Positions 1 to 64,000 of a DNA stretch of 64,000 bases are shown here, in pieces. The number at the start of each line of letters is the position of its first letter. Position 1 is the first letter of the stretch. The notes beneath the pieces were generated by a model. That model worked only from the letters and a program-made list of their open reading frames with translations, made no database searches and was not told the DNA's origin. Made by a program: the position numbers and the translations under genes. The DNA comes from Fidelibacterota bacterium (GTDB lineage: Bacteria > Fidelibacterota > Marinisomatia > SCGC-AAA003-L08 > TS1B11): the NCBI GenBank assembly GCA_020354025.1, contig CP070638.1:719999-783998 (forward strand), in the 5' to 3' direction.

Positions 1-623
1 TCAGGATCTGCAGGCCAGACGCCTCCCTCACCCTGGATAATCTCCAATACCACCGCCGCAGTGCGCTCGGTCACCTCAGCTTCCAGTGCCTCGACGTCAT
101 TGAGTGGTACGTGGCTGACTCCCGGGAGCAGGGGTTGAAAAGCATCCCTGTATTTATGATTCCAGGTCAGACTCAAGGCACCCATAGTCCGACCGTGAAA
201 TGCCCTCTTATGTGCCACTATATCAGTGCGTCCGGTGAAGTAGCGGGCAACCTTTATGGCTCCCTCAATCGCCTCAGTGCCGGAGTTGCACAGAAACACC
301 CTGTCCAGATCACCGGGAGTACGCTGCGTCAGTTCATGTAGAAATCGCGCCCGCTGATCGCTATAGAAGGCTTCGTGGCAGATCGTGAGTCTGTCCAGCT
401 GCTCCAACACCGCTGCAGTTAATACCGGATGGTTGTGCCCGACGTTCGCCACACCGATACCTGCTACGCCATCAATGTAGCGGTTGCCGTCGGCATCCCA
501 CAATATGGCTCCCTCACCGCGCACCATAGCCACCGGACGCTTGGCATAAGCGCCCGAGGTGTGGGTATCCTCCAAGGCCAAGATCTCGGTCATCCTTGGA
601 ACAGCTGTAGTTGACCGGGTCAT
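1..623 (-). CDS. lysJ: LysW-gamma-lysine / acetylornithine aminotransferase, 3'-truncated by the window
   Basis: PLP-dependent class III aminotransferase that would move an amino group onto the LysW-bound semialdehyde in the carrier-protein lysine (or ornithine) pathway. About 207 N-terminal residues are present. The read-through shows the family motifs: a GxGxxNxGHNHP-like segment, CNSGTEA (phosphate binding), FHGRT and an EIIQGEGG segment. The PLP lysine would lie beyond position 1. The start at 623 (ATG) sits 16 bases after the lysZ stop; a second ATG ten codons in is an alternative. It is the last visible gene of the lysWXYZJ operon. ArgD is the alternative name, but the context favours LysJ. 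Confidence 0.9.
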   Translation of the reverse strand, partial: MTRSTTAVPRMTEILALEDTHTSGAYAKRPVAMVRGEGAILWDADGNRYIDGVAGIGVANVGHNHPVLTAAVLEQLDRLTICHEAFYSDQRARFLHELTQRTPGDLDRVFLCNSGTEAIEGAIKVARYFTGRTDIVAHKRAFHGRTMGALSLTWNHKYRDAFQPLLPGVSHVPLNDVEALEAEVTERTAAVVLEIIQGEGGVWPADP

Positions 624-638
624 CTGTAATACGCTTTC

Positions 639-1460
639 TTATGCAATTATAGTCCCCTTCCCTTTGAGTGCCTGCTGCACCGGTTGACGCACCCGCCCAT
701 CGGCAAAGATAATCCGCTTCACTCCTCCTGCCAGCGCTTCAGACGCCCCCATGAGTTTCTTCTTCATTCGCTCGAGCGCAACATCCATAAAGTCGTCGAG
801 GTTGGCTGCGGTTATCCGCCGGATAAGGGTAGCCTCATCCGGATATTTCTCAAGCAGACCTGGTACGTTAGACAAAATCACCAGGGTATCGACCCCCAGA
901 GCCACAGCAGTAGCCGCCGCAGCCCTGTCGCCATCAACATTGATACCCTCGCCGTCATAGGAGATAGCGGGTGGAGTCAGCACAGGCAGGTAGCCTGTGT
1001 CTAGTAGTGAATTTAGCAGGGGTGTGTTCACCTGCTCAACCCGCCCGGTGTAATCATCACGCAGAACCCGCCGGCGGCCATCCGGGTCAACGATCCTGAT
1101 GGTCTGCTTCCGCCGGCCTTCCCACAGCCGCCCATCCATGCCACTGAGTCCCACAGCATTTACTCCACGAGCCTGGAGCCGTTCTACTATTCCCTTATTC
1201 ATCTGCCCGCAATAAACCATCTCGAAGATTTCCAAGGTACGGCGGTCGGTGCGGCGACTGATATAGCCACTGGTTGAAGTCACGAACTCCGGGGGATGGC
1301 CCAGAGCGTTGGCGACCTCATTTGTCAGGGCTGAGCCCCCATGCACCAAGACTAGCCGCTGACCCTGCGCCACCAAGTCCGCGACATCATCGGTGATCGC
1401 GTCGTAGTCCATATCTATCGCGCCGCCAACCTTTAGTACCAGCACAGGTTTTCCCTTCAT
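639..1460 (-). CDS. lysZ: [LysW]-aminoadipate/glutamate kinase
   Basis: Amino-acid kinase family protein of 273 residues that phosphorylates the side-chain carboxylate of LysW-bound alpha-aminoadipate (or glutamate), step 2 of the LysW pathway. KVGG near residue 10 and VHGGS near residue 39 are the ATP and substrate loops of the ArgB/LysZ fold, and a late DGRV segment follows a conserved GGVKRI. The frame stays open 15 codons further upstream, but the ATG at 1460 matches the family N-terminus (MKGKPVLVLKVGG) and lies one base after the lysY stop codon, so it is the chosen start. It is translationally linked to lysY and followed by lysJ. Confidence 0.92.
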   Translation of the reverse strand: MKGKPVLVLKVGGAIDMDYDAITDDVADLVAQGQRLVLVHGGSALTNEVANALGHPPEFVTSTSGYISRRTDRRTLEIFEMVYCGQMNKGIVERLQARGVNAVGLSGMDGRLWEGRRKQTIRIVDPDGRRRVLRDDYTGRVEQVNTPLLNSLLDTGYLPVLTPPAISYDGEGINVDGDRAAAATAVALGVDTLVILSNVPGLLEKYPDEATLIRRITAANLDDFMDVALERMKKKLMGASEALAGGVKRIIFADGRVRQPVQQALKGKGTIIA

Positions 1461-1461
1461 G

Positions 1462-2511
1462 TTAAATGGGATGCAGGCCGGGGAAAAGCAGCCCCGTGGT
1501 CTCATCCCAGCCCATCATGACATTCAGTGACTGGATCGCGCTCCCCGCCGCGCCTTTCATCAAGTTGTCAAGGGCTGCGATTACCACCACATGACGCGGG
1601 GAGCCCTCGACATCCACCTCAAATCCCACGTCACAGAAGTTGCTGCCAGCCAGGACCTTGGGCTCGGGATAGCGATGGATACCGGTCCTCTGCTTCACCA
1701 GCCTGATGAAGGCCTCTTCACTATAAGCGTTGCGATACAGCTGCCATATCGACTTTTCATCGACGGATTCATTTAAAAAACAGTGGGCCGTAGCCAGCGC
1801 ACCCCGGACCAGTTCCACAGACGTAACGGAGAAGTGGAGCTCGAAGTAATCCCCCAGGGCTTGCATGACCTCGGCCTGATGTCGGTGCCCGGTGGGTTTG
1901 AAAGACCGCACGGCTCCGCTGCGCTCAGGATGGTGAGAACCGACGTTGGGCTTCGCACCCCCTTCCGAGGAACCGACTTTGATATCAGCCACTACCCGCT
2001 CCAGCATCCCGGAACGCGCCAGGGGTGCCAGAGCAAGATTAGCTACAGTAGCGTTGCAGCCTACGCCTGACACATAGCGAGCCCGGGCAAGTTTCTCCCG
2101 GTACAGCTCGGGCAGCCCGTACATAAATTTCCCCAGCCATTCCGGAGCCGGGTGCTCCTCATGGTACCATTTCCGATAGTCAGCAGGATTATCCAGGCGA
2201 AAGTCGCTGGAGCAGTCGATGATTTTGGGAGCAATTGCCTTGTAGCGGTCGATATCACGAGCCGCCTCGCCGTGCGACAGGCACAGGAACAGAATATCGC
2301 AGGGAGCCAGGTCGTCGGGGTGGGAAAACTTCAGCTCTGTCACTCCGCGGAGATTGGGATGGGGTGTGTAGACGTATTTCCCGGGCAGGCGTCTTGAAAT
2401 CACCTGGGCCAGGCGCAGCCGCGGGTGGGAAAGTGCCAACCGGAGCAGCTCCCCCCCCGTATAGCCACTACCCCCTACGATGGAAATTTGAACCAACTCA
2501 GACATGCTCAT
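1462..2511 (-). CDS. lysY: [LysW]-aminoadipyl/glutamyl phosphate reductase
   Basis: NADPH-dependent semialdehyde dehydrogenase of 349 residues, ArgC/LysY family, which reduces the LysW-bound acyl phosphate to the semialdehyde. The N-terminal Rossmann motif [13 protein letters not shown] is at about residues 13-25, and the catalytic cysteine is in VSGVGCNAT (Cys152). Later conserved stretches include [17 protein letters not shown] and [14 protein letters not shown]. It overlaps the end of lysX by 14 bases and abuts lysZ. The start is ambiguous between two ATGs two codons apart (2511 or 2505). ArgC proper is the alternative; its place behind lysX argues for LysY. Confidence 0.92.
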
Positions 2512-3358
2512 CCCGCTTCCCGGCAGTCACCCGTATAAAATAGTCAACAATAGCACCCGGGATATCCACGCCGGTGATGTCGATGCTATTGCGGAACTCC
2601 ATGGTGTAATTCACCTCGTTTGCCAGCAGCTGACCATCCCGAGTTTCCAACAGGTCCACGGCCACAATCCCACCACCTACGGCCTCAGCTGCTGCCAGTG
2701 ATAAAGCATTGATCTCGGATGTTACCGGGCAGTTTTCCACCCGTCCTCCCCGGGCGGTGTTGGTAATCCAGTGGTCCGAGTGGCGGTAAATGGCAGCCAC
2801 GGTTTCATCCCCTACGACGAAGGACCGAATGTCACGGGCCGGTTTATCAATATATTCCTGGATATAGAAAATGGAGTGATGATAACTCCCCAGGACCTCC
2901 TTGTGTTCAAGGATTGTTTCAGCTGCATCTCGATCATTCACTTTCGAAAGCAGCCGACCCCAGGAACCCACCGCCGGCTTAAGAACCACTGGATAGCCAA
3001 GCTCTTCAATTGCCTCTAAGGCCGATTCCGGTGTGAAGGCCACCCTACATCGGGGAACCGGCACACCATTCCGAACAAGAGCCGACGTTGTTTCCAGTTT
3101 GTTTCCACAAACCAGTGCCACTTCGTAGCAGTTGACAGTGGGTATGCCCCAGTCACTGAAAATGCGGAGGGCATATAGAGCCCTAGAGTGGTTGATGCAG
3201 CGTTCGAGGATGCCGTGAAATCCCTGCCAGTTCCGCTCCTGCAGATTGAACACGATCTGGCGGTCATCGATTATTTCCACTGGGGTTCGGCGGGACTTGA
3301 ATGCCGCCAGCAACAGCTTCTCTTCCACTCGAACCCTTGATAAAAGTATGCCAAGCAT
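2498..3358 (-). CDS. lysX: LysW-aminoadipate (or glutamate) ligase, ATP-grasp
   Basis: ATP-grasp ligase of 286 residues, RimK/LysX type, which joins the amino group of alpha-aminoadipate (LysX) or glutamate (ArgX) to the C-terminal glutamate of LysW. Visible family elements are the N-terminal [29 protein letters not shown] (ATP loop), [20 protein letters not shown], and [15 protein letters not shown] with the metal-binding Glu and Asn. It starts 32 bases after lysW and overlaps lysY. Whether the substrate is aminoadipate or glutamate cannot be settled by eye. Confidence 0.93.
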
Positions 3359-3390
3359 AATAACACCTTTGGCAGTTATGAGGACCTTTA

Positions 3391-3570
3391 CTACTCCCCC
3401 CAGTCTTCTTCTTCTTCCGGAGCCGGGGCAACCTCTAAAGGTTCAATGTTGATCACTTCAAGTTCCATGCCACAATCGCCGCACTGAAGGATCTCTCCCT
3501 TTACAGTATCAGCGGCTACGGCAATCTCATATCCGCATTCCGGGCATGGACTTTGTTGACTTTTGCTCAT
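3391..3570 (-). CDS. lysW: LysW amino-group carrier protein
   Basis: Small acidic carrier of 59 residues. Its C-terminal glutamate side chain carries the pathway intermediates and protects their amino group. It has two CxxC pairs for zinc (CPEC at residues 9-12 and CGDC at 30-33) and ends in EDWGE, the signature tail of the family. The start ATG at 3570 has a purine-rich Shine-Dalgarno (AAGGAGAATGGAAG) just upstream. It is the first structural gene of the operon, preceded by the attenuator described separately, and is followed by lysX after 32 bases. Confidence 0.96.
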
Positions 3571-3666
3571 CTTCCATTCTCCTTCAGGTCAGTGTTTCAG
3601 CGTATCTCAGCTGCCTACAACCAAGACAGACTTCCAGGCATGAGACAGCCAATCTGTTTCAGACAG

Positions 3667-3700
3667 AAAAGCAAAAGGCCCTCGAGAAATTCGGGGGCCT
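3667..3700 (-). terminator. Intrinsic terminator inside the lysW leader (attenuator, arms 3:4)
   Basis: On the minus strand the transcript reads AGGCCCCCGA, loop AUUUC, UCGAGGGCCU: nine base pairs with one internal C-A mismatch. UUUUGCUUUU follows directly, as in a Rho-independent terminator. It lies about 100 bases upstream of the lysW start and 30 bases downstream of a short Lys-containing leader ORF. It would therefore stop transcription before the operon unless arm 3 is captured by arm 2. Confidence 0.75.
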
Positions 3701-3761
3701 GGTGCAATTCTTCTGGATTTTGAGACGGACTACACGACAATGACCCCCGGACAACTCCGGG
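3691..3761 (-). promoter_or_regulatory. Pause hairpin (1:2) and antiterminator pairing (2:3) of the lys attenuator
   Basis: Arm 1 (CCCGGA, 3756-3761) and arm 2 (UCCGGG, 3746-3751) form a 6 bp hairpin with a GUUG loop inside the leader-peptide coding sequence. Arm 2 extended (CGGGGGUC, 3742-3749) can instead pair over 8 bp with GGCCCCCG of arm 3 (3692-3699), which destroys the terminator. Arm 1 plus two bases (AAGGCCC) could also pair with GGGCCUU of arm 4. The pairings are read directly from the sequence; the switching mechanism is inferred by analogy with trp/his-type attenuators. Confidence 0.7.
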
Positions 3762-3801
3762 CCTTAGCCTTCATGTCAGCCTTGTTAACCATTATGAACA
3801 T
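3730..3801 (-). CDS. Lys-containing leader peptide of the lysWXYZJ attenuator
   Basis: ORF of 23 codons reading MFIMVNKADMKAKARSCPGV then IVV and stop. Lys codons are at positions 7, 11 and 13, with an Arg codon at 15. Lys13 sits two bases before arm 1 of the hairpin, so a ribosome stalled there would mask arm 1. The stop codon lies about ten bases past arm 2, so a ribosome finishing the peptide would mask arm 2 and favour the terminator. The ATG is only about three bases after the predicted transcription start, so it would be translated leaderless or nearly so. An internal ATG at codon 4 is the alternative start. No database family is expected for such a peptide. Confidence 0.65.
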   Translation of the reverse strand: MFIMVNKADMKAKARSCPGVIVV

Positions 3802-3811
3802 GGTAAGACAA

Positions 3812-3839
3812 ATTATACCAGGTATCATCTTAAATGCAA
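3812..3839 (-). promoter_or_regulatory. Sigma-70-type promoter of the lys operon
   Basis: On the minus strand a TTGCAT -35 box (3834-3839) and a perfect TATAAT -10 box (3812-3817) are separated by 16 bases. The expected start is the A at about 3804, which places the leader-peptide ATG (3801) almost at the 5' end and gives a leader of about 235 bases before lysW. It faces away from the minus-strand DUF1080 gene's end at 3908. Confidence 0.75.
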
Positions 3840-3907
3840 ATGTATTTTATATGTGCAGGATATTTACCTCTCAATAAAGGGAGTACCATCCCGCTCGTAA
3901 ATCATGC

Positions 3908-4762
3908 TTACCGCGATTGCAGCACACGGATTTTTATATTGCGATACCAGACCGCATCGCCATGATCCTGCAGGATAATGTGTCCCTTCCTTTTATCGGC
4001 AAAACCGGGAATGTTGCGATACTTGCTGGCGGCAAGCAACGAATCCATGAGGGGTGTGCCTAGATCAAAGTCTACGACTTTAGTGCCATTGAGCCAATGC
4101 TCACCGTGGTTGCCCTGAAAAACTATGCGTGCCTGGTTAAACTCCCCGACAGGCTGCAGCTGCTTGTTCTGCGGGGCGATCAGATCATACAAACCACCTG
4201 ATTCGTGGTCCTTGTCCATGGCATCTGGATGCTGGCTGTCATCAAGAACCTGGTACTCGAAACCAAGGGCCGAATGAGATGAGCCCTCTGATATCGACAG
4301 CTCCTCGGACACGTTATACTTAACGCCGCTATTCCCGCCCGGACTGATCCGCCACTCGAATGACAGCTCGAAGTTCTCAAAGGAGTCGATGGTCATGAGG
4401 TCGCCGCCGTTGAGCGGCTGCCCATCGGCCTGCTTTGGCACTTCCTCGCTGGCTACCTTCATGATGCAGCCGTCTTCGATGAGCCAGTGCCCCGGCGGTA
4501 CCACATCCCTGCCCAGACCCCGCCACCCGGTGAAGGTCTTGCCATCAAAGAGCAGTTGAAGGCCTGCCACCCTTTCCGCTTCGGTGAGCGTATTGGCCGG
4601 CGCGACGGCCGGTGCCGGCGGCTGGGTAGTCTCCTCAAACGCCCCGGCCTTCTCAGTTGAGGCACAGGATAGAACAGTCAGCATCAGCAGAAATGTGACT
4701 GAGACCGAGATGAGTCTGCGTCTTGCAGCTATGGCAAGCTTGACAAGTATGCTATTCGGCAT
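3908..4762 (-). CDS. DUF1080 (3-keto-disaccharide hydrolase domain) lipoprotein
   Basis: Exported lipoprotein of 284 residues. The N-terminus is basic and hydrophobic and ends in a lipobox, VLSC, followed by a Pro/Ala-rich linker. The rest (about residues 60-280) is one DUF1080 jelly-roll domain: LLFDGKTFTGWRG near its start, FENFELSFEWRISPGGNSGVK in the middle, and a HIILQDHGDAVWYRNIKIR tail. Family members act on glycosides and 3-keto-sugars. The frame is open from a TTG at 4777, but the ATG at 4762 has GGAGG eight bases upstream and is the better start. It stands alone upstream of the sugar cluster on the opposite strand. Confidence 0.82.
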   Translation of the reverse strand: MPNSILVKLAIAARRRLISVSVTFLLMLTVLSCASTEKAGAFEETTQPPAPAVAPANTLTEAERVAGLQLLFDGKTFTGWRGLGRDVVPPGHWLIEDGCIMKVASEEVPKQADGQPLNGGDLMTIDSFENFELSFEWRISPGGNSGVKYNVSEELSISEGSSHSALGFEYQVLDDSQHPDAMDKDHESGGLYDLIAPQNKQLQPVGEFNQARIVFQGNHGEHWLNGTKVVDFDLGTPLMDSLLAASKYRNIPGFADKRKGHIILQDHGDAVWYRNIKIRVLQSR

Positions 4763-5395
4763 ATTCATACCCTCCAACTGAATGTTGAAACATCATCGAG
4801 TACTTAAATAAGATCTTCAATAGAAAATACCGCCGAAGCCCTAGGTCCTGCATCAGCGATAGTAACCATTAATAAGATGGAACGGAAGTGATTCGTTATT
4901 AAAAGCTGATGCTCCAAACAGTGATTAGGGACTCTCGAGAGCTAATGAAGGATAAGATGTTTTCCTTAATTAGCACAACATCCGCCATTCCTACAAAGCG
5001 ATAATTGAGACTTAGGCAATTATATTGCGCTCCCACCGGAGACTAAACCAGTGAAGCCCATACCCAAAAATGTACGAGGCAGTGGAAAGGATCCGGCAAT
5101 ATATAACTGATACCCAAGCCCGGAAACAGCCGTGATCATTGAGCAGCGACGTCTTCTTGGGAAATGGAAAAGTTACTCGTAGATTATATAGGTGTCTGGC
5201 GGCTGCTGAAATAATGCTGGGTGAGGCAATTGCCTAAATCTGAAGCGAAAAGTCAGGGCTGCTGCCGGAGTAAACCTTGAAGTGATATTGTGGCGCAGAC
5301 GGATTTAACGCCGGAAATCAACGAGTCTCACAAGATAGAGGATTTTTAAACATCTCGACCGGAAAAAATGAATCGGATAGACGAGGGGGACTGGT
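4763..5395. other. Intergenic region between divergent genes
   Basis: About 630 bases between the minus-strand DUF1080 lipoprotein and the plus-strand crotonase. It should hold both promoters. I see no ORF with a convincing start and ribosome site, no tRNA and no strong hairpin. The part before 5396 ends in a good Shine-Dalgarno (GAGGGGGACTGGT) for the crotonase. Several short open stretches look like noise. Confidence 0.5.
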
Positions 5396-6172
5396 ATGGT
5401 GAATAATATCATCAGCGAAAAATGGCCTGCCGAGCATACAGTTATATTAGAGCTAAACCGCCCTGAGCATTATAATGCACTTAATATGGACTTATTACTT
5501 GAAATGGAAAAATGCCTGGAGAAACAAAAGGGAGATGATGCCAGAGTGCTAATAATTACAGGTGCTGATAAATCATTTTCTTCAGGAGCAGACCTCAAAG
5601 AAATTAGAGCATACAGCTCACAAGAAATGCGCGAATTTTCCCTTACCGGTCATAGAGTATTGAAGAAGATCGAAGATTTTCCGTGCCCGGTTATCGCCGC
5701 CGTCAATGGATATGCCTTAGGAGGCGGCTGCGAACTAGCGTGCTCCTGCGACCTGATATACGCAGCCGAATCGGCTAAATTTGGCCAGCCAGAATCAAAG
5801 GTTGGACTGATACCAGGTTGGGGTGGTACTTTTCGATTACCCCGGCATATCGGAGTAGTGAAAGCCAAAGAACTGGTCTTCACCGGCAGTATTATCGCAG
5901 CCGGGGAAGCTGCAGATACTGGACTGGTGAATGCGGTATTTCCTGACGATCAGTTTATGGACAAGGTCCTGGAAATCGCCGAACAGATAGTGAAGAACGC
6001 CCCGATTGCCAACCGGCTATCTAAAAAGATGTTGAACCGTTATCAAGATGATATAGAATCACTGATAGATGAAGAGAGCCTAGCTCTGGCTTTCTGCGCT
6101 TCATGTGAAGATGGGAAGGAAGGGATCGAGGCCTTTCTGGCAAAGCGGGAACCCGTCTTCCAAAATAGATAA
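5396..6172 (+). CDS. Enoyl-CoA hydratase/isomerase (crotonase) family protein
   Basis: 258 residues, full length for a crotonase. The oxyanion-hole segments SSGADLKEI and AAVNGYALGGGCELA are present. The two glutamates that act as acid/base in true hydratases are in GGGCELACSCD and FGQPESKVGL, so an active hydratase is plausible. The ending with a FLAKREPVF-type tail is typical. A strong Shine-Dalgarno precedes the ATG. It is the first gene of the plus-strand cluster, 47 bases before the GH88 gene. Its role with sugar genes is unclear; it may act on an acyl-CoA made from their products or simply be a neighbour. Confidence 0.88.
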   Translation: MVNNIISEKWPAEHTVILELNRPEHYNALNMDLLLEMEKCLEKQKGDDARVLIITGADKSFSSGADLKEIRAYSSQEMREFSLTGHRVLKKIEDFPCPVIAAVNGYALGGGCELACSCDLIYAAESAKFGQPESKVGLIPGWGGTFRLPRHIGVVKAKELVFTGSIIAAGEAADTGLVNAVFPDDQFMDKVLEIAEQIVKNAPIANRLSKKMLNRYQDDIESLIDEESLALAFCASCEDGKEGIEAFLAKREPVFQNR

Positions 6173-6219
6173 AAGCGAGCATTTTTCCACAACATACGAA
6201 AAAAGGTAAAGCAGACCAC

Positions 6220-7596
6220 ATGATTAAAATAAATCACAAAATCAAACCATCGGATCTCAGCTCGAAAATTCAATTACTGTGGGAATTATCCGGCAAGAAG
6301 ATAAAATCCATCGAGGAAGGCTTTGATCCCTCCCAAGGATCACCGGTCTTTACCGTTGAGGGCAAATACAGCACTCGAGGCTGGACCGAGTGGACCCAGG
6401 GCTTCCAGTATGGATCCCAGATACTACAGTTCGATGCGACCGGTGAAGAAACATTCCTGGAGGCGGGCAGAAGAAATATTGTCACTTCCATGGCGACCCA
6501 CGTCTCAGATTTCGGAGTACATGATCACGGTTTCAACAACGTCAGCACCTATGGCAATTCACTTCGATTAATGAATGAAGGTAGAATTGCTCCGAATCAG
6601 TGGGAAAAGGACTTCTACGAACTAGCGCTGAAAATTTCGGGTGCCGTTCAGGCCAGACGCTGGACAAGGATAGGAAGCGGCGAGGGGTACATTTATTCCT
6701 TCAATGGTCCGCATTCACTGTTTGTTGATACCATTCGCTCATGCAGAAGCCTGGCATACAGTCATAGACTGGGACACCGGCTGGACGATGAGGATGGTCA
6801 CCCTGTCAGTCTACTTGAGCGCCTGGTACAGCACGCCCAGGCAACTGCCAGATATTCTGTCTATTACGGCGAGGATAGGGACATCCATGATATAAAGGGC
6901 CGCACCGCACACGAGAGTATTTTCAATGTCAGTGACGGTTCGTATCGCTGCCCGAGTACGCAGCAGGGCTATTCTCCATTCTCTACCTGGACCCGTGGGC
7001 TTGCCTGGGCAATGTGTGGATTCGCCGAACACCTAGAATTCATTGATACCCTTGAGGATGGAGAATTGGAGTCGCTGGGGGGCAGAGCCGAAATAGAAGG
7101 CTTTATGCTGAAGGCGGCTAGCGCGACCAGTGACTTTTACATTGACAATACGCCGGAAGATGGCATTCCCTACTGGGATACCGGCGCTCCAAATCTTCAT
7201 AAACTGGGAGATTATTTACAGCAGCCAGCGGATCCGTACAACGATCATGAACCGGTTGACAGCTCGGCAGCGGCTATAGGAGCTCAAGGTCTTTTACGGC
7301 TAGGCAGATATATAAGTTCAAAAGGTGGTTCTGAGGCCGCCGACCGCTATAACCAGGCAGGACTGACTATTCTGGACACTCTTTTCGACACTCCCTATCT
7401 AAGCACGGACCAAGAGCACCAGGGACTGATACTACACTCAGTATATCACCGCCCCAACGGCTGGGACCATATCCCTGAGGGTCACAAAATCCCGTGTGGA
7501 GAATCGAGCATGTGGGGAGATTATCATGCCCGGGAAGCCGCACTGTATGTACAGCGGCTTATCACAGGTGAACCATATCTCACATTCTTCGGTTGA
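6220..7596 (+). CDS. GH88/GH105-type unsaturated glucuronyl hydrolase
   Basis: 458-residue (alpha/alpha)6-barrel glycoside hydrolase. Family 88 enzymes hydrate the 4,5-unsaturated uronic acid left at the non-reducing end by polysaccharide lyases and release a keto-uronate. HDHGFNN (near residue 107) and LFVDTIRSCRSL (near residue 170) fit the two catalytic-Asp regions. STWTRGLAWAMCGF and DSSAAAIGAQGLLRL are the family's most recognisable segments. No signal peptide is visible, so it is probably cytoplasmic and acts on imported oligosaccharides. It sits between the crotonase and a sugar isomerase, 21 bases from the latter. Confidence 0.82.
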   Translation: MIKINHKIKPSDLSSKIQLLWELSGKKIKSIEEGFDPSQGSPVFTVEGKYSTRGWTEWTQGFQYGSQILQFDATGEETFLEAGRRNIVTSMATHVSDFGVHDHGFNNVSTYGNSLRLMNEGRIAPNQWEKDFYELALKISGAVQARRWTRIGSGEGYIYSFNGPHSLFVDTIRSCRSLAYSHRLGHRLDDEDGHPVSLLERLVQHAQATARYSVYYGEDRDIHDIKGRTAHESIFNVSDGSYRCPSTQQGYSPFSTWTRGLAWAMCGFAEHLEFIDTLEDGELESLGGRAEIEGFMLKAASATSDFYIDNTPEDGIPYWDTGAPNLHKLGDYLQQPADPYNDHEPVDSSAAAIGAQGLLRLGRYISSKGGSEAADRYNQAGLTILDTLFDTPYLSTDQEHQGLILHSVYHRPNGWDHIPEGHKIPCGESSMWGDYHAREAALYVQRLITGEPYLTFFG

Positions 7597-7617
7597 TCGG
7601 AAAGATGCCTGATTAAC

Positions 7618-8451
7618 ATGAGCGTCGAGCCGTTGACCAATTTATCCAAACTCTGCCTTCATACAATAACTACCAGGCCATGGTCGATCGAAGAAGCAGC
7701 TGCCAAATATTCAAAGGCCGGGATCGGAGGAATAACGGTGTGGCGGGAGGCCCTTGAAAAACGCGATCCCGCTACCATCGGCCAAATGCTCAGTGATCAG
7801 GGACTAACCATTGTTTCATTATGTCGCGGTGGATTCTTTTCCCACAGGGAACCAGAGAAAAGGCAGTCGGCCATTGATGAAAACCGAAAGATAATCGACG
7901 AGGCCGCCGCCCTAGGAGCACCCCTGATCGTACTGGTCTGCGGTGCCGATCCGAATCAAATGCTGGAAGAGTCCCGCCGACAGATAGTAGACGGCATCGG
8001 TTCCATTCTGCCTCACGCCGAGGCCTGTGGTATCAGACTGGCCATAGAGCCCCTGCATCCTATGTATGCCGACGATAGATCGGCCATTAATACCCTTAAG
8101 CAGGCAAACGATGCCTGCGAGCAGCTACAGTCGGAATGGATCGGCGTTGTCGTGGATGTGTACCATGTCTGGTGGGATCCGGACCTTAGAAGGGAAATTA
8201 AACGAAGTGGACATAACAACAGGCTTTTCGCATTTCACGTATGTGATTGGAAAACGCCGACAACCGACCTGTTGCTCGATCGTGGATTAATGGGCGAAGG
8301 CTGTATCCCTATCAGGACTATCAGAGGGTGGATGGAAGAAAGCGGATTCACCGGGTATAACGAGGTTGAAATATTCTCCACCATCTACTGGGAGCAAAAT
8401 CAGGACCGGTTCCTGGAAAAGATTAAGAAAGCCTATCTTGAAAATACCTAG
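7618..8451 (+). CDS. Sugar phosphate isomerase/epimerase (AP-endonuclease-2 TIM barrel)
   Basis: 277-residue TIM-barrel protein of the xylose-isomerase-like superfamily (IolE/IolI, tagatose epimerase relatives). Expected metal ligands are seen as Glu in LAIEPLHP, Asp/His in VVVDVYHVWWDP, His in FAFHVCDW, and Glu in YNEVEIFS near the end. LCRGGFF near residue 60 is typical of the N-terminal half. The exact sugar cannot be read from the sequence. It follows the GH88 hydrolase closely and precedes a Gfo/Idh oxidoreductase, a pairing common in sugar-acid and inositol catabolic clusters. Confidence 0.8.
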   Translation: MSVEPLTNLSKLCLHTITTRPWSIEEAAAKYSKAGIGGITVWREALEKRDPATIGQMLSDQGLTIVSLCRGGFFSHREPEKRQSAIDENRKIIDEAAALGAPLIVLVCGADPNQMLEESRRQIVDGIGSILPHAEACGIRLAIEPLHPMYADDRSAINTLKQANDACEQLQSEWIGVVVDVYHVWWDPDLRREIKRSGHNNRLFAFHVCDWKTPTTDLLLDRGLMGEGCIPIRTIRGWMEESGFTGYNEVEIFSTIYWEQNQDRFLEKIKKAYLENT

Positions 8452-8497
8452 GCAACACTCAACCTGCCTATTTAATCGTCAATATGGGTGAGAATGA

Positions 8498-9661
8498 ATG
8501 AATGATAAAATAAAGGTACAAACGGTCGGTATTATCATGAATGGTGTCACCGGCCGAATGGGGACCAACCAGCACCTGATGCGATCAATAGTGGAGATCA
8601 TCAAACAGGGTGGTGTGAAAATCGGTGAAGACCAAGTTATGCTACCCGATCCGATACTGGTAGGACGCAACCCGGTGAAGCTTGAAGAGCGATCTAAATT
8701 ATCCGGCATTGAGAAGTGGACGATCGATCTTGATGAGGTGCTGAGCGATCCTCACTACACGATCTACTTCGATGCCCAAACAACAGATCGCCGGGCAGCA
8801 GTATTGAAGAAGGCGATCAAAGCTGGCAAACAGATCTATTGTGAGAAACCCACAGCTAATACTGCCAGGGAAGCCTACGAGATCTATCAGCTGGCACGCG
8901 ACGCCGGTGTAAAGCACGGGGTAGTACACGATAAGCTCTGGCTGCCCGGATTCCTGAAATTGAAACAACTTATCGACGATGGATACTTCGGCGAAATCCT
9001 GTCTATCCGGGGTGAATTCGGCTATTGGGTTTTCGAGGGCGATCGCATCAGCTCCCAGCGGCCATCCTGGAACTATCGCAAGGAGGACGGCGGCGGGATC
9101 ATCCTGGATATGTTTCCCCACTGGAGCTATGTACTCGAAAACCTTTTTGGCCGGATCGAGGCTGTATCCTGCATAGGCGCAACTCATATCAAGAAGCGCT
9201 GGGACGAACTGGGTAAGCCCTATACCTGCACGGCTGAAGACGCGGCCTATGCCACCTTCAAACTGGAGTCAGGTGTGATCGCACAGTTTAACTCAGACTG
9301 GGTTACCCGCGTACGCCGTGACGACCTGCTCACTGTCCATATTGACGGGACTGAAGGCTCGGCTGTTGCCGGATTACGGAAATGCTGGATCCAACCCTAT
9401 AATAGTACACCGAAGCCGGTATGGAATCCTGATATTGAAAGCCCAATAGACTTTCTGGATAGTTGGACCACGGTCCAGAACCACGAAGCCTACGATAACG
9501 CCTTCAAGGTCCAGTGGGAGCTGTTCCTGAAACACGTGGTAACAGACATACCCTTCCCTTACGACCTTCTCTCGGGAGCCAGGGGTGTGCAGCTGGCAGA
9601 AAAGGGGCTTGCATCGTGGCAGAACCAAGCCTGGGAAGACGTCCCTGAGCTGAAAGGGTAA
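8498..9661 (+). CDS. Gfo/Idh/MocA family oxidoreductase
   Basis: 387-residue NAD(P)-dependent sugar dehydrogenase-like protein. The N-terminal Rossmann strand reads GIIMNGVTGRMGTNQH instead of the usual GxGxxG. This long variant is seen in a subgroup with a large N-terminal insertion (about residues 25-75). The EKP motif of the family is in IYCEKPTANTAREA, and the C-terminal half has the expected alpha/beta domain (FGYWVFEGDR, GGGIILDMFPHW). It probably oxidises or reduces a ring position of the sugar handled by the neighbours. It is separated by 46 bases from the isomerase. Confidence 0.85.
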   Translation: MNDKIKVQTVGIIMNGVTGRMGTNQHLMRSIVEIIKQGGVKIGEDQVMLPDPILVGRNPVKLEERSKLSGIEKWTIDLDEVLSDPHYTIYFDAQTTDRRAAVLKKAIKAGKQIYCEKPTANTAREAYEIYQLARDAGVKHGVVHDKLWLPGFLKLKQLIDDGYFGEILSIRGEFGYWVFEGDRISSQRPSWNYRKEDGGGIILDMFPHWSYVLENLFGRIEAVSCIGATHIKKRWDELGKPYTCTAEDAAYATFKLESGVIAQFNSDWVTRVRRDDLLTVHIDGTEGSAVAGLRKCWIQPYNSTPKPVWNPDIESPIDFLDSWTTVQNHEAYDNAFKVQWELFLKHVVTDIPFPYDLLSGARGVQLAEKGLASWQNQAWEDVPELKG

Positions 9662-9706
9662 TCTAGCATCCTCTTCCAAGGCACAATAACTGATATTACC
9701 TGTTCA

Positions 9707-9847
9707 ATGGAAAATCGAGAGATGAACGAGTCGAGAGTAATACAAATATCCAATTTGGCCATCAGGCAGAAGGCGTATTTGTTAAAAACCGTCGGCGAAA
9801 GTGACGTAAAGCTGGTTGCCGGCATAATCATGAATCGCAAACCATGA
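9707..9847 (+). CDS. Small ORF of 46 codons coupled to the SDR gene
   Basis: ORF MENREMNESRVIQISNLAIR... ending in GIIMNRKP, lying in the gap between the Gfo/Idh gene and the SDR. Its TGA overlaps the SDR ATG in the ATGA arrangement typical of translational coupling. A weak purine stretch precedes the second Met (codon 6), which may be the true start. It is basic with no membrane segment, and I recognise no family. It could be a real small protein or just a coupling leader for the SDR. Confidence 0.45.
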   Translation: MENREMNESRVIQISNLAIRQKAYLLKTVGESDVKLVAGIIMNRKP

Positions 9848-10614
9848 AAAAGATAGCACTGATAACCGGCGGCACCCGTGGTATCGGATATGGTATCGCC
9901 AGGTGCCTGGCGCGGGAAGGGTACGATCTAGCAGTTGACGACATCCGAGATGAAAACGATGTCACAGTGGCACTTCAAGGCCTCAGAGATATGGGTAGCG
10001 AGGTAATATACTGCCGGGCTGACATAAGTGACCCAGAGGCTCGAAAGAGGATGCTAAATGATATTCGAGAAGCGTACGGACAACTGAATGTATTGGTCAA
10101 CAATGCTGGTGTGGCTCCCACTGAGCGCAAGGACATCCTTCAGACTACCGAAGAGAGTTTTGAACGCCTAATACGTATCAACCTACAGGGGCCGTTTTTC
10201 CTAACCCAAGCAGCGGCAAACTGGATGATTGAGCAAAAGAATACATTGCCCGATTTTACCGGATGCATCATCAATATCACCTCGATATCCTCGACAGTTG
10301 CGTCTCCCGACCGAGGGGAATACTGTATTTCAAAGGCCGGTCTGAGCATGGCGAGCCGTTTATGGACGGTGCGGCTGGGTGAATTCGGCATCCCGGTATA
10401 TGATGTGCGACCCGGCGTAATAATGACTGATATGACCGCTCCCGTGAAAGAAAAATACGATAAACTAATTGCTGAAGGCCTCACGTTGCAGGCACGATGG
10501 GGCGAACCTGACGACATCGGGAGAGTGGTCGCTGCACTGGTGCGAGGAGACCTGGCCTACTCGACCGGTCAAGTGATCATGGTAGATGGGGGTCTTACGG
10601 TGCCCAGACTTTGA
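9844..10614 (+). CDS. Short-chain dehydrogenase/reductase, FabG-like
   Basis: 256-residue classical SDR. The cofactor motif TGGTRGIGYGIA is at residues 8-19, NNAGVAP follows near residue 88, and the catalytic Ser and Tyr-Lys are in ITSISSTV and EYCISK. RPGVIMTDMTAP and a GQVIMVDGGLTVPRL tail complete the family pattern. Members of this subgroup are annotated as 3-ketoacyl-ACP reductases, but in a sugar cluster the substrate is more likely a keto-sugar or sugar acid. The sequence VDDIRDE after strand 2 suggests NAD rather than NADP. It overlaps the 46-codon ORF by four bases. Confidence 0.87.
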   Translation: MKKIALITGGTRGIGYGIARCLAREGYDLAVDDIRDENDVTVALQGLRDMGSEVIYCRADISDPEARKRMLNDIREAYGQLNVLVNNAGVAPTERKDILQTTEESFERLIRINLQGPFFLTQAAANWMIEQKNTLPDFTGCIINITSISSTVASPDRGEYCISKAGLSMASRLWTVRLGEFGIPVYDVRPGVIMTDMTAPVKEKYDKLIAEGLTLQARWGEPDDIGRVVAALVRGDLAYSTGQVIMVDGGLTVPRL

Positions 10615-10708
10615 TAAGCGCAGGGGCTGTTGGCCGGTAACGATGAGGCTACAGCCTAGAGAAGACGTTTCCCGTTAACATAATAGGCTCAAAAGAAGGA
10701 ATTTGCAC

Positions 10709-10942
10709 ATGAAGAACAGGAGTACCCTTTTCTGGAGACTTTGTTGGATAGGAGCTGCTCTGCTTTGCGTTCTTACCTTTACACCGGTGGTGATCCCTTC
10801 GGGACATTTCACGCCATTTGTCGCCGGAATGCCCCGCACCATATGGACCGGAATCCTAGTCTATATAGGCCTAGTGCTACTCACACTTGCCGCAAACATC
10901 GTCTACAAGGAGCGCGATATTGACGGGGGAGCGGATAAATGA
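10709..10942 (+). CDS. DUF3311-like small membrane subunit of a solute symporter
   Basis: 77-residue protein with two hydrophobic helices: LCWIGAALLCVLTFTPVVIP and a second around TGILVYIGLVLLTLAANIVY, linked by a GMPRTIW segment typical of small proteins paired with sodium:solute symporters. The chosen ATG has AGAAGGA eight bases upstream; a TTG six bases earlier is less likely. Its stop overlaps the symporter start by four bases (ATGA), so the two are probably made in fixed ratio and form one transporter. Confidence 0.75.
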   Translation: MKNRSTLFWRLCWIGAALLCVLTFTPVVIPSGHFTPFVAGMPRTIWTGILVYIGLVLLTLAANIVYKERDIDGGADK

Positions 10943-12390
10943 ATATGTGGTTAGCAATACTTGGTACACTGTGGCTAGCCATGCTAGCCTTTTTCGGGCT
11001 CAGGTCCCTTCGAAAGACCCGAGGCGCGGATGACTATATACTGGCCGGCTCCAATATAGGGATGCTTCTAGGCCTGATGACCTTTGCGGCTACGCTATTC
11101 AGCACATTCACTCTGATGGGCATGCCTGACTTTTTCCGTAACCACGGTGTCGGTGCCTGGATTTTTCTGGCGATCTCCGATGGAGCAATGTTTTTCGTGA
11201 TCGTATGGTTCGGTCTACATTTGCGCCGCCGGGCTGCTGAGAAGGGGTTTCGGGGAGTGGCGGGATTAATGAGTGCCTGTTATGATAATCGGTGGGCGGG
11301 ATTCGCCTGCTTCGCCGCCGTGTTTCTCTTCCTAGTGCCCTATGTGGCTATCCAGGTCCGCGGCATCGCCATCTTCCTCAGTGCCGTATTCCCGGAAGCC
11401 CTGCCCGCCTGGGGCTGGTCGGTCGCGATTGTCATCACCATGCTTCTCTACAGTGAGGTGGGCGGCCTACGCGCTATTATCTACAGCGATGTTCTACAAG
11501 GGACAATACTGCTGACCGTGATCTGGATCATCGCCATCGGCTGTATCCGTCACTTCGGCGGAGTTGAAGCCATGTTCAGGCAGGTGCAGGTCACCAATGA
11601 GGCACTGCTTTCCACACCCGGCCCGTTGGGGCTTTTCACACTCCAGTTTCTGATCGCCTCGTTTCTAGCGATTGTGATGATTCCGATCACCCAACCGCAG
11701 GTGACCACCCGGCTCGTAATCATGCGCAATACGCGGCTCATGCAGCACAAGGCTGTAGGTCTGGGTGTATTTACGCTGCTGATCCTGCTACCGACGGTGG
11801 CTATCGGTATGTACGGGGCCGTACACTATGCGGATGCCTCAACGCGTGATTTCCTAGCAGGTGTACTGCTCTTTGAGCAGCTGGATATCATTGCCGCCGC
11901 CGTCGTGATCGGGCTCCTGGCCGCAGCCATCTCCACCGCTGATTCCCAGATTTTCGCCCTCGGTACGGAGCTGCGTTCGCTACTGTCCGGCGATGAACAG
12001 AAGGTGCTCATTTTCACCAGAATCGCGATTATGTTTTTCGGGCTGGCCGCCCTTGTTTTTTCTATTCTGAGCAGTGATGAGCTGGTGTTATTGGCACGCG
12101 TCAGTTTTGCCGGAACATCCATGGTAGGACCTTTGATCCTCGCCGGTATCCTCTCACCCCGTCCGCCCGGCATTGAAGTGATTATCGCGGGAGCGGTTGG
12201 ACTACTGCTATTTCTGGCATCGCTACTGAACCTTGTGCCTTCAATGATCGGCCCGCTACGGCTTGACCTGCTACTGTTATTGGCAATCGGCGCATTTACG
12301 CTGGCTTCGGTACTCTACCGCAATTACCGTTTTAAGACCTTGGACCAGGTCACAAAGGTTACTGACAAGGACGTAAATAGGGGAGAATGA
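10939..12390 (+). CDS. Sodium:solute symporter (SSS family)
   Basis: 483-residue integral membrane protein with about 13 predicted helices. LRKTRGADDYILAGSNIG in the first cytoplasmic loop is the hallmark of the SSS/SLC5 family. ATLFSTFTLMGMPDFFR, SEVGGLRAIIYSDVLQG and the Na+-site segment AAAISTADSQIFALGTEL follow in the expected order. With the small subunit upstream and the GH88/isomerase/oxidoreductase genes before it, uptake of a uronic acid, sugar or short oligosaccharide is the likeliest role. The substrate cannot be told from the sequence. It is the last gene of the plus-strand cluster. Confidence 0.9.
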   Translation: MNMWLAILGTLWLAMLAFFGLRSLRKTRGADDYILAGSNIGMLLGLMTFAATLFSTFTLMGMPDFFRNHGVGAWIFLAISDGAMFFVIVWFGLHLRRRAAEKGFRGVAGLMSACYDNRWAGFACFAAVFLFLVPYVAIQVRGIAIFLSAVFPEALPAWGWSVAIVITMLLYSEVGGLRAIIYSDVLQGTILLTVIWIIAIGCIRHFGGVEAMFRQVQVTNEALLSTPGPLGLFTLQFLIASFLAIVMIPITQPQVTTRLVIMRNTRLMQHKAVGLGVFTLLILLPTVAIGMYGAVHYADASTRDFLAGVLLFEQLDIIAAAVVIGLLAAAISTADSQIFALGTELRSLLSGDEQKVLIFTRIAIMFFGLAALVFSILSSDELVLLARVSFAGTSMVGPLILAGILSPRPPGIEVIIAGAVGLLLFLASLLNLVPSMIGPLRLDLLLLLAIGAFTLASVLYRNYRFKTLDQVTKVTDKDVNRGE

Positions 12391-12393
12391 CGC

Positions 12394-12873
12394 TTACCAG
12401 CCGTAGTGTTTATGGAGGCCGAAACCAATGGTCAGCATACCCCCACTCTCAAGAGCCGCCGTTATGATGTACTTGTCGTTTAGCAGATAATCCACTCCCA
12501 ATACCAGATTGGGGTATGGTGTGAAATCCTTGCCTATCTTTGCTCCGATACCGATACCGAAGACGCCGATCATTTTCCGCCGGGGCTGATACCGAGCCCG
12601 GGTGATCATAGACCCGTGAATGAGTAAATCGCCGGTGTAAGCGACGGTGTATTTTATAGCATAACCGGGGACAAAATTCATGAACTCCAGGACCTTGGGT
12701 GCGGGCGCCTCCCGAGAGAGTCCCATCGCGTACGCACCGGAACCACCAAGACCCAGGTTACCTGTGATATGGGCGGCTCGGCTGCCGTCGAGGAAGACAA
12801 AAGACCCCAGCTCTACCTGAGCAAGAGCCATGGCAGGCATCAGTGAAAAAAGGATAAGTGAAGTCTTTCGCAT
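12394..12873 (-). CDS. Secreted hypothetical protein, possible small beta-barrel
   Basis: 159 residues with a clear signal peptide (MRKTSLILFSLMPAMALAQ, cleavage after AQ). The mature part alternates polar and hydrophobic residues and is rich in Gly and Tyr (GVFGIGIGAKIG, TIGFGLHKHYGW at the end), as in outer-membrane barrels. The terminal Trp instead of Phe is compatible with that. I do not recognise a family. It converges with the symporter gene, ending only three bases from it, and has its own upstream region. Confidence 0.65.
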   Translation of the reverse strand: MRKTSLILFSLMPAMALAQVELGSFVFLDGSRAAHITGNLGLGGSGAYAMGLSREAPAPKVLEFMNFVPGYAIKYTVAYTGDLLIHGSMITRARYQPRRKMIGVFGIGIGAKIGKDFTPYPNLVLGVDYLLNDKYIITAALESGGMLTIGFGLHKHYGW

Positions 12874-12993
12874 AGGTCTCTCCTATGTAAAGTAACAATT
12901 TACTTATTGCTCTCTATCCCGGCGGACTGTATCCGGCTCGCGATTTTATCACCGCGCGAGAGAAGAATCAACCCCTACAGCATTTAGAAGTCG

Positions 12994-13182
12994 GTGGATA
13001 CGGAGAAGAAGTGTTGCCCCGGCGGTCCAGTATTCGTATGCTTAGGCACTGTGAATACCCATGATATTTCCATACAGATAGCGCTCTATTACGTCATGGG
13101 GATTCTAGCAGCTGCTATTGTCTTCCGCATCATCCGGTCTCGCAGGCGGCACCGGGATAAGAACCGAAAATCCATTTTCTAG
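12994..13182 (+). CDS. Possible small membrane protein
   Basis: ORF of up to 62 codons from a GTG. The C-terminal half has one convincing hydrophobic helix (IALYYVMGILAAAIVFRII) followed by a strongly basic tail (RSRRRHRDKNRK), like a single-pass anchor. The N-terminal 18 residues look poor; a GTG at 13048 may be the true start. It ends 17 bases before the receiver protein gene and could be co-transcribed with it. No family was recognised and no clear ribosome site is seen, so it may be spurious. Confidence 0.35.
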   Translation: MDTEKKCCPGGPVFVCLGTVNTHDISIQIALYYVMGILAAAIVFRIIRSRRRHRDKNRKSIF

Positions 13183-13199
13183 GCCTTGAAGATTCGGAA

Positions 13200-13565
13200 A
13201 TGGCACTGATCCTCATCGTTGATGATTCATCATTCCAGCGCAGAGTCATTCGACGCCTCGTACACCAGGCAGGGCACGAAACCGAAGAAGCTGAAAATGG
13301 CCGGACCGGACTGGAGAGAGCCGCTACCTGGAAGCCCGACATTATCCTGACCGACCTCCTGATGCCTGAGCTGGGCGGCCTGGAGCTACTGGAAGCTCTG
13401 CGTGAGCAGGGCTTCGCTATCCCCGTGATAATCATCACGGCCAACATCCAGGAAAGTGTACGCCGCCGATGCCTGGAGCTGGGGGCTGCTGCGGTGGTCA
13501 GCAAGCCTATCTGTGAGGATGATCTGCTCACTGCCATGGAGGAGGCGCTGGGAGACGAAAAATAA
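13200..13565 (+). CDS. Stand-alone response regulator receiver (CheY-like)
   Basis: 121-residue receiver domain and nothing else. The acidic pair is in LIVDDS (residues 4-9), the phospho-acceptor Asp in DIILTDLLMPELGG, the switch Thr in VIIITANIQ, and the Lys in VVSKPICEDD. All five conserved positions are present, so it should be phosphorylated. With no output domain it must act by protein contact or in a relay. The large hybrid kinase 570 bases downstream is an obvious candidate partner, though nothing proves it. Confidence 0.9.
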   Translation: MALILIVDDSSFQRRVIRRLVHQAGHETEEAENGRTGLERAATWKPDIILTDLLMPELGGLELLEALREQGFAIPVIIITANIQESVRRRCLELGAAAVVSKPICEDDLLTAMEEALGDEK

Positions 13566-13819
13566 TAGCCGCATAAAGCTGAAATCGTGGGCAAGTCGAT
13601 TCTCTTGGTCAAGTCTAGCCGAGCCCACGACTGGCCGATAAGCGGCGCGTTAAACGATATCTGGGGAAACTCCGCCACCACCTCAATACCCTGAACCGGG
13701 AAATATGAAGTGAAAAATCAGTATGACATATGACCTCCATTTCTATGGAGTATTCAATCCAACCAGTTCCTAGCCCCCGATAATTTTGACATTTGTAATA
13801 GGAAGATATTAAATTGCCA

Positions 13820-13848
13820 TTATCCTTTAATCGCCGAAAGATTATAAT
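13820..13848 (+). promoter_or_regulatory. Candidate promoter for the hybrid kinase
   Basis: A TTATCC -35 box (13820-13825), a 17-base spacer and a perfect TATAAT -10 box (13843-13848) on the plus strand. It would give an mRNA leader of about 280 bases before the kinase start, long enough for the 55-codon upstream ORF. Confidence 0.45.
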
Positions 13849-13966
13849 AAAGTCGCAGGGACAGCAGAGGCAATAGTGAGCTATCTTGGAGAAGATACGT
13901 TCCAGTCTGTGCTGATCTCGAAACTCTGATTTCTTGAACTAAGAAGTAACTTCCAAGGGCGACGCC

Positions 13967-14134
13967 ATGAGGCTTGACGACACTTTCTTCCCTCCGGATT
14001 TGCGTCTTCTCAATAATGCTGATGCCAATCCCAGAAGTAACTACGCTGAGACAAGATCTTCACTGGGGTGTATGAACCAGACTGAGCTTGGAGTGATAAA
14101 TCCTATACATTGTCGGAAAATTGGAGAGGCTTGA
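13967..14134 (+). CDS. Upstream ORF of 55 codons overlapping the kinase ribosome site
   Basis: ORF MRLDDTFFPPDLRLLNNADA... ending in HCRKIGEA. Its stop codon lies one base before the kinase ATG, and it runs through the kinase Shine-Dalgarno, so translating it would affect kinase initiation. AAGGG lies about eight bases before its ATG. I recognise no family and it could be chance. Confidence 0.25.
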   Translation: MRLDDTFFPPDLRLLNNADANPRSNYAETRSSLGCMNQTELGVINPIHCRKIGEA

Positions 14135-14135
14135 A

Positions 14136-17100
14136 ATGTTCAATCTACCCGAGAAACTAATCCACTCTCTCACATCGCCCAGCTTTACCGATAAGGAAAG
14201 CACTCGCATCGCGGGACGACTTAACACTCTGCTGTTATGGGGATTGGCCTTGGTGGCAGCGGTCGGCTTTGTGAACATTGCTGCCTCTCCCCGCCCACTC
14301 CCCCAGTTTATCACCATCTGCGCGATCCTAGGCGGACTGTTGGTTAACCTGCTCCTGTATGGTAAGGGATACATACGGCTCGTCAGGCTACTGTTCCCGA
14401 TCACCGGCTGGATCATTGTTACATTTGTCGTGCTTTTTTCAGGCGGGATTAATTCTCCCAGTCTCGCGGGCTATGTCCCCTTCATTCTGTTTGTTGGCCT
14501 GATCTACGGGCTACCCTACGGAATAGGTGCAACGGTTATAAGCATATTGACCAGCGTGGTCATTCTGACTTTTCAGGCGCAGAACCTCTTGCCTGAGCAG
14601 CTACTCGTCTATAGGCCAATCAGCATGTGGGCGACCTACATGCTATGGTTCATTGGTACGGCAGTGCTGCTCTATGTGAGCTCCAGGGAATTCTGGAGGG
14701 CGTTATGGGCAAACCTGTCTCGCCTTCGGAGTCTGTTCGACACCATGTCTGAGGGAGTAGTCCTGATCAATCCTGACGGCCAGGTCATCCAGGCTAATCC
14801 GGCCGCCGAGCGCATCCTAGGGCTGAAACGTTCAGAAATCGAAAGCCGAAGTCATATCAGTCCGGTGTGGGAGGTCCTCCGCCCTGATGGCTCGCCGATG
14901 CCACCTGAGGAGAGGGCCAGTCCCCGCGCTATGAAGGAAAAGCGTCCGGTGAATGACGTAATGACGGGCGTCAGGCGGCCAGATGGTTCTATGTGCTGGA
15001 TCAACGTCAGCGCTGCGCCGATCATGAACGCAGCCGGCAAGCTGGAGGGCGTCATAAGTACGTTCGCGGACATCACTACACACAAGCAGACAGAGAAGGA
15101 GCGGGAACTGGCCAAGGAAGCGCTACGGGAGAGCGAGGAGCGGTTTAGAGACTTAGCCGAGTTACTACCAGAAACCATTTATGAAATGGATACAGGTGGT
15201 AACCTCTCCTTCGTGAATCGCAATGCACTTAAGAAGTTCAAATACACCCAACAGGACTTTGATCGAGGCTTAAACGGCTTTGATATGATCATCCCTGATG
15301 ATCGTCCTAGAGCAATGGAGAACGCAAGAAAGATATTAAGTGGAGAGAAAACCGACCTGAGCGAATATACGGCATTAAGGAAAGATGGAAGTACTTTCCC
15401 TACCGTATTCTGTTCGACTCCCATATTCCGCGATGGAAAACCAATAGGTCTTAGAGGAATAATAATAGACGTCACTAACCTCAAGCATGCAGAGGAAGCA
15501 CTGCGGGAGAGCGAGGAGAAATACAGGATCATCTACGAAAATGTAAGCGACCATATTATATTTTTGGACAATGAGGGCACGATAATCAGTGCAAACGATC
15601 ATGAGGATACTTTTGGCCGAAAACCGGAAGAGTTAGTGGGAAGAAATTTTACTGAATTCGGTCACTTTGATGCAGAGGATATACCAGAAGTTGAAAAACT
15701 TTTCAAGGAGGTAGTTGCAGGTAAGAGAACAATTAATAGGATGGAACTTGAAATCAAAAACAAAAATGGAAATAAGATTCCTGTAGAAGCTAGTGCTACC
15801 CTCGTGAGAAAGAATGGAAAAATAGAAGGTTCTATATTTATGGTCAGAGACATCACCGAGCGCAAACAGGCAGAGGAAGTGTTACGAAAGAGTGAAGAAA
15901 GGTATCGTACCGTTGTTGAGTACATGCCCAACCTGATCTGCCGTTTTCTGCCCGATGGAATGCTCTCTTTTGTAAATAATGCCTACTGTCAACATTTCGG
16001 CAAGAAATACGAGGAGCTGATCGGACATGACTTTTTCCAGTTCATTCCAACGGAAGAGCGCGAAAAGGTTCGAAAGCATTATAGATCCATCAGCAAGAAA
16101 AAGCCTGCGATAACATATGAACATCCGGTAATAGCACCTGATGGAACAATTCGTTGGCAGAGGTGGACAGACCGGGGGCTTTTTAATGAGAGTGGCGCGC
16201 TGGTAGAATATCAGTCAATTGGAGAAGACATCACCGAAAGCAAGCGAGCGGAGGAAGCTTTGGCCATAGAGCGGGAGCGCCTGTCCACAACCCTGCGTGG
16301 CATCGGTGACGGAGTTATCACTACTAATATTGAACAACAGGTGGTGCTCATAAACCAGGCCGCCGAAACACTAACCGGCTGGACTCAGGAAGAGGCGCTC
16401 GGCCGACCACTTGCTGAGGTAGTCTCTCTAATTGATGAATCTTCCGGGGGGGGAATTGACATCCCCGCCGTCAAGGTACTTAAAGACCAGGTGGTGGTTT
16501 ATCCCTATCAGAATGCCACCCTCATTTCCAAAGGTAATCACCGGATACTCGTCTCGCTGAGTATTTCACTCTTGAAAGACCGTGAGAGTCAAGTCATCGG
16601 CATGGTCATGGTTATCCGGGATATTACCGAGAAAAGTCGACTGGAGTCAGAAATGCTCCGGTTGGCAAAACTGGAATCCCTTGGAGTCCTTGCCAGTGGG
16701 CTGGCCCATGACTTCAATAACTTCCTCATGAGCATTATGCTAAACCTTTCAGCCGCCCGGCTGTACCTGCGGGACAATCCAAAGACAGCCGATATGCTGA
16801 AGGACGCTGAAGAGTCCACGCGCCAAGCCAGGGGGATCACCCAACAGCTGGCAACCTTTTCCCGCGGGGACGTTCCAGACACGAAAAGCAGGTATCTTAC
16901 CCCCATTCTCAAGGAGGCTATTAAATTCTCTTTACGCGGCACCCTAGCCAAGCCTCGATTCAGGCTTGGGAAGGAACTCTGGCCAGTCGAGATTGATCCC
17001 GGGCAGATCAACCAGGTGCTTAATAACCTGGCTATCAACGCAGTACAGGCTATGCCGAGAGGAGGTACTCTGACTGTGATTGCCGCCAACGTTACGGTTG

Positions 17101-17786
17101 ATGCCGAGCATCCCACAGGCCCTCTGAAGCCAGGACAGTATGTGAGAGTGGTCCTGAAGGATAAAGGGATCGGTATCCCGCCAGAATCACTGGACAAAAT
17201 CTTTGATCCATACTTTACCACCAAGGAGGCAGGATCGGGGCTAGGGCTATTTTCCGTCTACAGCATTATTAAAAAGCATAACGGGTGGATCACAGTGGAT
17301 TCCAAGTTGAACAAAGGGACCAGCTTCACTTTTTATTTGCCAGCGGTACCGGATACCGTTATTCCACCTTATTCAGATGAGGGCGACACTATGAGCAAGA
17401 AAATCTCAGGTACGGGCCGGATCCTGGTCATGGACGACGATGAGTTGATCCGCAAGGCTCTGGCGCGACTGTTGGACGACCTCGGATTTGAAATAGTATC
17501 CGCCTGTGGTGGGTCCACCGCGTTGAAGCTATTCAAGGAAGCCCACTCGACAGGCAAGCCATTCAAGGGCGCTATCCTGGACTTCTCAATCCCGGGGGGT
17601 ATGGGCGGTGTAGAGACGTTAAAGAGTATACGTGAAATCGATCCAGAAATCAAAGCCATCGTGACTAGCGGATATGCCAATGCACCCATCATAGCTCATT
17701 GCGAGGACTACGGTTTTCAAGGCAGACTAGCCAAGCCCTTCACAGCAGCTGAACTATTCAAGGTTCTCGAGGAGGTATTCGGGTAA
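14136..17786 (+). CDS. Membrane hybrid sensor histidine kinase with five PAS-like domains
   Basis: 1216 residues. About five membrane helices occupy residues 25-185. Then come PAS-like domains starting near 195 (SLFDTMSEGVVLINPDG), 340, 460, 585 and 715, each followed by an ITERKQAEE-type linker. The H-box LASGLAHDFNNFL is near 855, the N-box NNLAINAVQAM near 965, and G-boxes DKGIGIPP and GSGLGLFSV near 1010-1030. A C-terminal receiver (about 1092-1216) has DDD, the acceptor Asp in ILDFSIPGG, and KPF. All catalytic residues are present. TTG at 14121 is in frame, but the ATG at 14136 has GGAGAGG six bases upstream. No DNA-binding partner is adjacent; the lone receiver upstream may be one. The ligand is unknown. 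Confidence 0.92.
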   Translation: MFNLPEKLIHSLTSPSFTDKESTRIAGRLNTLLLWGLALVAAVGFVNIAASPRPLPQFITICAILGGLLVNLLLYGKGYIRLVRLLFPITGWIIVTFVVLFSGGINSPSLAGYVPFILFVGLIYGLPYGIGATVISILTSVVILTFQAQNLLPEQLLVYRPISMWATYMLWFIGTAVLLYVSSREFWRALWANLSRLRSLFDTMSEGVVLINPDGQVIQANPAAERILGLKRSEIESRSHISPVWEVLRPDGSPMPPEERASPRAMKEKRPVNDVMTGVRRPDGSMCWINVSAAPIMNAAGKLEGVISTFADITTHKQTEKERELAKEALRESEERFRDLAELLPETIYEMDTGGNLSFVNRNALKKFKYTQQDFDRGLNGFDMIIPDDRPRAMENARKILSGEKTDLSEYTALRKDGSTFPTVFCSTPIFRDGKPIGLRGIIIDVTNLKHAEEALRESEEKYRIIYENVSDHIIFLDNEGTIISANDHEDTFGRKPEELVGRNFTEFGHFDAEDIPEVEKLFKEVVAGKRTINRMELEIKNKNGNKIPVEASATLVRKNGKIEGSIFMVRDITERKQAEEVLRKSEERYRTVVEYMPNLICRFLPDGMLSFVNNAYCQHFGKKYEELIGHDFFQFIPTEEREKVRKHYRSISKKKPAITYEHPVIAPDGTIRWQRWTDRGLFNESGALVEYQSIGEDITESKRAEEALAIERERLSTTLRGIGDGVITTNIEQQVVLINQAAETLTGWTQEEALGRPLAEVVSLIDESSGGGIDIPAVKVLKDQVVVYPYQNATLISKGNHRILVSLSISLLKDRESQVIGMVMVIRDITEKSRLESEMLRLAKLESLGVLASGLAHDFNNFLMSIMLNLSAARLYLRDNPKTADMLKDAEESTRQARGITQQLATFSRGDVPDTKSRYLTPILKEAIKFSLRGTLAKPRFRLGKELWPVEIDPGQINQVLNNLAINAVQAMPRGGTLTVIAANVTVDAEHPTGPLKPGQYVRVVLKDKGIGIPPESLDKIFDPYFTTKEAGSGLGLFSVYSIIKKHNGWITVDSKLNKGTSFTFYLPAVPDTVIPPYSDEGDTMSKKISGTGRILVMDDDELIRKALARLLDDLGFEIVSACGGSTALKLFKEAHSTGKPFKGAILDFSIPGGMGGVETLKSIREIDPEIKAIVTSGYANAPIIAHCEDYGFQGRLAKPFTAAELFKVLEEVFG

Positions 17787-17799
17787 GAGTAGTGTCCGG

Positions 17800-18465
17800 T
17801 CAATCAATAGGCCGCACGTAGATTTCATCGGCGATTTCCGGGTCCAAGGCCAGTTCAGTCTCGCCCAGGCGCACGAGGAAAGCGGGCGTTTGCTGGTGCA
17901 AATTCAGCACTACACCCGGATTGATCCCAAAAGCTGCCAGACGGTCAAAACGCTTGTGAAAACTTGGGGTTAGAAAGGACACTCGGGCTGATTTCCCAAC
18001 CCCCAGACGAGACAAGCGCATAACCAGTGGTTTTACGAACTCAGCAGGTTTGGGCGGGGAGTCGCCATGAGGGATGGGACGACCGCTGGGATCCACCTGG
18101 GGGTGTCCCAGGAAAGCGGCCACCTTATCGGTCACTTCCTCGCTCAGGATATGCTCAAACTGACAGGCCATTTCCTCACTAGTCCTTTCTGATACATCCA
18201 GCACATCCATGAGTAGCCGCTGAGCCAGGCGGTGCCTGCGGATGACATCCCGGGCTCTTTTTCGACCTGTTTCAGTAAATTCAACTACACCCCCCTCCAG
18301 CGCCACGAGACCCATATCCGCCATTTCGTTTAACGCCTCGGACAGATCAAACTCACCCGCATCGTGTTTACACTCCACCCGCAGCTGTTCTATCTGGGGC
18401 TGGTCATCCTCGTGAGCGAGCCATACCGCTTCCAGGATTTCATCAATGAGACAGGACTTTTTCAT
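17800..18465 (-). CDS. DtxR/MntR-family metal-dependent repressor with FeoA-type C-terminal domain
   Basis: 221 residues. The N-terminal winged helix ends in MADMGLVALEGGVVEFTETGRKRA. The dimerisation and metal-binding part follows, with RRHRLAQRLLMDVLDV, EEMACQFEHILSEEVTDKVAAFLGHP and the conserved HG after PSGRPIP. Residues from about 145 form the SH3-like FeoA domain. It probably senses Fe2+ or Mn2+ and represses uptake genes, perhaps including its own operon. The start overlaps the zinc-ribbon gene by four bases. It is the last gene of fur-feoB-zinc ribbon-dtxR, unusual in pairing two iron-regulator families in one operon. Confidence 0.88.
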   Translation of the reverse strand: MKKSCLIDEILEAVWLAHEDDQPQIEQLRVECKHDAGEFDLSEALNEMADMGLVALEGGVVEFTETGRKRARDVIRRHRLAQRLLMDVLDVSERTSEEMACQFEHILSEEVTDKVAAFLGHPQVDPSGRPIPHGDSPPKPAEFVKPLVMRLSRLGVGKSARVSFLTPSFHKRFDRLAAFGINPGVVLNLHQQTPAFLVRLGETELALDPEIADEIYVRPID

Positions 18466-18668
18466 GACCGGATTGGAACCTCATCTTTTTTCTTATGTGA
18501 GATGCTTAGTAATGCCTTGAATAGGTTAACAATCTTTGATTCCGCAAAAAATTCATAACCACAGCCGGGACACTTAATCATGGTACATCCCTTGTTAAAC
18601 GGGCAACCGGCGTGACAGTTCTCCCGATGTAGGTCAAACTCCCAGCCGCATAGCGGGCAGCTAATCAT
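18462..18668 (-). CDS. FeoB-associated cysteine-rich zinc-ribbon protein
   Basis: 68 residues. The N-terminal two thirds hold four Cys groups: CPLCGWEF, CHAGCPFNKGC, and CPGCGYEF, enough for two metal sites. The basic tail ends in KKKDEVPIRS. Small proteins of this pattern are often found behind feoB in anaerobes; their function is not established, though an iron-handling or FeoC-like role is plausible. The ATG at 18668 overlaps the feoB stop (ATGA), and its own stop overlaps dtxR. An upstream in-frame start at 18701 would lie inside feoB and is less likely. Confidence 0.7.
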   Translation of the reverse strand: MISCPLCGWEFDLHRENCHAGCPFNKGCTMIKCPGCGYEFFAESKIVNLFKALLSISHKKKDEVPIRS

Positions 18669-20743
18669 GGAAACGCCACCTTTAACAACCGCAAAGTCCA
18701 ATTCAGGATACCCCCCACCAGTAGCGCAAACGGCAGGATGAAAACAGCCATTCCCAAGGCTATACGCCAGCCTTGCTCCTTGATAATCATGAACAAATTA
18801 GCGATACAGGGCATGAATAGGGTGATTACCACCAAGCTCACCAAGGTCTGGATAGTGTCCAGCTGTCCCTCCCGTGCCAGGAGGAACAGGCCAGCTGCCC
18901 CGTAGTCCCGTCTAAGAAAACCCATAATGAATGCGGCCGTGGTTTCCCCAGGCAAACCCAGAAATGTCTGGATAATAGGGCGCGTGACGTTTTCAATCCA
19001 CACCAGGATGGCCAAGTGATCCATGATAAAGAGCAGTAAGGTCCCCAAGAAAAATAGGGGCACTGCCTCCCGAAGGTACCACTCCAGACGGGCCAGGGTC
19101 TTGATGATGATATTTCCCAGCAGCGGTTTCCTCAAGGGAGGCATCTCCAGCAGGAAATCTGATGTCTGCCCCGCTATAACCTTGGCGGACAGGTGACCCA
19201 CAAGGAAAACAGTGCCGATGACAACGGCCAGCCAGATGGCAGCAGCACCCAGTGATATCCCTCCCAGCATGGCCAGAATAACGCCCAGCTGAGCTGAGCA
19301 CGGCACTCCCAATGCCAGTAGCAGGGTGACAATACGGCGTTCCTTCCGGCTGTCCAGGATACGGGTGGTCATGGTGGCCATGGTATCACAACCCAGGCCC
19401 AACACCATAGGCAATACCGCCTTCCCGTTGAGACCCATAGCCCTGAATACACGGTTCATCATCACCGACAGCCGGGGTAAGTAGCCGGAATCTTCCAGCA
19501 AGCCAAAAGCAATGAAGAAAGTGCCCACAATAGGCAGCACAATGGCGATAGAATACGACAAGGCCATACTGAGCAGGCCAAATTCTCCCACGAGCAGGTC
19601 CCTTAACAGCTGCCAGGGTATGATGATTTCCACCGCCCTGGTCAGCCAGGGTACAATATGGGCACCGAAGAGCCTCGCTTCCAGCAAGTCCACCAGGGTA
19701 CCTGCACCGAATACACCCACGAAGTAATACATCCCGGCCATGACCGCGGCTACGAAGGCAAGCCCACCCACTGGGTGGACGGTAGCCCGGCTGAGCCACT
19801 GAGAGAGGGAAGTGAAGCTGGTCGCCCGCCGTTGGAGAACGCGATCCATGAGCTGGGCAGCAGCCCGCATACGCGCCTGGGTAATCTCCACGCTTAAGCT
19901 GCGGGCAAACGCCCTGCGGGTGCGGTTGATAACGGTTCGGATTGCCTCACGGATGGCAGGATTAACGGCCGTGTCAAGCCAGGTGGGAAGTTTGGCATCG
20001 CCTGATCCGCGGGACATAGCTAGCAACATCAGCGCCATGGATTTGCGTGAAATGCTCATTTCCTGAGGGGATCCATTCGAAGCAGGCAGGAGAGGTATGA
20101 GCTCATCTATTGCCTTTCGGATCGGTTCCGGATAGTCAATGGGAACCTGTGACGGCAGGTTCTCGCCATCACTGGCGGGTGCGGCCGTGATTCGGCGCCG
20201 GAGCTCCTCCAAACCCACCTTCTGAGTTGCAATAGTTCCCACCACCGGTACTCCCAATACCTTGGCAAGAGCCTTCGAATCGATGGAGATACCACGATCG
20301 CGGGCCTCGTCGATCATATTCAGACACAGTACAAAAGGCAAACCCATTTCAGCCAGCTGCAGGGAAAGCAGCAGCCCCCGTCGCAAATTCTTCGCGTCGG
20401 CAACCTGGAGGATATAAGTGGGAGTCGATTCTAAGAGGATGTCGCGGGTAACTGCCTCATCCTCGCTGGTGGGAATAAAATTGTTAACACCGGGTGTGTC
20501 GATCACCTCCCAGTGAACACTATCTGCTTCCTCACCATGTACGACCATCTTACCCCGAGAGACCTCTACCGTCGTGCCGGGGTAGTTGGAAACGTTCACG
20601 TAATGACCGGTTAGGTAGCCGAAGACCACCGATTTGCCCACGTTGGGATTCCCCACCAGGGCTATAGTGTTCCTACCTGCCGCAGTTACTTTGACTTTGC
20701 CGTGACCATGCACTGAGTACTCAACCGCCCCCTTCGGCACCAT
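18665..20743 (-). CDS. feoB: Ferrous iron transporter FeoB
   Basis: 692-residue Fe2+ permease with an N-terminal G domain. G1 is GNPNVGKS (residues 31-38), G2/G3 are in NYPGTTVEV and VIDTPGVN, and G4 is CLNMIDEA. The membrane part has the two gate halves, with GCDTMATMTTR and LGVPCSAQLGVILAML carrying the conserved metal-path cysteines, and FLRRDYGAAG in the second. No separate FeoA gene is seen; the only FeoA-type domain is fused to the DtxR-like regulator. The start overlaps fur by 23 bases, so the two are probably translated together. Confidence 0.95.
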   Translation of the reverse strand: MVPKGAVEYSVHGHGKVKVTAAGRNTIALVGNPNVGKSVVFGYLTGHYVNVSNYPGTTVEVSRGKMVVHGEEADSVHWEVIDTPGVNNFIPTSEDEAVTRDILLESTPTYILQVADAKNLRRGLLLSLQLAEMGLPFVLCLNMIDEARDRGISIDSKALAKVLGVPVVGTIATQKVGLEELRRRITAAPASDGENLPSQVPIDYPEPIRKAIDELIPLLPASNGSPQEMSISRKSMALMLLAMSRGSGDAKLPTWLDTAVNPAIREAIRTVINRTRRAFARSLSVEITQARMRAAAQLMDRVLQRRATSFTSLSQWLSRATVHPVGGLAFVAAVMAGMYYFVGVFGAGTLVDLLEARLFGAHIVPWLTRAVEIIIPWQLLRDLLVGEFGLLSMALSYSIAIVLPIVGTFFIAFGLLEDSGYLPRLSVMMNRVFRAMGLNGKAVLPMVLGLGCDTMATMTTRILDSRKERRIVTLLLALGVPCSAQLGVILAMLGGISLGAAAIWLAVVIGTVFLVGHLSAKVIAGQTSDFLLEMPPLRKPLLGNIIIKTLARLEWYLREAVPLFFLGTLLLFIMDHLAILVWIENVTRPIIQTFLGLPGETTAAFIMGFLRRDYGAAGLFLLAREGQLDTIQTLVSLVVITLFMPCIANLFMIIKEQGWRIALGMAVFILPFALLVGGILNWTLRLLKVAFP

Positions 20744-21179
20744 TCTGTCGGCATTCCCGACAAATACCGAAGAGCAGGTGAATATGACGGATGAGGTGGA
20801 AATGATGTTCCCTGCTCAGATTCTCCTGCTGGCGCTCGATTCCCCGGTCAACAAATTCGATAATTCTGCCACATTCCAGGCAGATGAGATGGTCATGGTG
20901 GGATTGGGCCAGTTTGTTCTCGTAACGGAAGCGTCCGTCGCCGATGTTCAGCTTGCGGACGAAGCCTACCTGCTCAAGGACATCCAGGGTCCGGTAGATG
21001 GTAGCCCGGGAGACAGGGATTCCCCTCCCCCGCAGTGAGAGAAAAATATCATCGCACTCGCGGTGGCCTTCGCTTGCCAGGATGTCCTCCATGACAGCCA
21101 GGCGCTGGGGTGTCAGCCGTAGGGACTCTGATCGCAGGGCCAGCTTTAAGCGTTTGAGATGTTCGGTTGCGACTTCCAC
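20721..21179 (-). CDS. fur: Fur-family ferric uptake regulator
   Basis: 152 residues. The winged helix contains LRLTPQRLAVMEDILASEGHRECDDIFLSL and VSRATIYRTLDVLEQVGFV, the family's recognition helix. The metal-site region has HHDHLICLECGRIIEF and, at the C-terminus, HHFHLIRHIHLLFGICREC, giving the His residues and the two CxxC pairs. The start is a GTG with no clear Shine-Dalgarno, only about 12 bases after the Fur-box-like palindrome, so the transcript may be short-leadered. It is first in the iron operon and likely autoregulates it. Confidence 0.9.
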   Translation of the reverse strand: MEVATEHLKRLKLALRSESLRLTPQRLAVMEDILASEGHRECDDIFLSLRGRGIPVSRATIYRTLDVLEQVGFVRKLNIGDGRFRYENKLAQSHHDHLICLECGRIIEFVDRGIERQQENLSREHHFHLIRHIHLLFGICRECRQNGAEGGG

Positions 21180-21191
21180 AATTAACGCTAT

Positions 21192-21206
21192 TGAGACTCA
21201 TTCTCA
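21192..21206 (-). promoter_or_regulatory. Fur-box-like operator in front of fur-feoB
   Basis: TGAGACT-C-ATTCTCA, a 7-1-7 inverted repeat with six of seven positions symmetric. It matches the shape and the TGA...TCA ends of Fur sites. It sits 12-27 bases upstream of the fur GTG, where binding would block initiation of the fur-feoB-zinc ribbon-dtxR operon. Confidence 0.6.
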
Positions 21207-21503
21207 TATCGATATTACAATGAAAATCACCAATATGCCACCATTTTGGATTCGGGCAGTTCAGGGTACTTAGACATAAGATCCGGTCAGTTAATCCGGC
21301 ATCAAACTTCGCTATTCCCAGACAGGTCCACTCCGCAAAGCATCGGCTCCAGCTTTCGTCAGAACCTCTCTCTTCTTATCCACTGCTGCTTCTGACATGA
21401 TTCATAGCAACTTTTCTTTTGGCAACCTTTTTCGACTCGCCTGCGTCTAACATTCAGAATTGCTAGGAAACATGAAAAAATTCAAACACAAGGACTAGGA
21501 AAA
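21207..21503. other. Divergent promoter region between fur and a secreted protein gene
   Basis: About 300 bases with no ORF I would defend. The half next to fur is AT-rich (a TAATAT element precedes the operator on the minus strand). The half next to 21504 ends in AAGGACTAGGAAAA, the ribosome site for that gene. No stable hairpin or repeat was noticed. Confidence 0.4.
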
Positions 21504-21857
21504 ATGAAGGTACTCAACATCACAATCTTACCGCTGGCCTCGGCTCTGGTTTTGGGTGGTGCCCTTCTAACTACGAAGGATTATTCTGCCAATAGGGCGG
21601 AGGCGAATGACTTAAGGCATATGGTAACGTGGGACGGTGGCAGCTTTGACGAGGCTGTTTGGCTGGCTGTAGATGAGCTCGCCGGTCTTGAGGATGACTT
21701 GCCCCGCCGTGTAGAAAGCTTCCACGTAGAGATTCTAGCTGCCGACGAGGCTATGCCCATGATTCACCTACAGTTCAACAGGGAATCCCTGACACTACTC
21801 AAAGCTGGAATAATCACCCCGGAATACTTCATCCGGGAATATGTTGAATTTAACTAG
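21504..21857 (+). CDS. Secreted or membrane-anchored hypothetical protein
   Basis: 117 residues with an N-terminal hydrophobic stretch (ITILPLASALVLGGALL) that reads as a signal peptide or anchor. The mature part is acidic, with VTWDGGSFDEAVWLAVDEL and LKAGIITPEYFIREYVEFN at the end. I do not recognise a family. The ATG has a good Shine-Dalgarno. It stands alone, divergent from fur and convergent with a lipoprotein gene, so context gives no function. Confidence 0.65.
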   Translation: MKVLNITILPLASALVLGGALLTTKDYSANRAEANDLRHMVTWDGGSFDEAVWLAVDELAGLEDDLPRRVESFHVEILAADEAMPMIHLQFNRESLTLLKAGIITPEYFIREYVEFN

Positions 21858-21958
21858 CCCGAATCGGTTCCTGTCCCCCTTGCGGTATCAGGAGAATCAG
21901 GGGACTGCTCGGGCTTTCTCTCCGTGTTCCCTCACAATACCCCCCTCTGCCAAACTCG

Positions 21959-21986
21959 CGCCCCGCTTATAAAAGGAAGCGGGGCG
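21959..21986. terminator. Strong hairpin between convergent genes
   Basis: Perfect 10 bp inverted repeat CGCCCCGCTT / AAGCGGGGCG with an 8-base A-rich loop, between the plus-strand gene ending at 21857 and the minus-strand gene ending at 21994. There is no T-run on either side, so it may act as a barrier or 3'-end-stabilising hairpin rather than a classical terminator. Confidence 0.45.
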
Positions 21987-21993
21987 TGAGCCC

Positions 21994-22497
21994 TCATTCC
22001 CGCTTTACGGGCTGAAGATCAGCCTCGATATGAGATAGCAGCTCCTTTTCCAGCATCCCGTTAGAGCGCCATTGAATCCACTGGCGACGGTCACCCCAGC
22101 GGCTGATATACACCATAAAAACGGGTTGGACAGTAACCCGGCTGAAATCGGGACTGGTATATGACGGCCTGATCGATATAAGCACCTGCAGATCGGCGTG
22201 TAGCGCTTTACCCCATAATCCAGGTTTGCCTGGATAGGCCAGCTTCTTCAAGCTTTTCAGCGAAAGTATCTGCTGGAGGGTAATGAGACTGTCGGGAGCA
22301 GTACGGTGGACATCCAATTCCAGGCTATACTTGGAAGAATGCACCGCCCTGGCTGCTGCATCAGAAAGGGTTTGAGAAGAAACTCGAAATTCTCGGAATT
22401 CCGGTAGGCTGAAAGCGGGCACTTCAGATGATCGACCCGCGCAATCCAGGAGAAACAGGATCAATAACGGAGCTATCAGGTAAACAGAGCGGCGCAT
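21994..22497 (-). CDS. Hypothetical lipoprotein
   Basis: 167 residues from the ATG at 22497 (MRRSVYLIAPLLILFLLDCAG), where LLDC is a plausible lipobox. The frame is open for 12 more codons upstream, but that extension would spoil the signal peptide. The body contains VLISIRPSYTSPDFSRV and VQPVFMVYISRWGDRRQWIQW. No family was recognised. It is followed upstream by two coiled-coil protein genes on the same strand. Confidence 0.65.
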   Translation of the reverse strand: MRRSVYLIAPLLILFLLDCAGRSSEVPAFSLPEFREFRVSSQTLSDAAARAVHSSKYSLELDVHRTAPDSLITLQQILSLKSLKKLAYPGKPGLWGKALHADLQVLISIRPSYTSPDFSRVTVQPVFMVYISRWGDRRQWIQWRSNGMLEKELLSHIEADLQPVKRE

Positions 22498-22573
22498 GGC
22501 TTGCCGATGGAATCCCCCACTGGGGAATAACACCGGAATGGATCAGAGGCTTCTCACTACAGGCCCAAAACTA

Positions 22574-23059
22574 CTACTTCTCCTTTTTGGGATTTACTTT
22601 TTCGTCAAGAGCTTTAATGTCGTCTTCCATTCGGCTGATGACTTCTTTCATGTCAAGGATATCCCGGTTAGTCCGTCGTTTGTAGGTAGCCAGGTCATCG
22701 GTGAGAGCGCGGAGCTCACCTTCCAGGTTCCGGATGTCTTCGCGGAGTATCTCTTCGACCTGTTGGAGGAAGTAGTTGGTTTCCTCGATCTTGTTGCCGA
22801 GGCTGTCTCTCACGGTCTCGAGCCGCATACGCAGAAACGCCAAGTTCTCCTGCATTCTCTGGATGTGCTTTCCACGCCCAATAAACCTAAGATCCAGGCG
22901 GCGATAGTCTTCATCAATCACATTCTTATGCCCTTGGAGCTCCTCATCACTCTGACGGAGAGCTTCCATGGTAGTAACGCGGTTATGATCGACAATAATC
23001 CCGTAATACAGAGAGAAGCCTACTAAAATGACAACCAGTATATTGACTAATTTTTGCAT
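22574..23059 (-). CDS. Membrane-anchored coiled-coil protein
   Basis: 161 residues. One N-terminal helix (VNILVVILVGFSLYYGIIV) anchors a long, highly charged alpha-helical region running to the end. Heptad-like hydrophobic spacing (LAFLRMRLETVRDSL, EEILREDIRNLEGEL, MEDDIKALDEK) indicates a coiled coil. The function is unknown; it may be a structural or envelope scaffold. It lies 24 bases downstream of another coiled-coil gene, and the two could form a pair. Confidence 0.65.
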   Translation of the reverse strand: MQKLVNILVVILVGFSLYYGIIVDHNRVTTMEALRQSDEELQGHKNVIDEDYRRLDLRFIGRGKHIQRMQENLAFLRMRLETVRDSLGNKIEETNYFLQQVEEILREDIRNLEGELRALTDDLATYKRRTNRDILDMKEVISRMEDDIKALDEKVNPKKEK

Positions 23060-23083
23060 TCTGACTCCGGTTCAGATTTATGT

Positions 23084-23419
23084 TTATTTCGCTGACTTTT
23101 CCAGGTCTGCCAGCCGCTGTTCCCATTCCGGTACTTCCTCCTCCGGTGACACTTGGGGAATCAGACCGGCCGGTCCCGCGATTGTATCTTGACTCTTGAT
23201 TTTCCCAAGAAGTTCTTCCTGAGTCGTGGCGCTTTGCTTCAGACGCTCCACTAATCCATCAACCTCTATCACAAAATCCCGCACCGTTAATTCCATTCGA
23301 TGAATGAGCTGCTCAAGCAGTGCTTCTCCATATCCTTCTTCGACTTGGACAACAAGGGCATTGACCTTCTCATTTAATCGAGTCAATTGCTCCTGGCGTG
23401 TAGATGTATCTCCATTCAT
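23084..23419 (-). CDS. Cytoplasmic coiled-coil hypothetical protein
   Basis: 111 acidic residues without signal or membrane segment. It is helical with heptads (LTRLNEKVNALVVQVEEGYGEALLEQLIHRMEL), a Gly/Pro break near residue 80 (GPAGLIPQVSPEEE) and a helical end. No family was recognised. It is probably co-transcribed with the membrane coiled-coil gene downstream. Confidence 0.55.
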   Translation of the reverse strand: MNGDTSTRQEQLTRLNEKVNALVVQVEEGYGEALLEQLIHRMELTVRDFVIEVDGLVERLKQSATTQEELLGKIKSQDTIAGPAGLIPQVSPEEEVPEWEQRLADLEKSAK

Positions 23420-23754
23420 ACGATATGTCCTTACACTGGATGATTCAGATAGTTATAGATGGGGTGGAATTTTTTGAATATTGCGGGGAATAGCAACCAT
23501 TAATTTACCTTATTGGAAACTATGACACCTTCGCCAATAATACAGGTCCCCACCCAATAGAGCCTTTGTTTATGTCAAAATTCCAGTTATGGAGGTTTCC
23601 CGAGGATACTTCAAGTAGTTCCAGTTGTCCCTGCGCAGAACTGATTCGTGATCCCGGCAACTCATATCTGTACTCTCACCCGGCTTTAACCATATCCAGT
23701 AAAATTCAAACATTATAAGAATGTAAATGCATCAATCCATACCAATAAAAAGGT
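23420..23754. other. Intergenic region, 335 bases
   Basis: Separates lepB (its stop is at 23755) from the coiled-coil gene, both on the minus strand. It must hold the promoter for the coiled-coil pair. A TTGACA is present on the minus strand near 23573, but I could not match it to a well-spaced -10. No ORF or RNA gene was seen. Confidence 0.4.
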
Positions 23755-24642
23755 CTAGTGTATAACCGAGCCAATTCTTTTCAAACGATTCCAGGTGATA
23801 TAAGGAAATCGTTTGAAATCCAGTGAGAAATAAACAAAGAGTGCTTCACCGAGGATATGATCATGGGGTACAAAGCCCCAGAAACGGGAATCGTAGCTCT
23901 GGTCCCGGTTGTCCCCCATCATGAAGTAATAGTCCTGCTCAACTACATATTGGGTAATCGGCTGATCATCAAGAAATATCTGATTCCTTACAAGGTGTGG
24001 TGTGTGTCCATCCATTCTAGCCACATACCATAATACTACCTGGTCGTGAGCCGCTGATAAGGTATCCCCTTCGGATGGAACACGTAGGAGGCCATAGTGA
24101 TCCTTATTCCCGTTGCCCCGAGGGAATATGTTGGGATCGATCCAATCCTCAGGCTGGGACTTCCGTTCCAAGAACTGTAAATGTTCGGGATGGTAAAAGG
24201 ATTCGCCGGCGACCAGAATTTCCCGTTCACGAATCTCTACTGTCTGTCCAGGACCCGCGATCAGCCGCTTGACATATTTATCCTGGGGATCATGAGGATA
24301 CTTGAAGATCACGACATCACCGCTCCGAGGTTGGCGGAAAGCGGGGAACCGCAGCCAGGGAATGCTAAATCCGAGGCGCGTGTAGGGGATGCCCAGCCAA
24401 TCGGGGGTTCGCATGCCGTAGATAAACTTATTACCGATGAGAAAATCCCCGATCATTATCGTCTTCTCCATGCTGCCGGTCGGAACGATATATGCCTCCA
24501 CCACTGTGGCTCGCAGGGCCAGAGCAATCAGGACGATTATCCCCAAGGATCGCAATTCGTGGAGAAATCTGGAGGGCTGGCCATCAGGTTGGGTTGCCTG
24601 TGATCTGGACTTATCGCTCTGCTTTCTTGTTTTTTTCGTCAT
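23755..24642 (-). CDS. lepB: Signal peptidase I
   Basis: 295 residues. It cleaves signal peptides of exported proteins at the outer face of the inner membrane. One N-terminal anchor helix (LGIIVLIALALRATVV) is followed by box B with the catalytic Ser in VPTGSMEKT. The catalytic Lys is in DKYVKRLIAGPGQ, and the box E segment MGDNRDQSYDSRFWG is intact. The N-terminal 20 residues are strongly basic. It is followed 27 bases on by gamma-glutamyltransferase. It would process the many secreted proteins of this window. Confidence 0.95.
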   Translation of the reverse strand: MTKKTRKQSDKSRSQATQPDGQPSRFLHELRSLGIIVLIALALRATVVEAYIVPTGSMEKTIMIGDFLIGNKFIYGMRTPDWLGIPYTRLGFSIPWLRFPAFRQPRSGDVVIFKYPHDPQDKYVKRLIAGPGQTVEIREREILVAGESFYHPEHLQFLERKSQPEDWIDPNIFPRGNGNKDHYGLLRVPSEGDTLSAAHDQVVLWYVARMDGHTPHLVRNQIFLDDQPITQYVVEQDYYFMMGDNRDQSYDSRFWGFVPHDHILGEALFVYFSLDFKRFPYITWNRLKRIGSVIH

Positions 24643-24669
24643 TGTTACGTTCTTTATCTCATTACGTTC

Positions 24670-26367
24670 TCAATATCCGGCCGCCCCGGATTCCCGGCGG
24701 GAGTCAGCCGCACCGAAATACCAGCCCGTTACCGGGTCAACGTAGATACAATGGGCTGCACCTATCGTGTCTTCCCTATACCGTACCTTATGTCCCATAC
24801 GCACCAGCCTCTTGCGGGTTTCCGGGCTGATACCTCTAGGCTCAGTTAAAATCTCATCGGGCTTCCACTGATGGTGAATTCGTGGCGCTTCCACCGCTGC
24901 ACCAAGGCCAAGGCCAAAATCTACGACATTGGAGATGATCTGAACCACAGTGGTGATTATTTTTCCTCCCCCAGGAGAACCCAGGACCATTAGAAGAGTA
25001 TCGTTCCGAGTAACGATGGTAGGGGTCATGGAGCTGAGCATGCGCTTGCCGGGTTCGATGGCGTTGGTCTGACCGCCAACCAATCCGAACATATTAGGAT
25101 AGCCGGGCTTGATGGAGAAATCATCCATCTCGTTATTCAGGAAAAAGCCAGCCCCTCTGACCACTTCCCCTGAACCGTAGCCCGAATTAAGAGTGGTGGT
25201 AACGGCCACAGCGTTGCCCCAGCGATCCACGACGCTGCAATGGGTGGTCTCCTCTGATTCCAGTAGCAGCTTCACATCCCCGTGCGAGACGTCCTTGCTC
25301 GCCGTGGCCCAGTTAGGCGACACATCCCGCCAGCGCCGCGCCGCATAGGTTTCGGAAATCAGTTTATCCACTGGAATGTTCACAAAATCGGCGTCGCCCA
25401 AGTAACGTGCCCGGTCGGCGTAGGCTCGGCGTTCGGCCTCCGCCATTAGGTGTATATGCTCGGCGGAATGAAACTCCAGCTGCGTAAAGTCCACCAACTC
25501 CAGCTGATTAAGGATCTGGGCCAGGACGATTCCACCCGACGATGGCGGACCCATGCTGATGATATGAGTATCACGATAATCGAATTCCACGGGCGGACGT
25601 TCCACCGCCTCATATTCGGCCAGGTCCTGCCTGGTGATAAGGCCACCTCGGAGCCTCATGTGCACGGCCAGCAGCCGGGCGGTCTCGCCAGTGTAGAACT
25701 CATCCGGACCCTGGACGGCGATCCGCCGCAGGGTGGCGGCCAGCTCCGGTTGCTGGAAAAGAGCATTGAGTCGCAGCGGACGGCCGTTGGGATAGAAGAT
25801 GCGCCTGGTTTCATCGAACCGGGTGAGGCGTTCCTCCCGATCCACCAGGTCCCGGTGCAGCTGATAGCCGACAGCAATACCGTTCTCGGCCAGCTCCACA
25901 GCCGGGGTAATTACGTCTTCCCAAGATAGACGGCCGTATTTAGCGTGCGCCAGCCCCAGCCCCCTTACCGACCCGGGAATACCGCTGGCCAGGATACCGG
26001 TGATGCTCAGGTCCTCGATGACATTGCCTTGCTCGTCGAGGTACATATCCCGTCTGGCGGCTGCGGGGGCTTTCTCCCGGTAGTCAATGGTTGTGGTCCG
26101 GCCGTCACTGAAGCGGATGACCATGAAGCCGCCGCCACCGATGTTACCGGCGCTTGGCAAAGTGACCGCCAGTGCGAAGCCCGTAGCCACGGCGGCATCA
26201 ATGGCATTCCCGCCCCGCCGAAGAATATCCCGACCCATCCGAGAGGCGACCAGGTTGCCCGATACCACCATGCCCCGACGCCCGACCGCGTCGGGTTGAC
26301 GGGCTTGGACTATCGGGATCAGAAGTCCGACAAGCAGGCAAAGTGTGAATATGCGCCTAATCTGCAT
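24670..26367 (-). CDS. ggt: Gamma-glutamyltransferase (glutathione hydrolase)
   Basis: 565 residues with a signal peptide ([16 protein letters not shown]). It is made as a precursor that cleaves itself before a catalytic Thr, here in [16 protein letters not shown]. The large-subunit segments [31 protein letters not shown] and GNIGGGGFM, and the small-subunit [16 protein letters not shown], are all present. Periplasmic role: breakdown of glutathione and gamma-glutamyl compounds. It overlaps the rnhB-yraN gene by 11 bases. Confidence 0.94.
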
Positions 26368-27310
26368 GAATGCCCTCAGGCCGATGCCTAATGTTTGGCC
26401 CGGCTTTGGTGAACTTCACCGATATTACGTCAAATCGTACCTCGGTGTCGATTTCTTTTTCAGCACAGTATTGTTGGGCGGCGGCCATTATCCGATCCCG
26501 CTTTTTAACACCTATCTGCTCTTCCGGTTCGCCCCATTCCCCTGTCCGATGAGGATTCGGCACTTGGGTTTTCACTTCACAGATGACCGTGATAGCTCCC
26601 CTTTCGGCCACAATGTCCAGCTCCCCCAGGTGGGGGGCATGGTAGTTCATGTCCCGGATAATGTAGCCGTTCTCAATAAGATAGGTTGCAGCCAGGCGCT
26701 CGCCCAGGCGCCCCAGGGAGTCACGGTCTTTCAGGTTGCGCCACAGCGGCAGGTGCTGCTTAACCGGCCGGAAAGACTGGCGGTGGATAGGACAGGCCCC
26801 GTGTTCGACCAGCGCCTGGAGGTGAGCCTTAGTGCCGTAGCCCTTGTGCCGGTCAAAGCCGTACTCCGGATAGACCTTGTGGTACTCGACCATGAGACGG
26901 TCGCGGTAGACCTTGGCGACGATTGAGGCGGCGCTGATGGACGGTACGGTCTCGTCGCCGTCAACGATGGTCTCCTGTGAGGGATGTTCCAGGTGTATGT
27001 TCTTGCCATCGATGAGCAGGTGATCCGGCCGTTGCTTGAGGGCATCCACTGCCCGCTGCATGGCGACCACGGTAGCCTGGAAGATGTTGCGGTTATCAAT
27101 CTCTGCCCGCTGGCACTCGCCGATCCCCACCGCCAAAGCCCGGTCCAAGAGCTCATCGTACAGGACCGCCCGACGCCTGGCAGTCAAACGCTTGGAGTCG
27201 ACCAGGCCTTCGATGGGGTGCTCCGGATCGAGGATCACTGCCGCCGCAACCACCGGTCCGGCCAGCGGGCCGCGACCGGCTTCGTCAATCCCGGCTAGCA
27301 GATGGGCCAT
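26357..27310 (-). CDS. rnhB: RNase HII fused to a YraN (UPF0102) nuclease-like domain
   Basis: 317 residues. Residues 1 to about 195 are RNase HII, which removes ribonucleotides from [18 protein letters not shown] near the start, [22 protein letters not shown] and [11 protein letters not shown]. The acidic metal ligands (D, E of GIDEAGRG; D of LIDGK) are present. From about 205 a complete YraN domain follows: [19 protein letters not shown], then [12 protein letters not shown] and VICEVKTQ, the PD-(D/E)xK-like core. The two are usually separate neighbouring genes. The chosen ATG at 27310 matches the family N-terminus; the frame opens 13 codons earlier. Confidence 0.92.
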
Positions 27311-27363
27311 GGATTGTCCATTATGTGCTGGTTTTTCTCGCCGCTGCAATCATCCGAACAGAC

Positions 27364-28239
27364 CTAATAATAGGTAATCGTACGCCGGATTACCACTCTA
27401 GGAACGAAGGTTGATTCCTCACTCCCTCCGGTCGTAAATCCCAGGGTAGTTCGCTGAGTCCAGTTGCCCTGCTCATCATACTCATATATGTAGACGAACT
27501 TCCGTTTGGGAACACCATCCTCATCCAGACTAGCCAACTCGGTCAGCTCTCCCCGATCGTTGTATGTATAGGTCCAGTGAAAATCGAGGCTGTCGGAAGC
27601 ACTATAGCGCTTCTGCTCCAGGAAGTCCCCACGATCATTATAGACAGTAATATTCCTTCCATCAAAATCGCCGTCGGCACTATTGCGTGTCCAGCTGGCA
27701 TACGTGCCTGAGGGGTCATCTACGTGTACATACCGCCGCTCGAGCCTGCCGTCGTGACCGTACAGGAACTGTTCATAGCGGTAGGGATGTTTGACGTCGA
27801 AGGCATAGCGCGAGCGGAGCTGGCTGCCCGACAGGTCATCGTCCAGGACCAGCCTGAATCCGAAGCTACGCGCAGGAGGGGCAACGTCACGGGACATGTC
27901 GACAGCTCCCGGACCGGGAGAATGCTGTTTCCATCCCGTGCTGTGGACCGTGTCGCGCCGAATTCCGATCCGGTTGCCCTGACGATCGTAGACAGCCGTA
28001 TCCGCCCTGGTGAGGCTGCTGTTCCCCAACGCTGAAACCGTCATTTCTTCGGCGACCACCCTTCTAACGGGACCGTTGAGGGACGTTCGGTACTGGTATA
28101 TCCCGGGCATAGCGTGGGGCAAGTCCTGCTTAATACCCAATCCCATCAGAAGGACACCCACCGTCCCCAGACCGAACAGTATAAGGGCCACGCTGCCCAG
28201 ATAATAAAGCAGGCCTTTTATATCTGGAGGCTCTACCAC
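27364..28239 (-). CDS. Membrane-anchored hypothetical protein with YD-like repeats
   Basis: 291 residues. One N-terminal helix (LYYLGSVALILFGLGTVGVLLM) is followed by an extracytoplasmic part with irregular YxxxG-type repeats: VYDRQGNRIGI, VYNDRGDFLEQKRY, TYNDRGELTELAS, EYDEQGNWTQRT. These resemble the strands of RHS/YD repeat and antitoxin-like wedge proteins, but the number is small and there is no toxin tail. Function unknown. It lies between the MBL-fold gene and the RNase HII fusion on the same strand. Confidence 0.6.
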   Translation of the reverse strand: MVEPPDIKGLLYYLGSVALILFGLGTVGVLLMGLGIKQDLPHAMPGIYQYRTSLNGPVRRVVAEEMTVSALGNSSLTRADTAVYDRQGNRIGIRRDTVHSTGWKQHSPGPGAVDMSRDVAPPARSFGFRLVLDDDLSGSQLRSRYAFDVKHPYRYEQFLYGHDGRLERRYVHVDDPSGTYASWTRNSADGDFDGRNITVYNDRGDFLEQKRYSASDSLDFHWTYTYNDRGELTELASLDEDGVPKRKFVYIYEYDEQGNWTQRTTLGFTTGGSEESTFVPRVVIRRTITYY

Positions 28240-28283
28240 TCATCTGTCAATTGTTGGCGGGGGGATAAAGTTCCTAGCTCACC

Positions 28284-28913
28284 TTATTGGTCAGATTTCC
28301 CTTCCAGTGCCTTCTGGATCGCCTGGCCACAGCCGATCAGGCACGGAACTCCGTGGGCCGGGCAGAGGATTTCCACCTGCAGTTGAGCCAACCGGTGGGC
28401 ACTTTCACGGGCAAGGGCAGGATCATCCAGGTACTCGTCGGGCAGGAGCTGGAACGGTCCATCGGTATCCCTGACGAGCAAATCGCCGCAAAACAAGGCG
28501 CCTGATCCCCCTTCGGTCTCCATGAGCAGGGCAAAGCTGTTGCCAAGGCCGTGTACCTGGATGGCCTTGAATCCGCCGGGCAGGGAATCTCCATCCCGAT
28601 AGGATTCGTCCGGTTCTTCTTCCAGATCGACAGCACCCTCAGGGACATAGACTGGCACTCCCAAGGCCTTGCGGTAGCGCCAAGCCGAGCGTTGGTGCTG
28701 ACCCCCGGTGAGGCAGATAGCCGCCACTTTGCCAATCTCCGCTAGAGCTTCCTCGGCAAGGGGCAGGGGATCGATCAATACCTTCCCATCGGACGTCAGC
28801 ACGGCATAGGCGTCACTACGGTAGTCGCCGATGCGGTCATCAAGAACAGACCAATGATAGAGCCAGGGATTGAGCAGCTGGATACGGTCAGCCCTGGCTT
28901 TCGGTTCGGACAT
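28284..28913 (-). CDS. Metallo-beta-lactamase-fold protein with degenerate metal motif
   Basis: 209 residues with MBL-superfamily features: an N-terminal strand pair (SDAYAVLTSDGKVLIDPLP), GSGALFCGDLLV in place of the GDxL segment, and CPAHG near the end. Where HxHxDH should be, the sequence reads LTGGQHQRSAW, so most zinc ligands of motif 2 are missing. It is probably a divergent or non-hydrolytic member. No signal peptide. It lies between the YD-like protein and comEC. Confidence 0.6.
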   Translation of the reverse strand: MSEPKARADRIQLLNPWLYHWSVLDDRIGDYRSDAYAVLTSDGKVLIDPLPLAEEALAEIGKVAAICLTGGQHQRSAWRYRKALGVPVYVPEGAVDLEEEPDESYRDGDSLPGGFKAIQVHGLGNSFALLMETEGGSGALFCGDLLVRDTDGPFQLLPDEYLDDPALARESAHRLAQLQVEILCPAHGVPCLIGCGQAIQKALEGKSDQ

Positions 28914-29036
28914 AGTGCATCTCCATATTTAACTTATAATTATCACGGCAGGAATCCAGAATCCTTACCAGTCGTCGACAAAGTTACCAGCCCTCGGGCA
29001 GCAGGTCGAGGGTAAAGTGGTCATCACCAGATCCCG

Positions 29037-31331
29037 TTAGCGCCAGTCCGTCACGTGCCACTGCTCCCCATTCGACCGCAGCACCAGAGCCCCGTCGCGG
29101 TCGGTGCGGTGGACCACCTGGGCGATCTGTGTCAGGCGAGCCATCACCTCCTCTGACGGATGGTGAAAAATGTTGCTCTCCCCTACAGAGACTATTGCCC
29201 CGGTCGGGCGACAGGCTTCCAGAAAGGCTAGAGTGCTGCTGGTGCCGGAACCGTGGTGCCCCACTTTCAGCCAGTCGGTCTGTAGGAAGTCGTCATAGGT
29301 CAGCAAGCGCAGTTCCACAAACCGATCAGCATCCCCCATCAGCAGCAGGGATGTCGAGCCGTAGCGCACCTTGAGCACCAGCGAGGCGTTGTTCACCTCA
29401 AGCACATCCGCCAGCAACAGGGAGTCGGGAGAAAGAACAAAGACATCAACCGCGCCCAGCGATACCACCTCCCCAGTGGTCAACCGGCGGACCGGTATCT
29501 CCAGTGAATCGGCCAGATCCTTGAGCCGGTCGTAAAGCATAGCGCTATGCCGGTTGGGAGTATCCCAGATTTCAGCTATGCGCAGGTGTTTCAGCAGGTA
29601 TAGGAAGCCTCCCATGTGGTCCGCCTGGGGGTGGCTGATGACGGCTACATCTAGGCGGCTCACACCCTGCCCGCGGAGATAGGGTGTCACCACCTGCTCG
29701 CCGCGATCAAACCAGGGATTCCGCATACCAGCGTCAACCAGCACATGACGGCCGTCGGGCAGGGCCAGGTGGATGGCGTCCCCCTGCCCCACATCAAGAA
29801 CGGTCACCTGCAAGACACGGTCAGCCAGTGCGGAGCGCCACACCAGCAGGTTGGCCATTACCAGCACGATTACCGCAAGTCGCAGGCGAAACCGGGGGCG
29901 TCCAGGTCGGAAGAAATAAGGAATGGCGATAATGCCCGCCACTAGGATCACCAGAGCGACCGGTCCAGGATGCCCGATAATCAACTGGGTATATGGCAGC
30001 CGGGAAAGCTGGTCAACCGACAACTGGATAACTGTCAGGGACAGCCAAGCAGCGTTGGCGAATATGGTACCCAGTCCTTCCCATATCACAGCAGTCAATA
30101 TTGCTGCCAATTCCCCGATGACAGCCAACCCTGCCAGAGGAATAATCATCAAATTGGCCAACAGCACATAGACGGACGCAGTATGGAATACGGACAAAAT
30201 GACCGGCAAGGTCCCCAGCTGAGCGCCCAGACCCACCAGGAACAGGTCGAGCGTGTAGCGCAAGGGTCGCCGGTGATATATCCACTCACCAGCTATAGTG
30301 CTACTGATCCATGCACGAAATTGGGGATAGACATACAGGATACCCGCAACGGCCGCGAACGAGAGCTGGAAGCTAGCCGTGAATAGGCTACGGGGATGAA
30401 TCAGCAGGCTGATGATAGCCGCCGCTCCCAGCAGGTTCCACCCACCAGGCTGGCGCTCCAGGGACCGTCCCCAGGCATACAGGAAGGCCATGATACTCGC
30501 CCGCACGACGCTGGGAGGCGCGCCCGTCAGAAAGACATAACCTAAGAGTCCGATGCCAACCACAATGAAACGCCTATTACCGGGGACAGGCAGCAGCCGT
30601 ACCAGCGCCATGAGAACCAGAACAACATACCCCACATGCAGCCCTGACACGGCCAGGATGTGCCCGATCCCCAGGACGTTAATCCGGTTGCGGAAATCGT
30701 CATCCAGGCCGCTCTTGTCGCCCAGCAACAGTCCCATTGCCAGACCTTTCTGCGGTTGGCCCAGCCAGGTCTCCATCCGATCAGCTATCTGCTGCCTGAT
30801 GAGCGCTACCACCCGCCCCAAGTGAAAAGAGCTTCCCGGCTCCACATCCAGCACCATCACCGGGTCATCAATAAGTACATCCACACCACGCGCCCACAGG
30901 TAATAGCGATAATCAAAGCCGTTGGGATTGCGCCGCCCGTCGGGCCATTCGAGCCGGGATTGGAGAGTGAGTGTATCACCAGGCATTACGGCCTTGTCCC
31001 CGGCAGAGGGTAACTCCTGACCTTCGTAAATCCGCCATAGGCCGCGCCGGATAAGGAGTGAATCATGCAGACCGGCAATGAGATTAAGGGTAATATCGGT
31101 CCGGTCTTCCCTATACCGTACATCCCGGACAACACCCTGGAAAAGGTATTGTCGGGAGGAATCGAGTTCACGTAGTTCATCCAGCTGGCTGCGTTCCGGT
31201 GCTAGCCATCCTCCCAAGGCGAGGACCACCACCATCAAAGCGCCATCATAGCTCCGAGAAACGATCATCCCAATCACAGCGATACCCACCCATAGCCCCC
31301 ATGGCAGGTGACTGAGGTGTCCCAGCACCAT
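29037..31331 (-). CDS. comEC: ComEC/Rec2 DNA-uptake channel
   Basis: 764 residues. It forms the inner-membrane channel for single-stranded DNA in natural transformation. N-terminal helices and an OB-like domain precede the Competence domain, with GIGHILAVSGLHVGYVVL as its marker. Several helices follow and then a C-terminal MBL-type nuclease domain: QGDAIHLALPDGRHVLVDAG, ISHPQADHMGGFLYL and WLKVGHHGSGTSSTL. All three zinc-motif segments are intact. Other com genes are not in the window. Confidence 0.93.
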   Translation of the reverse strand: MVLGHLSHLPWGLWVGIAVIGMIVSRSYDGALMVVVLALGGWLAPERSQLDELRELDSSRQYLFQGVVRDVRYREDRTDITLNLIAGLHDSLLIRRGLWRIYEGQELPSAGDKAVMPGDTLTLQSRLEWPDGRRNPNGFDYRYYLWARGVDVLIDDPVMVLDVEPGSSFHLGRVVALIRQQIADRMETWLGQPQKGLAMGLLLGDKSGLDDDFRNRINVLGIGHILAVSGLHVGYVVLVLMALVRLLPVPGNRRFIVVGIGLLGYVFLTGAPPSVVRASIMAFLYAWGRSLERQPGGWNLLGAAAIISLLIHPRSLFTASFQLSFAAVAGILYVYPQFRAWISSTIAGEWIYHRRPLRYTLDLFLVGLGAQLGTLPVILSVFHTASVYVLLANLMIIPLAGLAVIGELAAILTAVIWEGLGTIFANAAWLSLTVIQLSVDQLSRLPYTQLIIGHPGPVALVILVAGIIAIPYFFRPGRPRFRLRLAVIVLVMANLLVWRSALADRVLQVTVLDVGQGDAIHLALPDGRHVLVDAGMRNPWFDRGEQVVTPYLRGQGVSRLDVAVISHPQADHMGGFLYLLKHLRIAEIWDTPNRHSAMLYDRLKDLADSLEIPVRRLTTGEVVSLGAVDVFVLSPDSLLLADVLEVNNASLVLKVRYGSTSLLLMGDADRFVELRLLTYDDFLQTDWLKVGHHGSGTSSTLAFLEACRPTGAIVSVGESNIFHHPSEEVMARLTQIAQVVHRTDRDGALVLRSNGEQWHVTDWR

Positions 31332-31480
31332 TCCCGCTATAAATGCGAGGGCTATGGGAAGTAGAGGCTGCTGGCGGAAAAGAGGAAGATCCCTACCTGC
31401 AGAACTTCGGGTTTGTCCTTGTTGGGGAAAGAGATCCGGCAGATCCGGCTCAGGATGGCGGGGGAATACCAGCCCCAGGC

Positions 31481-31948
31481 TTATTTTCCTTCCAATGCCT
31501 TACGACGCTCTCGCAGCAGCAGAAAATCGGCCCGTTCATGGTTACCATCCTCCCGCAGAACGATGATGCGGATGGCCTCAGGGACCGGTATGAGGATGTT
31601 ATCGGAATCGGTGTAAAACACGTCCAGGAGCTTGCGGAGCATGTTAAAGTCATACTTTAAGTTGCGGGCATAATACTCCCTTCGCTCCGATTTATAGCGA
31701 TCAACGCTTGCGGGGGTTCTTTCAACAGGTTTCCGGAGGGGATGATCCCTTTCGGCTTGCCGGAAGATGGCGTCATTGGCCTTGAGCCCGGCATAAAATC
31801 CTCCCAGGTAGGCGATCTTTCGGTCTCCCTCCCAGCGGGTCCAGGTCCTGCCGGTGATGTCCCGCTGGGCCAGGAGAGAGGCAGGCAATCCCAGCATGAC
31901 CAGCAGGATCATAGTCAGCTGCATGTACCACCTGGATTTAATGGCCAT
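31481..31948 (-). CDS. Secreted hypothetical protein
   Basis: 155 residues with a signal peptide (LTMILLVMLGLPASLLAQ). The mature part is basic and helical, with TWTRWEGDRKIAYLGGFYAGLKANDAIF and LREDGNHERADFLLLRERRKALEG at the end. I do not recognise a family. The start overlaps the end of the NAD synthetase gene by 11 bases; a second Met at codon 9 is an alternative start. Confidence 0.6.
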   Translation of the reverse strand: MAIKSRWYMQLTMILLVMLGLPASLLAQRDITGRTWTRWEGDRKIAYLGGFYAGLKANDAIFRQAERDHPLRKPVERTPASVDRYKSERREYYARNLKYDFNMLRKLLDVFYTDSDNILIPVPEAIRIIVLREDGNHERADFLLLRERRKALEGK

Positions 31949-33563
31949 ACCGGTTCACAATCGGATAGCGCCGTCCCACACCGAAGGCCTTACCCGTCAC
32001 CCTGATGCTGGGGGCAGCCTGCCGCCGCTTGTACTCGGCCTTGACTATCAGGGCGCGAATTTCGGTAACAAGCAGTGGGTTGTACCCCTTGTCGACAAGT
32101 TCCTCATCGGTAGCCCGGTTAAGGATCAGCTCGTCTACCAGGGGACTCACGACCTCGTAGTCGAACGGGTCAACCTGCCCGGGGGCCAGCTCGGCGCTGG
32201 GAACCTTATCCAGGACGGTCTGGGGAATCACCTCTTGTTCTTCTCTATCGTTTATGTAGCGGGCTAATCCATAGACATCGCTCTTAGAGACGTCCCCGAT
32301 AGGCGCCAATGTCCCAGCCATATCGCCATAGAGCGTGGCATATCCCAGTGCGACTTCGGTCTTGTTTCCAGCGGTCAGGAGCAAGGCCTCACGCTTATTG
32401 GCTATCGTCATCAGGAGCGTTCCCCGGATACGGGCCTGGAGGTTCTCCTCGGCCACCCCCGACTCTGTTCCCTGGAAAAACGGCTCCAGCATATCCTGCA
32501 TTTCCCGGCGCAGGGGCTCAATGGGCAACACCTCGAAGCGGATACCCAGGTTCTGGGCTACCGTACGGGCGTCCATTTCACTCCGGCTGGAGCTGTAAAC
32601 AGCAGGCATGGTAAGAGCGATCACCTGCTCAGATCCCAGCGCCTGTACTGCCAGGGCTGCCACCACGCTGGAATCCACACCCCCACTGAGGCCCACTAAC
32701 GCCTCACGGTGCCCCGTTTTGCGGAAATAGTCCCGAATACCCAGGACAATGGCATCGTTTAGCTCTTCAACTCTGGAAAGAGTAGTGGCAGGAGCAGTGG
32801 CAGTCATAGTATCCAGCGGGAAGGGTATATATATCAGGTCTTCCTTAAAAGCTGCGGCGGAGCTGACCAACTGGCCGGATTCGTCACAGGCCAGGGAGTG
32901 CCCGTCGAAGACCAGTTCATCCTGTCCGCCAACCAGGTTGCAGTAGAGGTACGGTTTTTTCAACGACCGGACTTTTTCCACGATGAGCTCCCGCCGCCGA
33001 GGATCACGGTCAACCCGGAAAGGGGAGGCGCTGATATTGACGAACAGGTCTACTCCCTGCTCGACTAGGACGTCACAGACCTTGATATCGTAAGCCCGAT
33101 CCCACAAGTCCTCACATATGTGCAGCCCCGTCCTCAGAGCGTCACCTGTGGACAGGGTAAGGGCAACCGGCTCGATTTTGTCCGCCGGCGTAAAATATCG
33201 GTCCTCGTCAAATACGTCGTATGTGGGTAGCAGGGATTTATCGCGGTAAGCGTGGATTTGGGCATTATGGAGGACCACCGCCGTATTATAGAGTTTCCCT
33301 CCCTTCTGGCGCACGGTGCCGACGATTACCCACTGATCGCTGACATCTCCGGCCAGCGCATCCAAGGCTACTTGTAAGTCCGTCAGGAAAGCTTTCTCGA
33401 AGAGCAGGTCCTGGGCCGGGTAGCCGGGCAGCGCACATTCGGGGAATATCACCACCTCCGCCTGATCCCCCACTTGAGTCAGGATGCGGCGGTGCAGATC
33501 CAGATTACCCTGTATATCCCCGACAGTGGGATTTATCTGGGCCAGGGCGATCATAAGTGGCAT
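31938..33563 (-). CDS. nadE: Glutamine-dependent NAD+ synthetase
   Basis: 541 residues, two domains. The N-terminal nitrilase-type glutaminase has the triad Glu in FPECALPGYPAQDL, Lys in RDKSLLPTYDVFDEDRYF and Cys in ICEDLWD. The C-terminal synthetase has the PP-loop LVGLSGGVDSSVVAALAV, AGNKTEVALGYATLYGDMAG and GDVSKSDVYGLARY. It makes NAD+ from nicotinate adenine dinucleotide with glutamine as ammonia donor, the last step of NAD synthesis. It lies 33 bases after asnS. Confidence 0.95.
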   Translation of the reverse strand: MPLMIALAQINPTVGDIQGNLDLHRRILTQVGDQAEVVIFPECALPGYPAQDLLFEKAFLTDLQVALDALAGDVSDQWVIVGTVRQKGGKLYNTAVVLHNAQIHAYRDKSLLPTYDVFDEDRYFTPADKIEPVALTLSTGDALRTGLHICEDLWDRAYDIKVCDVLVEQGVDLFVNISASPFRVDRDPRRRELIVEKVRSLKKPYLYCNLVGGQDELVFDGHSLACDESGQLVSSAAAFKEDLIYIPFPLDTMTATAPATTLSRVEELNDAIVLGIRDYFRKTGHREALVGLSGGVDSSVVAALAVQALGSEQVIALTMPAVYSSSRSEMDARTVAQNLGIRFEVLPIEPLRREMQDMLEPFFQGTESGVAEENLQARIRGTLLMTIANKREALLLTAGNKTEVALGYATLYGDMAGTLAPIGDVSKSDVYGLARYINDREEQEVIPQTVLDKVPSAELAPGQVDPFDYEVVSPLVDELILNRATDEELVDKGYNPLLVTEIRALIVKAEYKRRQAAPSIRVTGKAFGVGRRYPIVNRYGH

Positions 33564-33596
33564 GGATCAGGGTCTTCCGGTCAATGCCCTTGCCTG

Positions 33597-34892
33597 TCAG
33601 GGCTCCAGCCGGGTGAGCGTGCGAGGGTAGGGGATAGTCTCCCTCAGGTGGGGCACTCCGCAAATCCAACCCACCACCCGCTCGATGCCCATCCCAAAGC
33701 CTGAGTGGGGTACCGAACCATAGCGCCGCAGATCCAGATACCACTGATAGTCCTCCAGCGGGAGGTCGTTCTGCTTGATGAGCGTGGTGAGGGTATCCAG
33801 ATCATCTTCCCGTTGACCGCCGCCCACGATCTCGCCGTAGCCTTCGGGTGCCAGGATGTCCACGCCCAGAGCCAGGCGCTCGTCATCCGGATCACGCTTC
33901 ATGTAAAAGGCTTTGATCGCAGCTGGAAAGCGATGAATGATGAGAGGCTGCTCGAAGTTCTCGCTGAGGATGGTCTCGTCACCGCCGCCGAAATCTCCGC
34001 CCCATTGGAAATCAATCCCTGCCTTTTGCAGCATATCCACAGCCTCAGTATAGCTCACCCGCGGGAAGGGTGTACCAATGACCTCCAAGCGGCTCACGTC
34101 CCGTTCCAGGACATCCAGCTGCTCCATCCTGGTTTCCAGAACCCGGCTTACGATGTAGGCCACCAGCTGCTCGGCCCATTCGATATTGCCATCCAGATCA
34201 CAGTAGGCCATTTCCGGTTCCACCATCCAGAACTCGGTAAGGTGGCGGCGAGTCTTACTTTTCTCGGCTCGGAAAGTCGGGCCGAAGCAGTAGACCTTTT
34301 TCAAAGCAATGGCATTAGCTTCGTTGTAGAGCTGGCCACTCTGAGTCAGGTAAGCCGACCGACCAAAGTAGTCGATGGCGAAGAGGGTGGTGGTACCCTC
34401 AACGGCGTTGGGAGTGATGATCGGAGTATCCACCAGCACAAAGTCGTTGTTGTCAAGGAAGTCCCGGCAGGCGCGAATGACCTCATGCCGAACCAGCATG
34501 ATAGCGTGCTGCCGCCGGCTGCGCAGCCAGAGGTGTCGATGATCCATGAGAAACGCCGTACCGTGTTCCTTAGGAGCAATGGGATAATCCTGAGCCACGT
34601 GGTGCACGTCCAAGCCGTTTACCAGCAGCTCGTACCCACCAGGGGCCCGCTTGTCCTCCCGTACTTCACCCCGAACAGTGACGGCTGATTCCTGGGTGAG
34701 TGTCTCGAAGGTTCCGAACAGCTCCCCCGATACATCATCTGTAGATATGACGCTCTGCACAATGCCGGTCCCGTCGCGAAGCATTAGAAAGCCAATCTTG
34801 CCGCTGGAACGCGTATTATAAACCCACCCCTGTAGCTCTACGCTCTGCCCAGCAAATTCACTCAGCCGCTGAATGGTCGTTAATGATCCCAT
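33597..34892 (-). CDS. asnS: Asparaginyl-tRNA synthetase
   Basis: 431 residues, class IIb synthetase. The N-terminal OB fold binds the anticodon ([24 protein letters not shown]). Motif 2 is in [21 protein letters not shown] and motif 3 is [15 protein letters not shown]. The ending [12 protein letters not shown] marks it as AsnRS rather than AspRS. AspRS and LysRS would be longer or lack this ending. Upstream is lptE after 30 bases; nadE follows. Confidence 0.95.
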
Positions 34893-34922
34893 GATCTCCT
34901 TAATAGTGCATCCTTTATCGTT

Positions 34923-35477
34923 TTACCACGTTGAAACTACTTCGTTGAGAATGTCTTCTGAAATCTTCCGGATGGCCGTCCGCAGAGCAAACTCCCGAGG
35001 ATCACCGAACTCGTCATCCTCATCAACCTGGCCATCCTGATCGTTGTCAATATTGTCACTCTCGATATTCCCGCCAGGGGGATAGTAGCCGAAGCCTGAG
35101 AAGGACTTCTCGAACAGGGGCCGGTTACGGATCAGGTCGTACCAGATAACCCGGGTGGTAACGTTGATCTGCCATTCTTCCACGGTCTCTTCAGCGGTAT
35201 AGGTAGCCGGCCTGTCTGTAACGCGGATGACGGTGATCTGGAGGTCGCTATCGGCTTGGTCCTGGTCGGTTACGCGGAGCACGTTCTCATCGACGAATAA
35301 GTCTGTCACCAGCTCACTAGCCACATCGGTGGCTTCGAATTCCGCGGTCTGATTTACCACCGTAGCAATGGCGATACTGTTGATGTGGATCGGGAGGTTC
35401 CCCCGGAACGAGTAAATGCCGCAGCCGGCCAGCAGTAGGGCAACCCCTGCCAGAATGCTATTTCTTCTCCAGTCCAT
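34923..35477 (-). CDS. lptE: LptE-like LPS-assembly lipoprotein
   Basis: 184 residues. The signal peptide ends in LLAGC, and the start of the mature part, GIYSFRGNLPIHINSIAI, is the pattern of the FCB-type LptE that plugs LptD in the outer membrane. The last 60 residues include an Asp-rich insert (DNIDNDQDGQVDEDDEF). The start overlaps the sigma-54 activator gene by 20 bases; this gene order recurs in Bacteroidetes-like genomes. Confidence 0.8.
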   Translation of the reverse strand: MDWRRNSILAGVALLLAGCGIYSFRGNLPIHINSIAIATVVNQTAEFEATDVASELVTDLFVDENVLRVTDQDQADSDLQITVIRVTDRPATYTAEETVEEWQINVTTRVIWYDLIRNRPLFEKSFSGFGYYPPGGNIESDNIDNDQDGQVDEDDEFGDPREFALRTAIRKISEDILNEVVSTW

Positions 35478-36666
35478 AGGCTTGAATCTTTCGGTAAAGG
35501 GTTCGTTCGGCGATGCCCAAGGCCTGGGCGGTGCGTCGCCGGTTATGGTTGAATCTAATCAGCGTTTGCTGGATGAGCTCCCTCTCCAGTTCTTCTACGG
35601 TAATCTCCCCCGCCGCCTCTGGATCAATCAGCGGCCGGGATTCAATATGGGTGACATCTTCGGCGAAAACCACCGCCTTTTCGCCTTCGCCTACCAAGGG
35701 TACTGGCGATGGCAGGTACGGATCCACCGGGCTTCCCGGCACCTTCAGCCCGGCAGCCAGCTGTTTCAGATCACTCAGGTCCTGCCGGATGAACAGCAGC
35801 TGCCGTAGGATCAACTCGCGGTCCGACTGCTCCGGGGGAGTGTCCACTACCACAGGCAGGGTTTGGCTGGCGGTATAACCGCTGGCCTTGATCTGCGTGG
35901 AGAGCATCTCGGGCGTGATACGCTCGCCGGGATTCAGCGCCAGGATGCTCTCTACCACATTTTTTAGCTCCCGCACATTACCCGGCCAGCCATAGGCCTT
36001 CAGATACCTGATGGCCTCGGGCGTAAAACCCTTGAAGGCCAAGTCGTTGCGAGTCGCGAACTCCAGCCCGAAGCGCTCCACCAACAGGGGTATATCAACC
36101 GGGTGCTCCCTCAGGGGCGGCAAATTGATTGTCACTGTCTTCAGGCGGAAATAAAGGTCCTGGCGGAAATCACCCCGGCGGGTGTCTTCACCCAGATCCT
36201 TGTTAGTTGCGGTGACAATCCGCACGTCCACCTTACGGGTTACGTTATCTCCCACCCGCATGAACTCCCCCTGCTCGATGACCCGCAGCAGCTTCACCTG
36301 AGTCTCCAGGGGGGTCTCGCCGATCTCGTCCAGGAAGATGGTCCCCTCATTGGCCGCCTCGAAGTAGCCTTTGCGAGTCTCATCGGCACCGGTGAAGGAG
36401 CCCTTCTTATGCCCGAAGAGCTCACTCTCGATGATCCCGGCGGGGATAGCCCCACAGTTGACCGTCACGATAGGCCCGAATTTACGGCGGCTGGCCTTAT
36501 GAATGGCCTTAGCCACCATCTCCTTCCCGGTCCCCGACTCACCGGTTACCAGGACGGAGATGTCGGTCGGGGCGATCTGGGCGACGGTCTGTAGCACTTC
36601 CTGTATTGCCTCCGACTCGCCCAGGATGCCCGACTGGCGCTGTATAGTCTCAATATCCATAGGCAT
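35458..36666 (-). CDS. Sigma-54-dependent transcriptional activator without receiver domain
   Basis: 402 residues. The AAA+ domain starts almost at once: Walker A in VTGESGTGKEMVAKAIH, the GAFTGA loop as GSFTGADE (Ser for Ala), Walker B in GTIFLDEIGE, and the arginine finger region RVGDNVTRKVDVRIV. A linker of about 80 residues follows, then a Fis-type helix-turn-helix (IRFNHNRRRTAQALGIAERTLYRKI). No sensory domain is present, so activity may be set by abundance or a partner. A TTG start at 36687 is possible; ATG at 36666 with an AGGGA upstream is preferred. It is directly followed by lptE. Confidence 0.88.
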   Translation of the reverse strand: MPMDIETIQRQSGILGESEAIQEVLQTVAQIAPTDISVLVTGESGTGKEMVAKAIHKASRRKFGPIVTVNCGAIPAGIIESELFGHKKGSFTGADETRKGYFEAANEGTIFLDEIGETPLETQVKLLRVIEQGEFMRVGDNVTRKVDVRIVTATNKDLGEDTRRGDFRQDLYFRLKTVTINLPPLREHPVDIPLLVERFGLEFATRNDLAFKGFTPEAIRYLKAYGWPGNVRELKNVVESILALNPGERITPEMLSTQIKASGYTASQTLPVVVDTPPEQSDRELILRQLLFIRQDLSDLKQLAAGLKVPGSPVDPYLPSPVPLVGEGEKAVVFAEDVTHIESRPLIDPEAAGEITVEELERELIQQTLIRFNHNRRRTAQALGIAERTLYRKIQAYGLEKK

Positions 36667-36709
36667 AAAACTAGTCCCTATGCTCAATCATACCAGGCAG
36701 TATTAAACA

Positions 36710-37957
36710 TTACCCCCCGATATCCTTCCGATAGAAGCTGCCGGGAAAATCAATGCGGGGGATGTTTTCATAGACCCGCGCCGCCGCTGCGGCTATGGTC
36801 TCCCCCATTCCGACCACATTGAGTACCCGACCCCCGGCGCTCACTAGTTGCCCGTCTCGATCAGCCGTGCCGGCATGATATACGATAATATCCTCATCCA
36901 ACCGCTCCAGGCCGGTAATCGGTTTGCCCTTTTCATACTCGCCGGGGTACCCCTCCGAGGCTACCACCACGCACACAGCCGCTCCGGGCTTGGTGTTTAC
37001 ACTATCAGGTAGGCCTCCAGATAAAGCCTGTTCCACCAGCTCCGACAGGGGCGTCTCGAGCAGGGGCAACACTACCTGGCTCTCAGGGTCGCCCATGCGG
37101 ACGTTGAACTCGATCACGTAGGGTCTACCATCAGCAATCATCAGGCCGGCGTAGAGGCAGCCGATATACGGACAACCGCGGGCCTTCATACCGTCAACAG
37201 CGGGCTTCAGAACAGTCTCCGCTATCTCATCGACAAACTCCGATGTAGCCAGCGGTGAGGGCGCGATGGAGCCCATGCCGCCGGTGTTGGGCCCCAGGTC
37301 ACCGTCATATGCCCGCTTGTAGTCCTGGGCCGTTCCGATGATGACGAAGCTCTCTCCGTCGCACAGAGCAAACACCGACATTTCCGGCCCTGACAGGCAC
37401 TGCTCCACCGACAGGGCCAGCCCGGCCTCGCCGAAAGCCCGCTGATCGAAATACAGATCCAAGGCATCGTCCACATCCGCCTGGGTTTGGCAGATGATAA
37501 CTCCCTTCCCCGCCGCCAAGCCGTCGGCCTTGAGCACGATGGGTAGGCCCATATCCCGCACGGCAGCCTGTGCCTTAGCTTTGGAACGGCAAGCTCGGTA
37601 ATCCGGATGGGGTATGCCCACTTCCCGCATAAAGTCCCGGGCAAAGAGCTTGCTGCTCTCCAGCTGGGCTGCCGCTTGGCTGGGTCCGAAAATCCGCAGC
37701 TCTTCAGTCTGAAGCCGGTCGACGATACCCACCGCCAGCGGCGCTTCAGGACCGACAACGGTCAGGTTGATACCCTCCTTTTCAACTAGTTTCAGCAGGG
37801 AGTTGTGGTCATTGACATCCACCGCTATATTGGTAGCTATATTCGCTGTGCCCGCGTTGCCGGGAGCACAGACCAGATCATGACTTTGTTCCTGTGCGAG
37901 GGACCATACCAGGGCATGCTCACGTCCCCCACTACCTAAAATCAATATTTTCGCCAT
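36710..37957 (-). CDS. purD: Phosphoribosylamine-glycine ligase
   Basis: 415 residues. It catalyses step 2 of purine synthesis, joining glycine to phosphoribosylamine with ATP. It shows the N-domain ILILGSGGREHALVWSLAQ, the ATP-grasp loop LKADGLAAGKGVIIC, GPNTGGMGSIAPSPLA, YVIEFNVRMGDPESQVVLPLL and the C-terminal domain AGGRVLNVVGMG. Full length and intact. It starts right where uvrB ends. Confidence 0.96.
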   Translation of the reverse strand: MAKILILGSGGREHALVWSLAQEQSHDLVCAPGNAGTANIATNIAVDVNDHNSLLKLVEKEGINLTVVGPEAPLAVGIVDRLQTEELRIFGPSQAAAQLESSKLFARDFMREVGIPHPDYRACRSKAKAQAAVRDMGLPIVLKADGLAAGKGVIICQTQADVDDALDLYFDQRAFGEAGLALSVEQCLSGPEMSVFALCDGESFVIIGTAQDYKRAYDGDLGPNTGGMGSIAPSPLATSEFVDEIAETVLKPAVDGMKARGCPYIGCLYAGLMIADGRPYVIEFNVRMGDPESQVVLPLLETPLSELVEQALSGGLPDSVNTKPGAAVCVVVASEGYPGEYEKGKPITGLERLDEDIIVYHAGTADRDGQLVSAGGRVLNVVGMGETIAAAAARVYENIPRIDFPGSFYRKDIGG

Positions 37958-39994
<2,037 letters not shown>

Positions 39995-40385
39995 GGCAGA
40001 CTTCGATGGGGAAATTTACGGCGGGATCAGGGATGAGGAAAGGGAGATGTGGAGAGAAGAATTCCTTGAAGTAATGTGCTATAGTAATTAACATTGACAG
40101 AATAAAACATATGTTATGTTAATATAATCTTAATATTACCAGTATATGTTAACAATATTATTATATATGACGGCTGATACTAGGTATGTTTACTAATCAG
40201 CAAATATCTCGCAACAGACACTGTACTCATGCAAAGTAATATGCCTTATAAAAAGATTATACTAAATCGAGCAGGCATGTTGGTATCGATGGACATTTCG
40301 AGATGAAGCCCGAAGGTTGCCATCGGATTAATTGATGTCCCTGTTATTTCAACAGAGGACATCTATTAGATCGAAAGGAGTAAAA
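39995..40385. other. AT-rich region between uvrB and yegP-like gene
   Basis: About 390 bases between divergent genes. The stretch 40080-40260 is far richer in A/T than its surroundings, with repeated ATATGTTA/GTTAATAT words and short palindromes such as GTTAAC. It should hold both promoters. The right end has CGAAAGGAGTAAAA as the ribosome site for the gene at 40386. No ORF was supported. Confidence 0.45.
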
Positions 40386-40724
40386 ATGGACAATCCGAAA
40401 TTCCAGATCTTTCGCGGCGAGAATGACGAGTTCTACTTCCGGCTGAGAGCCCGGAATGGCGAGATCATTCTCCAGAGCGAGGGGTATGTGAACAAGGCTG
40501 GTTGCATAAATGGCATTGCGTCAGTGAAGGAGAACGCACCCGATGATGAGCACTACAAACGGGAAACAGCTGATGATGGCCAGTTATACTTCGTGCTCGT
40601 CGCAGCCAATGGAGAACCCATCGGTACCAGTGAGATGTACACTACCGACCAAGCCCGTGAGAACGGCATCGAGGCCGTGAGAGGTGACGCTCCCGCTGCG
40701 CCCACCGAAGACACGACTTTGTGA
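40386..40724 (+). CDS. YegP/DUF1508 family protein
   Basis: 112 residues made of two tandem copies of the roughly 48-residue DUF1508 unit: FQIFRGENDEFYFRLRARNG then YKRETADDGQLYFVLVAANG. Each is followed by a GY/MYxxxxxxxxGIxxV segment. Family members are small, abundant, stress- or biofilm-linked proteins of unclear function. The ATG at 40386 has a strong AAAGGAG upstream; an ATG 54 bases earlier is in frame but unlikely. It is a single gene, convergent with the ABC permease. Confidence 0.88.
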   Translation: MDNPKFQIFRGENDEFYFRLRARNGEIILQSEGYVNKAGCINGIASVKENAPDDEHYKRETADDGQLYFVLVAANGEPIGTSEMYTTDQARENGIEAVRGDAPAAPTEDTTL

Positions 40725-40865
40725 TCGCTGAGGATGGAGAGCCGACCGTTGCATGTGATTCGCATACCAACATGTAGGTGAATCAAGACTAAGAAAAGAT
40801 GTCTCATCAGAGGTGGAATGGCGTTGGAGGGGACTACAGCAAAGAGCAGGGAGAAAAGAGGCTCC

Positions 40866-42104
40866 TCAACCTACCTTCACCCACCTTACGATCTCGGGCA
40901 GGGTGATTCGCTTGCCGTAGAGCAGGATGGCCGTGCGGAAGATGACCCCCGCCCAGCGCATCATCAGCAACGTGAACAAGGCCAGTACCAGCGCCGTGCC
41001 TGCCACTTCCCACCAGGGCACTTTGGTTACTTCCAGACGGATGATCATCAGGAAGGGCGTCAGGGGCGGGAAGAATGAGGCAATCCGCACCACCAAGGCT
41101 TCGGGGTGGATTATCACATAAGACGAGAATACCAAGGGCAGGATGGGGATCAGGGACAGCAGCCCCACTACCTGCTGGGCCTCCTGCTCGGTCTCGAACA
41201 GGCTACCTACCGAGGCGTAGATGGCGGCGTAGAAGAAGTAACCCAGAATTGCATATAAGATAAAGTATCCCGCTCCCCCGGCGGAGATCAGCTCCACCCC
41301 CCGCCCCACTCCGGCCAGGGAAGCTACCAGCAGGTAGATGGCTATCTGGGTCAGTCCCACCAGACCCAAACCCAGGATCTTACCCGTCATAAGGTCCCGG
41401 CTGGTAATGGACGACAGCAGCATTTCCACCACCCGGCTGCCCCGCTCGGTGATGATACTGCGCATGAGGATCTGAGATGAGAAAAAGACCGCGAAGAACA
41501 GGATCATGACATATATGATGGGGGTCATGAATGCCTGCATTTCATCTATGGCGGACAGGCTTTTCCCCTTGCTGGCATAGCTGGTCCAGGCGATATCCTG
41601 GTTGAGGGTCGCAAGCAATTCGGGATCGACCCGATGGCTCTGAAATGCCGCCTGGGTCCATACGCTCTGAACCGCCCGGCGCAGCTGCTCCTGCTCGAAT
41701 ACGCGCCCCTGATCCCGGGTGACGTAGCTCACCTCTCCTTTTGTGATAAACTCCGGCTCGATCACCAGGTAGGCCTCGATAACACCGGCCTCCAGCAGGG
41801 CTATCGCTTCCGCCCGCTGCCCGTGCCGGCTTTCGCTTTGCAGAATCCAACGAGGATAGAGTGGAATGCCGTCAGAGGTGTTATGGCGCTCATCCAAAAG
41901 CTGGCCGATCTGCCCAGCCCACTCCCCTGATGCGTCAACAATAGCCAGTTCAAGACCCCGCACATCACTCTCATCTATCAGCAGCATCGGCAGGTACATC
42001 ATACCCACAATCAGCAGCGGCATGAGGAGCGTGGAGATGAGAAAGAATTTCGAGCGGATGCGGATGGTATATTCCCACCGCGCCACCAGCCAGGCCGCAT
42101 TCAC
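40866..42104 (-). CDS. ABC-2-type exporter permease (NatB-like)
   Basis: 412 residues. One N-terminal helix (FFLISTLLMPLLIVGMMYLPML) is followed by a large external domain of about 150 residues. Five further helices come from about residue 190, including ITERGSRVVEMLLSSITSRDLMTGKILGLG, the hallmark of the NatB/YhaP branch. With the ATPase just upstream it forms an exporter, in this family often for Na+ or a drug or peptide; the substrate is unknown. The start overlaps the ATPase gene end by four bases. Confidence 0.85.
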   Translation of the reverse strand: MNAAWLVARWEYTIRIRSKFFLISTLLMPLLIVGMMYLPMLLIDESDVRGLELAIVDASGEWAGQIGQLLDERHNTSDGIPLYPRWILQSESRHGQRAEAIALLEAGVIEAYLVIEPEFITKGEVSYVTRDQGRVFEQEQLRRAVQSVWTQAAFQSHRVDPELLATLNQDIAWTSYASKGKSLSAIDEMQAFMTPIIYVMILFFAVFFSSQILMRSIITERGSRVVEMLLSSITSRDLMTGKILGLGLVGLTQIAIYLLVASLAGVGRGVELISAGGAGYFILYAILGYFFYAAIYASVGSLFETEQEAQQVVGLLSLIPILPLVFSSYVIIHPEALVVRIASFFPPLTPFLMIIRLEVTKVPWWEVAGTALVLALFTLLMMRWAGVIFRTAILLYGKRITLPEIVRWVKVG

Positions 42105-43009
42105 TCTAGTCCCCCCTTAACGGCCTTAATGAAAATCTCCTCCAATGTGGATTCCCGCACTTTGAACTCCAGCACCCGGCCCAGGTCCATCAGCCCTTTA
42201 AGGGTTGGTGCCAAACCCCGCTTGAGTTCACCTGCAACGGTGCTGTCCCTGGTTTCCGGGGCGGCCAACCAGCGATCAACGCCCTCAGGGATGCTCCTAT
42301 CGAAGGTTACCTCCACGCGTTGCTCGCTATGGGCACCCTTGACATCTACCAGGCTGCCCTCCAGCACTACCCGCCCCCGGTCAATGAGGCAGATAGCCTG
42401 GCAGAGACGCTCCACCTGTTCCATCTGGTGGGAAGAGAGTAGGATGGTGGCACCCCCGGCCTGGAGTTCGGTTATGATTTCTTTCAGGACGATCTGGTTC
42501 ACAGGGTCCAAACCGACGAAGGGTTCGTCGAGGATCACAACCTCCGGCTCATGGACGATGGCAGCAATGAACTGAGCCTTCTGCTGGTTGCCTTTGGAAA
42601 GCGTCTGGATATTTTTCTGGGCGTAGTCCTGAAGCTCGAACCGTTCCAGGTAGGCATCCACCCGACCGGCTGCTTCGGAGAATGTCAGTCCCTTCAGCCG
42701 GGCCAGGTAGACGAGCGTCTCCCGAAGGCGGGTCTTCTGATATAGACCCCGTTCCTCTGGTAGATACCCAAACCTTCGGCTTTCCAATCGGGTTATGGGT
42801 TGTCCCTGGTATTGGACTTCCCCATTATCCGCGCCCAAGATACCCATGACAATACGGATGATGGTGGTCTTCCCCGCCCCATTGGGACCCAGCAGTCCGA
42901 AGCTGGCTCCTGGCGCTACTTTGAACGAGACATCATCAACCGCAACGAGGCCATTGAAGTTCTTCACCAGGCGGCTAATGTCGAGACCCTGGCTGTCGCT
43001 GGGAGGCAT
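42101..43009 (-). CDS. ABC transporter ATP-binding protein (NatA-like)
   Basis: 302 residues. Walker A is GLLGPNGAGKTTIIRI (near residue 36), the Q-loop is in FGYLPEERGLY, the signature is LSKGNQQKAQF (LSKGN in place of LSGGQ), Walker B is VVILDEPFVGLDP, and the H-loop is LLSSHQMEQVERL. The C-terminal extension of about 80 residues fits the NatA/YhaQ branch. It pairs with the permease downstream through a four-base overlap. Confidence 0.9.
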   Translation of the reverse strand: MPPSDSQGLDISRLVKNFNGLVAVDDVSFKVAPGASFGLLGPNGAGKTTIIRIVMGILGADNGEVQYQGQPITRLESRRFGYLPEERGLYQKTRLRETLVYLARLKGLTFSEAAGRVDAYLERFELQDYAQKNIQTLSKGNQQKAQFIAAIVHEPEVVILDEPFVGLDPVNQIVLKEIITELQAGGATILLSSHQMEQVERLCQAICLIDRGRVVLEGSLVDVKGAHSEQRVEVTFDRSIPEGVDRWLAAPETRDSTVAGELKRGLAPTLKGLMDLGRVLEFKVRESTLEEIFIKAVKGGLE

Positions 43010-43014
43010 AGGGT

Positions 43015-44094
43015 TTAACGGGATGTGACGTACTTAATTAAAGTCCGGCCGATGAAGGTGTTGTCCACTACCGCGTCAAACGCTTCTCCGCCCGGCCCGG
43101 TGGCAAAGATGGGCACCAGGTTACCGGTATGACTTTTGGTGATCCAGGCAGCGACCAGGCCGTTATCCGTTTCCCCTTCTCGTAAGGCTAATCCCCCGGT
43201 CTCATGATCGGCTACCAGCACCACTAGGACCTGCGGATGGGCCGCCTGGTAGGCAAGCAGCGCGTTGATCAGATAGTTAAGTGAGGCCATCTCGCCTTTG
43301 ACATAATCATGGTCGTTATCGTGGCCACCCCAGTCCACCTGACTCTCCTCAACCATAAGGAAGAAACCGTCGGGATCACTTTCGAGGATCTCCAGCGCTC
43401 TAAGGGCCATGGCTGTGGTAGTAGGCTGCCGCCCCTCATTTGACGGCGGCAGACCACTTTCAGCAAACAGTCCGACTACCGGGCGGTTTGCGTTGATGGG
43501 TTCTTCAAGACTAGCTACGACCTGCACGCCACGGGTGGCCATGGCATCCAATAGGTCCGCATCCTGCTCTCCCCCTTCAGCTTTGGATTGAAAATACTTG
43601 CGGCCGCCACCAAATAGGACCATGACTCCCGCCTGAGTAAGCTGCCGGGCGATCTCGTCGTGCCTACTACGAGAATCGACGTGCGTGGCGAAGGCAGCGG
43701 GCGTGGCGCTGGTTATGGTGGAGGTAGCAACCAATCCCGTAGCCAGGCCTTTCTCACGGGCATACTCCAGGACTGTCTTGAGAGGCTGCCTATTATTGTC
43801 CACTGCGATAGCACCTTTGTAGGTTTTTACGCCCGTGGCCAGGGCGGTACTGCCAGCAGCTGAGTCAGTTACTTTCGCCTTATCAGAGGGATGAGTAGCC
43901 ATAAGCCCTACGTGCTGGAACGCGACTGGTGCATAACGTTCGTTATGATAATATGAGAGAGTGTGTTGGCCGATACCCGTCCCATCAGCGATAACAAGCA
44001 CAATAGAGTGCGGGAGGTCCTGGCCGATTGACCGAGCCAGCAGAACAGCCACTAACGTCAGAATAAGTAGTGATCTATGCTTTGATTGTCCCAT
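43015..44094 (-). CDS. Alkaline phosphatase (PhoA family)
   Basis: 359 residues with a signal peptide (SLLILTLVAVLLARSIG). The first metal Asp is in IVLVIADGTGIG, the phospho-Ser nucleophile in VTDSAAGSTALATGVKT, and later ligands are in DWGGHDNDHD and VADHETGG. It hydrolyses phosphomonoesters outside the inner membrane. It is somewhat shorter than E. coli PhoA. No Pho box was identified. It precedes the NatAB genes with a 5-base gap, so the three may be one transcript. Confidence 0.92.
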   Translation of the reverse strand: MGQSKHRSLLILTLVAVLLARSIGQDLPHSIVLVIADGTGIGQHTLSYYHNERYAPVAFQHVGLMATHPSDKAKVTDSAAGSTALATGVKTYKGAIAVDNNRQPLKTVLEYAREKGLATGLVATSTITSATPAAFATHVDSRSRHDEIARQLTQAGVMVLFGGGRKYFQSKAEGGEQDADLLDAMATRGVQVVASLEEPINANRPVVGLFAESGLPPSNEGRQPTTTAMALRALEILESDPDGFFLMVEESQVDWGGHDNDHDYVKGEMASLNYLINALLAYQAAHPQVLVVLVADHETGGLALREGETDNGLVAAWITKSHTGNLVPIFATGPGGEAFDAVVDNTFIGRTLIKYVTSR

Positions 44095-44188
44095 CCGTCC
44101 TATCTGGTTTCAAGAGTATTGGCTCATTGGTTACAACCTAGCTGAATAGTAACCGTCACTGCTGACGACTTGGCGGCACAGCCCGGTA

Positions 44189-45397
44189 TCAGGTAATCTT
44201 CAAAAACCGTCGCTTGCCTACTTTGACAGTACCCGTTGTGCCTTTCCTGACGGCAAAGTTTGGATCGTTGATCACCTCATCATCAAGGCGCACGGCCCCC
44301 TGAGAAATCAGTCGTCGCCCCTCGCCGTTGGTAGCAACCAAGCCCGCATCCTTCAGCACCTGTACCAGAAAGACCTCATTGGACTTCATCTGATATTCGG
44401 GCATTTCCTCCGGCAGCTCCTTCTGTATGAACAGCCGGTCGAAGGCCTGCTCTGCTTCGCAGGCGACGTCATCGTTGTGGTAGAGGGCAACGATCTCCCG
44501 GGCCAGCCGGCGCTTGGCATCCCTGGGATTTGCCTTTGCACCATCCAAGCCACTACGCAGAGATTCTAGATCACCAGTCGTAATATCGGTACAATATTCG
44601 AAGTAGGGAACGATCAGTGTATCGGGAATGGACATGGTCTTCCCGTACATCTGATCCGGGGGATCGGTGAGGGCAATGTAGTTATCCAGGGACTTAGACA
44701 TCTTCTCCTTGCCGTCGGTCCCCTCAATTAGCGGGGTGATAATCACTACCTGAGGTGTTTGCTCGTATTCCCGTTGGAAGTCCCGAGCTACCAGCAGGTT
44801 GAAGGTCTGGTCGGTGCCACCAAGCTCAACGTCGGCCTCCAGCGCTACCGAATCATATGCCTGGGCTACTGGGTATAACAGCTCATGGAGGGAAATGGGG
44901 GTGCCGGCCTGAAAGCGATTGGTGAAGTCATCCCGCTCCAGCATCCGGGCGACGGTGATATGGGAGGTCAGCCGGATCAGGTCGGCGAAGTCGAGCTGAC
45001 CGAGCCATTCGGAATTGTAGATGATCCGCAGCCGATCCTCTCTCAGCACCAGTGTGGCCTGCTCATAGTAGCTCTGTCCGTTCTTGCGGGTCTCTTCCAA
45101 TGTGAGGGGCGGGCGGGTTTTGTTGCGACCACTGGGATCGCCGATCATGGCGGTAAAATCGCCCACTACCAGGATAGCCTCGTGGCCGAGATCCTGGAAA
45201 TGCCTCAGCTTGCGCAGAACCACCGCATGGCCCAGGTGCAGATCAGGCCGGCTGGGGTCGCAGCCCAGCTTGACCTTGAGCGGACATTTCGATTGGCGCG
45301 ACTGTTCCAGCTTCAGGATCAGCTCTTCCTCGGGTATAATCCGTTCCACCCCCCGCTTGAGGAGGTCCATCTGCTCATTAACAGTAGGGAATGCCAT
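44189..45397 (-). CDS. tyrS: Tyrosyl-tRNA synthetase
   Basis: 402 residues, class I. The HIGH motif is HLGHAVVLRK, the KMSKS motif is KEKMSKSLDN, and the tyrosine pocket is around VALEADVELGGTDQTFNLL. A C-terminal S4 RNA-binding domain (RRLISQGAVRLDDEVINDP) is present. The HLGH and KMSKS forms place it in the TyrZ-like bacterial group. No T-box leader is present; smpB ends only six bases upstream, so the two are co-transcribed. Confidence 0.95.
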   Translation of the reverse strand: MAFPTVNEQMDLLKRGVERIIPEEELILKLEQSRQSKCPLKVKLGCDPSRPDLHLGHAVVLRKLRHFQDLGHEAILVVGDFTAMIGDPSGRNKTRPPLTLEETRKNGQSYYEQATLVLREDRLRIIYNSEWLGQLDFADLIRLTSHITVARMLERDDFTNRFQAGTPISLHELLYPVAQAYDSVALEADVELGGTDQTFNLLVARDFQREYEQTPQVVIITPLIEGTDGKEKMSKSLDNYIALTDPPDQMYGKTMSIPDTLIVPYFEYCTDITTGDLESLRSGLDGAKANPRDAKRRLAREIVALYHNDDVACEAEQAFDRLFIQKELPEEMPEYQMKSNEVFLVQVLKDAGLVATNGEGRRLISQGAVRLDDEVINDPNFAVRKGTTGTVKVGKRRFLKIT

Positions 45398-45403
45398 TGA
45401 CTA

Positions 45404-45862
45404 TCAACCCTTATGCCTCTGTTTTACTTCCCGCTCGATCTGGCGCTTTATATTACGCTCGGCGATATCGCGCCGCTTATCGTGCAGCTGCTTGCCAACG
45501 CAGACAGCGAGCTCCACCTTGGCCCATCCCTCCCGGAAGTAGATCGACAGGGGAATGAGGGTCTGCCCCTTGATCTCAGCGGCTTTGCGCAGCTTGCGCA
45601 GCTCCCGGTGGTTAAGCAACAGCTTGCGGTCCCTGAGGTTATCGTGGCTTTCATGGCCTGCATGAGAGTAATCCCCGATATGAACACTCACCAGGTACAG
45701 CTCCCGGTCGCGGAAACTGGCGTACCCATCGGACAGGCTCACCCTAGTCTCCCGCAACGCCTTCACTTCCGTACCCAGCAAGGCCAGACCAGCCTCGTAG
45801 GTTTCCAGGATATGATACTGATGACGGGCTTTTCGATTGGTTGCGACAACACGTTTTTCCAC
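45404..45862 (-). CDS. smpB: SsrA-binding protein SmpB
   Basis: 152 residues, full length. It binds tmRNA for rescue of stalled ribosomes. Family segments: RKARHQYHILETYEAGLALLGTEVKALR, SLSDGYASFRDRELYLV, RKLLLNHRELRKL, and a basic C-terminal tail that enters the mRNA channel (KRRDIAERNIKRQIEREVKQRHK). It is followed by tyrS. No tmRNA gene was recognised in this window. Confidence 0.95.
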   Translation of the reverse strand: MEKRVVATNRKARHQYHILETYEAGLALLGTEVKALRETRVSLSDGYASFRDRELYLVSVHIGDYSHAGHESHDNLRDRKLLLNHRELRKLRKAAEIKGQTLIPLSIYFREGWAKVELAVCVGKQLHDKRRDIAERNIKRQIEREVKQRHKG

Positions 45863-46143
45863 TGTAGCTCCAGGGCGGGTGAATTTAGACGCCGGACGGA
45901 AGATCCTTCAAGGGGAATCCAGCCTTCGGAATGGCTCCTTCTTTCAGTGGCTCCCAATAATTGCAGAAAGTAGTGGAGAATGAAAAGTGAGGGTAAAGGG
46001 GCGAGGTGTACGTAAAGAAATCATGCTGAGGTTCCCCGGGACCAAATCCTGACCGGTGAGCTCGTATCCGTCCGAAACGCCTACTTTTTACTGAAGATAC
46101 CAGCCTTAGGAGTAAACTGCTATCATCCATCTCTCTGCAACTG

Positions 46144-47211
46144 TCAACTGCCCATGTAAAAGCCTGCCCCCTTGGTACTCAGCCGGATACGAAGCAGGTA
46201 CATATCAGCGGTGATGTAGAGCGTGGAGCCGTCGTCACCAAAGGCGCAGTTGGCCGTAGCCTGCCCGGTCACGATGGTGCCAAGATGGGTACCGTCGGGA
46301 CTGAAGACTAGCACGCCGCCGGGGCCGGTGGCAAAGAGGTTGCCGCCCCTATCTATCTTTAGACCGTCTGGCAATCCAGGTCGTTTACCAATCCATTCCG
46401 TCACGTCGTAAAATATCCGTCCATTAGTGATACTGCCATCGGACTGTACATCATATGCCATCCACAACGATCGTTGCGGGTCGGAGTTAGCCACGTAGAG
46501 AACCTTCTCATCAGGTGAGAAGGCTATGCCGTTGGGACGTGACAGCTCCTTTGTCAGCAGCGTCAACCGGCCATCCCTGGACAGCCGGTAGACGCCCTGG
46601 AAGTCGAGTTCCCGGGCCGGATCATCGACGTTCTTTTCCAGCCCATAGGGAGGATCGGTAAAATACAGGTCGCCGCTGCTGTGGTAGACGGCGTCGTTGG
46701 GACTGTTGAGACGCTTGTCCTGGTAGTGGTCAGCCAAGGTGATGTACCTAGGTTCGGGCTGTTCCAGGGGCGCATCGAGGCGAGCCATGCGCCGGTCGCC
46801 ATGCTGGCATAACACCAGCCGACCTTCGGGATCCAGCAGTAGACCGTTGGAACCCACTTCACCCCCGCGCGGTGTGGTCCCGGTGTATCCTGAGGGCTTA
46901 AGGAACAAGCTCAGATCCTCTCCCTCCTTCCATTTGAAGATCGAATTGGGAGGAATGTCTGAAAAGAGCAGGTACTTGCCCTTGGGGACCCAGACCGGCC
47001 CCTCCGACCAGTCAAATCCTTCGGCCAGCACCTCGAGCCCGGCGTCCATCGGGACGAGTTCGTCCATTCTCGGATCAAGCCGCTCGATGCTACCGATGGT
47101 GCGGTAGTACTGACTTCCTATTGAAGCGTCGGACTTTTCTTTATTTGTGCAACCAGCGCAGAGAGCAGCCAAAAAGGCCAGTATTGCAGTGTTCGTGAGT
47201 GTATATAACAT
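46144..47211 (-). CDS. SMP-30/gluconolactonase-family lipoprotein
   Basis: 355 residues. The signal peptide ends in a probable lipobox (LCAGC). The rest is one six-bladed propeller with the family segments EGPVWVPKGKYLLFSDIPPN, NGLLLDPEGRLVLCQHGDRR, RLNSPNDAVYHSSGDLYFTDPPYG and LSRPNGIAFSPDEKVLYVANS. The Glu and Asn/Asp metal ligands are among them. It probably hydrolyses a sugar lactone in the periplasm. AGGAG nine bases before the ATG supports the start. It is upstream of smpB but separated by 281 bases. Confidence 0.88.
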   Translation of the reverse strand: MLYTLTNTAILAFLAALCAGCTNKEKSDASIGSQYYRTIGSIERLDPRMDELVPMDAGLEVLAEGFDWSEGPVWVPKGKYLLFSDIPPNSIFKWKEGEDLSLFLKPSGYTGTTPRGGEVGSNGLLLDPEGRLVLCQHGDRRMARLDAPLEQPEPRYITLADHYQDKRLNSPNDAVYHSSGDLYFTDPPYGLEKNVDDPARELDFQGVYRLSRDGRLTLLTKELSRPNGIAFSPDEKVLYVANSDPQRSLWMAYDVQSDGSITNGRIFYDVTEWIGKRPGLPDGLKIDRGGNLFATGPGGVLVFSPDGTHLGTIVTGQATANCAFGDDGSTLYITADMYLLRIRLSTKGAGFYMGS

Positions 47212-47433
47212 GTACCGCTACTCCTATTTTCATGCCCGGGATTCGAAGTGATAGACTAGGCCCTTTAGATACACCAGGATGGCTGGTTGGTTAGCCCGCA
47301 CAAAGGCACATACAGCTGTATAAACGAATACGTCCGCCATAAAATAGAGGTGCTACTATCTAACACATCACCTCACCTCAGCCCTCCCTGCGACTGAACA
47401 ATAAGGGATCATTTAACCGGATTGGTCTTGATG

Positions 47434-47521
47434 CGGAGAGGGAGGGATTCGAACCCTCGACCCGGGATTACCGAGCACTCGCGTTCCAGGCGAGCTCCTT
47501 AAGCCACTCGGACACCTCTCC
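47434..47521 (-). tRNA. tRNA-Ser (GGA anticodon)
   Basis: 88 bases on the minus strand. The acceptor stem is GGAGAGG/CCTCTCC with discriminator G. The anticodon stem is CTCGC/GCGAG with loop CTGGAAC (anticodon GGA). A long variable arm follows, and the T loop is GGTTCGAATCC, as expected for a class II serine tRNA. No CCA is encoded. Confidence 0.95.
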
Positions 47522-47661
47522 TAGCCTGTGAAATTTAGTCGTTTATCCAAGATTAAGTCAATTACCCCTGGGCGAAAGGATAGCCCGGCATCTTGCCGAT
47601 GCGCTACCTGGAATTCCCCCGTCCAACGACGATAAGCGGGACCGTAAGGAGATCAGGTGTG

Positions 47662-47749
47662 CGGAGGAGGAGGGATTCGAACCCCCGGACCGGGGATACC
47701 GGTCAACGGTTTTCAAGACCGCCGCTTTCGACCACTCAGCCACTCCTCC
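47662..47749 (-). tRNA. tRNA-Ser (TGA anticodon)
   Basis: 88 bases on the minus strand. The acceptor stem is GGAGGAG/CTCCTCC with discriminator G. The anticodon stem is GCGGT/ACCGT with loop CTTGAAA (anticodon TGA). A long variable arm and a standard T loop (GGTTCGAATCC) follow. No CCA is encoded. It lies 140 bases from the other serine tRNA. Confidence 0.95.
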
Positions 47750-47877
47750 AAAACCAGGCAGCAGTGTATATTAAAGGCAAACAGACCCAGCGTTCAACTA
47801 TCTAATTACGCCTGAACGCAAAGTATATCGAACTTTCAGCCCAGTTTGACGGCGCCGCGACACCCGGGCAGCACTTC

Positions 47878-49146
47878 CTAATGAGCAGTCTGTTGCCGAA
47901 AGATGATCCTGATGTCATTCACATTCGTACCGGTAGGCCCTGTTTTGATAAGATCACCCAGTTCTGAGAAGAATGTGTACGCATCGTTGTTATCCAGCAA
48001 GGCCTGCGGTTCAAGTCCCCGGAGTGCCGCCCGCTCCAGTGTGTCCGGTGTCACGATTGCGCCGGCGGCATCCCCGGTGCCATCGATGCCATCAGTGTCA
48101 GCGGCCAGGGCGTAGATGCCCGGTTCTCCGCGGAGCGCCATAGCCAGGGTCAGCAGGAATTCCAGGTTTGGCCCACCCCGACCCTTACCACGAACAATGA
48201 CCGTCGTCTCACCACCGGTGAGCGAAGCCTGACCGGACAAGAGCCTTTTTGCTTGTTCTGCGCAATCCAGTGCCACCAGCTGCGACTCGCCTTCGATCCG
48301 ATCATCTGCCGCCTGGGTATCGAATCCCTGTGCCCGGAGTACTCCCGCTGCTGCCTCCAGCGCCTGAGCAGCGGTTACTATCAATCGGTTCTCAACTCGC
48401 CGGAAAATAGTCGCGCCGGGTTTCGGTGACTCATCAACATCACCAATAACACCTGCTTCAAGATGAGCCCTTACGGACGGAGCATCTATATCATACCGGT
48501 CCAGAACAGCCAGGGCATCGGCATAGGTACCAGGATCAGGTACGGTCGGCCCTGAAGCAATCACCGAGAGATCATCACCTACTACGTCGGAGACGATCAG
48601 GCTCAGAACTTGAGCCGGTTGGGCCGCTGCTGCCAAACGGCCTCCTTTAACACCGGAAACGTGCTTGCGTACCGTGTTCAATTCACCGATGGTGGCACCG
48701 GACTTAAGCAGGAGTTTCGTCAACTCCATCTTCTGTCCAAGGCTGATGCCGTGGGGCAGCGATAACAGAGCTGAGCCTCCACCGGAGATCAGGCAAAGCA
48801 CGAGATCATCAGAAGTCAATCCCTTAACTGTGCTCAGCACCTCACGGGTAGCCTCCACGCCAGCTTGATCGGGGATCGGATGCCCCGCCTCGAGCACGCG
48901 AATTCGTCGCAGTCCATCCTCGCCGATGTGGCCATAGGGAGTGATTACTACACCAGAAGCTGTTTCCTGCCAGGCATCTTCCACCGCTAGAGCCATCCGG
49001 CTGGCAGCTTTTCCCGCACCCACCACTACAACCCGACCCATCGGCCGCGGCGGCAGGTGTTCAACAACAGCTCGGTCGGGCTGCGCAGCCTCAACTGCAG
49101 CTTCGAACGTCAGGACGAGGAGTTTACGGGGAGTGTCTGCTTGCAC
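47878..49146 (-). CDS. Glycerate 2-kinase (MOFRL/GckA type)
   Basis: 422 residues. It phosphorylates D-glycerate to 2-phosphoglycerate. The N-terminal DUF4147 domain has VVVGAGKAASRMA, DLVLCLISGGGSALLSLPHG and LNTVRKHVSGVKGGRLA. The MOFRL domain has LTGGETTVIVRGKGRGGPNLEFLL and ALAADTDGIDGTGDAAGAIV. With the aminotransferase upstream it would take serine or glycine carbon via hydroxypyruvate or glyoxylate to glycolysis, though a hydroxypyruvate reductase is not seen here. Confidence 0.93.
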   Translation of the reverse strand: MQADTPRKLLVLTFEAAVEAAQPDRAVVEHLPPRPMGRVVVVGAGKAASRMALAVEDAWQETASGVVITPYGHIGEDGLRRIRVLEAGHPIPDQAGVEATREVLSTVKGLTSDDLVLCLISGGGSALLSLPHGISLGQKMELTKLLLKSGATIGELNTVRKHVSGVKGGRLAAAAQPAQVLSLIVSDVVGDDLSVIASGPTVPDPGTYADALAVLDRYDIDAPSVRAHLEAGVIGDVDESPKPGATIFRRVENRLIVTAAQALEAAAGVLRAQGFDTQAADDRIEGESQLVALDCAEQAKRLLSGQASLTGGETTVIVRGKGRGGPNLEFLLTLAMALRGEPGIYALAADTDGIDGTGDAAGAIVTPDTLERAALRGLEPQALLDNNDAYTFFSELGDLIKTGPTGTNVNDIRIIFRQQTAH

Positions 49147-49191
49147 TCGTCTGGTCAGCTTGATTAACTCGCTACCTGCTCGAGAAATCCC

Positions 49192-50367
49192 TCATGCCAT
49201 CTGGCTGGCGGTGTGCGCTGCCGCTGCTATACTCGCTCCCCGCTCAAACTTTGCACCCTGATCGGCCAGGCACTTTTCCAGGGCTGACAGGAACAGCATA
49301 ACGTTACTCAAGGTTGATGAAAAACCCATGAGACCGATGCGCCACGCCTTTCCTTTGAAATCGCCTAGTCCGCCGGCGATCTCGATATTGAACTCGCTCA
49401 ACAGCTGGCTGCGAACCGCTGCATCGTCAATACCAGCGGGTACGGCGACGGCGTTAACCATGGGCAGCTCGTATCCCGGCTGGGTAATATAGTCAATACC
49501 GATCGCCGTCAGTCCCGCCCGCAATATTTTATGATTCGCCAGGTGGCGGGCCCAACGGTTTTCCAATCCCTCCTCCTTTACTACCCGCAGAGCTTCCAGC
49601 AATGCGTATGACATATTGATCGGTGCCGTATGGTGATACCGGTGTTGGGTTCCCCAATATTCGCGGATCACTGACAGGTCCAGGTAGAAACTCTGAATCT
49701 TGGTCTTACGATTCTCGACCACTTCTATCGCAGCATCACTGAAGGTAACAGGTGCGAGTCCCGGTGGACATGAAATGCACTTCTGCGACCCGGAATAACA
49801 GGCGTCAATCTGCCAGCCGTCAACGTCGACATTCATTCCGGCCAAGCTGGCGACAGCATCCACCAGTAACAAAGCCCCATGCTCGTGCACTATCCTTGAA
49901 ATCTCCTCAATCGGCTGGCCGGCTCCGGTCGAAGTCTCAGCGTGTACCACTCCTACTACCTTGGCCGGTTTTTTTTCTAGTGCCGACTCAATCTGTTCAG
50001 GAAGAAAAACCTTCCCCCATTCCACTTCGATTATGGATACATCCGCGCCACAGCGCTGAGCAACATCGGCCATACGCCTGCTGAAAACGCCATTCACACA
50101 GACGAGCATCGGATCACCCGGCTCAATAAGGTTGACGACACAGGCTTCCATTCCAGCGCTGCCGCTACCGGACATGGTCAGCGTCAGCTCATTCCTGGTT
50201 TGGAACGTGTATTGGAGCAATTCGCGAATATCGTGCAGTATTTGCATAAACGCCGGATCAAGGTGCCCGACCGTCGGGCGCGAAAGGGCTTCCAGAACCC
50301 TGGGCTCAACATCAGATGGCCCCGGTGCCATGAGTACTCGTTTCAGATTCGTCGGTGATTTTATCAA
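49192..50367 (-). CDS. Serine/alanine-glyoxylate aminotransferase family protein
   Basis: 391 residues, class V PLP aminotransferase. MAPGPSDVEPRVLEAL near the start, GSGSAGMEACVVNLIEPGD, HAETSTGAGQPIEEI, the Asp in LLVDAVASLAG and the Schiff-base Lys in SGSQKCISCPPGLAPV are all in order. It moves an amino group from serine or alanine to glyoxylate or pyruvate. The gap to the glycerate kinase gene is 45 bases, so the two probably form one operon. Confidence 0.92.
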   Translation of the reverse strand: MIKSPTNLKRVLMAPGPSDVEPRVLEALSRPTVGHLDPAFMQILHDIRELLQYTFQTRNELTLTMSGSGSAGMEACVVNLIEPGDPMLVCVNGVFSRRMADVAQRCGADVSIIEVEWGKVFLPEQIESALEKKPAKVVGVVHAETSTGAGQPIEEISRIVHEHGALLLVDAVASLAGMNVDVDGWQIDACYSGSQKCISCPPGLAPVTFSDAAIEVVENRKTKIQSFYLDLSVIREYWGTQHRYHHTAPINMSYALLEALRVVKEEGLENRWARHLANHKILRAGLTAIGIDYITQPGYELPMVNAVAVPAGIDDAAVRSQLLSEFNIEIAGGLGDFKGKAWRIGLMGFSSTLSNVMLFLSALEKCLADQGAKFERGASIAAAAHTASQMA

Positions 50368-50480
50368 TTTCTTCTCCTAGGTGTTATTAGCCACGTAATT
50401 GGACTTCTCCAATATCGTCAGATCGAAAAAAACTTGCAGCCTATTTCTAAAGTGCAATCTCTATTTATAGTTCATCTGTG

Positions 50481-52106
50481 TCAGGAACCTATCTCAAGGG
50501 CTTTCTCATTGATTTTCTTCAGGCTGTTTCTTGCCTGGAAAACCAGAACAACGGCAACCACAAAAAGTAAGACCGTAACCAGCAGCAGAGGAAGATTTCC
50601 GGCCATAAGATGCTTATAGATAAGGCTCCCCAGAGCGGTCAGTGTGACGCAGAACATGAAATACATCGGGTACTTTACGAAACTGTTCTTTTTCCGGAGT
50701 CCGGCCAGCCATACCGTAACGGCTAACAGCACCAGGGAAGCCAGGAGTTGGTTGGCCGAACCGAATAGCGGCCAGATTGTCTCGCTGGTGCCGGAAAATA
50801 CCAGTAGTCCGGCAAAAACAATCGTCACCAGGGTTCCCACATAGCGATTCCGACTCAGAATTGATTGTCTGCCCTCGCTCTCGAAGAATTCCTGGAACGC
50901 GAACCTACCCAACCTAGTGGCCGTATCCAGAGTAGTCAGGGCAAAGGCCGAGATGGCCAAGGCGGCGAAAGTCACGCCGGCCTCATAAGGCAGGCCCAGG
51001 TGGGAAAGGAATCCACCCACGCCGGAAGAGAAGATACCTATCGGACCGCCGCCCTCACTTGTAACCAGGCGGCTGTAATCCCCCTGCAAGATAGTAACCG
51101 CGGTGATCAACGCCACGACAGCCAGCAGTCCCTCCAGGAGCATGCTGCCATACCCTATTGGCCGGGCGTCTGTTTCCGAACTCAATTGCTTCGATGTCGT
51201 CCCAGAAGAAATCAGTGAATGAAATCCGGATATCGCGCCACAAGCCACCGTAACGAAGAGGATCGGAAAGAGGTAACCCAGTTCCGTGTGGAATTGCGTC
51301 ACCGGGGGAAACGAAATCTCAGGATTGACCACGACAATACCTATCACACTCCCCAGCAGCGTAAAAAACAGCAGGAAGGAGTTCAGATAATCTCTGGGCT
51401 GGAGCAGGATCCATACCGGCGTGACCGCCGCCACAAATACATACCCAAAGAGTACGTATATCCAGAAGTCGTACGATTGTTCAATAGGGAACCGAATCCC
51501 CAGGACCACACAACCCAGCAGGAAGGCCACGCCCACCAGTGATGCCAGCCACAAGGGTGCCTTGAAGCGATAGATTGTAGCCCCGAAAACCACCGCAAGC
51601 AGAATAAAGAGCAAAGAAGATGTGACCGTAGCGGGTTCTTTTACGAAGATACTGGCAACCGCCTTACAGAAAACCGCGATAACCAGAACCAGTAATAACC
51701 AGGTAAAGATCAGAAAGAGCTGCTTCCCAGACCTGCCGATATGGTCCTCGATAACTTCGCCGATGGACTTGCCGCCGTGCCGTATGGAAGCGACCAGTGA
51801 GGAGAAATCATGTACGCCGCCTATGAGTGTGCTTCCGATGAGAATCCAGAGCAATACCGGGACCCACCCAAACACCGCGGCATAGATTGGCCCGAGAATA
51901 GGAGCTGCACCGGCGATAGAAGCGAAATGGTGCCCGAAAAGCACCGGCGCCCTGGCTGGCACGTAGTCAACGCCATCACGCTTCGTGTGCGCGGGAGTAG
52001 CCCTCTCGGGATCAAGGCCATATCTCCGGGCCAGGTTCCGTCCGTAGAAGACGTATGCAGCAACCAAAACAACAATCGAGACAATGATCAGCCAGGAAGC
52101 TCCCAT
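50481..52106 (-). CDS. cstA: Carbon starvation protein A (CstA), short form
   Basis: 541 residues with about 14-16 helices. The N-terminal YGRNLARRYGLDPERATPAHTKRDGVDYVP, then HHFASIAGAAPILGPIYAAVFGW and VGGVHDFSSLVASIRHGGKSIGE-like segments, are the CstA family core. In E. coli the protein has about 700 residues and imports pyruvate or peptides; this shorter form is common in other phyla. It would supply carbon under starvation. It is upstream of the aminotransferase and glycerate kinase on the same strand. Confidence 0.92.
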   Translation of the reverse strand: MGASWLIIVSIVVLVAAYVFYGRNLARRYGLDPERATPAHTKRDGVDYVPARAPVLFGHHFASIAGAAPILGPIYAAVFGWVPVLLWILIGSTLIGGVHDFSSLVASIRHGGKSIGEVIEDHIGRSGKQLFLIFTWLLLVLVIAVFCKAVASIFVKEPATVTSSLLFILLAVVFGATIYRFKAPLWLASLVGVAFLLGCVVLGIRFPIEQSYDFWIYVLFGYVFVAAVTPVWILLQPRDYLNSFLLFFTLLGSVIGIVVVNPEISFPPVTQFHTELGYLFPILFVTVACGAISGFHSLISSGTTSKQLSSETDARPIGYGSMLLEGLLAVVALITAVTILQGDYSRLVTSEGGGPIGIFSSGVGGFLSHLGLPYEAGVTFAALAISAFALTTLDTATRLGRFAFQEFFESEGRQSILSRNRYVGTLVTIVFAGLLVFSGTSETIWPLFGSANQLLASLVLLAVTVWLAGLRKKNSFVKYPMYFMFCVTLTALGSLIYKHLMAGNLPLLLVTVLLFVVAVVLVFQARNSLKKINEKALEIGS

Positions 52107-52375
52107 TTCCTCTATCTCACCTTTCCAATGGTAATGGTGCTATTTTTCCTCGGGGCAGACTGTTGAACTTATGAATAATATTCCAGCCGGATTAACTGTT
52201 CTTTCAAACATGGTCATTATAGACACAGAGTTTAAACAATCGATAGGGGATGAAGGAGTATTGCCGTGAATGAGAGCACTTCCAGTATTAATATTCGCCT
52301 TGATTGTGAACGGTCACCTCAGGAGATATACAACTTGAATCCTTCAGTAACATCCAGTGAATCTACCAGGGGAAG

Positions 52376-53677
52376 ATGAATAGCACCAGCCAACCTGCCA
52401 GCAGGCCCTTCCACGTGCTGGCCAAGCCCATCGGCCCCATCTGCAACCTGAACTGTGAACATTGTTTCTATCTCGTCAAGGAGCAGCTCTATCCCGATGT
52501 GAAGTCCTTCCGCATGACCGAAGAGACGCTGGAGCACTTCATCCAGCAGTACATCGAGGGGCAGCCTGAACACACCCCGGAGGTGAACTTCGCCTGGCAG
52601 GGCGGAGAGCCAACCCTTCTGGGAGTGGAGTTTTTCCAGCAGGCCGTGGAGCTGCAGGAGAGATACCGACGCCCGGGCCTGCGCATTTCCAACTCCCTGC
52701 AGACCAACGGCGTCCTGCTCGATGACCAGTGGGGAGCTTTCCTGCACGAGCAGAATTTCCTGGTGGGGATCAGCATTGACGGCCCCGAGCAGCTCCACGA
52801 CCGCTACCGGCGGGACCGCAAGGGCCGGGGCTCGTTCCGCAGCGCCATGGCCGGCCTGGAGGCGCTCAAGAAGCACGAAGTGGAGTTTAATACGCTTACC
52901 GTTGTGCAGAACGATAATGGAGACCACCCCGATGAGGTCTACGACTTCCTGAAAGAGATCGGCTCCCAGTTCTTCCAGTTCATCCCCATCGTGGAACCCG
53001 AGGGGGACGGAAAGGCATCCTACCGCAGCGTGGGATCGGAGCAGTACGGTCGTTTCCTCAACCGGGTGTTCGACCACTGGCTGGAACAAGAGGACGTGGG
53101 GACCGTCTTTGTGCGGGACTTCGACATGCTGCTCGGCCTGGTCATGGGGCAGCCCTCTTCGGTGTGCGTCCACGCAGAGACCTGCGGGCTGGCGGCGGCC
53201 ATCGAGCATAACGGCGACCTGTACAGCTGCGACCATTTCGTCAACAAGGAGGACCTACTGGGGAACGTAACCGGGCAGACCATCAGCGAGATGATCGACG
53301 GCGTCAAGCAGACGGAGTTCGGCCGGGACAAGCGGGACACCCTGCCGCGCCCCTGCCGGGAATGCCCCTACCTAGCATACTGCTTCGGCGGCTGCCCCAA
53401 GGACCGCCTCGTAAACACCCCCGACGGCGAGCCGGGATTGAACTACCTTTGCGCGGGCTACAAGCTATTCTATAGTCATACCCTGCCTGTCATGGAAAAG
53501 ATGGCCAAGTGCCTGCGGGCGCAGCGTCCGGCCAGCGACTACCATAATATAGAAGCCATTGTTCGAGATATGGCTGTGGCGCAAGGCCTGGCCATGGGGC
53601 GCAACGATCCCTGCCCCTGCGGCAGCGGCCTGAAGTTCAAGAGGTGCTGCGGGGAGAAGGGAGCGAACGCAAATTGA
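52376..53677 (+). CDS. Anaerobic sulfatase-maturating radical SAM enzyme with C-terminal SEC-C motif
   Basis: 433 residues. The radical SAM cluster motif CNLNCEHC (Cys 23, 27, 30) is in the family context KPIGPICNLNCEHCFYL. SPASM-type auxiliary cysteines are in CVHAETCGLAAAIEHNGDLY, SCDHFV and CRECPYLAYCFGGCPKDR. It oxidises the active-site Cys (or Ser) of sulfatases to formylglycine in the cytoplasm without oxygen. The last 30 residues form a SEC-C zinc motif (NDPCPCGSGLKFKRCCG), as in SecA, maybe for docking to export or nascent chains. The sulfatases at 60-64 kb are likely clients. Confidence 0.92.
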   Translation: MNSTSQPASRPFHVLAKPIGPICNLNCEHCFYLVKEQLYPDVKSFRMTEETLEHFIQQYIEGQPEHTPEVNFAWQGGEPTLLGVEFFQQAVELQERYRRPGLRISNSLQTNGVLLDDQWGAFLHEQNFLVGISIDGPEQLHDRYRRDRKGRGSFRSAMAGLEALKKHEVEFNTLTVVQNDNGDHPDEVYDFLKEIGSQFFQFIPIVEPEGDGKASYRSVGSEQYGRFLNRVFDHWLEQEDVGTVFVRDFDMLLGLVMGQPSSVCVHAETCGLAAAIEHNGDLYSCDHFVNKEDLLGNVTGQTISEMIDGVKQTEFGRDKRDTLPRPCRECPYLAYCFGGCPKDRLVNTPDGEPGLNYLCAGYKLFYSHTLPVMEKMAKCLRAQRPASDYHNIEAIVRDMAVAQGLAMGRNDPCPCGSGLKFKRCCGEKGANAN

Positions 53678-54253
53678 AAAATCGAAGATAATTGACTGCC
53701 GCCAGGGTGTTGCCTGCCGGACTTCCAAAATTCCGCAAAATCCCACCAAAATTCTGCATTTTAAAACTTTTTCCTGACGAGGACTGTCTGCGTTCATGCT
53801 GCGCTGGACAGGGGTGTAAATCTCCCTGTTGATAAATGTTTTCATCCCGAGACCAGCGGCGGGAGGGCTCAAGGAGCGACATGGCGGCGGCATTGTCAGC
53901 ATGCTGGAATTTAAACAAAAGACCGGGGATTGTCGTTCGCCTGGTGCGCTATATGCGCGAAGAATCGCTCATCCCCCTCACTCCGCGGGGCCCTATTTCT
54001 CGGGGATAGGGGGAGAAAGAGAATAGCGGGAGGCAGCTACCGGCAAACCAATAAGAATGGAACCGCAGAGAGCGCGGAGAAAAAAATGTTAACCGGCAAG
54101 CTAGCACTGAGGCTAGCCGCTTGCAGCTCGAATCCCGCCGATGGCCCCGCCGTTGGCAGGATTTAGAACGGGATTGATGATGGGAATATGCTATTGATTA
54201 TTTTAATAGCACCATTTTGATGGAAATGAGAATGGGCGAAGGAATAGAATTGA
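53678..54253. other. Gene-free region with short repeats
   Basis: 576 bases between the convergent maturase and the first large secreted protein. It holds a near-duplicate CCAAAATTC(C/T)GCA around 53725-53757, a GCAGAGAGCGCGGAGA motif near 54065 and an imperfect hairpin around 54100-54127 (GCAAGC / GCTTGC outer stem). Open stretches up to about 65 codons exist but have no ribosome site or recognisable product. Nothing here is clearly a gene. Confidence 0.4.
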
Positions 54254-56458
54254 TCAACGGACAATGACGAATTTCTTCATTACCTTCTCGTTGGTCTCGT
54301 TATCCGTGATCACAGCGATATAGAGACCACTGACCACCACCTGACGTGAGGCAGTCGTGTGATCCCAGTATTCGTCGCCGGTACCATCAGTATGTTCGAT
54401 GATATCAATCAACTCACCCAATTGGGTGTAGATCCTGATGGTACAGTAACCCGGGAGATCCAGAAAGCCGAGCTTGTCCTGAATGTCAGGATAGCGAATA
54501 TCCTCATCGGCACCAATATGGTATGGATTGGGAACGATTACGATATCATCAAGGTTATCCGACAGCCGCCCGGACATGACCGGGAAGTAGGTCTGGGTAT
54601 AATACCGGTTACTCTTAAGGGATTCGCCAGTCGGTGTTTTACCGGTCACATCGGTATTTACAGGACCGACTGCCTGTAGGTAATAAAAGTGCCCCAGATT
54701 CACGATCGGTCCATTTTCAGCAGTCACGGCATCTCTATACGCTCTGGCGCTGCCTGGCAGTGTAGCGATCCTCTCATAGTAGGCTGAATGATGGAAGATG
54801 GGTGACGTGCGCCAGACTTCCCATGCTACGGGATCCAGCTCACCCGCATAGGTCTCCCACTTCAGGTCAATGGCTCCGCCGAACGAAGTTACGTCGAAGG
54901 TCGCCGGCGGCAGTGGAGCCTTTGGAATATCAAAGCCGGACTCGTAGTTGGCTTTGGCCCGCTTAAACATGTCAAACAGAGAATCCCTGGATGTCATTAC
55001 CCACTCGTTCTTGGTCATTGAAACGCCGCTGCCGGCCGGCCACTCGATATCAAGTGCATCATCGGCTCCGGAGGCCTTATAGGCGATGCCGATCTCCAGC
55101 TTGGCGCTATCGCTCAGACCGGCGACGCCCTCAGCAACAACCAGATGGACATCATCGCCAGGACTCATCGAGTAAGGACCGAAACCCTCTACAAACGACC
55201 AGCCGTCCCTGTAAGGGATGATCGTCTCCCAAGACTCGGGCCGCGGTGTGGCGAAATACTGCCCCGGCGGCTGCCCCTCATCGCTGGGTTCGACCAAGTC
55301 GGCGTGGTGGGGATAATATCGACCGGTAGTTATATGTTCATTGTACTGGCGGAGCATGAGACTTTCATCGTACTCACTCTCCGCAAGGTCGGGGTGGTCA
55401 CTATTAAGAAAGCCCATGGTTGATGGCTGCCGGCCAGCCAGATCCGCCGGATCGGCTCCATCCGGCCAGGTACCGGCCGGTGTCGGGTCCACGGCATTGG
55501 TCTCATCGTCAGCCGCCTTGTCGGCATGGATGTAGACCCGCCCGGCAAAATGACCGGCCGCCAGACGTCCCAGGGTATCCCCAGGTGCCGAAAGCGCAGA
55601 CCACCAAGAAGGGTTTTCCCGCCACATGGGCTGGCCGAGAGAATTAAACTCTGTCTGTTTGGGATTATATCCAGCCCAGGCATACTGGGCGGTGAAGTCG
55701 ACCCCATAGTCCTCGTGACCGTCACCCACAGCGTCATTCATCGTAAACCTGCCCCACGGCGCACCATCACCGGTAATCCAAGCCGAGGCGGCATGGAATG
55801 CATAGCGTTGAATCCAGAAAAAGTAAACGCCGTTCAGGACTTGGTCAGGCAGCTCCACATCTTCATCCTTATCAACGTCACCGGTATTGGTGAAGGTATA
55901 CTCGATGATGTGGTAGTTGTCATGGAACTGCTGGTCGAAGGCGTAGACCTTCTGCTCCAGCTCGATACCTACCCGGTTAACATTCCGGTTGTAGATCATT
56001 CGGTCAGCCCTCAGCGTGGGATCGACCTCGTCAACCACCGACCAGTAGCGGAAAGAGATATTGCCATTGACCCGCACCACCGGCGGCTCAAACCGGCTGA
56101 CAAGTTTGAACTCCCGACTGAAAAACTGCAAGGTACCTCCGTCACGGGGTCCCAAGTGGGCGATCTTTACCGGCCAGAGTTTGCCGGTCTCATCGGTAAA
56201 GTCCTTAACCGCCACCCACAAGCCCTCCGATATCTTGTTGCCTGAGTTCTTCTCTATGGCAGGAAAGGCTAACTGATTTTCGGCGTCAGCTTCCTCAATC
56301 CGAAGAGCGCCAGCCGCCGTGTAGGGAGAGTGTAAGCGACCGATGGTCATCCATTTATATCTATATTGCGCCTGAAGGAAAGTCGCCGGCAATCCCAGGT
56401 ACAGTGCCAACAACGAGATCGCCGTAAACCGGATGGTGCTATGCAGGGCAGCGATCAT
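54254..56458 (-). CDS. Large secreted protein with sorting-like C-terminus, copy 1 of a tandem pair
   Basis: 734 residues. A signal peptide ends around FLQAQ (residue 30). The body has no enzyme motif I recognise. A fibronectin-III-like part lies near 520-610 (PPATFDVTSFGGAIDLKWETY, WEVWRTSP). The last 90 residues (IVIVPNPYHIG, CTIRIYTQLGELIDIIEH, GLYIAVITDNETNEKVMKKF) match the C-terminal domain that targets proteins to type IX-like export in FCB bacteria. It is about four fifths identical to the 737-residue gene upstream. The ATG has a near-perfect AGGAGGT site. It is probably a surface or extracellular protein, perhaps glycan-related given its neighbours. Confidence 0.8.
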   Translation of the reverse strand: MIAALHSTIRFTAISLLALYLGLPATFLQAQYRYKWMTIGRLHSPYTAAGALRIEEADAENQLAFPAIEKNSGNKISEGLWVAVKDFTDETGKLWPVKIAHLGPRDGGTLQFFSREFKLVSRFEPPVVRVNGNISFRYWSVVDEVDPTLRADRMIYNRNVNRVGIELEQKVYAFDQQFHDNYHIIEYTFTNTGDVDKDEDVELPDQVLNGVYFFWIQRYAFHAASAWITGDGAPWGRFTMNDAVGDGHEDYGVDFTAQYAWAGYNPKQTEFNSLGQPMWRENPSWWSALSAPGDTLGRLAAGHFAGRVYIHADKAADDETNAVDPTPAGTWPDGADPADLAGRQPSTMGFLNSDHPDLAESEYDESLMLRQYNEHITTGRYYPHHADLVEPSDEGQPPGQYFATPRPESWETIIPYRDGWSFVEGFGPYSMSPGDDVHLVVAEGVAGLSDSAKLEIGIAYKASGADDALDIEWPAGSGVSMTKNEWVMTSRDSLFDMFKRAKANYESGFDIPKAPLPPATFDVTSFGGAIDLKWETYAGELDPVAWEVWRTSPIFHHSAYYERIATLPGSARAYRDAVTAENGPIVNLGHFYYLQAVGPVNTDVTGKTPTGESLKSNRYYTQTYFPVMSGRLSDNLDDIVIVPNPYHIGADEDIRYPDIQDKLGFLDLPGYCTIRIYTQLGELIDIIEHTDGTGDEYWDHTTASRQVVVSGLYIAVITDNETNEKVMKKFVIVR

Positions 56459-56468
56459 GGGTACCTCC

Positions 56469-56483
56469 TATCATCTCATGATA
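56469..56483 (-). repeat. Inverted repeat next to the ribosome site, copy 1
   Basis: TATCAT-GAG-ATGATA on the minus strand, a perfect 6 bp palindrome with a 3-base spacer, whose last bases run into AGGAGG before the start codon. The same palindrome with a GAA spacer precedes copy 2. As RNA it would be a small hairpin abutting the Shine-Dalgarno; as DNA it could be an operator. Confidence 0.5.
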
Positions 56484-56615
56484 AGGAGGATTGAAGCAAT
56501 TATGAATCAAGTCATGCAAGGGATCGGTATGATGTCAAATCCGCCGTGAGAGAATAGTACCCGCCCCAGACATTTCGTGTTTCCGGCTCGCCGCGGCAGC
56601 TGGGCCGAAACTCCC

Positions 56616-58829
56616 TCAACGAATAATGACGAATTTCTTCATTACCTTCTCGTTGGTCTCGTTATCCGTGATCACGGCGATATAGAGACCACTGGCCACC
56701 ACCTGGCGTGAGGCCGTCGTGTGATCCCAATATTCGTCACCGGTACCATCGGTATGCTCGATGGTATCAATCAACTCACCCAATTGGGTGTAGATCCTGA
56801 TAGTGCATTTACCCGGGATATCCAGAAAGCCGAGTTTGTCCTGAAAGTCAGGATAACGAATATCCTCCTCGGCACCGATATGGAACGGATTCGGCACGAT
56901 CACAATCTCATCAAGCCCGCCCGACCCGCGTCCCGACATGACCGGGAAATGGGTCTGGGTATAATACCGGTTACTCTTAAGGGATTCGCCAGTCGGTGTT
57001 TTACCGGTCACATCGGTATTCACCGGACCGACTGCCTGGAGGTAATAATAGTGCTCCTGGTTCAAGACCGGTCCATTTTCAGCAGTCACGGCATCCGTGT
57101 AGTCCCGGGCACTGCCTAACAGAGTAGCGATCTTCTCATAACTTGTCGAACGGTGGTAGATCGGTGACGCGCGCCAGATCTCCCAGGACACGGGATCCGG
57201 TTCTCCCGGGTAGGTCGTCCATGCCAGAGTGATAGCCTCCCCGGATGAGGTTACATCGAAGGTCGCCGGCGGCAGCGGGGCCTTCGGAACATCGAAGCCG
57301 GACTCGTAGTTGTCAATAGCCCGCTCAAACATATCGAACAGAGAATCCCGGCACGTCATCACCCACTGGTTCTTGGTCATCGCCACGCCACTGCCGGCAG
57401 GCCATTCGATATCAAGCTCGTCATCGGCGCCGGAGGCCTTGTAGGCGATGCCGATCTCCAGCTTAGCGCTGTCACTCAGACCAGCTACGCCTCCGGCCAC
57501 TACGAGACGGACATCGTCGCCCGGCTTCATGGAATAAGGCCCGAAACCCTGCACGGACGACCAGCCACCATAGTCGTGGATACCCAGCACGTAGCTGGGA
57601 TCGTTCCGCGGGGTGGCAAAATACTGCCCCGGCGGCTGGCCCTCATCGCTGGGTTCGACCAAGTCGGCGTGATGGGGATAATATCGGCCGGTGGTTATAT
57701 GCTCATTGTACTGGCGGAGCATGAGGCTTTCATTGTACTCGCTCAAGCCAAAGAGGTCCGCGTGGTCCATATTGAAAATGCCCATGGTTGACGGCTGCCG
57801 GCCAGCCAGATCCGCCGGATCGGCACCATCCGGCCAGGTACCGGCCGGTGTCGGGTTCACGGCATTGGTCTCATCGTCAGCCGCCTTGTCGGCATGGATG
57901 TAGACCCGCCCGGCAAAATGACCAGCCGCCAGACGCCCTGAGGTATCCTCATCAAACGGTAAAATCCCCGAAATCCAGCGGATGCCCCACGGCCACATAG
58001 GCCCACCCAGAGAATTGAACTCGGTCTGGTCGGGATTATACCCGGCCCAGGCATACTGGGCGGTGAAGTCCACCCCATAGTCTTCGTGACCGTCACCTAC
58101 CACGTCATTCATCGTAAACTGGCCCCAAGGAGCGCCCCCACCTACCGCCCAGGAAGAGGCAGGATTTATACTATAGTGTTGAATCCAGAAAAAGTAAACG
58201 CCGTTCAGGACCTGATCCGGCAGCTCCACATCTTCATCCTCATCGACATCACCGGTATTGGTGAAGGTATACTCGATGATGTGGTAATTGTCATGGAACT
58301 GCTGGTCGAAGGCGTAGACCTTCTGCTCCAGCTCGATACCCACCCGGTTGACAATCCGGTTGTAGATCATCCGGTCAGCCTTAAGCGTGGGATCGACCTC
58401 GTCAACCACCGACCAGCGGCGGAAGGAGATATTGCCATTGACCCGCACCACCGGCGGCTCAAACCGGCTGACAAGTTTGAACTCCCGACTGAAAAACTGC
58501 AAGGTACCTCCGTCACGGGGTCCCAAGTGGGCGATCTTTACCGGCCAGAGTCTGCTATCCTCATCGGTAAAGTCCTTAACCGCCACCCATAAACCTTCCC
58601 CATACCTATTGCCTGCGTTCTTCTCAATAGCCGGGAAGGACAGCTGGCTGTTACCATCAACCTCCTCACGCCGAAGAGCACCGCCAGACGAGTAGGGGGT
58701 GGACAGACGGCCGATATCCACCCACTTATATCTATATTGCGCCTGAAGGAGAGTTATCGGCAATCCCAGGTAGAGGGCCAACAACGAGATCGCCGTAAAC
58801 CGGATGGTGCTATGCAGGGCAGCGATCAT
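56616..58829 (-). CDS. Large secreted protein with sorting-like C-terminus, copy 2 of a tandem pair
   Basis: 737 residues, a paralogue of the downstream gene. Their first 30 residues and last 120 are nearly identical; differences cluster around residues 35-60, 280-305 and 380-430. It has the same signal peptide, fibronectin-like segment (PPATFDVTSSGEAITLAWTTY) and C-terminal sorting-type tail ending VMKKFVIIR. The 157-base gap between the two genes and the shared 5' region show a tandem duplication of gene plus control region. It is the first gene of the pair in transcription order. Function unknown. Confidence 0.8.
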   Translation of the reverse strand: MIAALHSTIRFTAISLLALYLGLPITLLQAQYRYKWVDIGRLSTPYSSGGALRREEVDGNSQLSFPAIEKNAGNRYGEGLWVAVKDFTDEDSRLWPVKIAHLGPRDGGTLQFFSREFKLVSRFEPPVVRVNGNISFRRWSVVDEVDPTLKADRMIYNRIVNRVGIELEQKVYAFDQQFHDNYHIIEYTFTNTGDVDEDEDVELPDQVLNGVYFFWIQHYSINPASSWAVGGGAPWGQFTMNDVVGDGHEDYGVDFTAQYAWAGYNPDQTEFNSLGGPMWPWGIRWISGILPFDEDTSGRLAAGHFAGRVYIHADKAADDETNAVNPTPAGTWPDGADPADLAGRQPSTMGIFNMDHADLFGLSEYNESLMLRQYNEHITTGRYYPHHADLVEPSDEGQPPGQYFATPRNDPSYVLGIHDYGGWSSVQGFGPYSMKPGDDVRLVVAGGVAGLSDSAKLEIGIAYKASGADDELDIEWPAGSGVAMTKNQWVMTCRDSLFDMFERAIDNYESGFDVPKAPLPPATFDVTSSGEAITLAWTTYPGEPDPVSWEIWRASPIYHRSTSYEKIATLLGSARDYTDAVTAENGPVLNQEHYYYLQAVGPVNTDVTGKTPTGESLKSNRYYTQTHFPVMSGRGSGGLDEIVIVPNPFHIGAEEDIRYPDFQDKLGFLDIPGKCTIRIYTQLGELIDTIEHTDGTGDEYWDHTTASRQVVASGLYIAVITDNETNEKVMKKFVIIR

Positions 58830-58839
58830 GGGTACCTCC

Positions 58840-58854
58840 TATCATTTCATGATA
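58840..58854 (-). repeat. Inverted repeat next to the ribosome site, copy 2
   Basis: TATCAT-GAA-ATGATA on the minus strand, identical to the copy-1 repeat except for one base in the 3-base spacer. Both arms are unchanged although flanking bases differ, which hints at selection. AGGAGG follows directly. Confidence 0.5.
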
Positions 58855-58881
58855 ATGAGGATTGAGCCAATTATAAGTCAA

Positions 58882-58909
58882 ATTATGCAAACGATTAGGA
58901 ATATGTCAA
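58882..58909 (-). promoter_or_regulatory. Candidate promoter of secreted protein copy 2
   Basis: On the minus strand, TTGACA (58904-58909), a 16-base spacer, and CATAAT (58882-58887). A TATAAT further on (58870-58875) is a possible alternative -10. In copy 1 the TTGACA is kept (56533-56538), but the corresponding -10 reads CATGAC, so copy 1 may be weaker or rely on copy 2's transcript. Confidence 0.45.
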
Positions 58910-58923
58910 TAGGAATATGTCAA
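58896..58923. repeat. Exact 14 bp tandem repeat creating two -35 boxes
   Basis: TAGGAATATGTCAA occurs twice head to tail. On the minus strand this gives two TTGACA boxes 14 bases apart in front of copy 2; copy 1 has only one. It is probably a recent slippage duplication. Confidence 0.6.
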
Positions 58924-59088
58924 GCCTGCTGCGAGAGAAGTGGTGGGACTCACGTGAGCAGTTAAAAAAAATGTAGTATATACTCCAACAGCTACTAAAG
59001 CGGATTTGAAATGGGTCTGGTGGGCTGTTAATATTCAGCCTTAACATGACGTGTTAAACGCAGTCGAGCCTATCAAACGGAGGATCAG

Positions 59089-60093
59089 ATGAGACCGGGA
59101 AAGATTATCTCAATACTGCTTCTGGGCCTGATATTTTCATTGAGCGCCTGCTATCGAGGCGATGTATCACCTGAACCGGCAGTTGCCAAAGGGAAGGCCT
59201 GGAGCGAAAGGCTAGGATTCCCGAAGGACAAGCGCGTACTTATCCTGCACGCCGATGATCTCGGCATGTGCGTGGAGGCCAATGAGGCCGGTCAGCGCTA
59301 CCTCGCCGATGACCGCATTCAATCAGGTGCCATCATGATGCCCTGTCCCGCTTCCCAAGCGATGGCCGACTGGTATCGCGACCATCCAGCCGAGGATATC
59401 GGAGTCCACCTGACCATAAACAGCGAGTGGGAGACGTACCGATGGAGTCCGGTAACCGATACCGCCCAAGTTCCCGGGCTGATCGACCCTGAGGGCTTCA
59501 TGTGGCGGGACTGGCGGGTGCTCCAAAATGCGACGGCGGAGGAGGTGGAGCGGGAGATACGTGCGCAAATTGAAAAGGCCCTCGCTCTCGGCATTAAACC
59601 CAGTCACATCGACACGCATATGGGCACACTGTATATGAATCCCAAGTATGCCGAGGCTTACCTTAATGTTGCCATGGAATACGGTCTTCCGGCCATGGTG
59701 ATTGAATTTTCCCAGCCGATCCTGGACCGATTCCGTGCCATGCGCTTCATCATCGCCGACGAGGTCGTGGAAATGACGGCGCAATATACACTCCCAAAAC
59801 TGGACGACTATCATCCCATTCCTGATGGCGACAGCTACGAAGACAAGAAGCAGAAATTCTACGAGCTGGTGCAGTCCCTGAAGCCGGGGATCACCGAGAT
59901 TATCTTCCATCCCTCGGTGGAGAGTGACAGCCTGAAACAGATCACCGACACATGGCAGCAGCGGGTCTGGGAGGCGCAGCTGTTCTATGACGATGACGTG
60001 AGCGAATTCCTGGAGAAGGAAGGGGTCCTGTTCACCAACTGGAAAGACATGATGGCGCGCTTCAGGCAATCCAGCGAACGAAGTCCATCATAA
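59089..60093 (+). CDS. YdjC/ChbG-type carbohydrate deacetylase lipoprotein
   Basis: 334 residues. The signal peptide ends in a lipobox (LSAC). The YdjC fold follows with its metal and catalytic segments: LILHADDLGMC (Asp-Asp), DIGVHLTINSEW (His), HIDTHMGTLY (His pair) and IIFHPSV near the end. Relatives remove N-acetyl groups from chitooligosaccharides and related glycans. Here it is on the cell surface or in the periplasm. CGGAGG precedes the ATG. It lies between the secreted protein pair and the sulfatases, so it probably trims the same glycan. Confidence 0.85.
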   Translation: MRPGKIISILLLGLIFSLSACYRGDVSPEPAVAKGKAWSERLGFPKDKRVLILHADDLGMCVEANEAGQRYLADDRIQSGAIMMPCPASQAMADWYRDHPAEDIGVHLTINSEWETYRWSPVTDTAQVPGLIDPEGFMWRDWRVLQNATAEEVEREIRAQIEKALALGIKPSHIDTHMGTLYMNPKYAEAYLNVAMEYGLPAMVIEFSQPILDRFRAMRFIIADEVVEMTAQYTLPKLDDYHPIPDGDSYEDKKQKFYELVQSLKPGITEIIFHPSVESDSLKQITDTWQQRVWEAQLFYDDDVSEFLEKEGVLFTNWKDMMARFRQSSERSPS

Positions 60094-60124
60094 GGGCTGA
60101 CTATCGTCAGGGCTGACCATCGTC
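60093..60124. repeat. Tandem 16 bp repeat, two units
   Basis: AGGGCTGAC(T/C)ATCGTC twice in direct succession with one mismatch, starting at the last base of the deacetylase stop codon. It lies between convergent genes and is probably neutral slippage. Confidence 0.5.
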
Positions 60125-60175
60125 CACCTTCACCAGACCTGATCCTCAGCTCCGGTTGACTTAATTAATCGGTAG

Positions 60176-61789
60176 TCAGTCCTTGACGCCACACCGGGCG
60201 GCCCAGGCCTGGTACAAGCCGGCCAGCTCTCCGGCCAATTCGGGCTGCTGCCCGGCCAGGTCGCGCAGCTCGGTGCGGTCAGCTTCAAGGTCGTAAAGCT
60301 CCCACCTGCCCTCACTGACGGAGACCAGCTTCCACTTCCCCCGTCGGATAGCCTTATTACCCTCATGTTCCCAGTATAGCACGTCGTGGCCCTGGCGCTG
60401 CTCTCCCTGGAAAACAGGGCGGAGGCTCCTGCCTTCCAGGGGAAGGACCTCTTTGCCCCGGTAGGTCTCGGGATAGGTCGCTCCGGCCAGGTCACGGCAG
60501 GTGGCCATGAGGTCGATGACGTGGCCGGGCTGGTGGGTGATATGCCCCTGCTGCCTGATCCCGGCCGGCCAGCAGGCGATGAGCGGTGTGGCGATACCGC
60601 CTTCGTGGACCCAGTGTTTGTAGAGCCGGAAAGGGGTGTTGCTGGCGTTAGCCCAGGAAGAGCCGTAGCTCATGAAGGAGTCCACACCACCGGGCGGCAG
60701 GCCGTTCTCCCGGTTGTCGAAGCCCCAAGGCCCGCCTTCGTGGCAGCCGCCATTGTCGGACAGGAACAGGACCAGAGTATTCTCCTCCTTGCCTGAAACC
60801 TTCAGCGCATCGAGTATCTTGCCGATACCCTGGTCCATACGATCAACCTGCGCGGCGTATACGGCCATCTTCAGGTCCATTTCCTCCTTATCAGCCACTT
60901 CGTCCCAGGGGGACACGTCCGCATCACGTGGCGAGAGGGGCCAGCTATCGTTGATAATACCCATTTCAATCAGGCGTTCATACCGCCGCCGGCGCATGGC
61001 GTCCCAGCCGTGGAGATACTTGCCCCGGTACCTGGCGATGTCCTCCGGCAGGGCGTGGAGCGGCCAATGGGGGGCGGTATAGGCCACATATAAGAAGAAG
61101 GGAGTGTCACCGCGGGCATATTGGTCCAGATAGCCTACCGCGTTCTCGGTGATAGCATCGGTCATGTAGAAGCCCTGATTGGGCGGCATATGAGGCTGGT
61201 CGTCGATGGCAAATACCCTGATCCTGCCAATGGCTTTGGACTTGGTAATATCAAAGTAGTTGGCCGCGCCACTGACCAGGCCGTAGTAGCGGTCAAATCC
61301 CCGGTCGGTGGGCCAGTGCGGTCGGCTCTCACCCACGTGCCATTTGCCGGACATCAGGGTGTGGTAGCCGGCCTCCCGGAGTACCTCCGCGATGGTGACG
61401 CACCGGTCGTTGAGGAAGCCCTGGTAGGGCCCCGGCGGCTTGGGGCTGCCGGGGCGGCTGACCATATCCCCCATGCCGGCCTGGTGCGGATACAGCCCGG
61501 TCAGCAAGGAGGCACGGGTCGGGCAGCAGCGGGCGGCATTATAGAAGCGGGCAAAACGAATCCCCCCTGCGGCCAGCCGGTCGAGGTTGGGCGTGAGGAT
61601 CTCGCCACCATAGCAGCCCAGATCAGAAAAGCCCATGTCATCGGCCATGATCAGGATGATGTTCGGCCTCGCGGCGGGCAGCTTACCGCCTGAACTCAGC
61701 CGGGGACCAACGCATCCCGGCAGAGCCAGGGCTGCCGTGCCCAGGCCTATGGTTTTCAGGAAGTCGCGCCGATTAAACTGTGTACTCAT
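60176..61789 (-). CDS. Arylsulfatase, Tat-exported lipoprotein
   Basis: 537 residues. The N-terminus has a twin-arginine motif (NRRDFLK) and then LALPGC, which reads as a lipobox, so it is probably a Tat lipoprotein. The metal Asp pair is in LIMADDMGFSDLGCYGGE. The formylglycine motif is CCPTR within CCPTRASLLTG (CxPxR, Cys type). The Lys/His segment SGKWHVGE and LFLSDNGG are present. It removes sulfate esters from carbohydrate outside the cytoplasm. Its Cys must be converted before export; the maturase at 52.4 kb could do it. The glycan substrate is not known. Confidence 0.92.
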   Translation of the reverse strand: MSTQFNRRDFLKTIGLGTAALALPGCVGPRLSSGGKLPAARPNIILIMADDMGFSDLGCYGGEILTPNLDRLAAGGIRFARFYNAARCCPTRASLLTGLYPHQAGMGDMVSRPGSPKPPGPYQGFLNDRCVTIAEVLREAGYHTLMSGKWHVGESRPHWPTDRGFDRYYGLVSGAANYFDITKSKAIGRIRVFAIDDQPHMPPNQGFYMTDAITENAVGYLDQYARGDTPFFLYVAYTAPHWPLHALPEDIARYRGKYLHGWDAMRRRRYERLIEMGIINDSWPLSPRDADVSPWDEVADKEEMDLKMAVYAAQVDRMDQGIGKILDALKVSGKEENTLVLFLSDNGGCHEGGPWGFDNRENGLPPGGVDSFMSYGSSWANASNTPFRLYKHWVHEGGIATPLIACWPAGIRQQGHITHQPGHVIDLMATCRDLAGATYPETYRGKEVLPLEGRSLRPVFQGEQRQGHDVLYWEHEGNKAIRRGKWKLVSVSEGRWELYDLEADRTELRDLAGQQPELAGELAGLYQAWAARCGVKD

Positions 61790-61843
61790 CTCTGGATTTC
61801 CTCAGTTATTAAGAATTACTCGGTTCTGTTTCAATCCGGGCTG

Positions 61844-63331
61844 CTACGACGGGACATAGCGCCGATTCTTTTTCGGGAGTTTGGCGCCGGTAGCCTTCAG
61901 CCAACTGGTCAGCATTTTGTCGAGTTCCCTGACCTTCTTCGGCAGCTGCCCGGACAGGTCGTGCCTCTCGGACAGATCGTCCTTGATATTAAACAGCTCG
62001 AAAGCCTTCCCCTCATAGCGCCCGACAGCCTTCCTGGCCTCGTAACGTTTGATCAACTTCCATTCATCGGCGCGGACGATGCTGTAGGGTCCGATCCGAT
62101 CCCGATAGTGGGGAAAGTGCCAGTAGATGGCTTCGCGCTCCAGAGTGCCGGTCTGGCTTAAAAGCGGCACCATGCTCCTGCCGTCGATGACTCTGTCCGA
62201 AGGCAGGTCCACACCGGCAGCTTCGCAAATGGTCGGGAAGAAATCAATGCTGGTAACCGGCTCGCTGCATACTGAACCGGCTTCAACTACTCCCGGCCAG
62301 CGGACGATCAACGGCACACGGATGCCACCCTCGTAGGGATAGCCCTTGCCGCCTCGCAGGGGGGCGTTTCTCGTCACACTCATCAGTCCGCCGTTGTCGG
62401 AGGTAAAGATCACCAGCGTATTCTCAGCCAGATTCGATTCATCAAGCGCGGCCATGATCCGTCCCACCGCCTGATCGACACTCTCTACCATAGCCGAATA
62501 CACCGGCTTGTCCCAAAGGGTGTGCTCCCTGGCTTCGTATTTCTCAACCAAATCCTGCTTACCCTGGAGAGGCGTGTGGACGGCATAGTGGGCCATGTAC
62601 AGGAAGAAAGGCCGATCACTGTGCTCTCTAATGAAGCGGACAGCTTCGTCGGCTTCGCGATCGGTCAGGTACTCTCCCTGACTTCGCGGTTCGAGCGTCG
62701 GGATCCTCCCCCATCCCTCCCTGAAATATGGATCGAAGTAGCTGGGAGGAGTGCCAATGTCACAGCCGGCGATATTGAGGTCGAATCCCTGGCGGTCGGG
62801 ATACCACGCGTCCGGACCCAGGTGCCACTTACCGACATGACAGGAAACATATCCGGCGGCTTTTAGCATCTCTGCAATAGTTACTTCATCGAGTTCCATC
62901 CAGTAGGGATTCGGCGGGCAGAGCAGTCTCCTGCTTCTATCGCCCACATATTCCGTCGGGCTTTTCTGGTCTGGATCACTCCTGTCACCTTTGAAATCGC
63001 GGAAGTGAATCCAGTCGGTGACTCCGATACGTGCCGGGTAACGTCCGGTCATTACCGCAGCGCGGGTCGGTGAACAGACGGCACAGGCGGCATAGCCGTC
63101 GGTGAACTTCATCCCCTGACCGGCCAGGCGATCAATGTTGGGTGTATCGTTGCGCCGGCTGCCATAACAGCCTGTATCCATCCAGCCCAGGTCATCAACC
63201 AGGATTACAACAACGTTCAGTCCAGCCCGCGGGCCCTGGCTCGAGAGTCTTTTGAAAGCACTCAGACCGCCCGGTATTGCCAGTACCGCAGTGCTCAGAC
63301 CCAGGCCCTTGAGGAATACGCGACGCTTCAT
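61844..63331 (-). CDS. Sulfatase, Tat-exported
   Basis: 495 residues. The Tat signal KRRVFLKGLGLSTAVLAIPG is at the N-terminus, without a lipobox Cys. Metal Asp pair: VILVDDLGWMDTGCYGS. Formylglycine motif: CSPTR in CAVCSPTRAAVMTGRYP. CHVGKWHLGPD and VIFTSDNGG carry the remaining active-site residues. It resembles sulfatases of polysaccharide-utilisation loci. It is distinct from its neighbour at 60 kb in sequence, so probably cuts a different sulfate position. Confidence 0.93.
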   Translation of the reverse strand: MKRRVFLKGLGLSTAVLAIPGGLSAFKRLSSQGPRAGLNVVVILVDDLGWMDTGCYGSRRNDTPNIDRLAGQGMKFTDGYAACAVCSPTRAAVMTGRYPARIGVTDWIHFRDFKGDRSDPDQKSPTEYVGDRSRRLLCPPNPYWMELDEVTIAEMLKAAGYVSCHVGKWHLGPDAWYPDRQGFDLNIAGCDIGTPPSYFDPYFREGWGRIPTLEPRSQGEYLTDREADEAVRFIREHSDRPFFLYMAHYAVHTPLQGKQDLVEKYEAREHTLWDKPVYSAMVESVDQAVGRIMAALDESNLAENTLVIFTSDNGGLMSVTRNAPLRGGKGYPYEGGIRVPLIVRWPGVVEAGSVCSEPVTSIDFFPTICEAAGVDLPSDRVIDGRSMVPLLSQTGTLEREAIYWHFPHYRDRIGPYSIVRADEWKLIKRYEARKAVGRYEGKAFELFNIKDDLSERHDLSGQLPKKVRELDKMLTSWLKATGAKLPKKNRRYVPS

Positions 63332-63378
63332 GACTTCCCCTTTATATCAGAATACCCCTGTATAACCCGGTCTGGCCC

Positions 63379-64000
63379 TCACTGTTTTGGCAATGGTGCC
63401 CCTTCACGCGGGCGGAACTCCCTGCTGCCATAATAGGGGTAGCTGTCCCAGAGCGGCTCCTGGTTCGTAGCCCGGGGATCGCCGGTCTCTTCCAGGTAGG
63501 CCTTGAGCCGTGCTGAGAGCTCCAGCCTGGCTTTCCTGTACTCCGGTTCCTGAGCCACATTGCGCATCTGGTGCGGGTCACTTCTTAAGTCGTAGAGTTC
63601 CTCTGTCGGTCGTTTCCCGAAGGACATCTCGAACAGCCGCTGCACAGCCGGATCGTCCCGATGGCGCATGAGATACTCCTTGGTGGGCGCTTCGTAACGC
63701 AGGTCGCGGCAGTCGATATCACCATACATAGGAGGGTCACCTGCTGGCCAGCGATCCGGTTCGTAATTACGGATGTACAGGAAATCGTAGGTCCGGAGCG
63801 CCCGCGACGGGTAACCCAGCCCGTCCACACGAACCCAGGCGTGCCGCTCCCGAGCAGTGACGACATGATCCCGTCCAGGCGTTACCCGCCCCGACCGGTC
63901 AGTGGAAAGTATATCCATGAGACTTTTTCCGGTCATATCGCCCGGCGGATCAAGCCCGGCAGCTTCGAGGAAAGTGGGAGCAACGTCGGTATGGCTGACG
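63379..64000 (-). CDS. Third sulfatase, 5' part outside the window
   Basis: Only the C-terminal 206 or so residues are visible, and the frame is open to the window edge. VSHTDVAPTFLEAAGLDPPG near the edge is the standard sulfatase segment before the C-terminal subdomain. RTYDFLYIRNYEPDRWPAGDPP, a FGKRPTEELYDLRSDPHQMRNVA segment and a KAYLEETGDPRATNQ tail are family features. The active-site Cys is outside. It precedes the 495-residue sulfatase on the same strand after 47 bases, so the sulfatases form one run. Confidence 0.85.
   Translation of the reverse strand, partial: VSHTDVAPTFLEAAGLDPPGDMTGKSLMDILSTDRSGRVTPGRDHVVTARERHAWVRVDGLGYPSRALRTYDFLYIRNYEPDRWPAGDPPMYGDIDCRDLRYEAPTKEYLMRHRDDPAVQRLFEMSFGKRPTEELYDLRSDPHQMRNVAQEPEYRKARLELSARLKAYLEETGDPRATNQEPLWDSYPYYGSREFRPREGAPLPKQ

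Follow-up and report, generated by a model that had tools for sequence, protein, structure and literature searches.

The LysW-pathway operon of this Fidelibacterota bacterium is very probably controlled by a classical ribosome-mediated transcription attenuator, a leader that reads the supply of charged tRNA-Lys. We located it in a 64,000-nucleotide stretch of the genome (the window), where all its elements lie on the minus strand between positions 3840 and 3666, ahead of lysW. A first-pass annotation of the same DNA, made from the letters alone, had already read the region as an attenuator, and this reading is supported by the comparison of leaders in other genomes and by a computed switch at Lys11 and Lys13. 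The attenuator looks real because the same kind of switch precedes the operon in unrelated bacteria. As a piece of anatomy, lysine attenuation is well supported here; the corresponding response would be read-through when lysine is short.

A sigma-70-like promoter (3812 to 3840, minus strand), which is a consensus match only, is predicted to drive the leader. It consists of TTGCAT (3839-3834), a 16 nt spacer and TATAAT (3817-3812); the promoter scan itself returned TTTGCA-17-TATAAT with an extended TG. From the position of these boxes, transcription is expected to start at about 3805. The leader ORF (3730 to 3801, minus strand) encodes MFIMVNKADMKAKARSCPGVIVV in 23 codons, from the ATG at 3801 to the TAG at 3730, and carries lysine at codons 7, 11 and 13, all of them AAG. 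These codons span the control region (3763 to 3783, minus strand), with Lys7 at 3783-3781, Lys11 at 3771-3769 and Lys13 at 3765-3763. No Shine–Dalgarno sequence precedes the window leader ORF, and its expected 5' UTR is about 4 nt long. The leader ORFs of two other loci, L041 and L095, likewise have no Shine–Dalgarno sequence. Since in all three cases the AUG also lies only about 0–4 nt from the expected transcription start, these ORFs are probably translated as leaderless messages.

Past the control codons, the RNA contains four arms. Arm 1 (CCCGG, 3757 to 3761, minus strand) starts at the second base past the Lys13 codon and forms 5 bp with CCGGG (3750-3746) around the loop AGUUGU. Arm 2 (CGGGGGTC, RNA CGGGGGUC; 3742 to 3749, minus strand) can instead form the antiterminator, an 8 bp pairing with one G-U, with GGCCCCCG (3699-3692) of arm 3. 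Arm 3 (AGGCCCCCG; 3692 to 3700, minus strand) is also the 5' arm of the terminator, and arm 4 (CGAGGGCCT, RNA CGAGGGCCU; 3676 to 3684, minus strand) is its 3' arm. Together with an interrupted U-run (UUUUGCUUUU, DNA TTTTGCTTTT; 3666 to 3675, minus strand), these two arms place an intrinsic terminator (3700-3676 plus the U-run) between the leader ORF and lysW. The first-pass annotation had listed the TTGCAT-16-TATAAT promoter, the 23-codon ORF with three AAG lysine codons, a 1:2 hairpin beginning two bases past the last of them (arm 1 indeed begins at 3761) and the alternative 2:3 pairing of 8 bp, and all of these are present. The terminator it described is also there, but its ‘9 bp’ amount to 8 bp plus one C-A mismatch (-14.2 kcal/mol) and its T-run is interrupted. 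Both defects hide it from a strict consensus scan for terminators, whereas a scan with one mismatch allowed picks it up.

To follow the switch along the leader, we placed the A site of the ribosome on one codon after another, masked 13 nt downstream as the ribosome footprint and folded the RNA that was left free. As long as arm 4 has not been transcribed, arm 3 has a 0.87 probability of being sequestered when the ribosome is at Lys11, Lys13 or codon 14. This value drops to 0.56 at Arg15 and 0.27 at codon 16, and reaches 0.11 at the stop. In the equilibrium fold, which includes arm 4, the terminator scores 0.22 with the ribosome at Lys13 and 0.68 once it has reached Arg15 or a later codon. Antiterminator and terminator are mutually exclusive in these folds, the former being exposed with the ribosome at Lys13 and lost with the ribosome at the stop. 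The computed folds therefore predict antitermination when the ribosome stalls at Lys11 or Lys13 and termination when it reaches the stop, in agreement with the geometry first proposed for the leader (a stall at Lys13 frees arm 2 for arm 3; a ribosome at the stop permits the terminator). Lys7 is probably not a control codon, as arm 1 stays free when the ribosome is there. When all leaders were folded at equilibrium, the result was informative for the window leader and for two from Gemmatimonadota, but for most others it told us nothing, as the completed terminator always prevailed. For this reason, folding before arm 4 is made was used for the comparisons below.

In the cell, these elements would work as follows. 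Transcription would begin near 3805, and ribosomes would start on the first AUG of the leader ORF, very close to the 5' end of the RNA. With plentiful lysyl-tRNA, the ribosome would reach the UAG and cover arm 2, allowing the 3:4 terminator to form before lysW. With scarce lysyl-tRNA, it would stall at Lys11 or Lys13 and cover arm 1; arm 2 would then capture arm 3, and RNA polymerase would read through into lysWXYZJK.

The genes downstream, all on the minus strand, are those of the LysW pathway, as the first-pass annotation had proposed. The first structural gene is lysW (carrier protein; 3391 to 3570), with the Shine–Dalgarno sequence AAGGAG and a match to NCBIfam TIGR01206 of 56.3 bits (cut-off 53.2). 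It is followed by lysX (ATP-grasp ligase; 2498 to 3358), which has a LysX-type motif and scores 332 bits with TIGR02144 and 309 bits with T. thermophilus LysX (3vpd), by lysY/argC (reductase; 1462 to 2511; TIGR01850, 352.5 bits) and by lysZ ([LysW]-aminoadipate kinase; 639 to 1505; NF010659, 415.6 bits). Next come lysJ and lysK, just beyond the window (seen in L032), giving the operon order lysW-lysX-lysY-lysZ-lysJ-lysK. LysX, LysZ and LysK exceed the cut-offs of lysine-type models.

The further label ‘lysine cluster’ is uncertain, as no homocitrate synthase is recognisable in the window genome, a single contig of 95% completeness. Its TIGR02146 matches are LeuA and CimA only, and both belong to the leu operon. 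A homocitrate synthase, or a candidate for one, adjoins the cluster in G006, G010, G007, G087, G187 and G082; the candidates of the same-family genomes G006, G010 and G007 score below the curated cut-off. Without a recognisable homocitrate synthase in the window genome, the operon might make ornithine/arginine, and its product may thus be lysine, ornithine/arginine or both. The same genome has lysA and argH, its only argC is lysY, and searches of it found neither argJ nor a standard dapB. No ilv/leu leader was found upstream of its ilvB. Separately, a secretion-type C-terminal tail in the window organism gave a weak match to T9SS models, in line with a host that probably belongs to the FCB group.

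LysX-level matches occur in 13 of 245 genomes of the phylum. The first-pass annotation had suggested comparing the leaders upstream of lysW in related genomes, and this comparison largely bears the attenuator out: of 11 other genomes of the phylum with readable sequence at this position, 10 have the same design ahead of lysW, in different sequences (the same-genus G002 reads N there and is outside this count). In G006, G010, G187, G082, G130 and G148, a Lys or Lys+Arg leader and a terminator stand just before lysW in clusters with a single LysX. Their leader peptides are MLVTIYKSKQSAKAKKLGTARNPRAAVL (G006 and G010), MKIFTLITEPKKAKKAKKGYFQ (G187), MKLFTSKSNDKKAKKAGSP (G130), a peptide ending in KKQYKAKAKDKTTYPGFGALY (G082) and MNYKTDKSTLIKNIKRRKTFNKKWYL (G148). 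In G042, G087, G111 and G112, a Lys or Lys+Arg leader and a terminator precede lysW in clusters with two ligases. The G006 and G010 leaders are nearly identical; the others cannot be aligned as DNA, so what is conserved is the design. In each relative's leader, the computed sequestration of arm 3 collapses a few codons past the last control codon. The exception is G007, a genome of the same family, where neither a Lys leader nor a terminator precedes lysW. This genome (L004/L138) nonetheless carries the full cluster and a candidate homocitrate synthase.

Outside the phylum, the same design appears in Gemmatimonadota (L041, and more weakly L036), KSB1 (L079) and Chloroflexota (L069 and others). 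To count such cases, we used a detector with three requirements: a terminator must precede the gene by no more than 160 nt, an ORF must have the same amino acid three or more times within 8 codons, and the computed sequestration must be lost on the way from that control codon to the stop. This detector scores lysine in 13 of 78 lysW upstream regions and every other amino acid in 0 to 3 of the same regions. The majority of the 78, mainly from Chloroflexota, give no match, and since most Chloroflexota lysW regions yield nothing by this test, the trait is patchy. The cluster itself has likely moved by horizontal transfer, judging from the LysX sequences: besides its presence in only 13 of the 245 genomes, the window LysX is closer to proteins of Chloroflexota, Planctomycetota and Gemmatimonadota MAGs (69–76% identical; L033-L041) than to those of most of its own phylum (48–63%; 83% in G002 and 78% in G007).

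Two variants of the design were found. The first concerns the LysW clusters with two ATP-grasp ligases, namely G042 (L005/L121), G087 (L113) and G112/G111 (L114/L115). The motif of the second ligase, EFKGSM/EFKESL, is nearer to that of Sulfolobus ArgX (NELNDVPEFKGFM) than to that of LysX, and argG and argH adjoin the clusters of G042 and G111/G112. The leaders of these clusters mix Arg and Lys codons, with RRAKR (G042) and RRAK (G087) at the computed switch. This suggests, in a sample of three lineages, that dual-ligase leaders sense both amino acids. G148 has one ligase, yet its leader contains Arg codons too. In the second variant, Lys leader and terminator occur twice, as two complete units one after the other ahead of lysW. 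It is seen in L052, L054, L058 and L100 (all Chloroflexota) and more weakly in L060; each unit has its own computed switch at Lys codons. It is conceivable, and we propose it tentatively, that the LysW clusters of many phyla share attenuators through repeated origin or fast turnover, with control codons that track the amino acids made by the cluster: Lys for lysine, Arg and Lys where there is an ArgX-like second ligase (G042, G087, G111/G112), and two units in series in some Chloroflexota. If this is true, a single leader peptide reads two tRNAs for a pathway with a shared carrier.

Several observations count against an attenuator: the terminator is imperfect, the 1:2 hairpin has only 5 bp, the ORF has no Shine–Dalgarno sequence, G007 is without a leader, most of the 78 lysW regions give no match, and the operon of a genome with no recognisable homocitrate synthase may have a product other than lysine. 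One could picture an unregulated terminator, either constitutive or marking a 3' end, next to a chance ORF. Terminators do occur between genes, and lysine richness alone is not rare (P ~0.06 for at least three Lys in 22 codons; ~0.002 for three within 7). The lysine count by itself is weak evidence; the strength lies in the combination of elements and in their recurrence. In particular, dinucleotide shuffles of the window upstream region never produced a Lys ORF with antiterminator and terminator (0 of 3000), pooled shuffles gave none either (0 of 1580), and the Lys design appeared at 1 of 644 other gene starts. That single match, in L095, precedes a lysX, leaving 0 of 643, whereas the design recurs before lysW; a chance ORF is thus very improbable. 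(In L095, positions 3623-4050, the Lys leader and terminator stand directly ahead of lysX, with no lysW before it.) A ligand-binding leader in place of a translated one is more improbable still. Lysine riboswitches and T-boxes both control lysine genes elsewhere, but here the leader ORF and three short arms account for the region. An Rfam scan of the window for the lysine riboswitch (RF00168) or a T-box returned two tRNAs only, matching the earlier remark that no lysine riboswitch is present. A further option is that lysW is controlled not through termination but at the level of its translation, with reinitiation or a masked ribosome-binding site as the means. Leader ORFs can act by reinitiation in other bacteria (PMC4833913), but here about 160 nt separate the leader stop from the lysW start downstream, with the terminator in between, and we give this explanation very little credence.

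A more serious contender is that the attenuator senses arginine besides lysine, which we nevertheless regard as unlikely. Arg15 (CGG), the last basic codon, is also close to the switch point, and ornithine for arginine could be what the operon makes: no homocitrate synthase is recognisable, argH is present and the sole argC is lysY. Moreover, Arg and Lys codons do sit together at the switch in those relatives that carry the extra ArgX-like ligase. Against this, a stall at Arg15 frees only part of arm 2 (0.56, compared with 0.87 at the Lys codons), the leader has one Arg codon to three Lys codons, and the window LysX carries a LysX-type motif. An attenuator reading charged tRNA-Lys remains our preferred reading.

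This kind of attenuator is already known. In J Biol Chem in 2005, Tsubouchi and co-workers reportedly described leader-peptide attenuation of the lysine (aminoadipate) cluster in Thermus thermophilus. That system and the window leader both have a short ORF containing Lys codons, RNA that can fold in alternative ways before LysW-pathway genes, and a proposed response to lysine. They differ in phylum and in arrangement, the window leader being directly upstream of lysW and lysX in a lysWXYZJK operon; and whereas the Thermus-type host uses the aminoadipate pathway, the window genome has no homocitrate synthase that we could recognise. The trp/his/leu/thr-type attenuators of Proteobacteria have the same four arms, with an antiterminator 2:3, a terminator 3:4 and a stalled ribosome covering arm 1. 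Compared with these, the window leader has Lys codons, a weak 1:2 hairpin, no Shine–Dalgarno sequence and an ORF nearly at the expected 5' end. The lysine riboswitch RF00168, which has no match in the window, also controls lysine genes, by a different mechanism. A literature search that covered few subscription papers returned no report of a LysW leader peptide outside Thermus, including for this group, nor of tandem or Arg+Lys leaders.

What is added here is a wider taxonomic reach and two variants. The window leader brings in a lineage in which amino acid attenuation has been little described. Judged from sequence, Thermus is not alone in having Lys attenuation of its LysW cluster, which recurs in several phyla. 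Which codons the leaders contain offers a handle on what a LysW cluster makes (lysine, ornithine/arginine or both) in uncultured bacteria.
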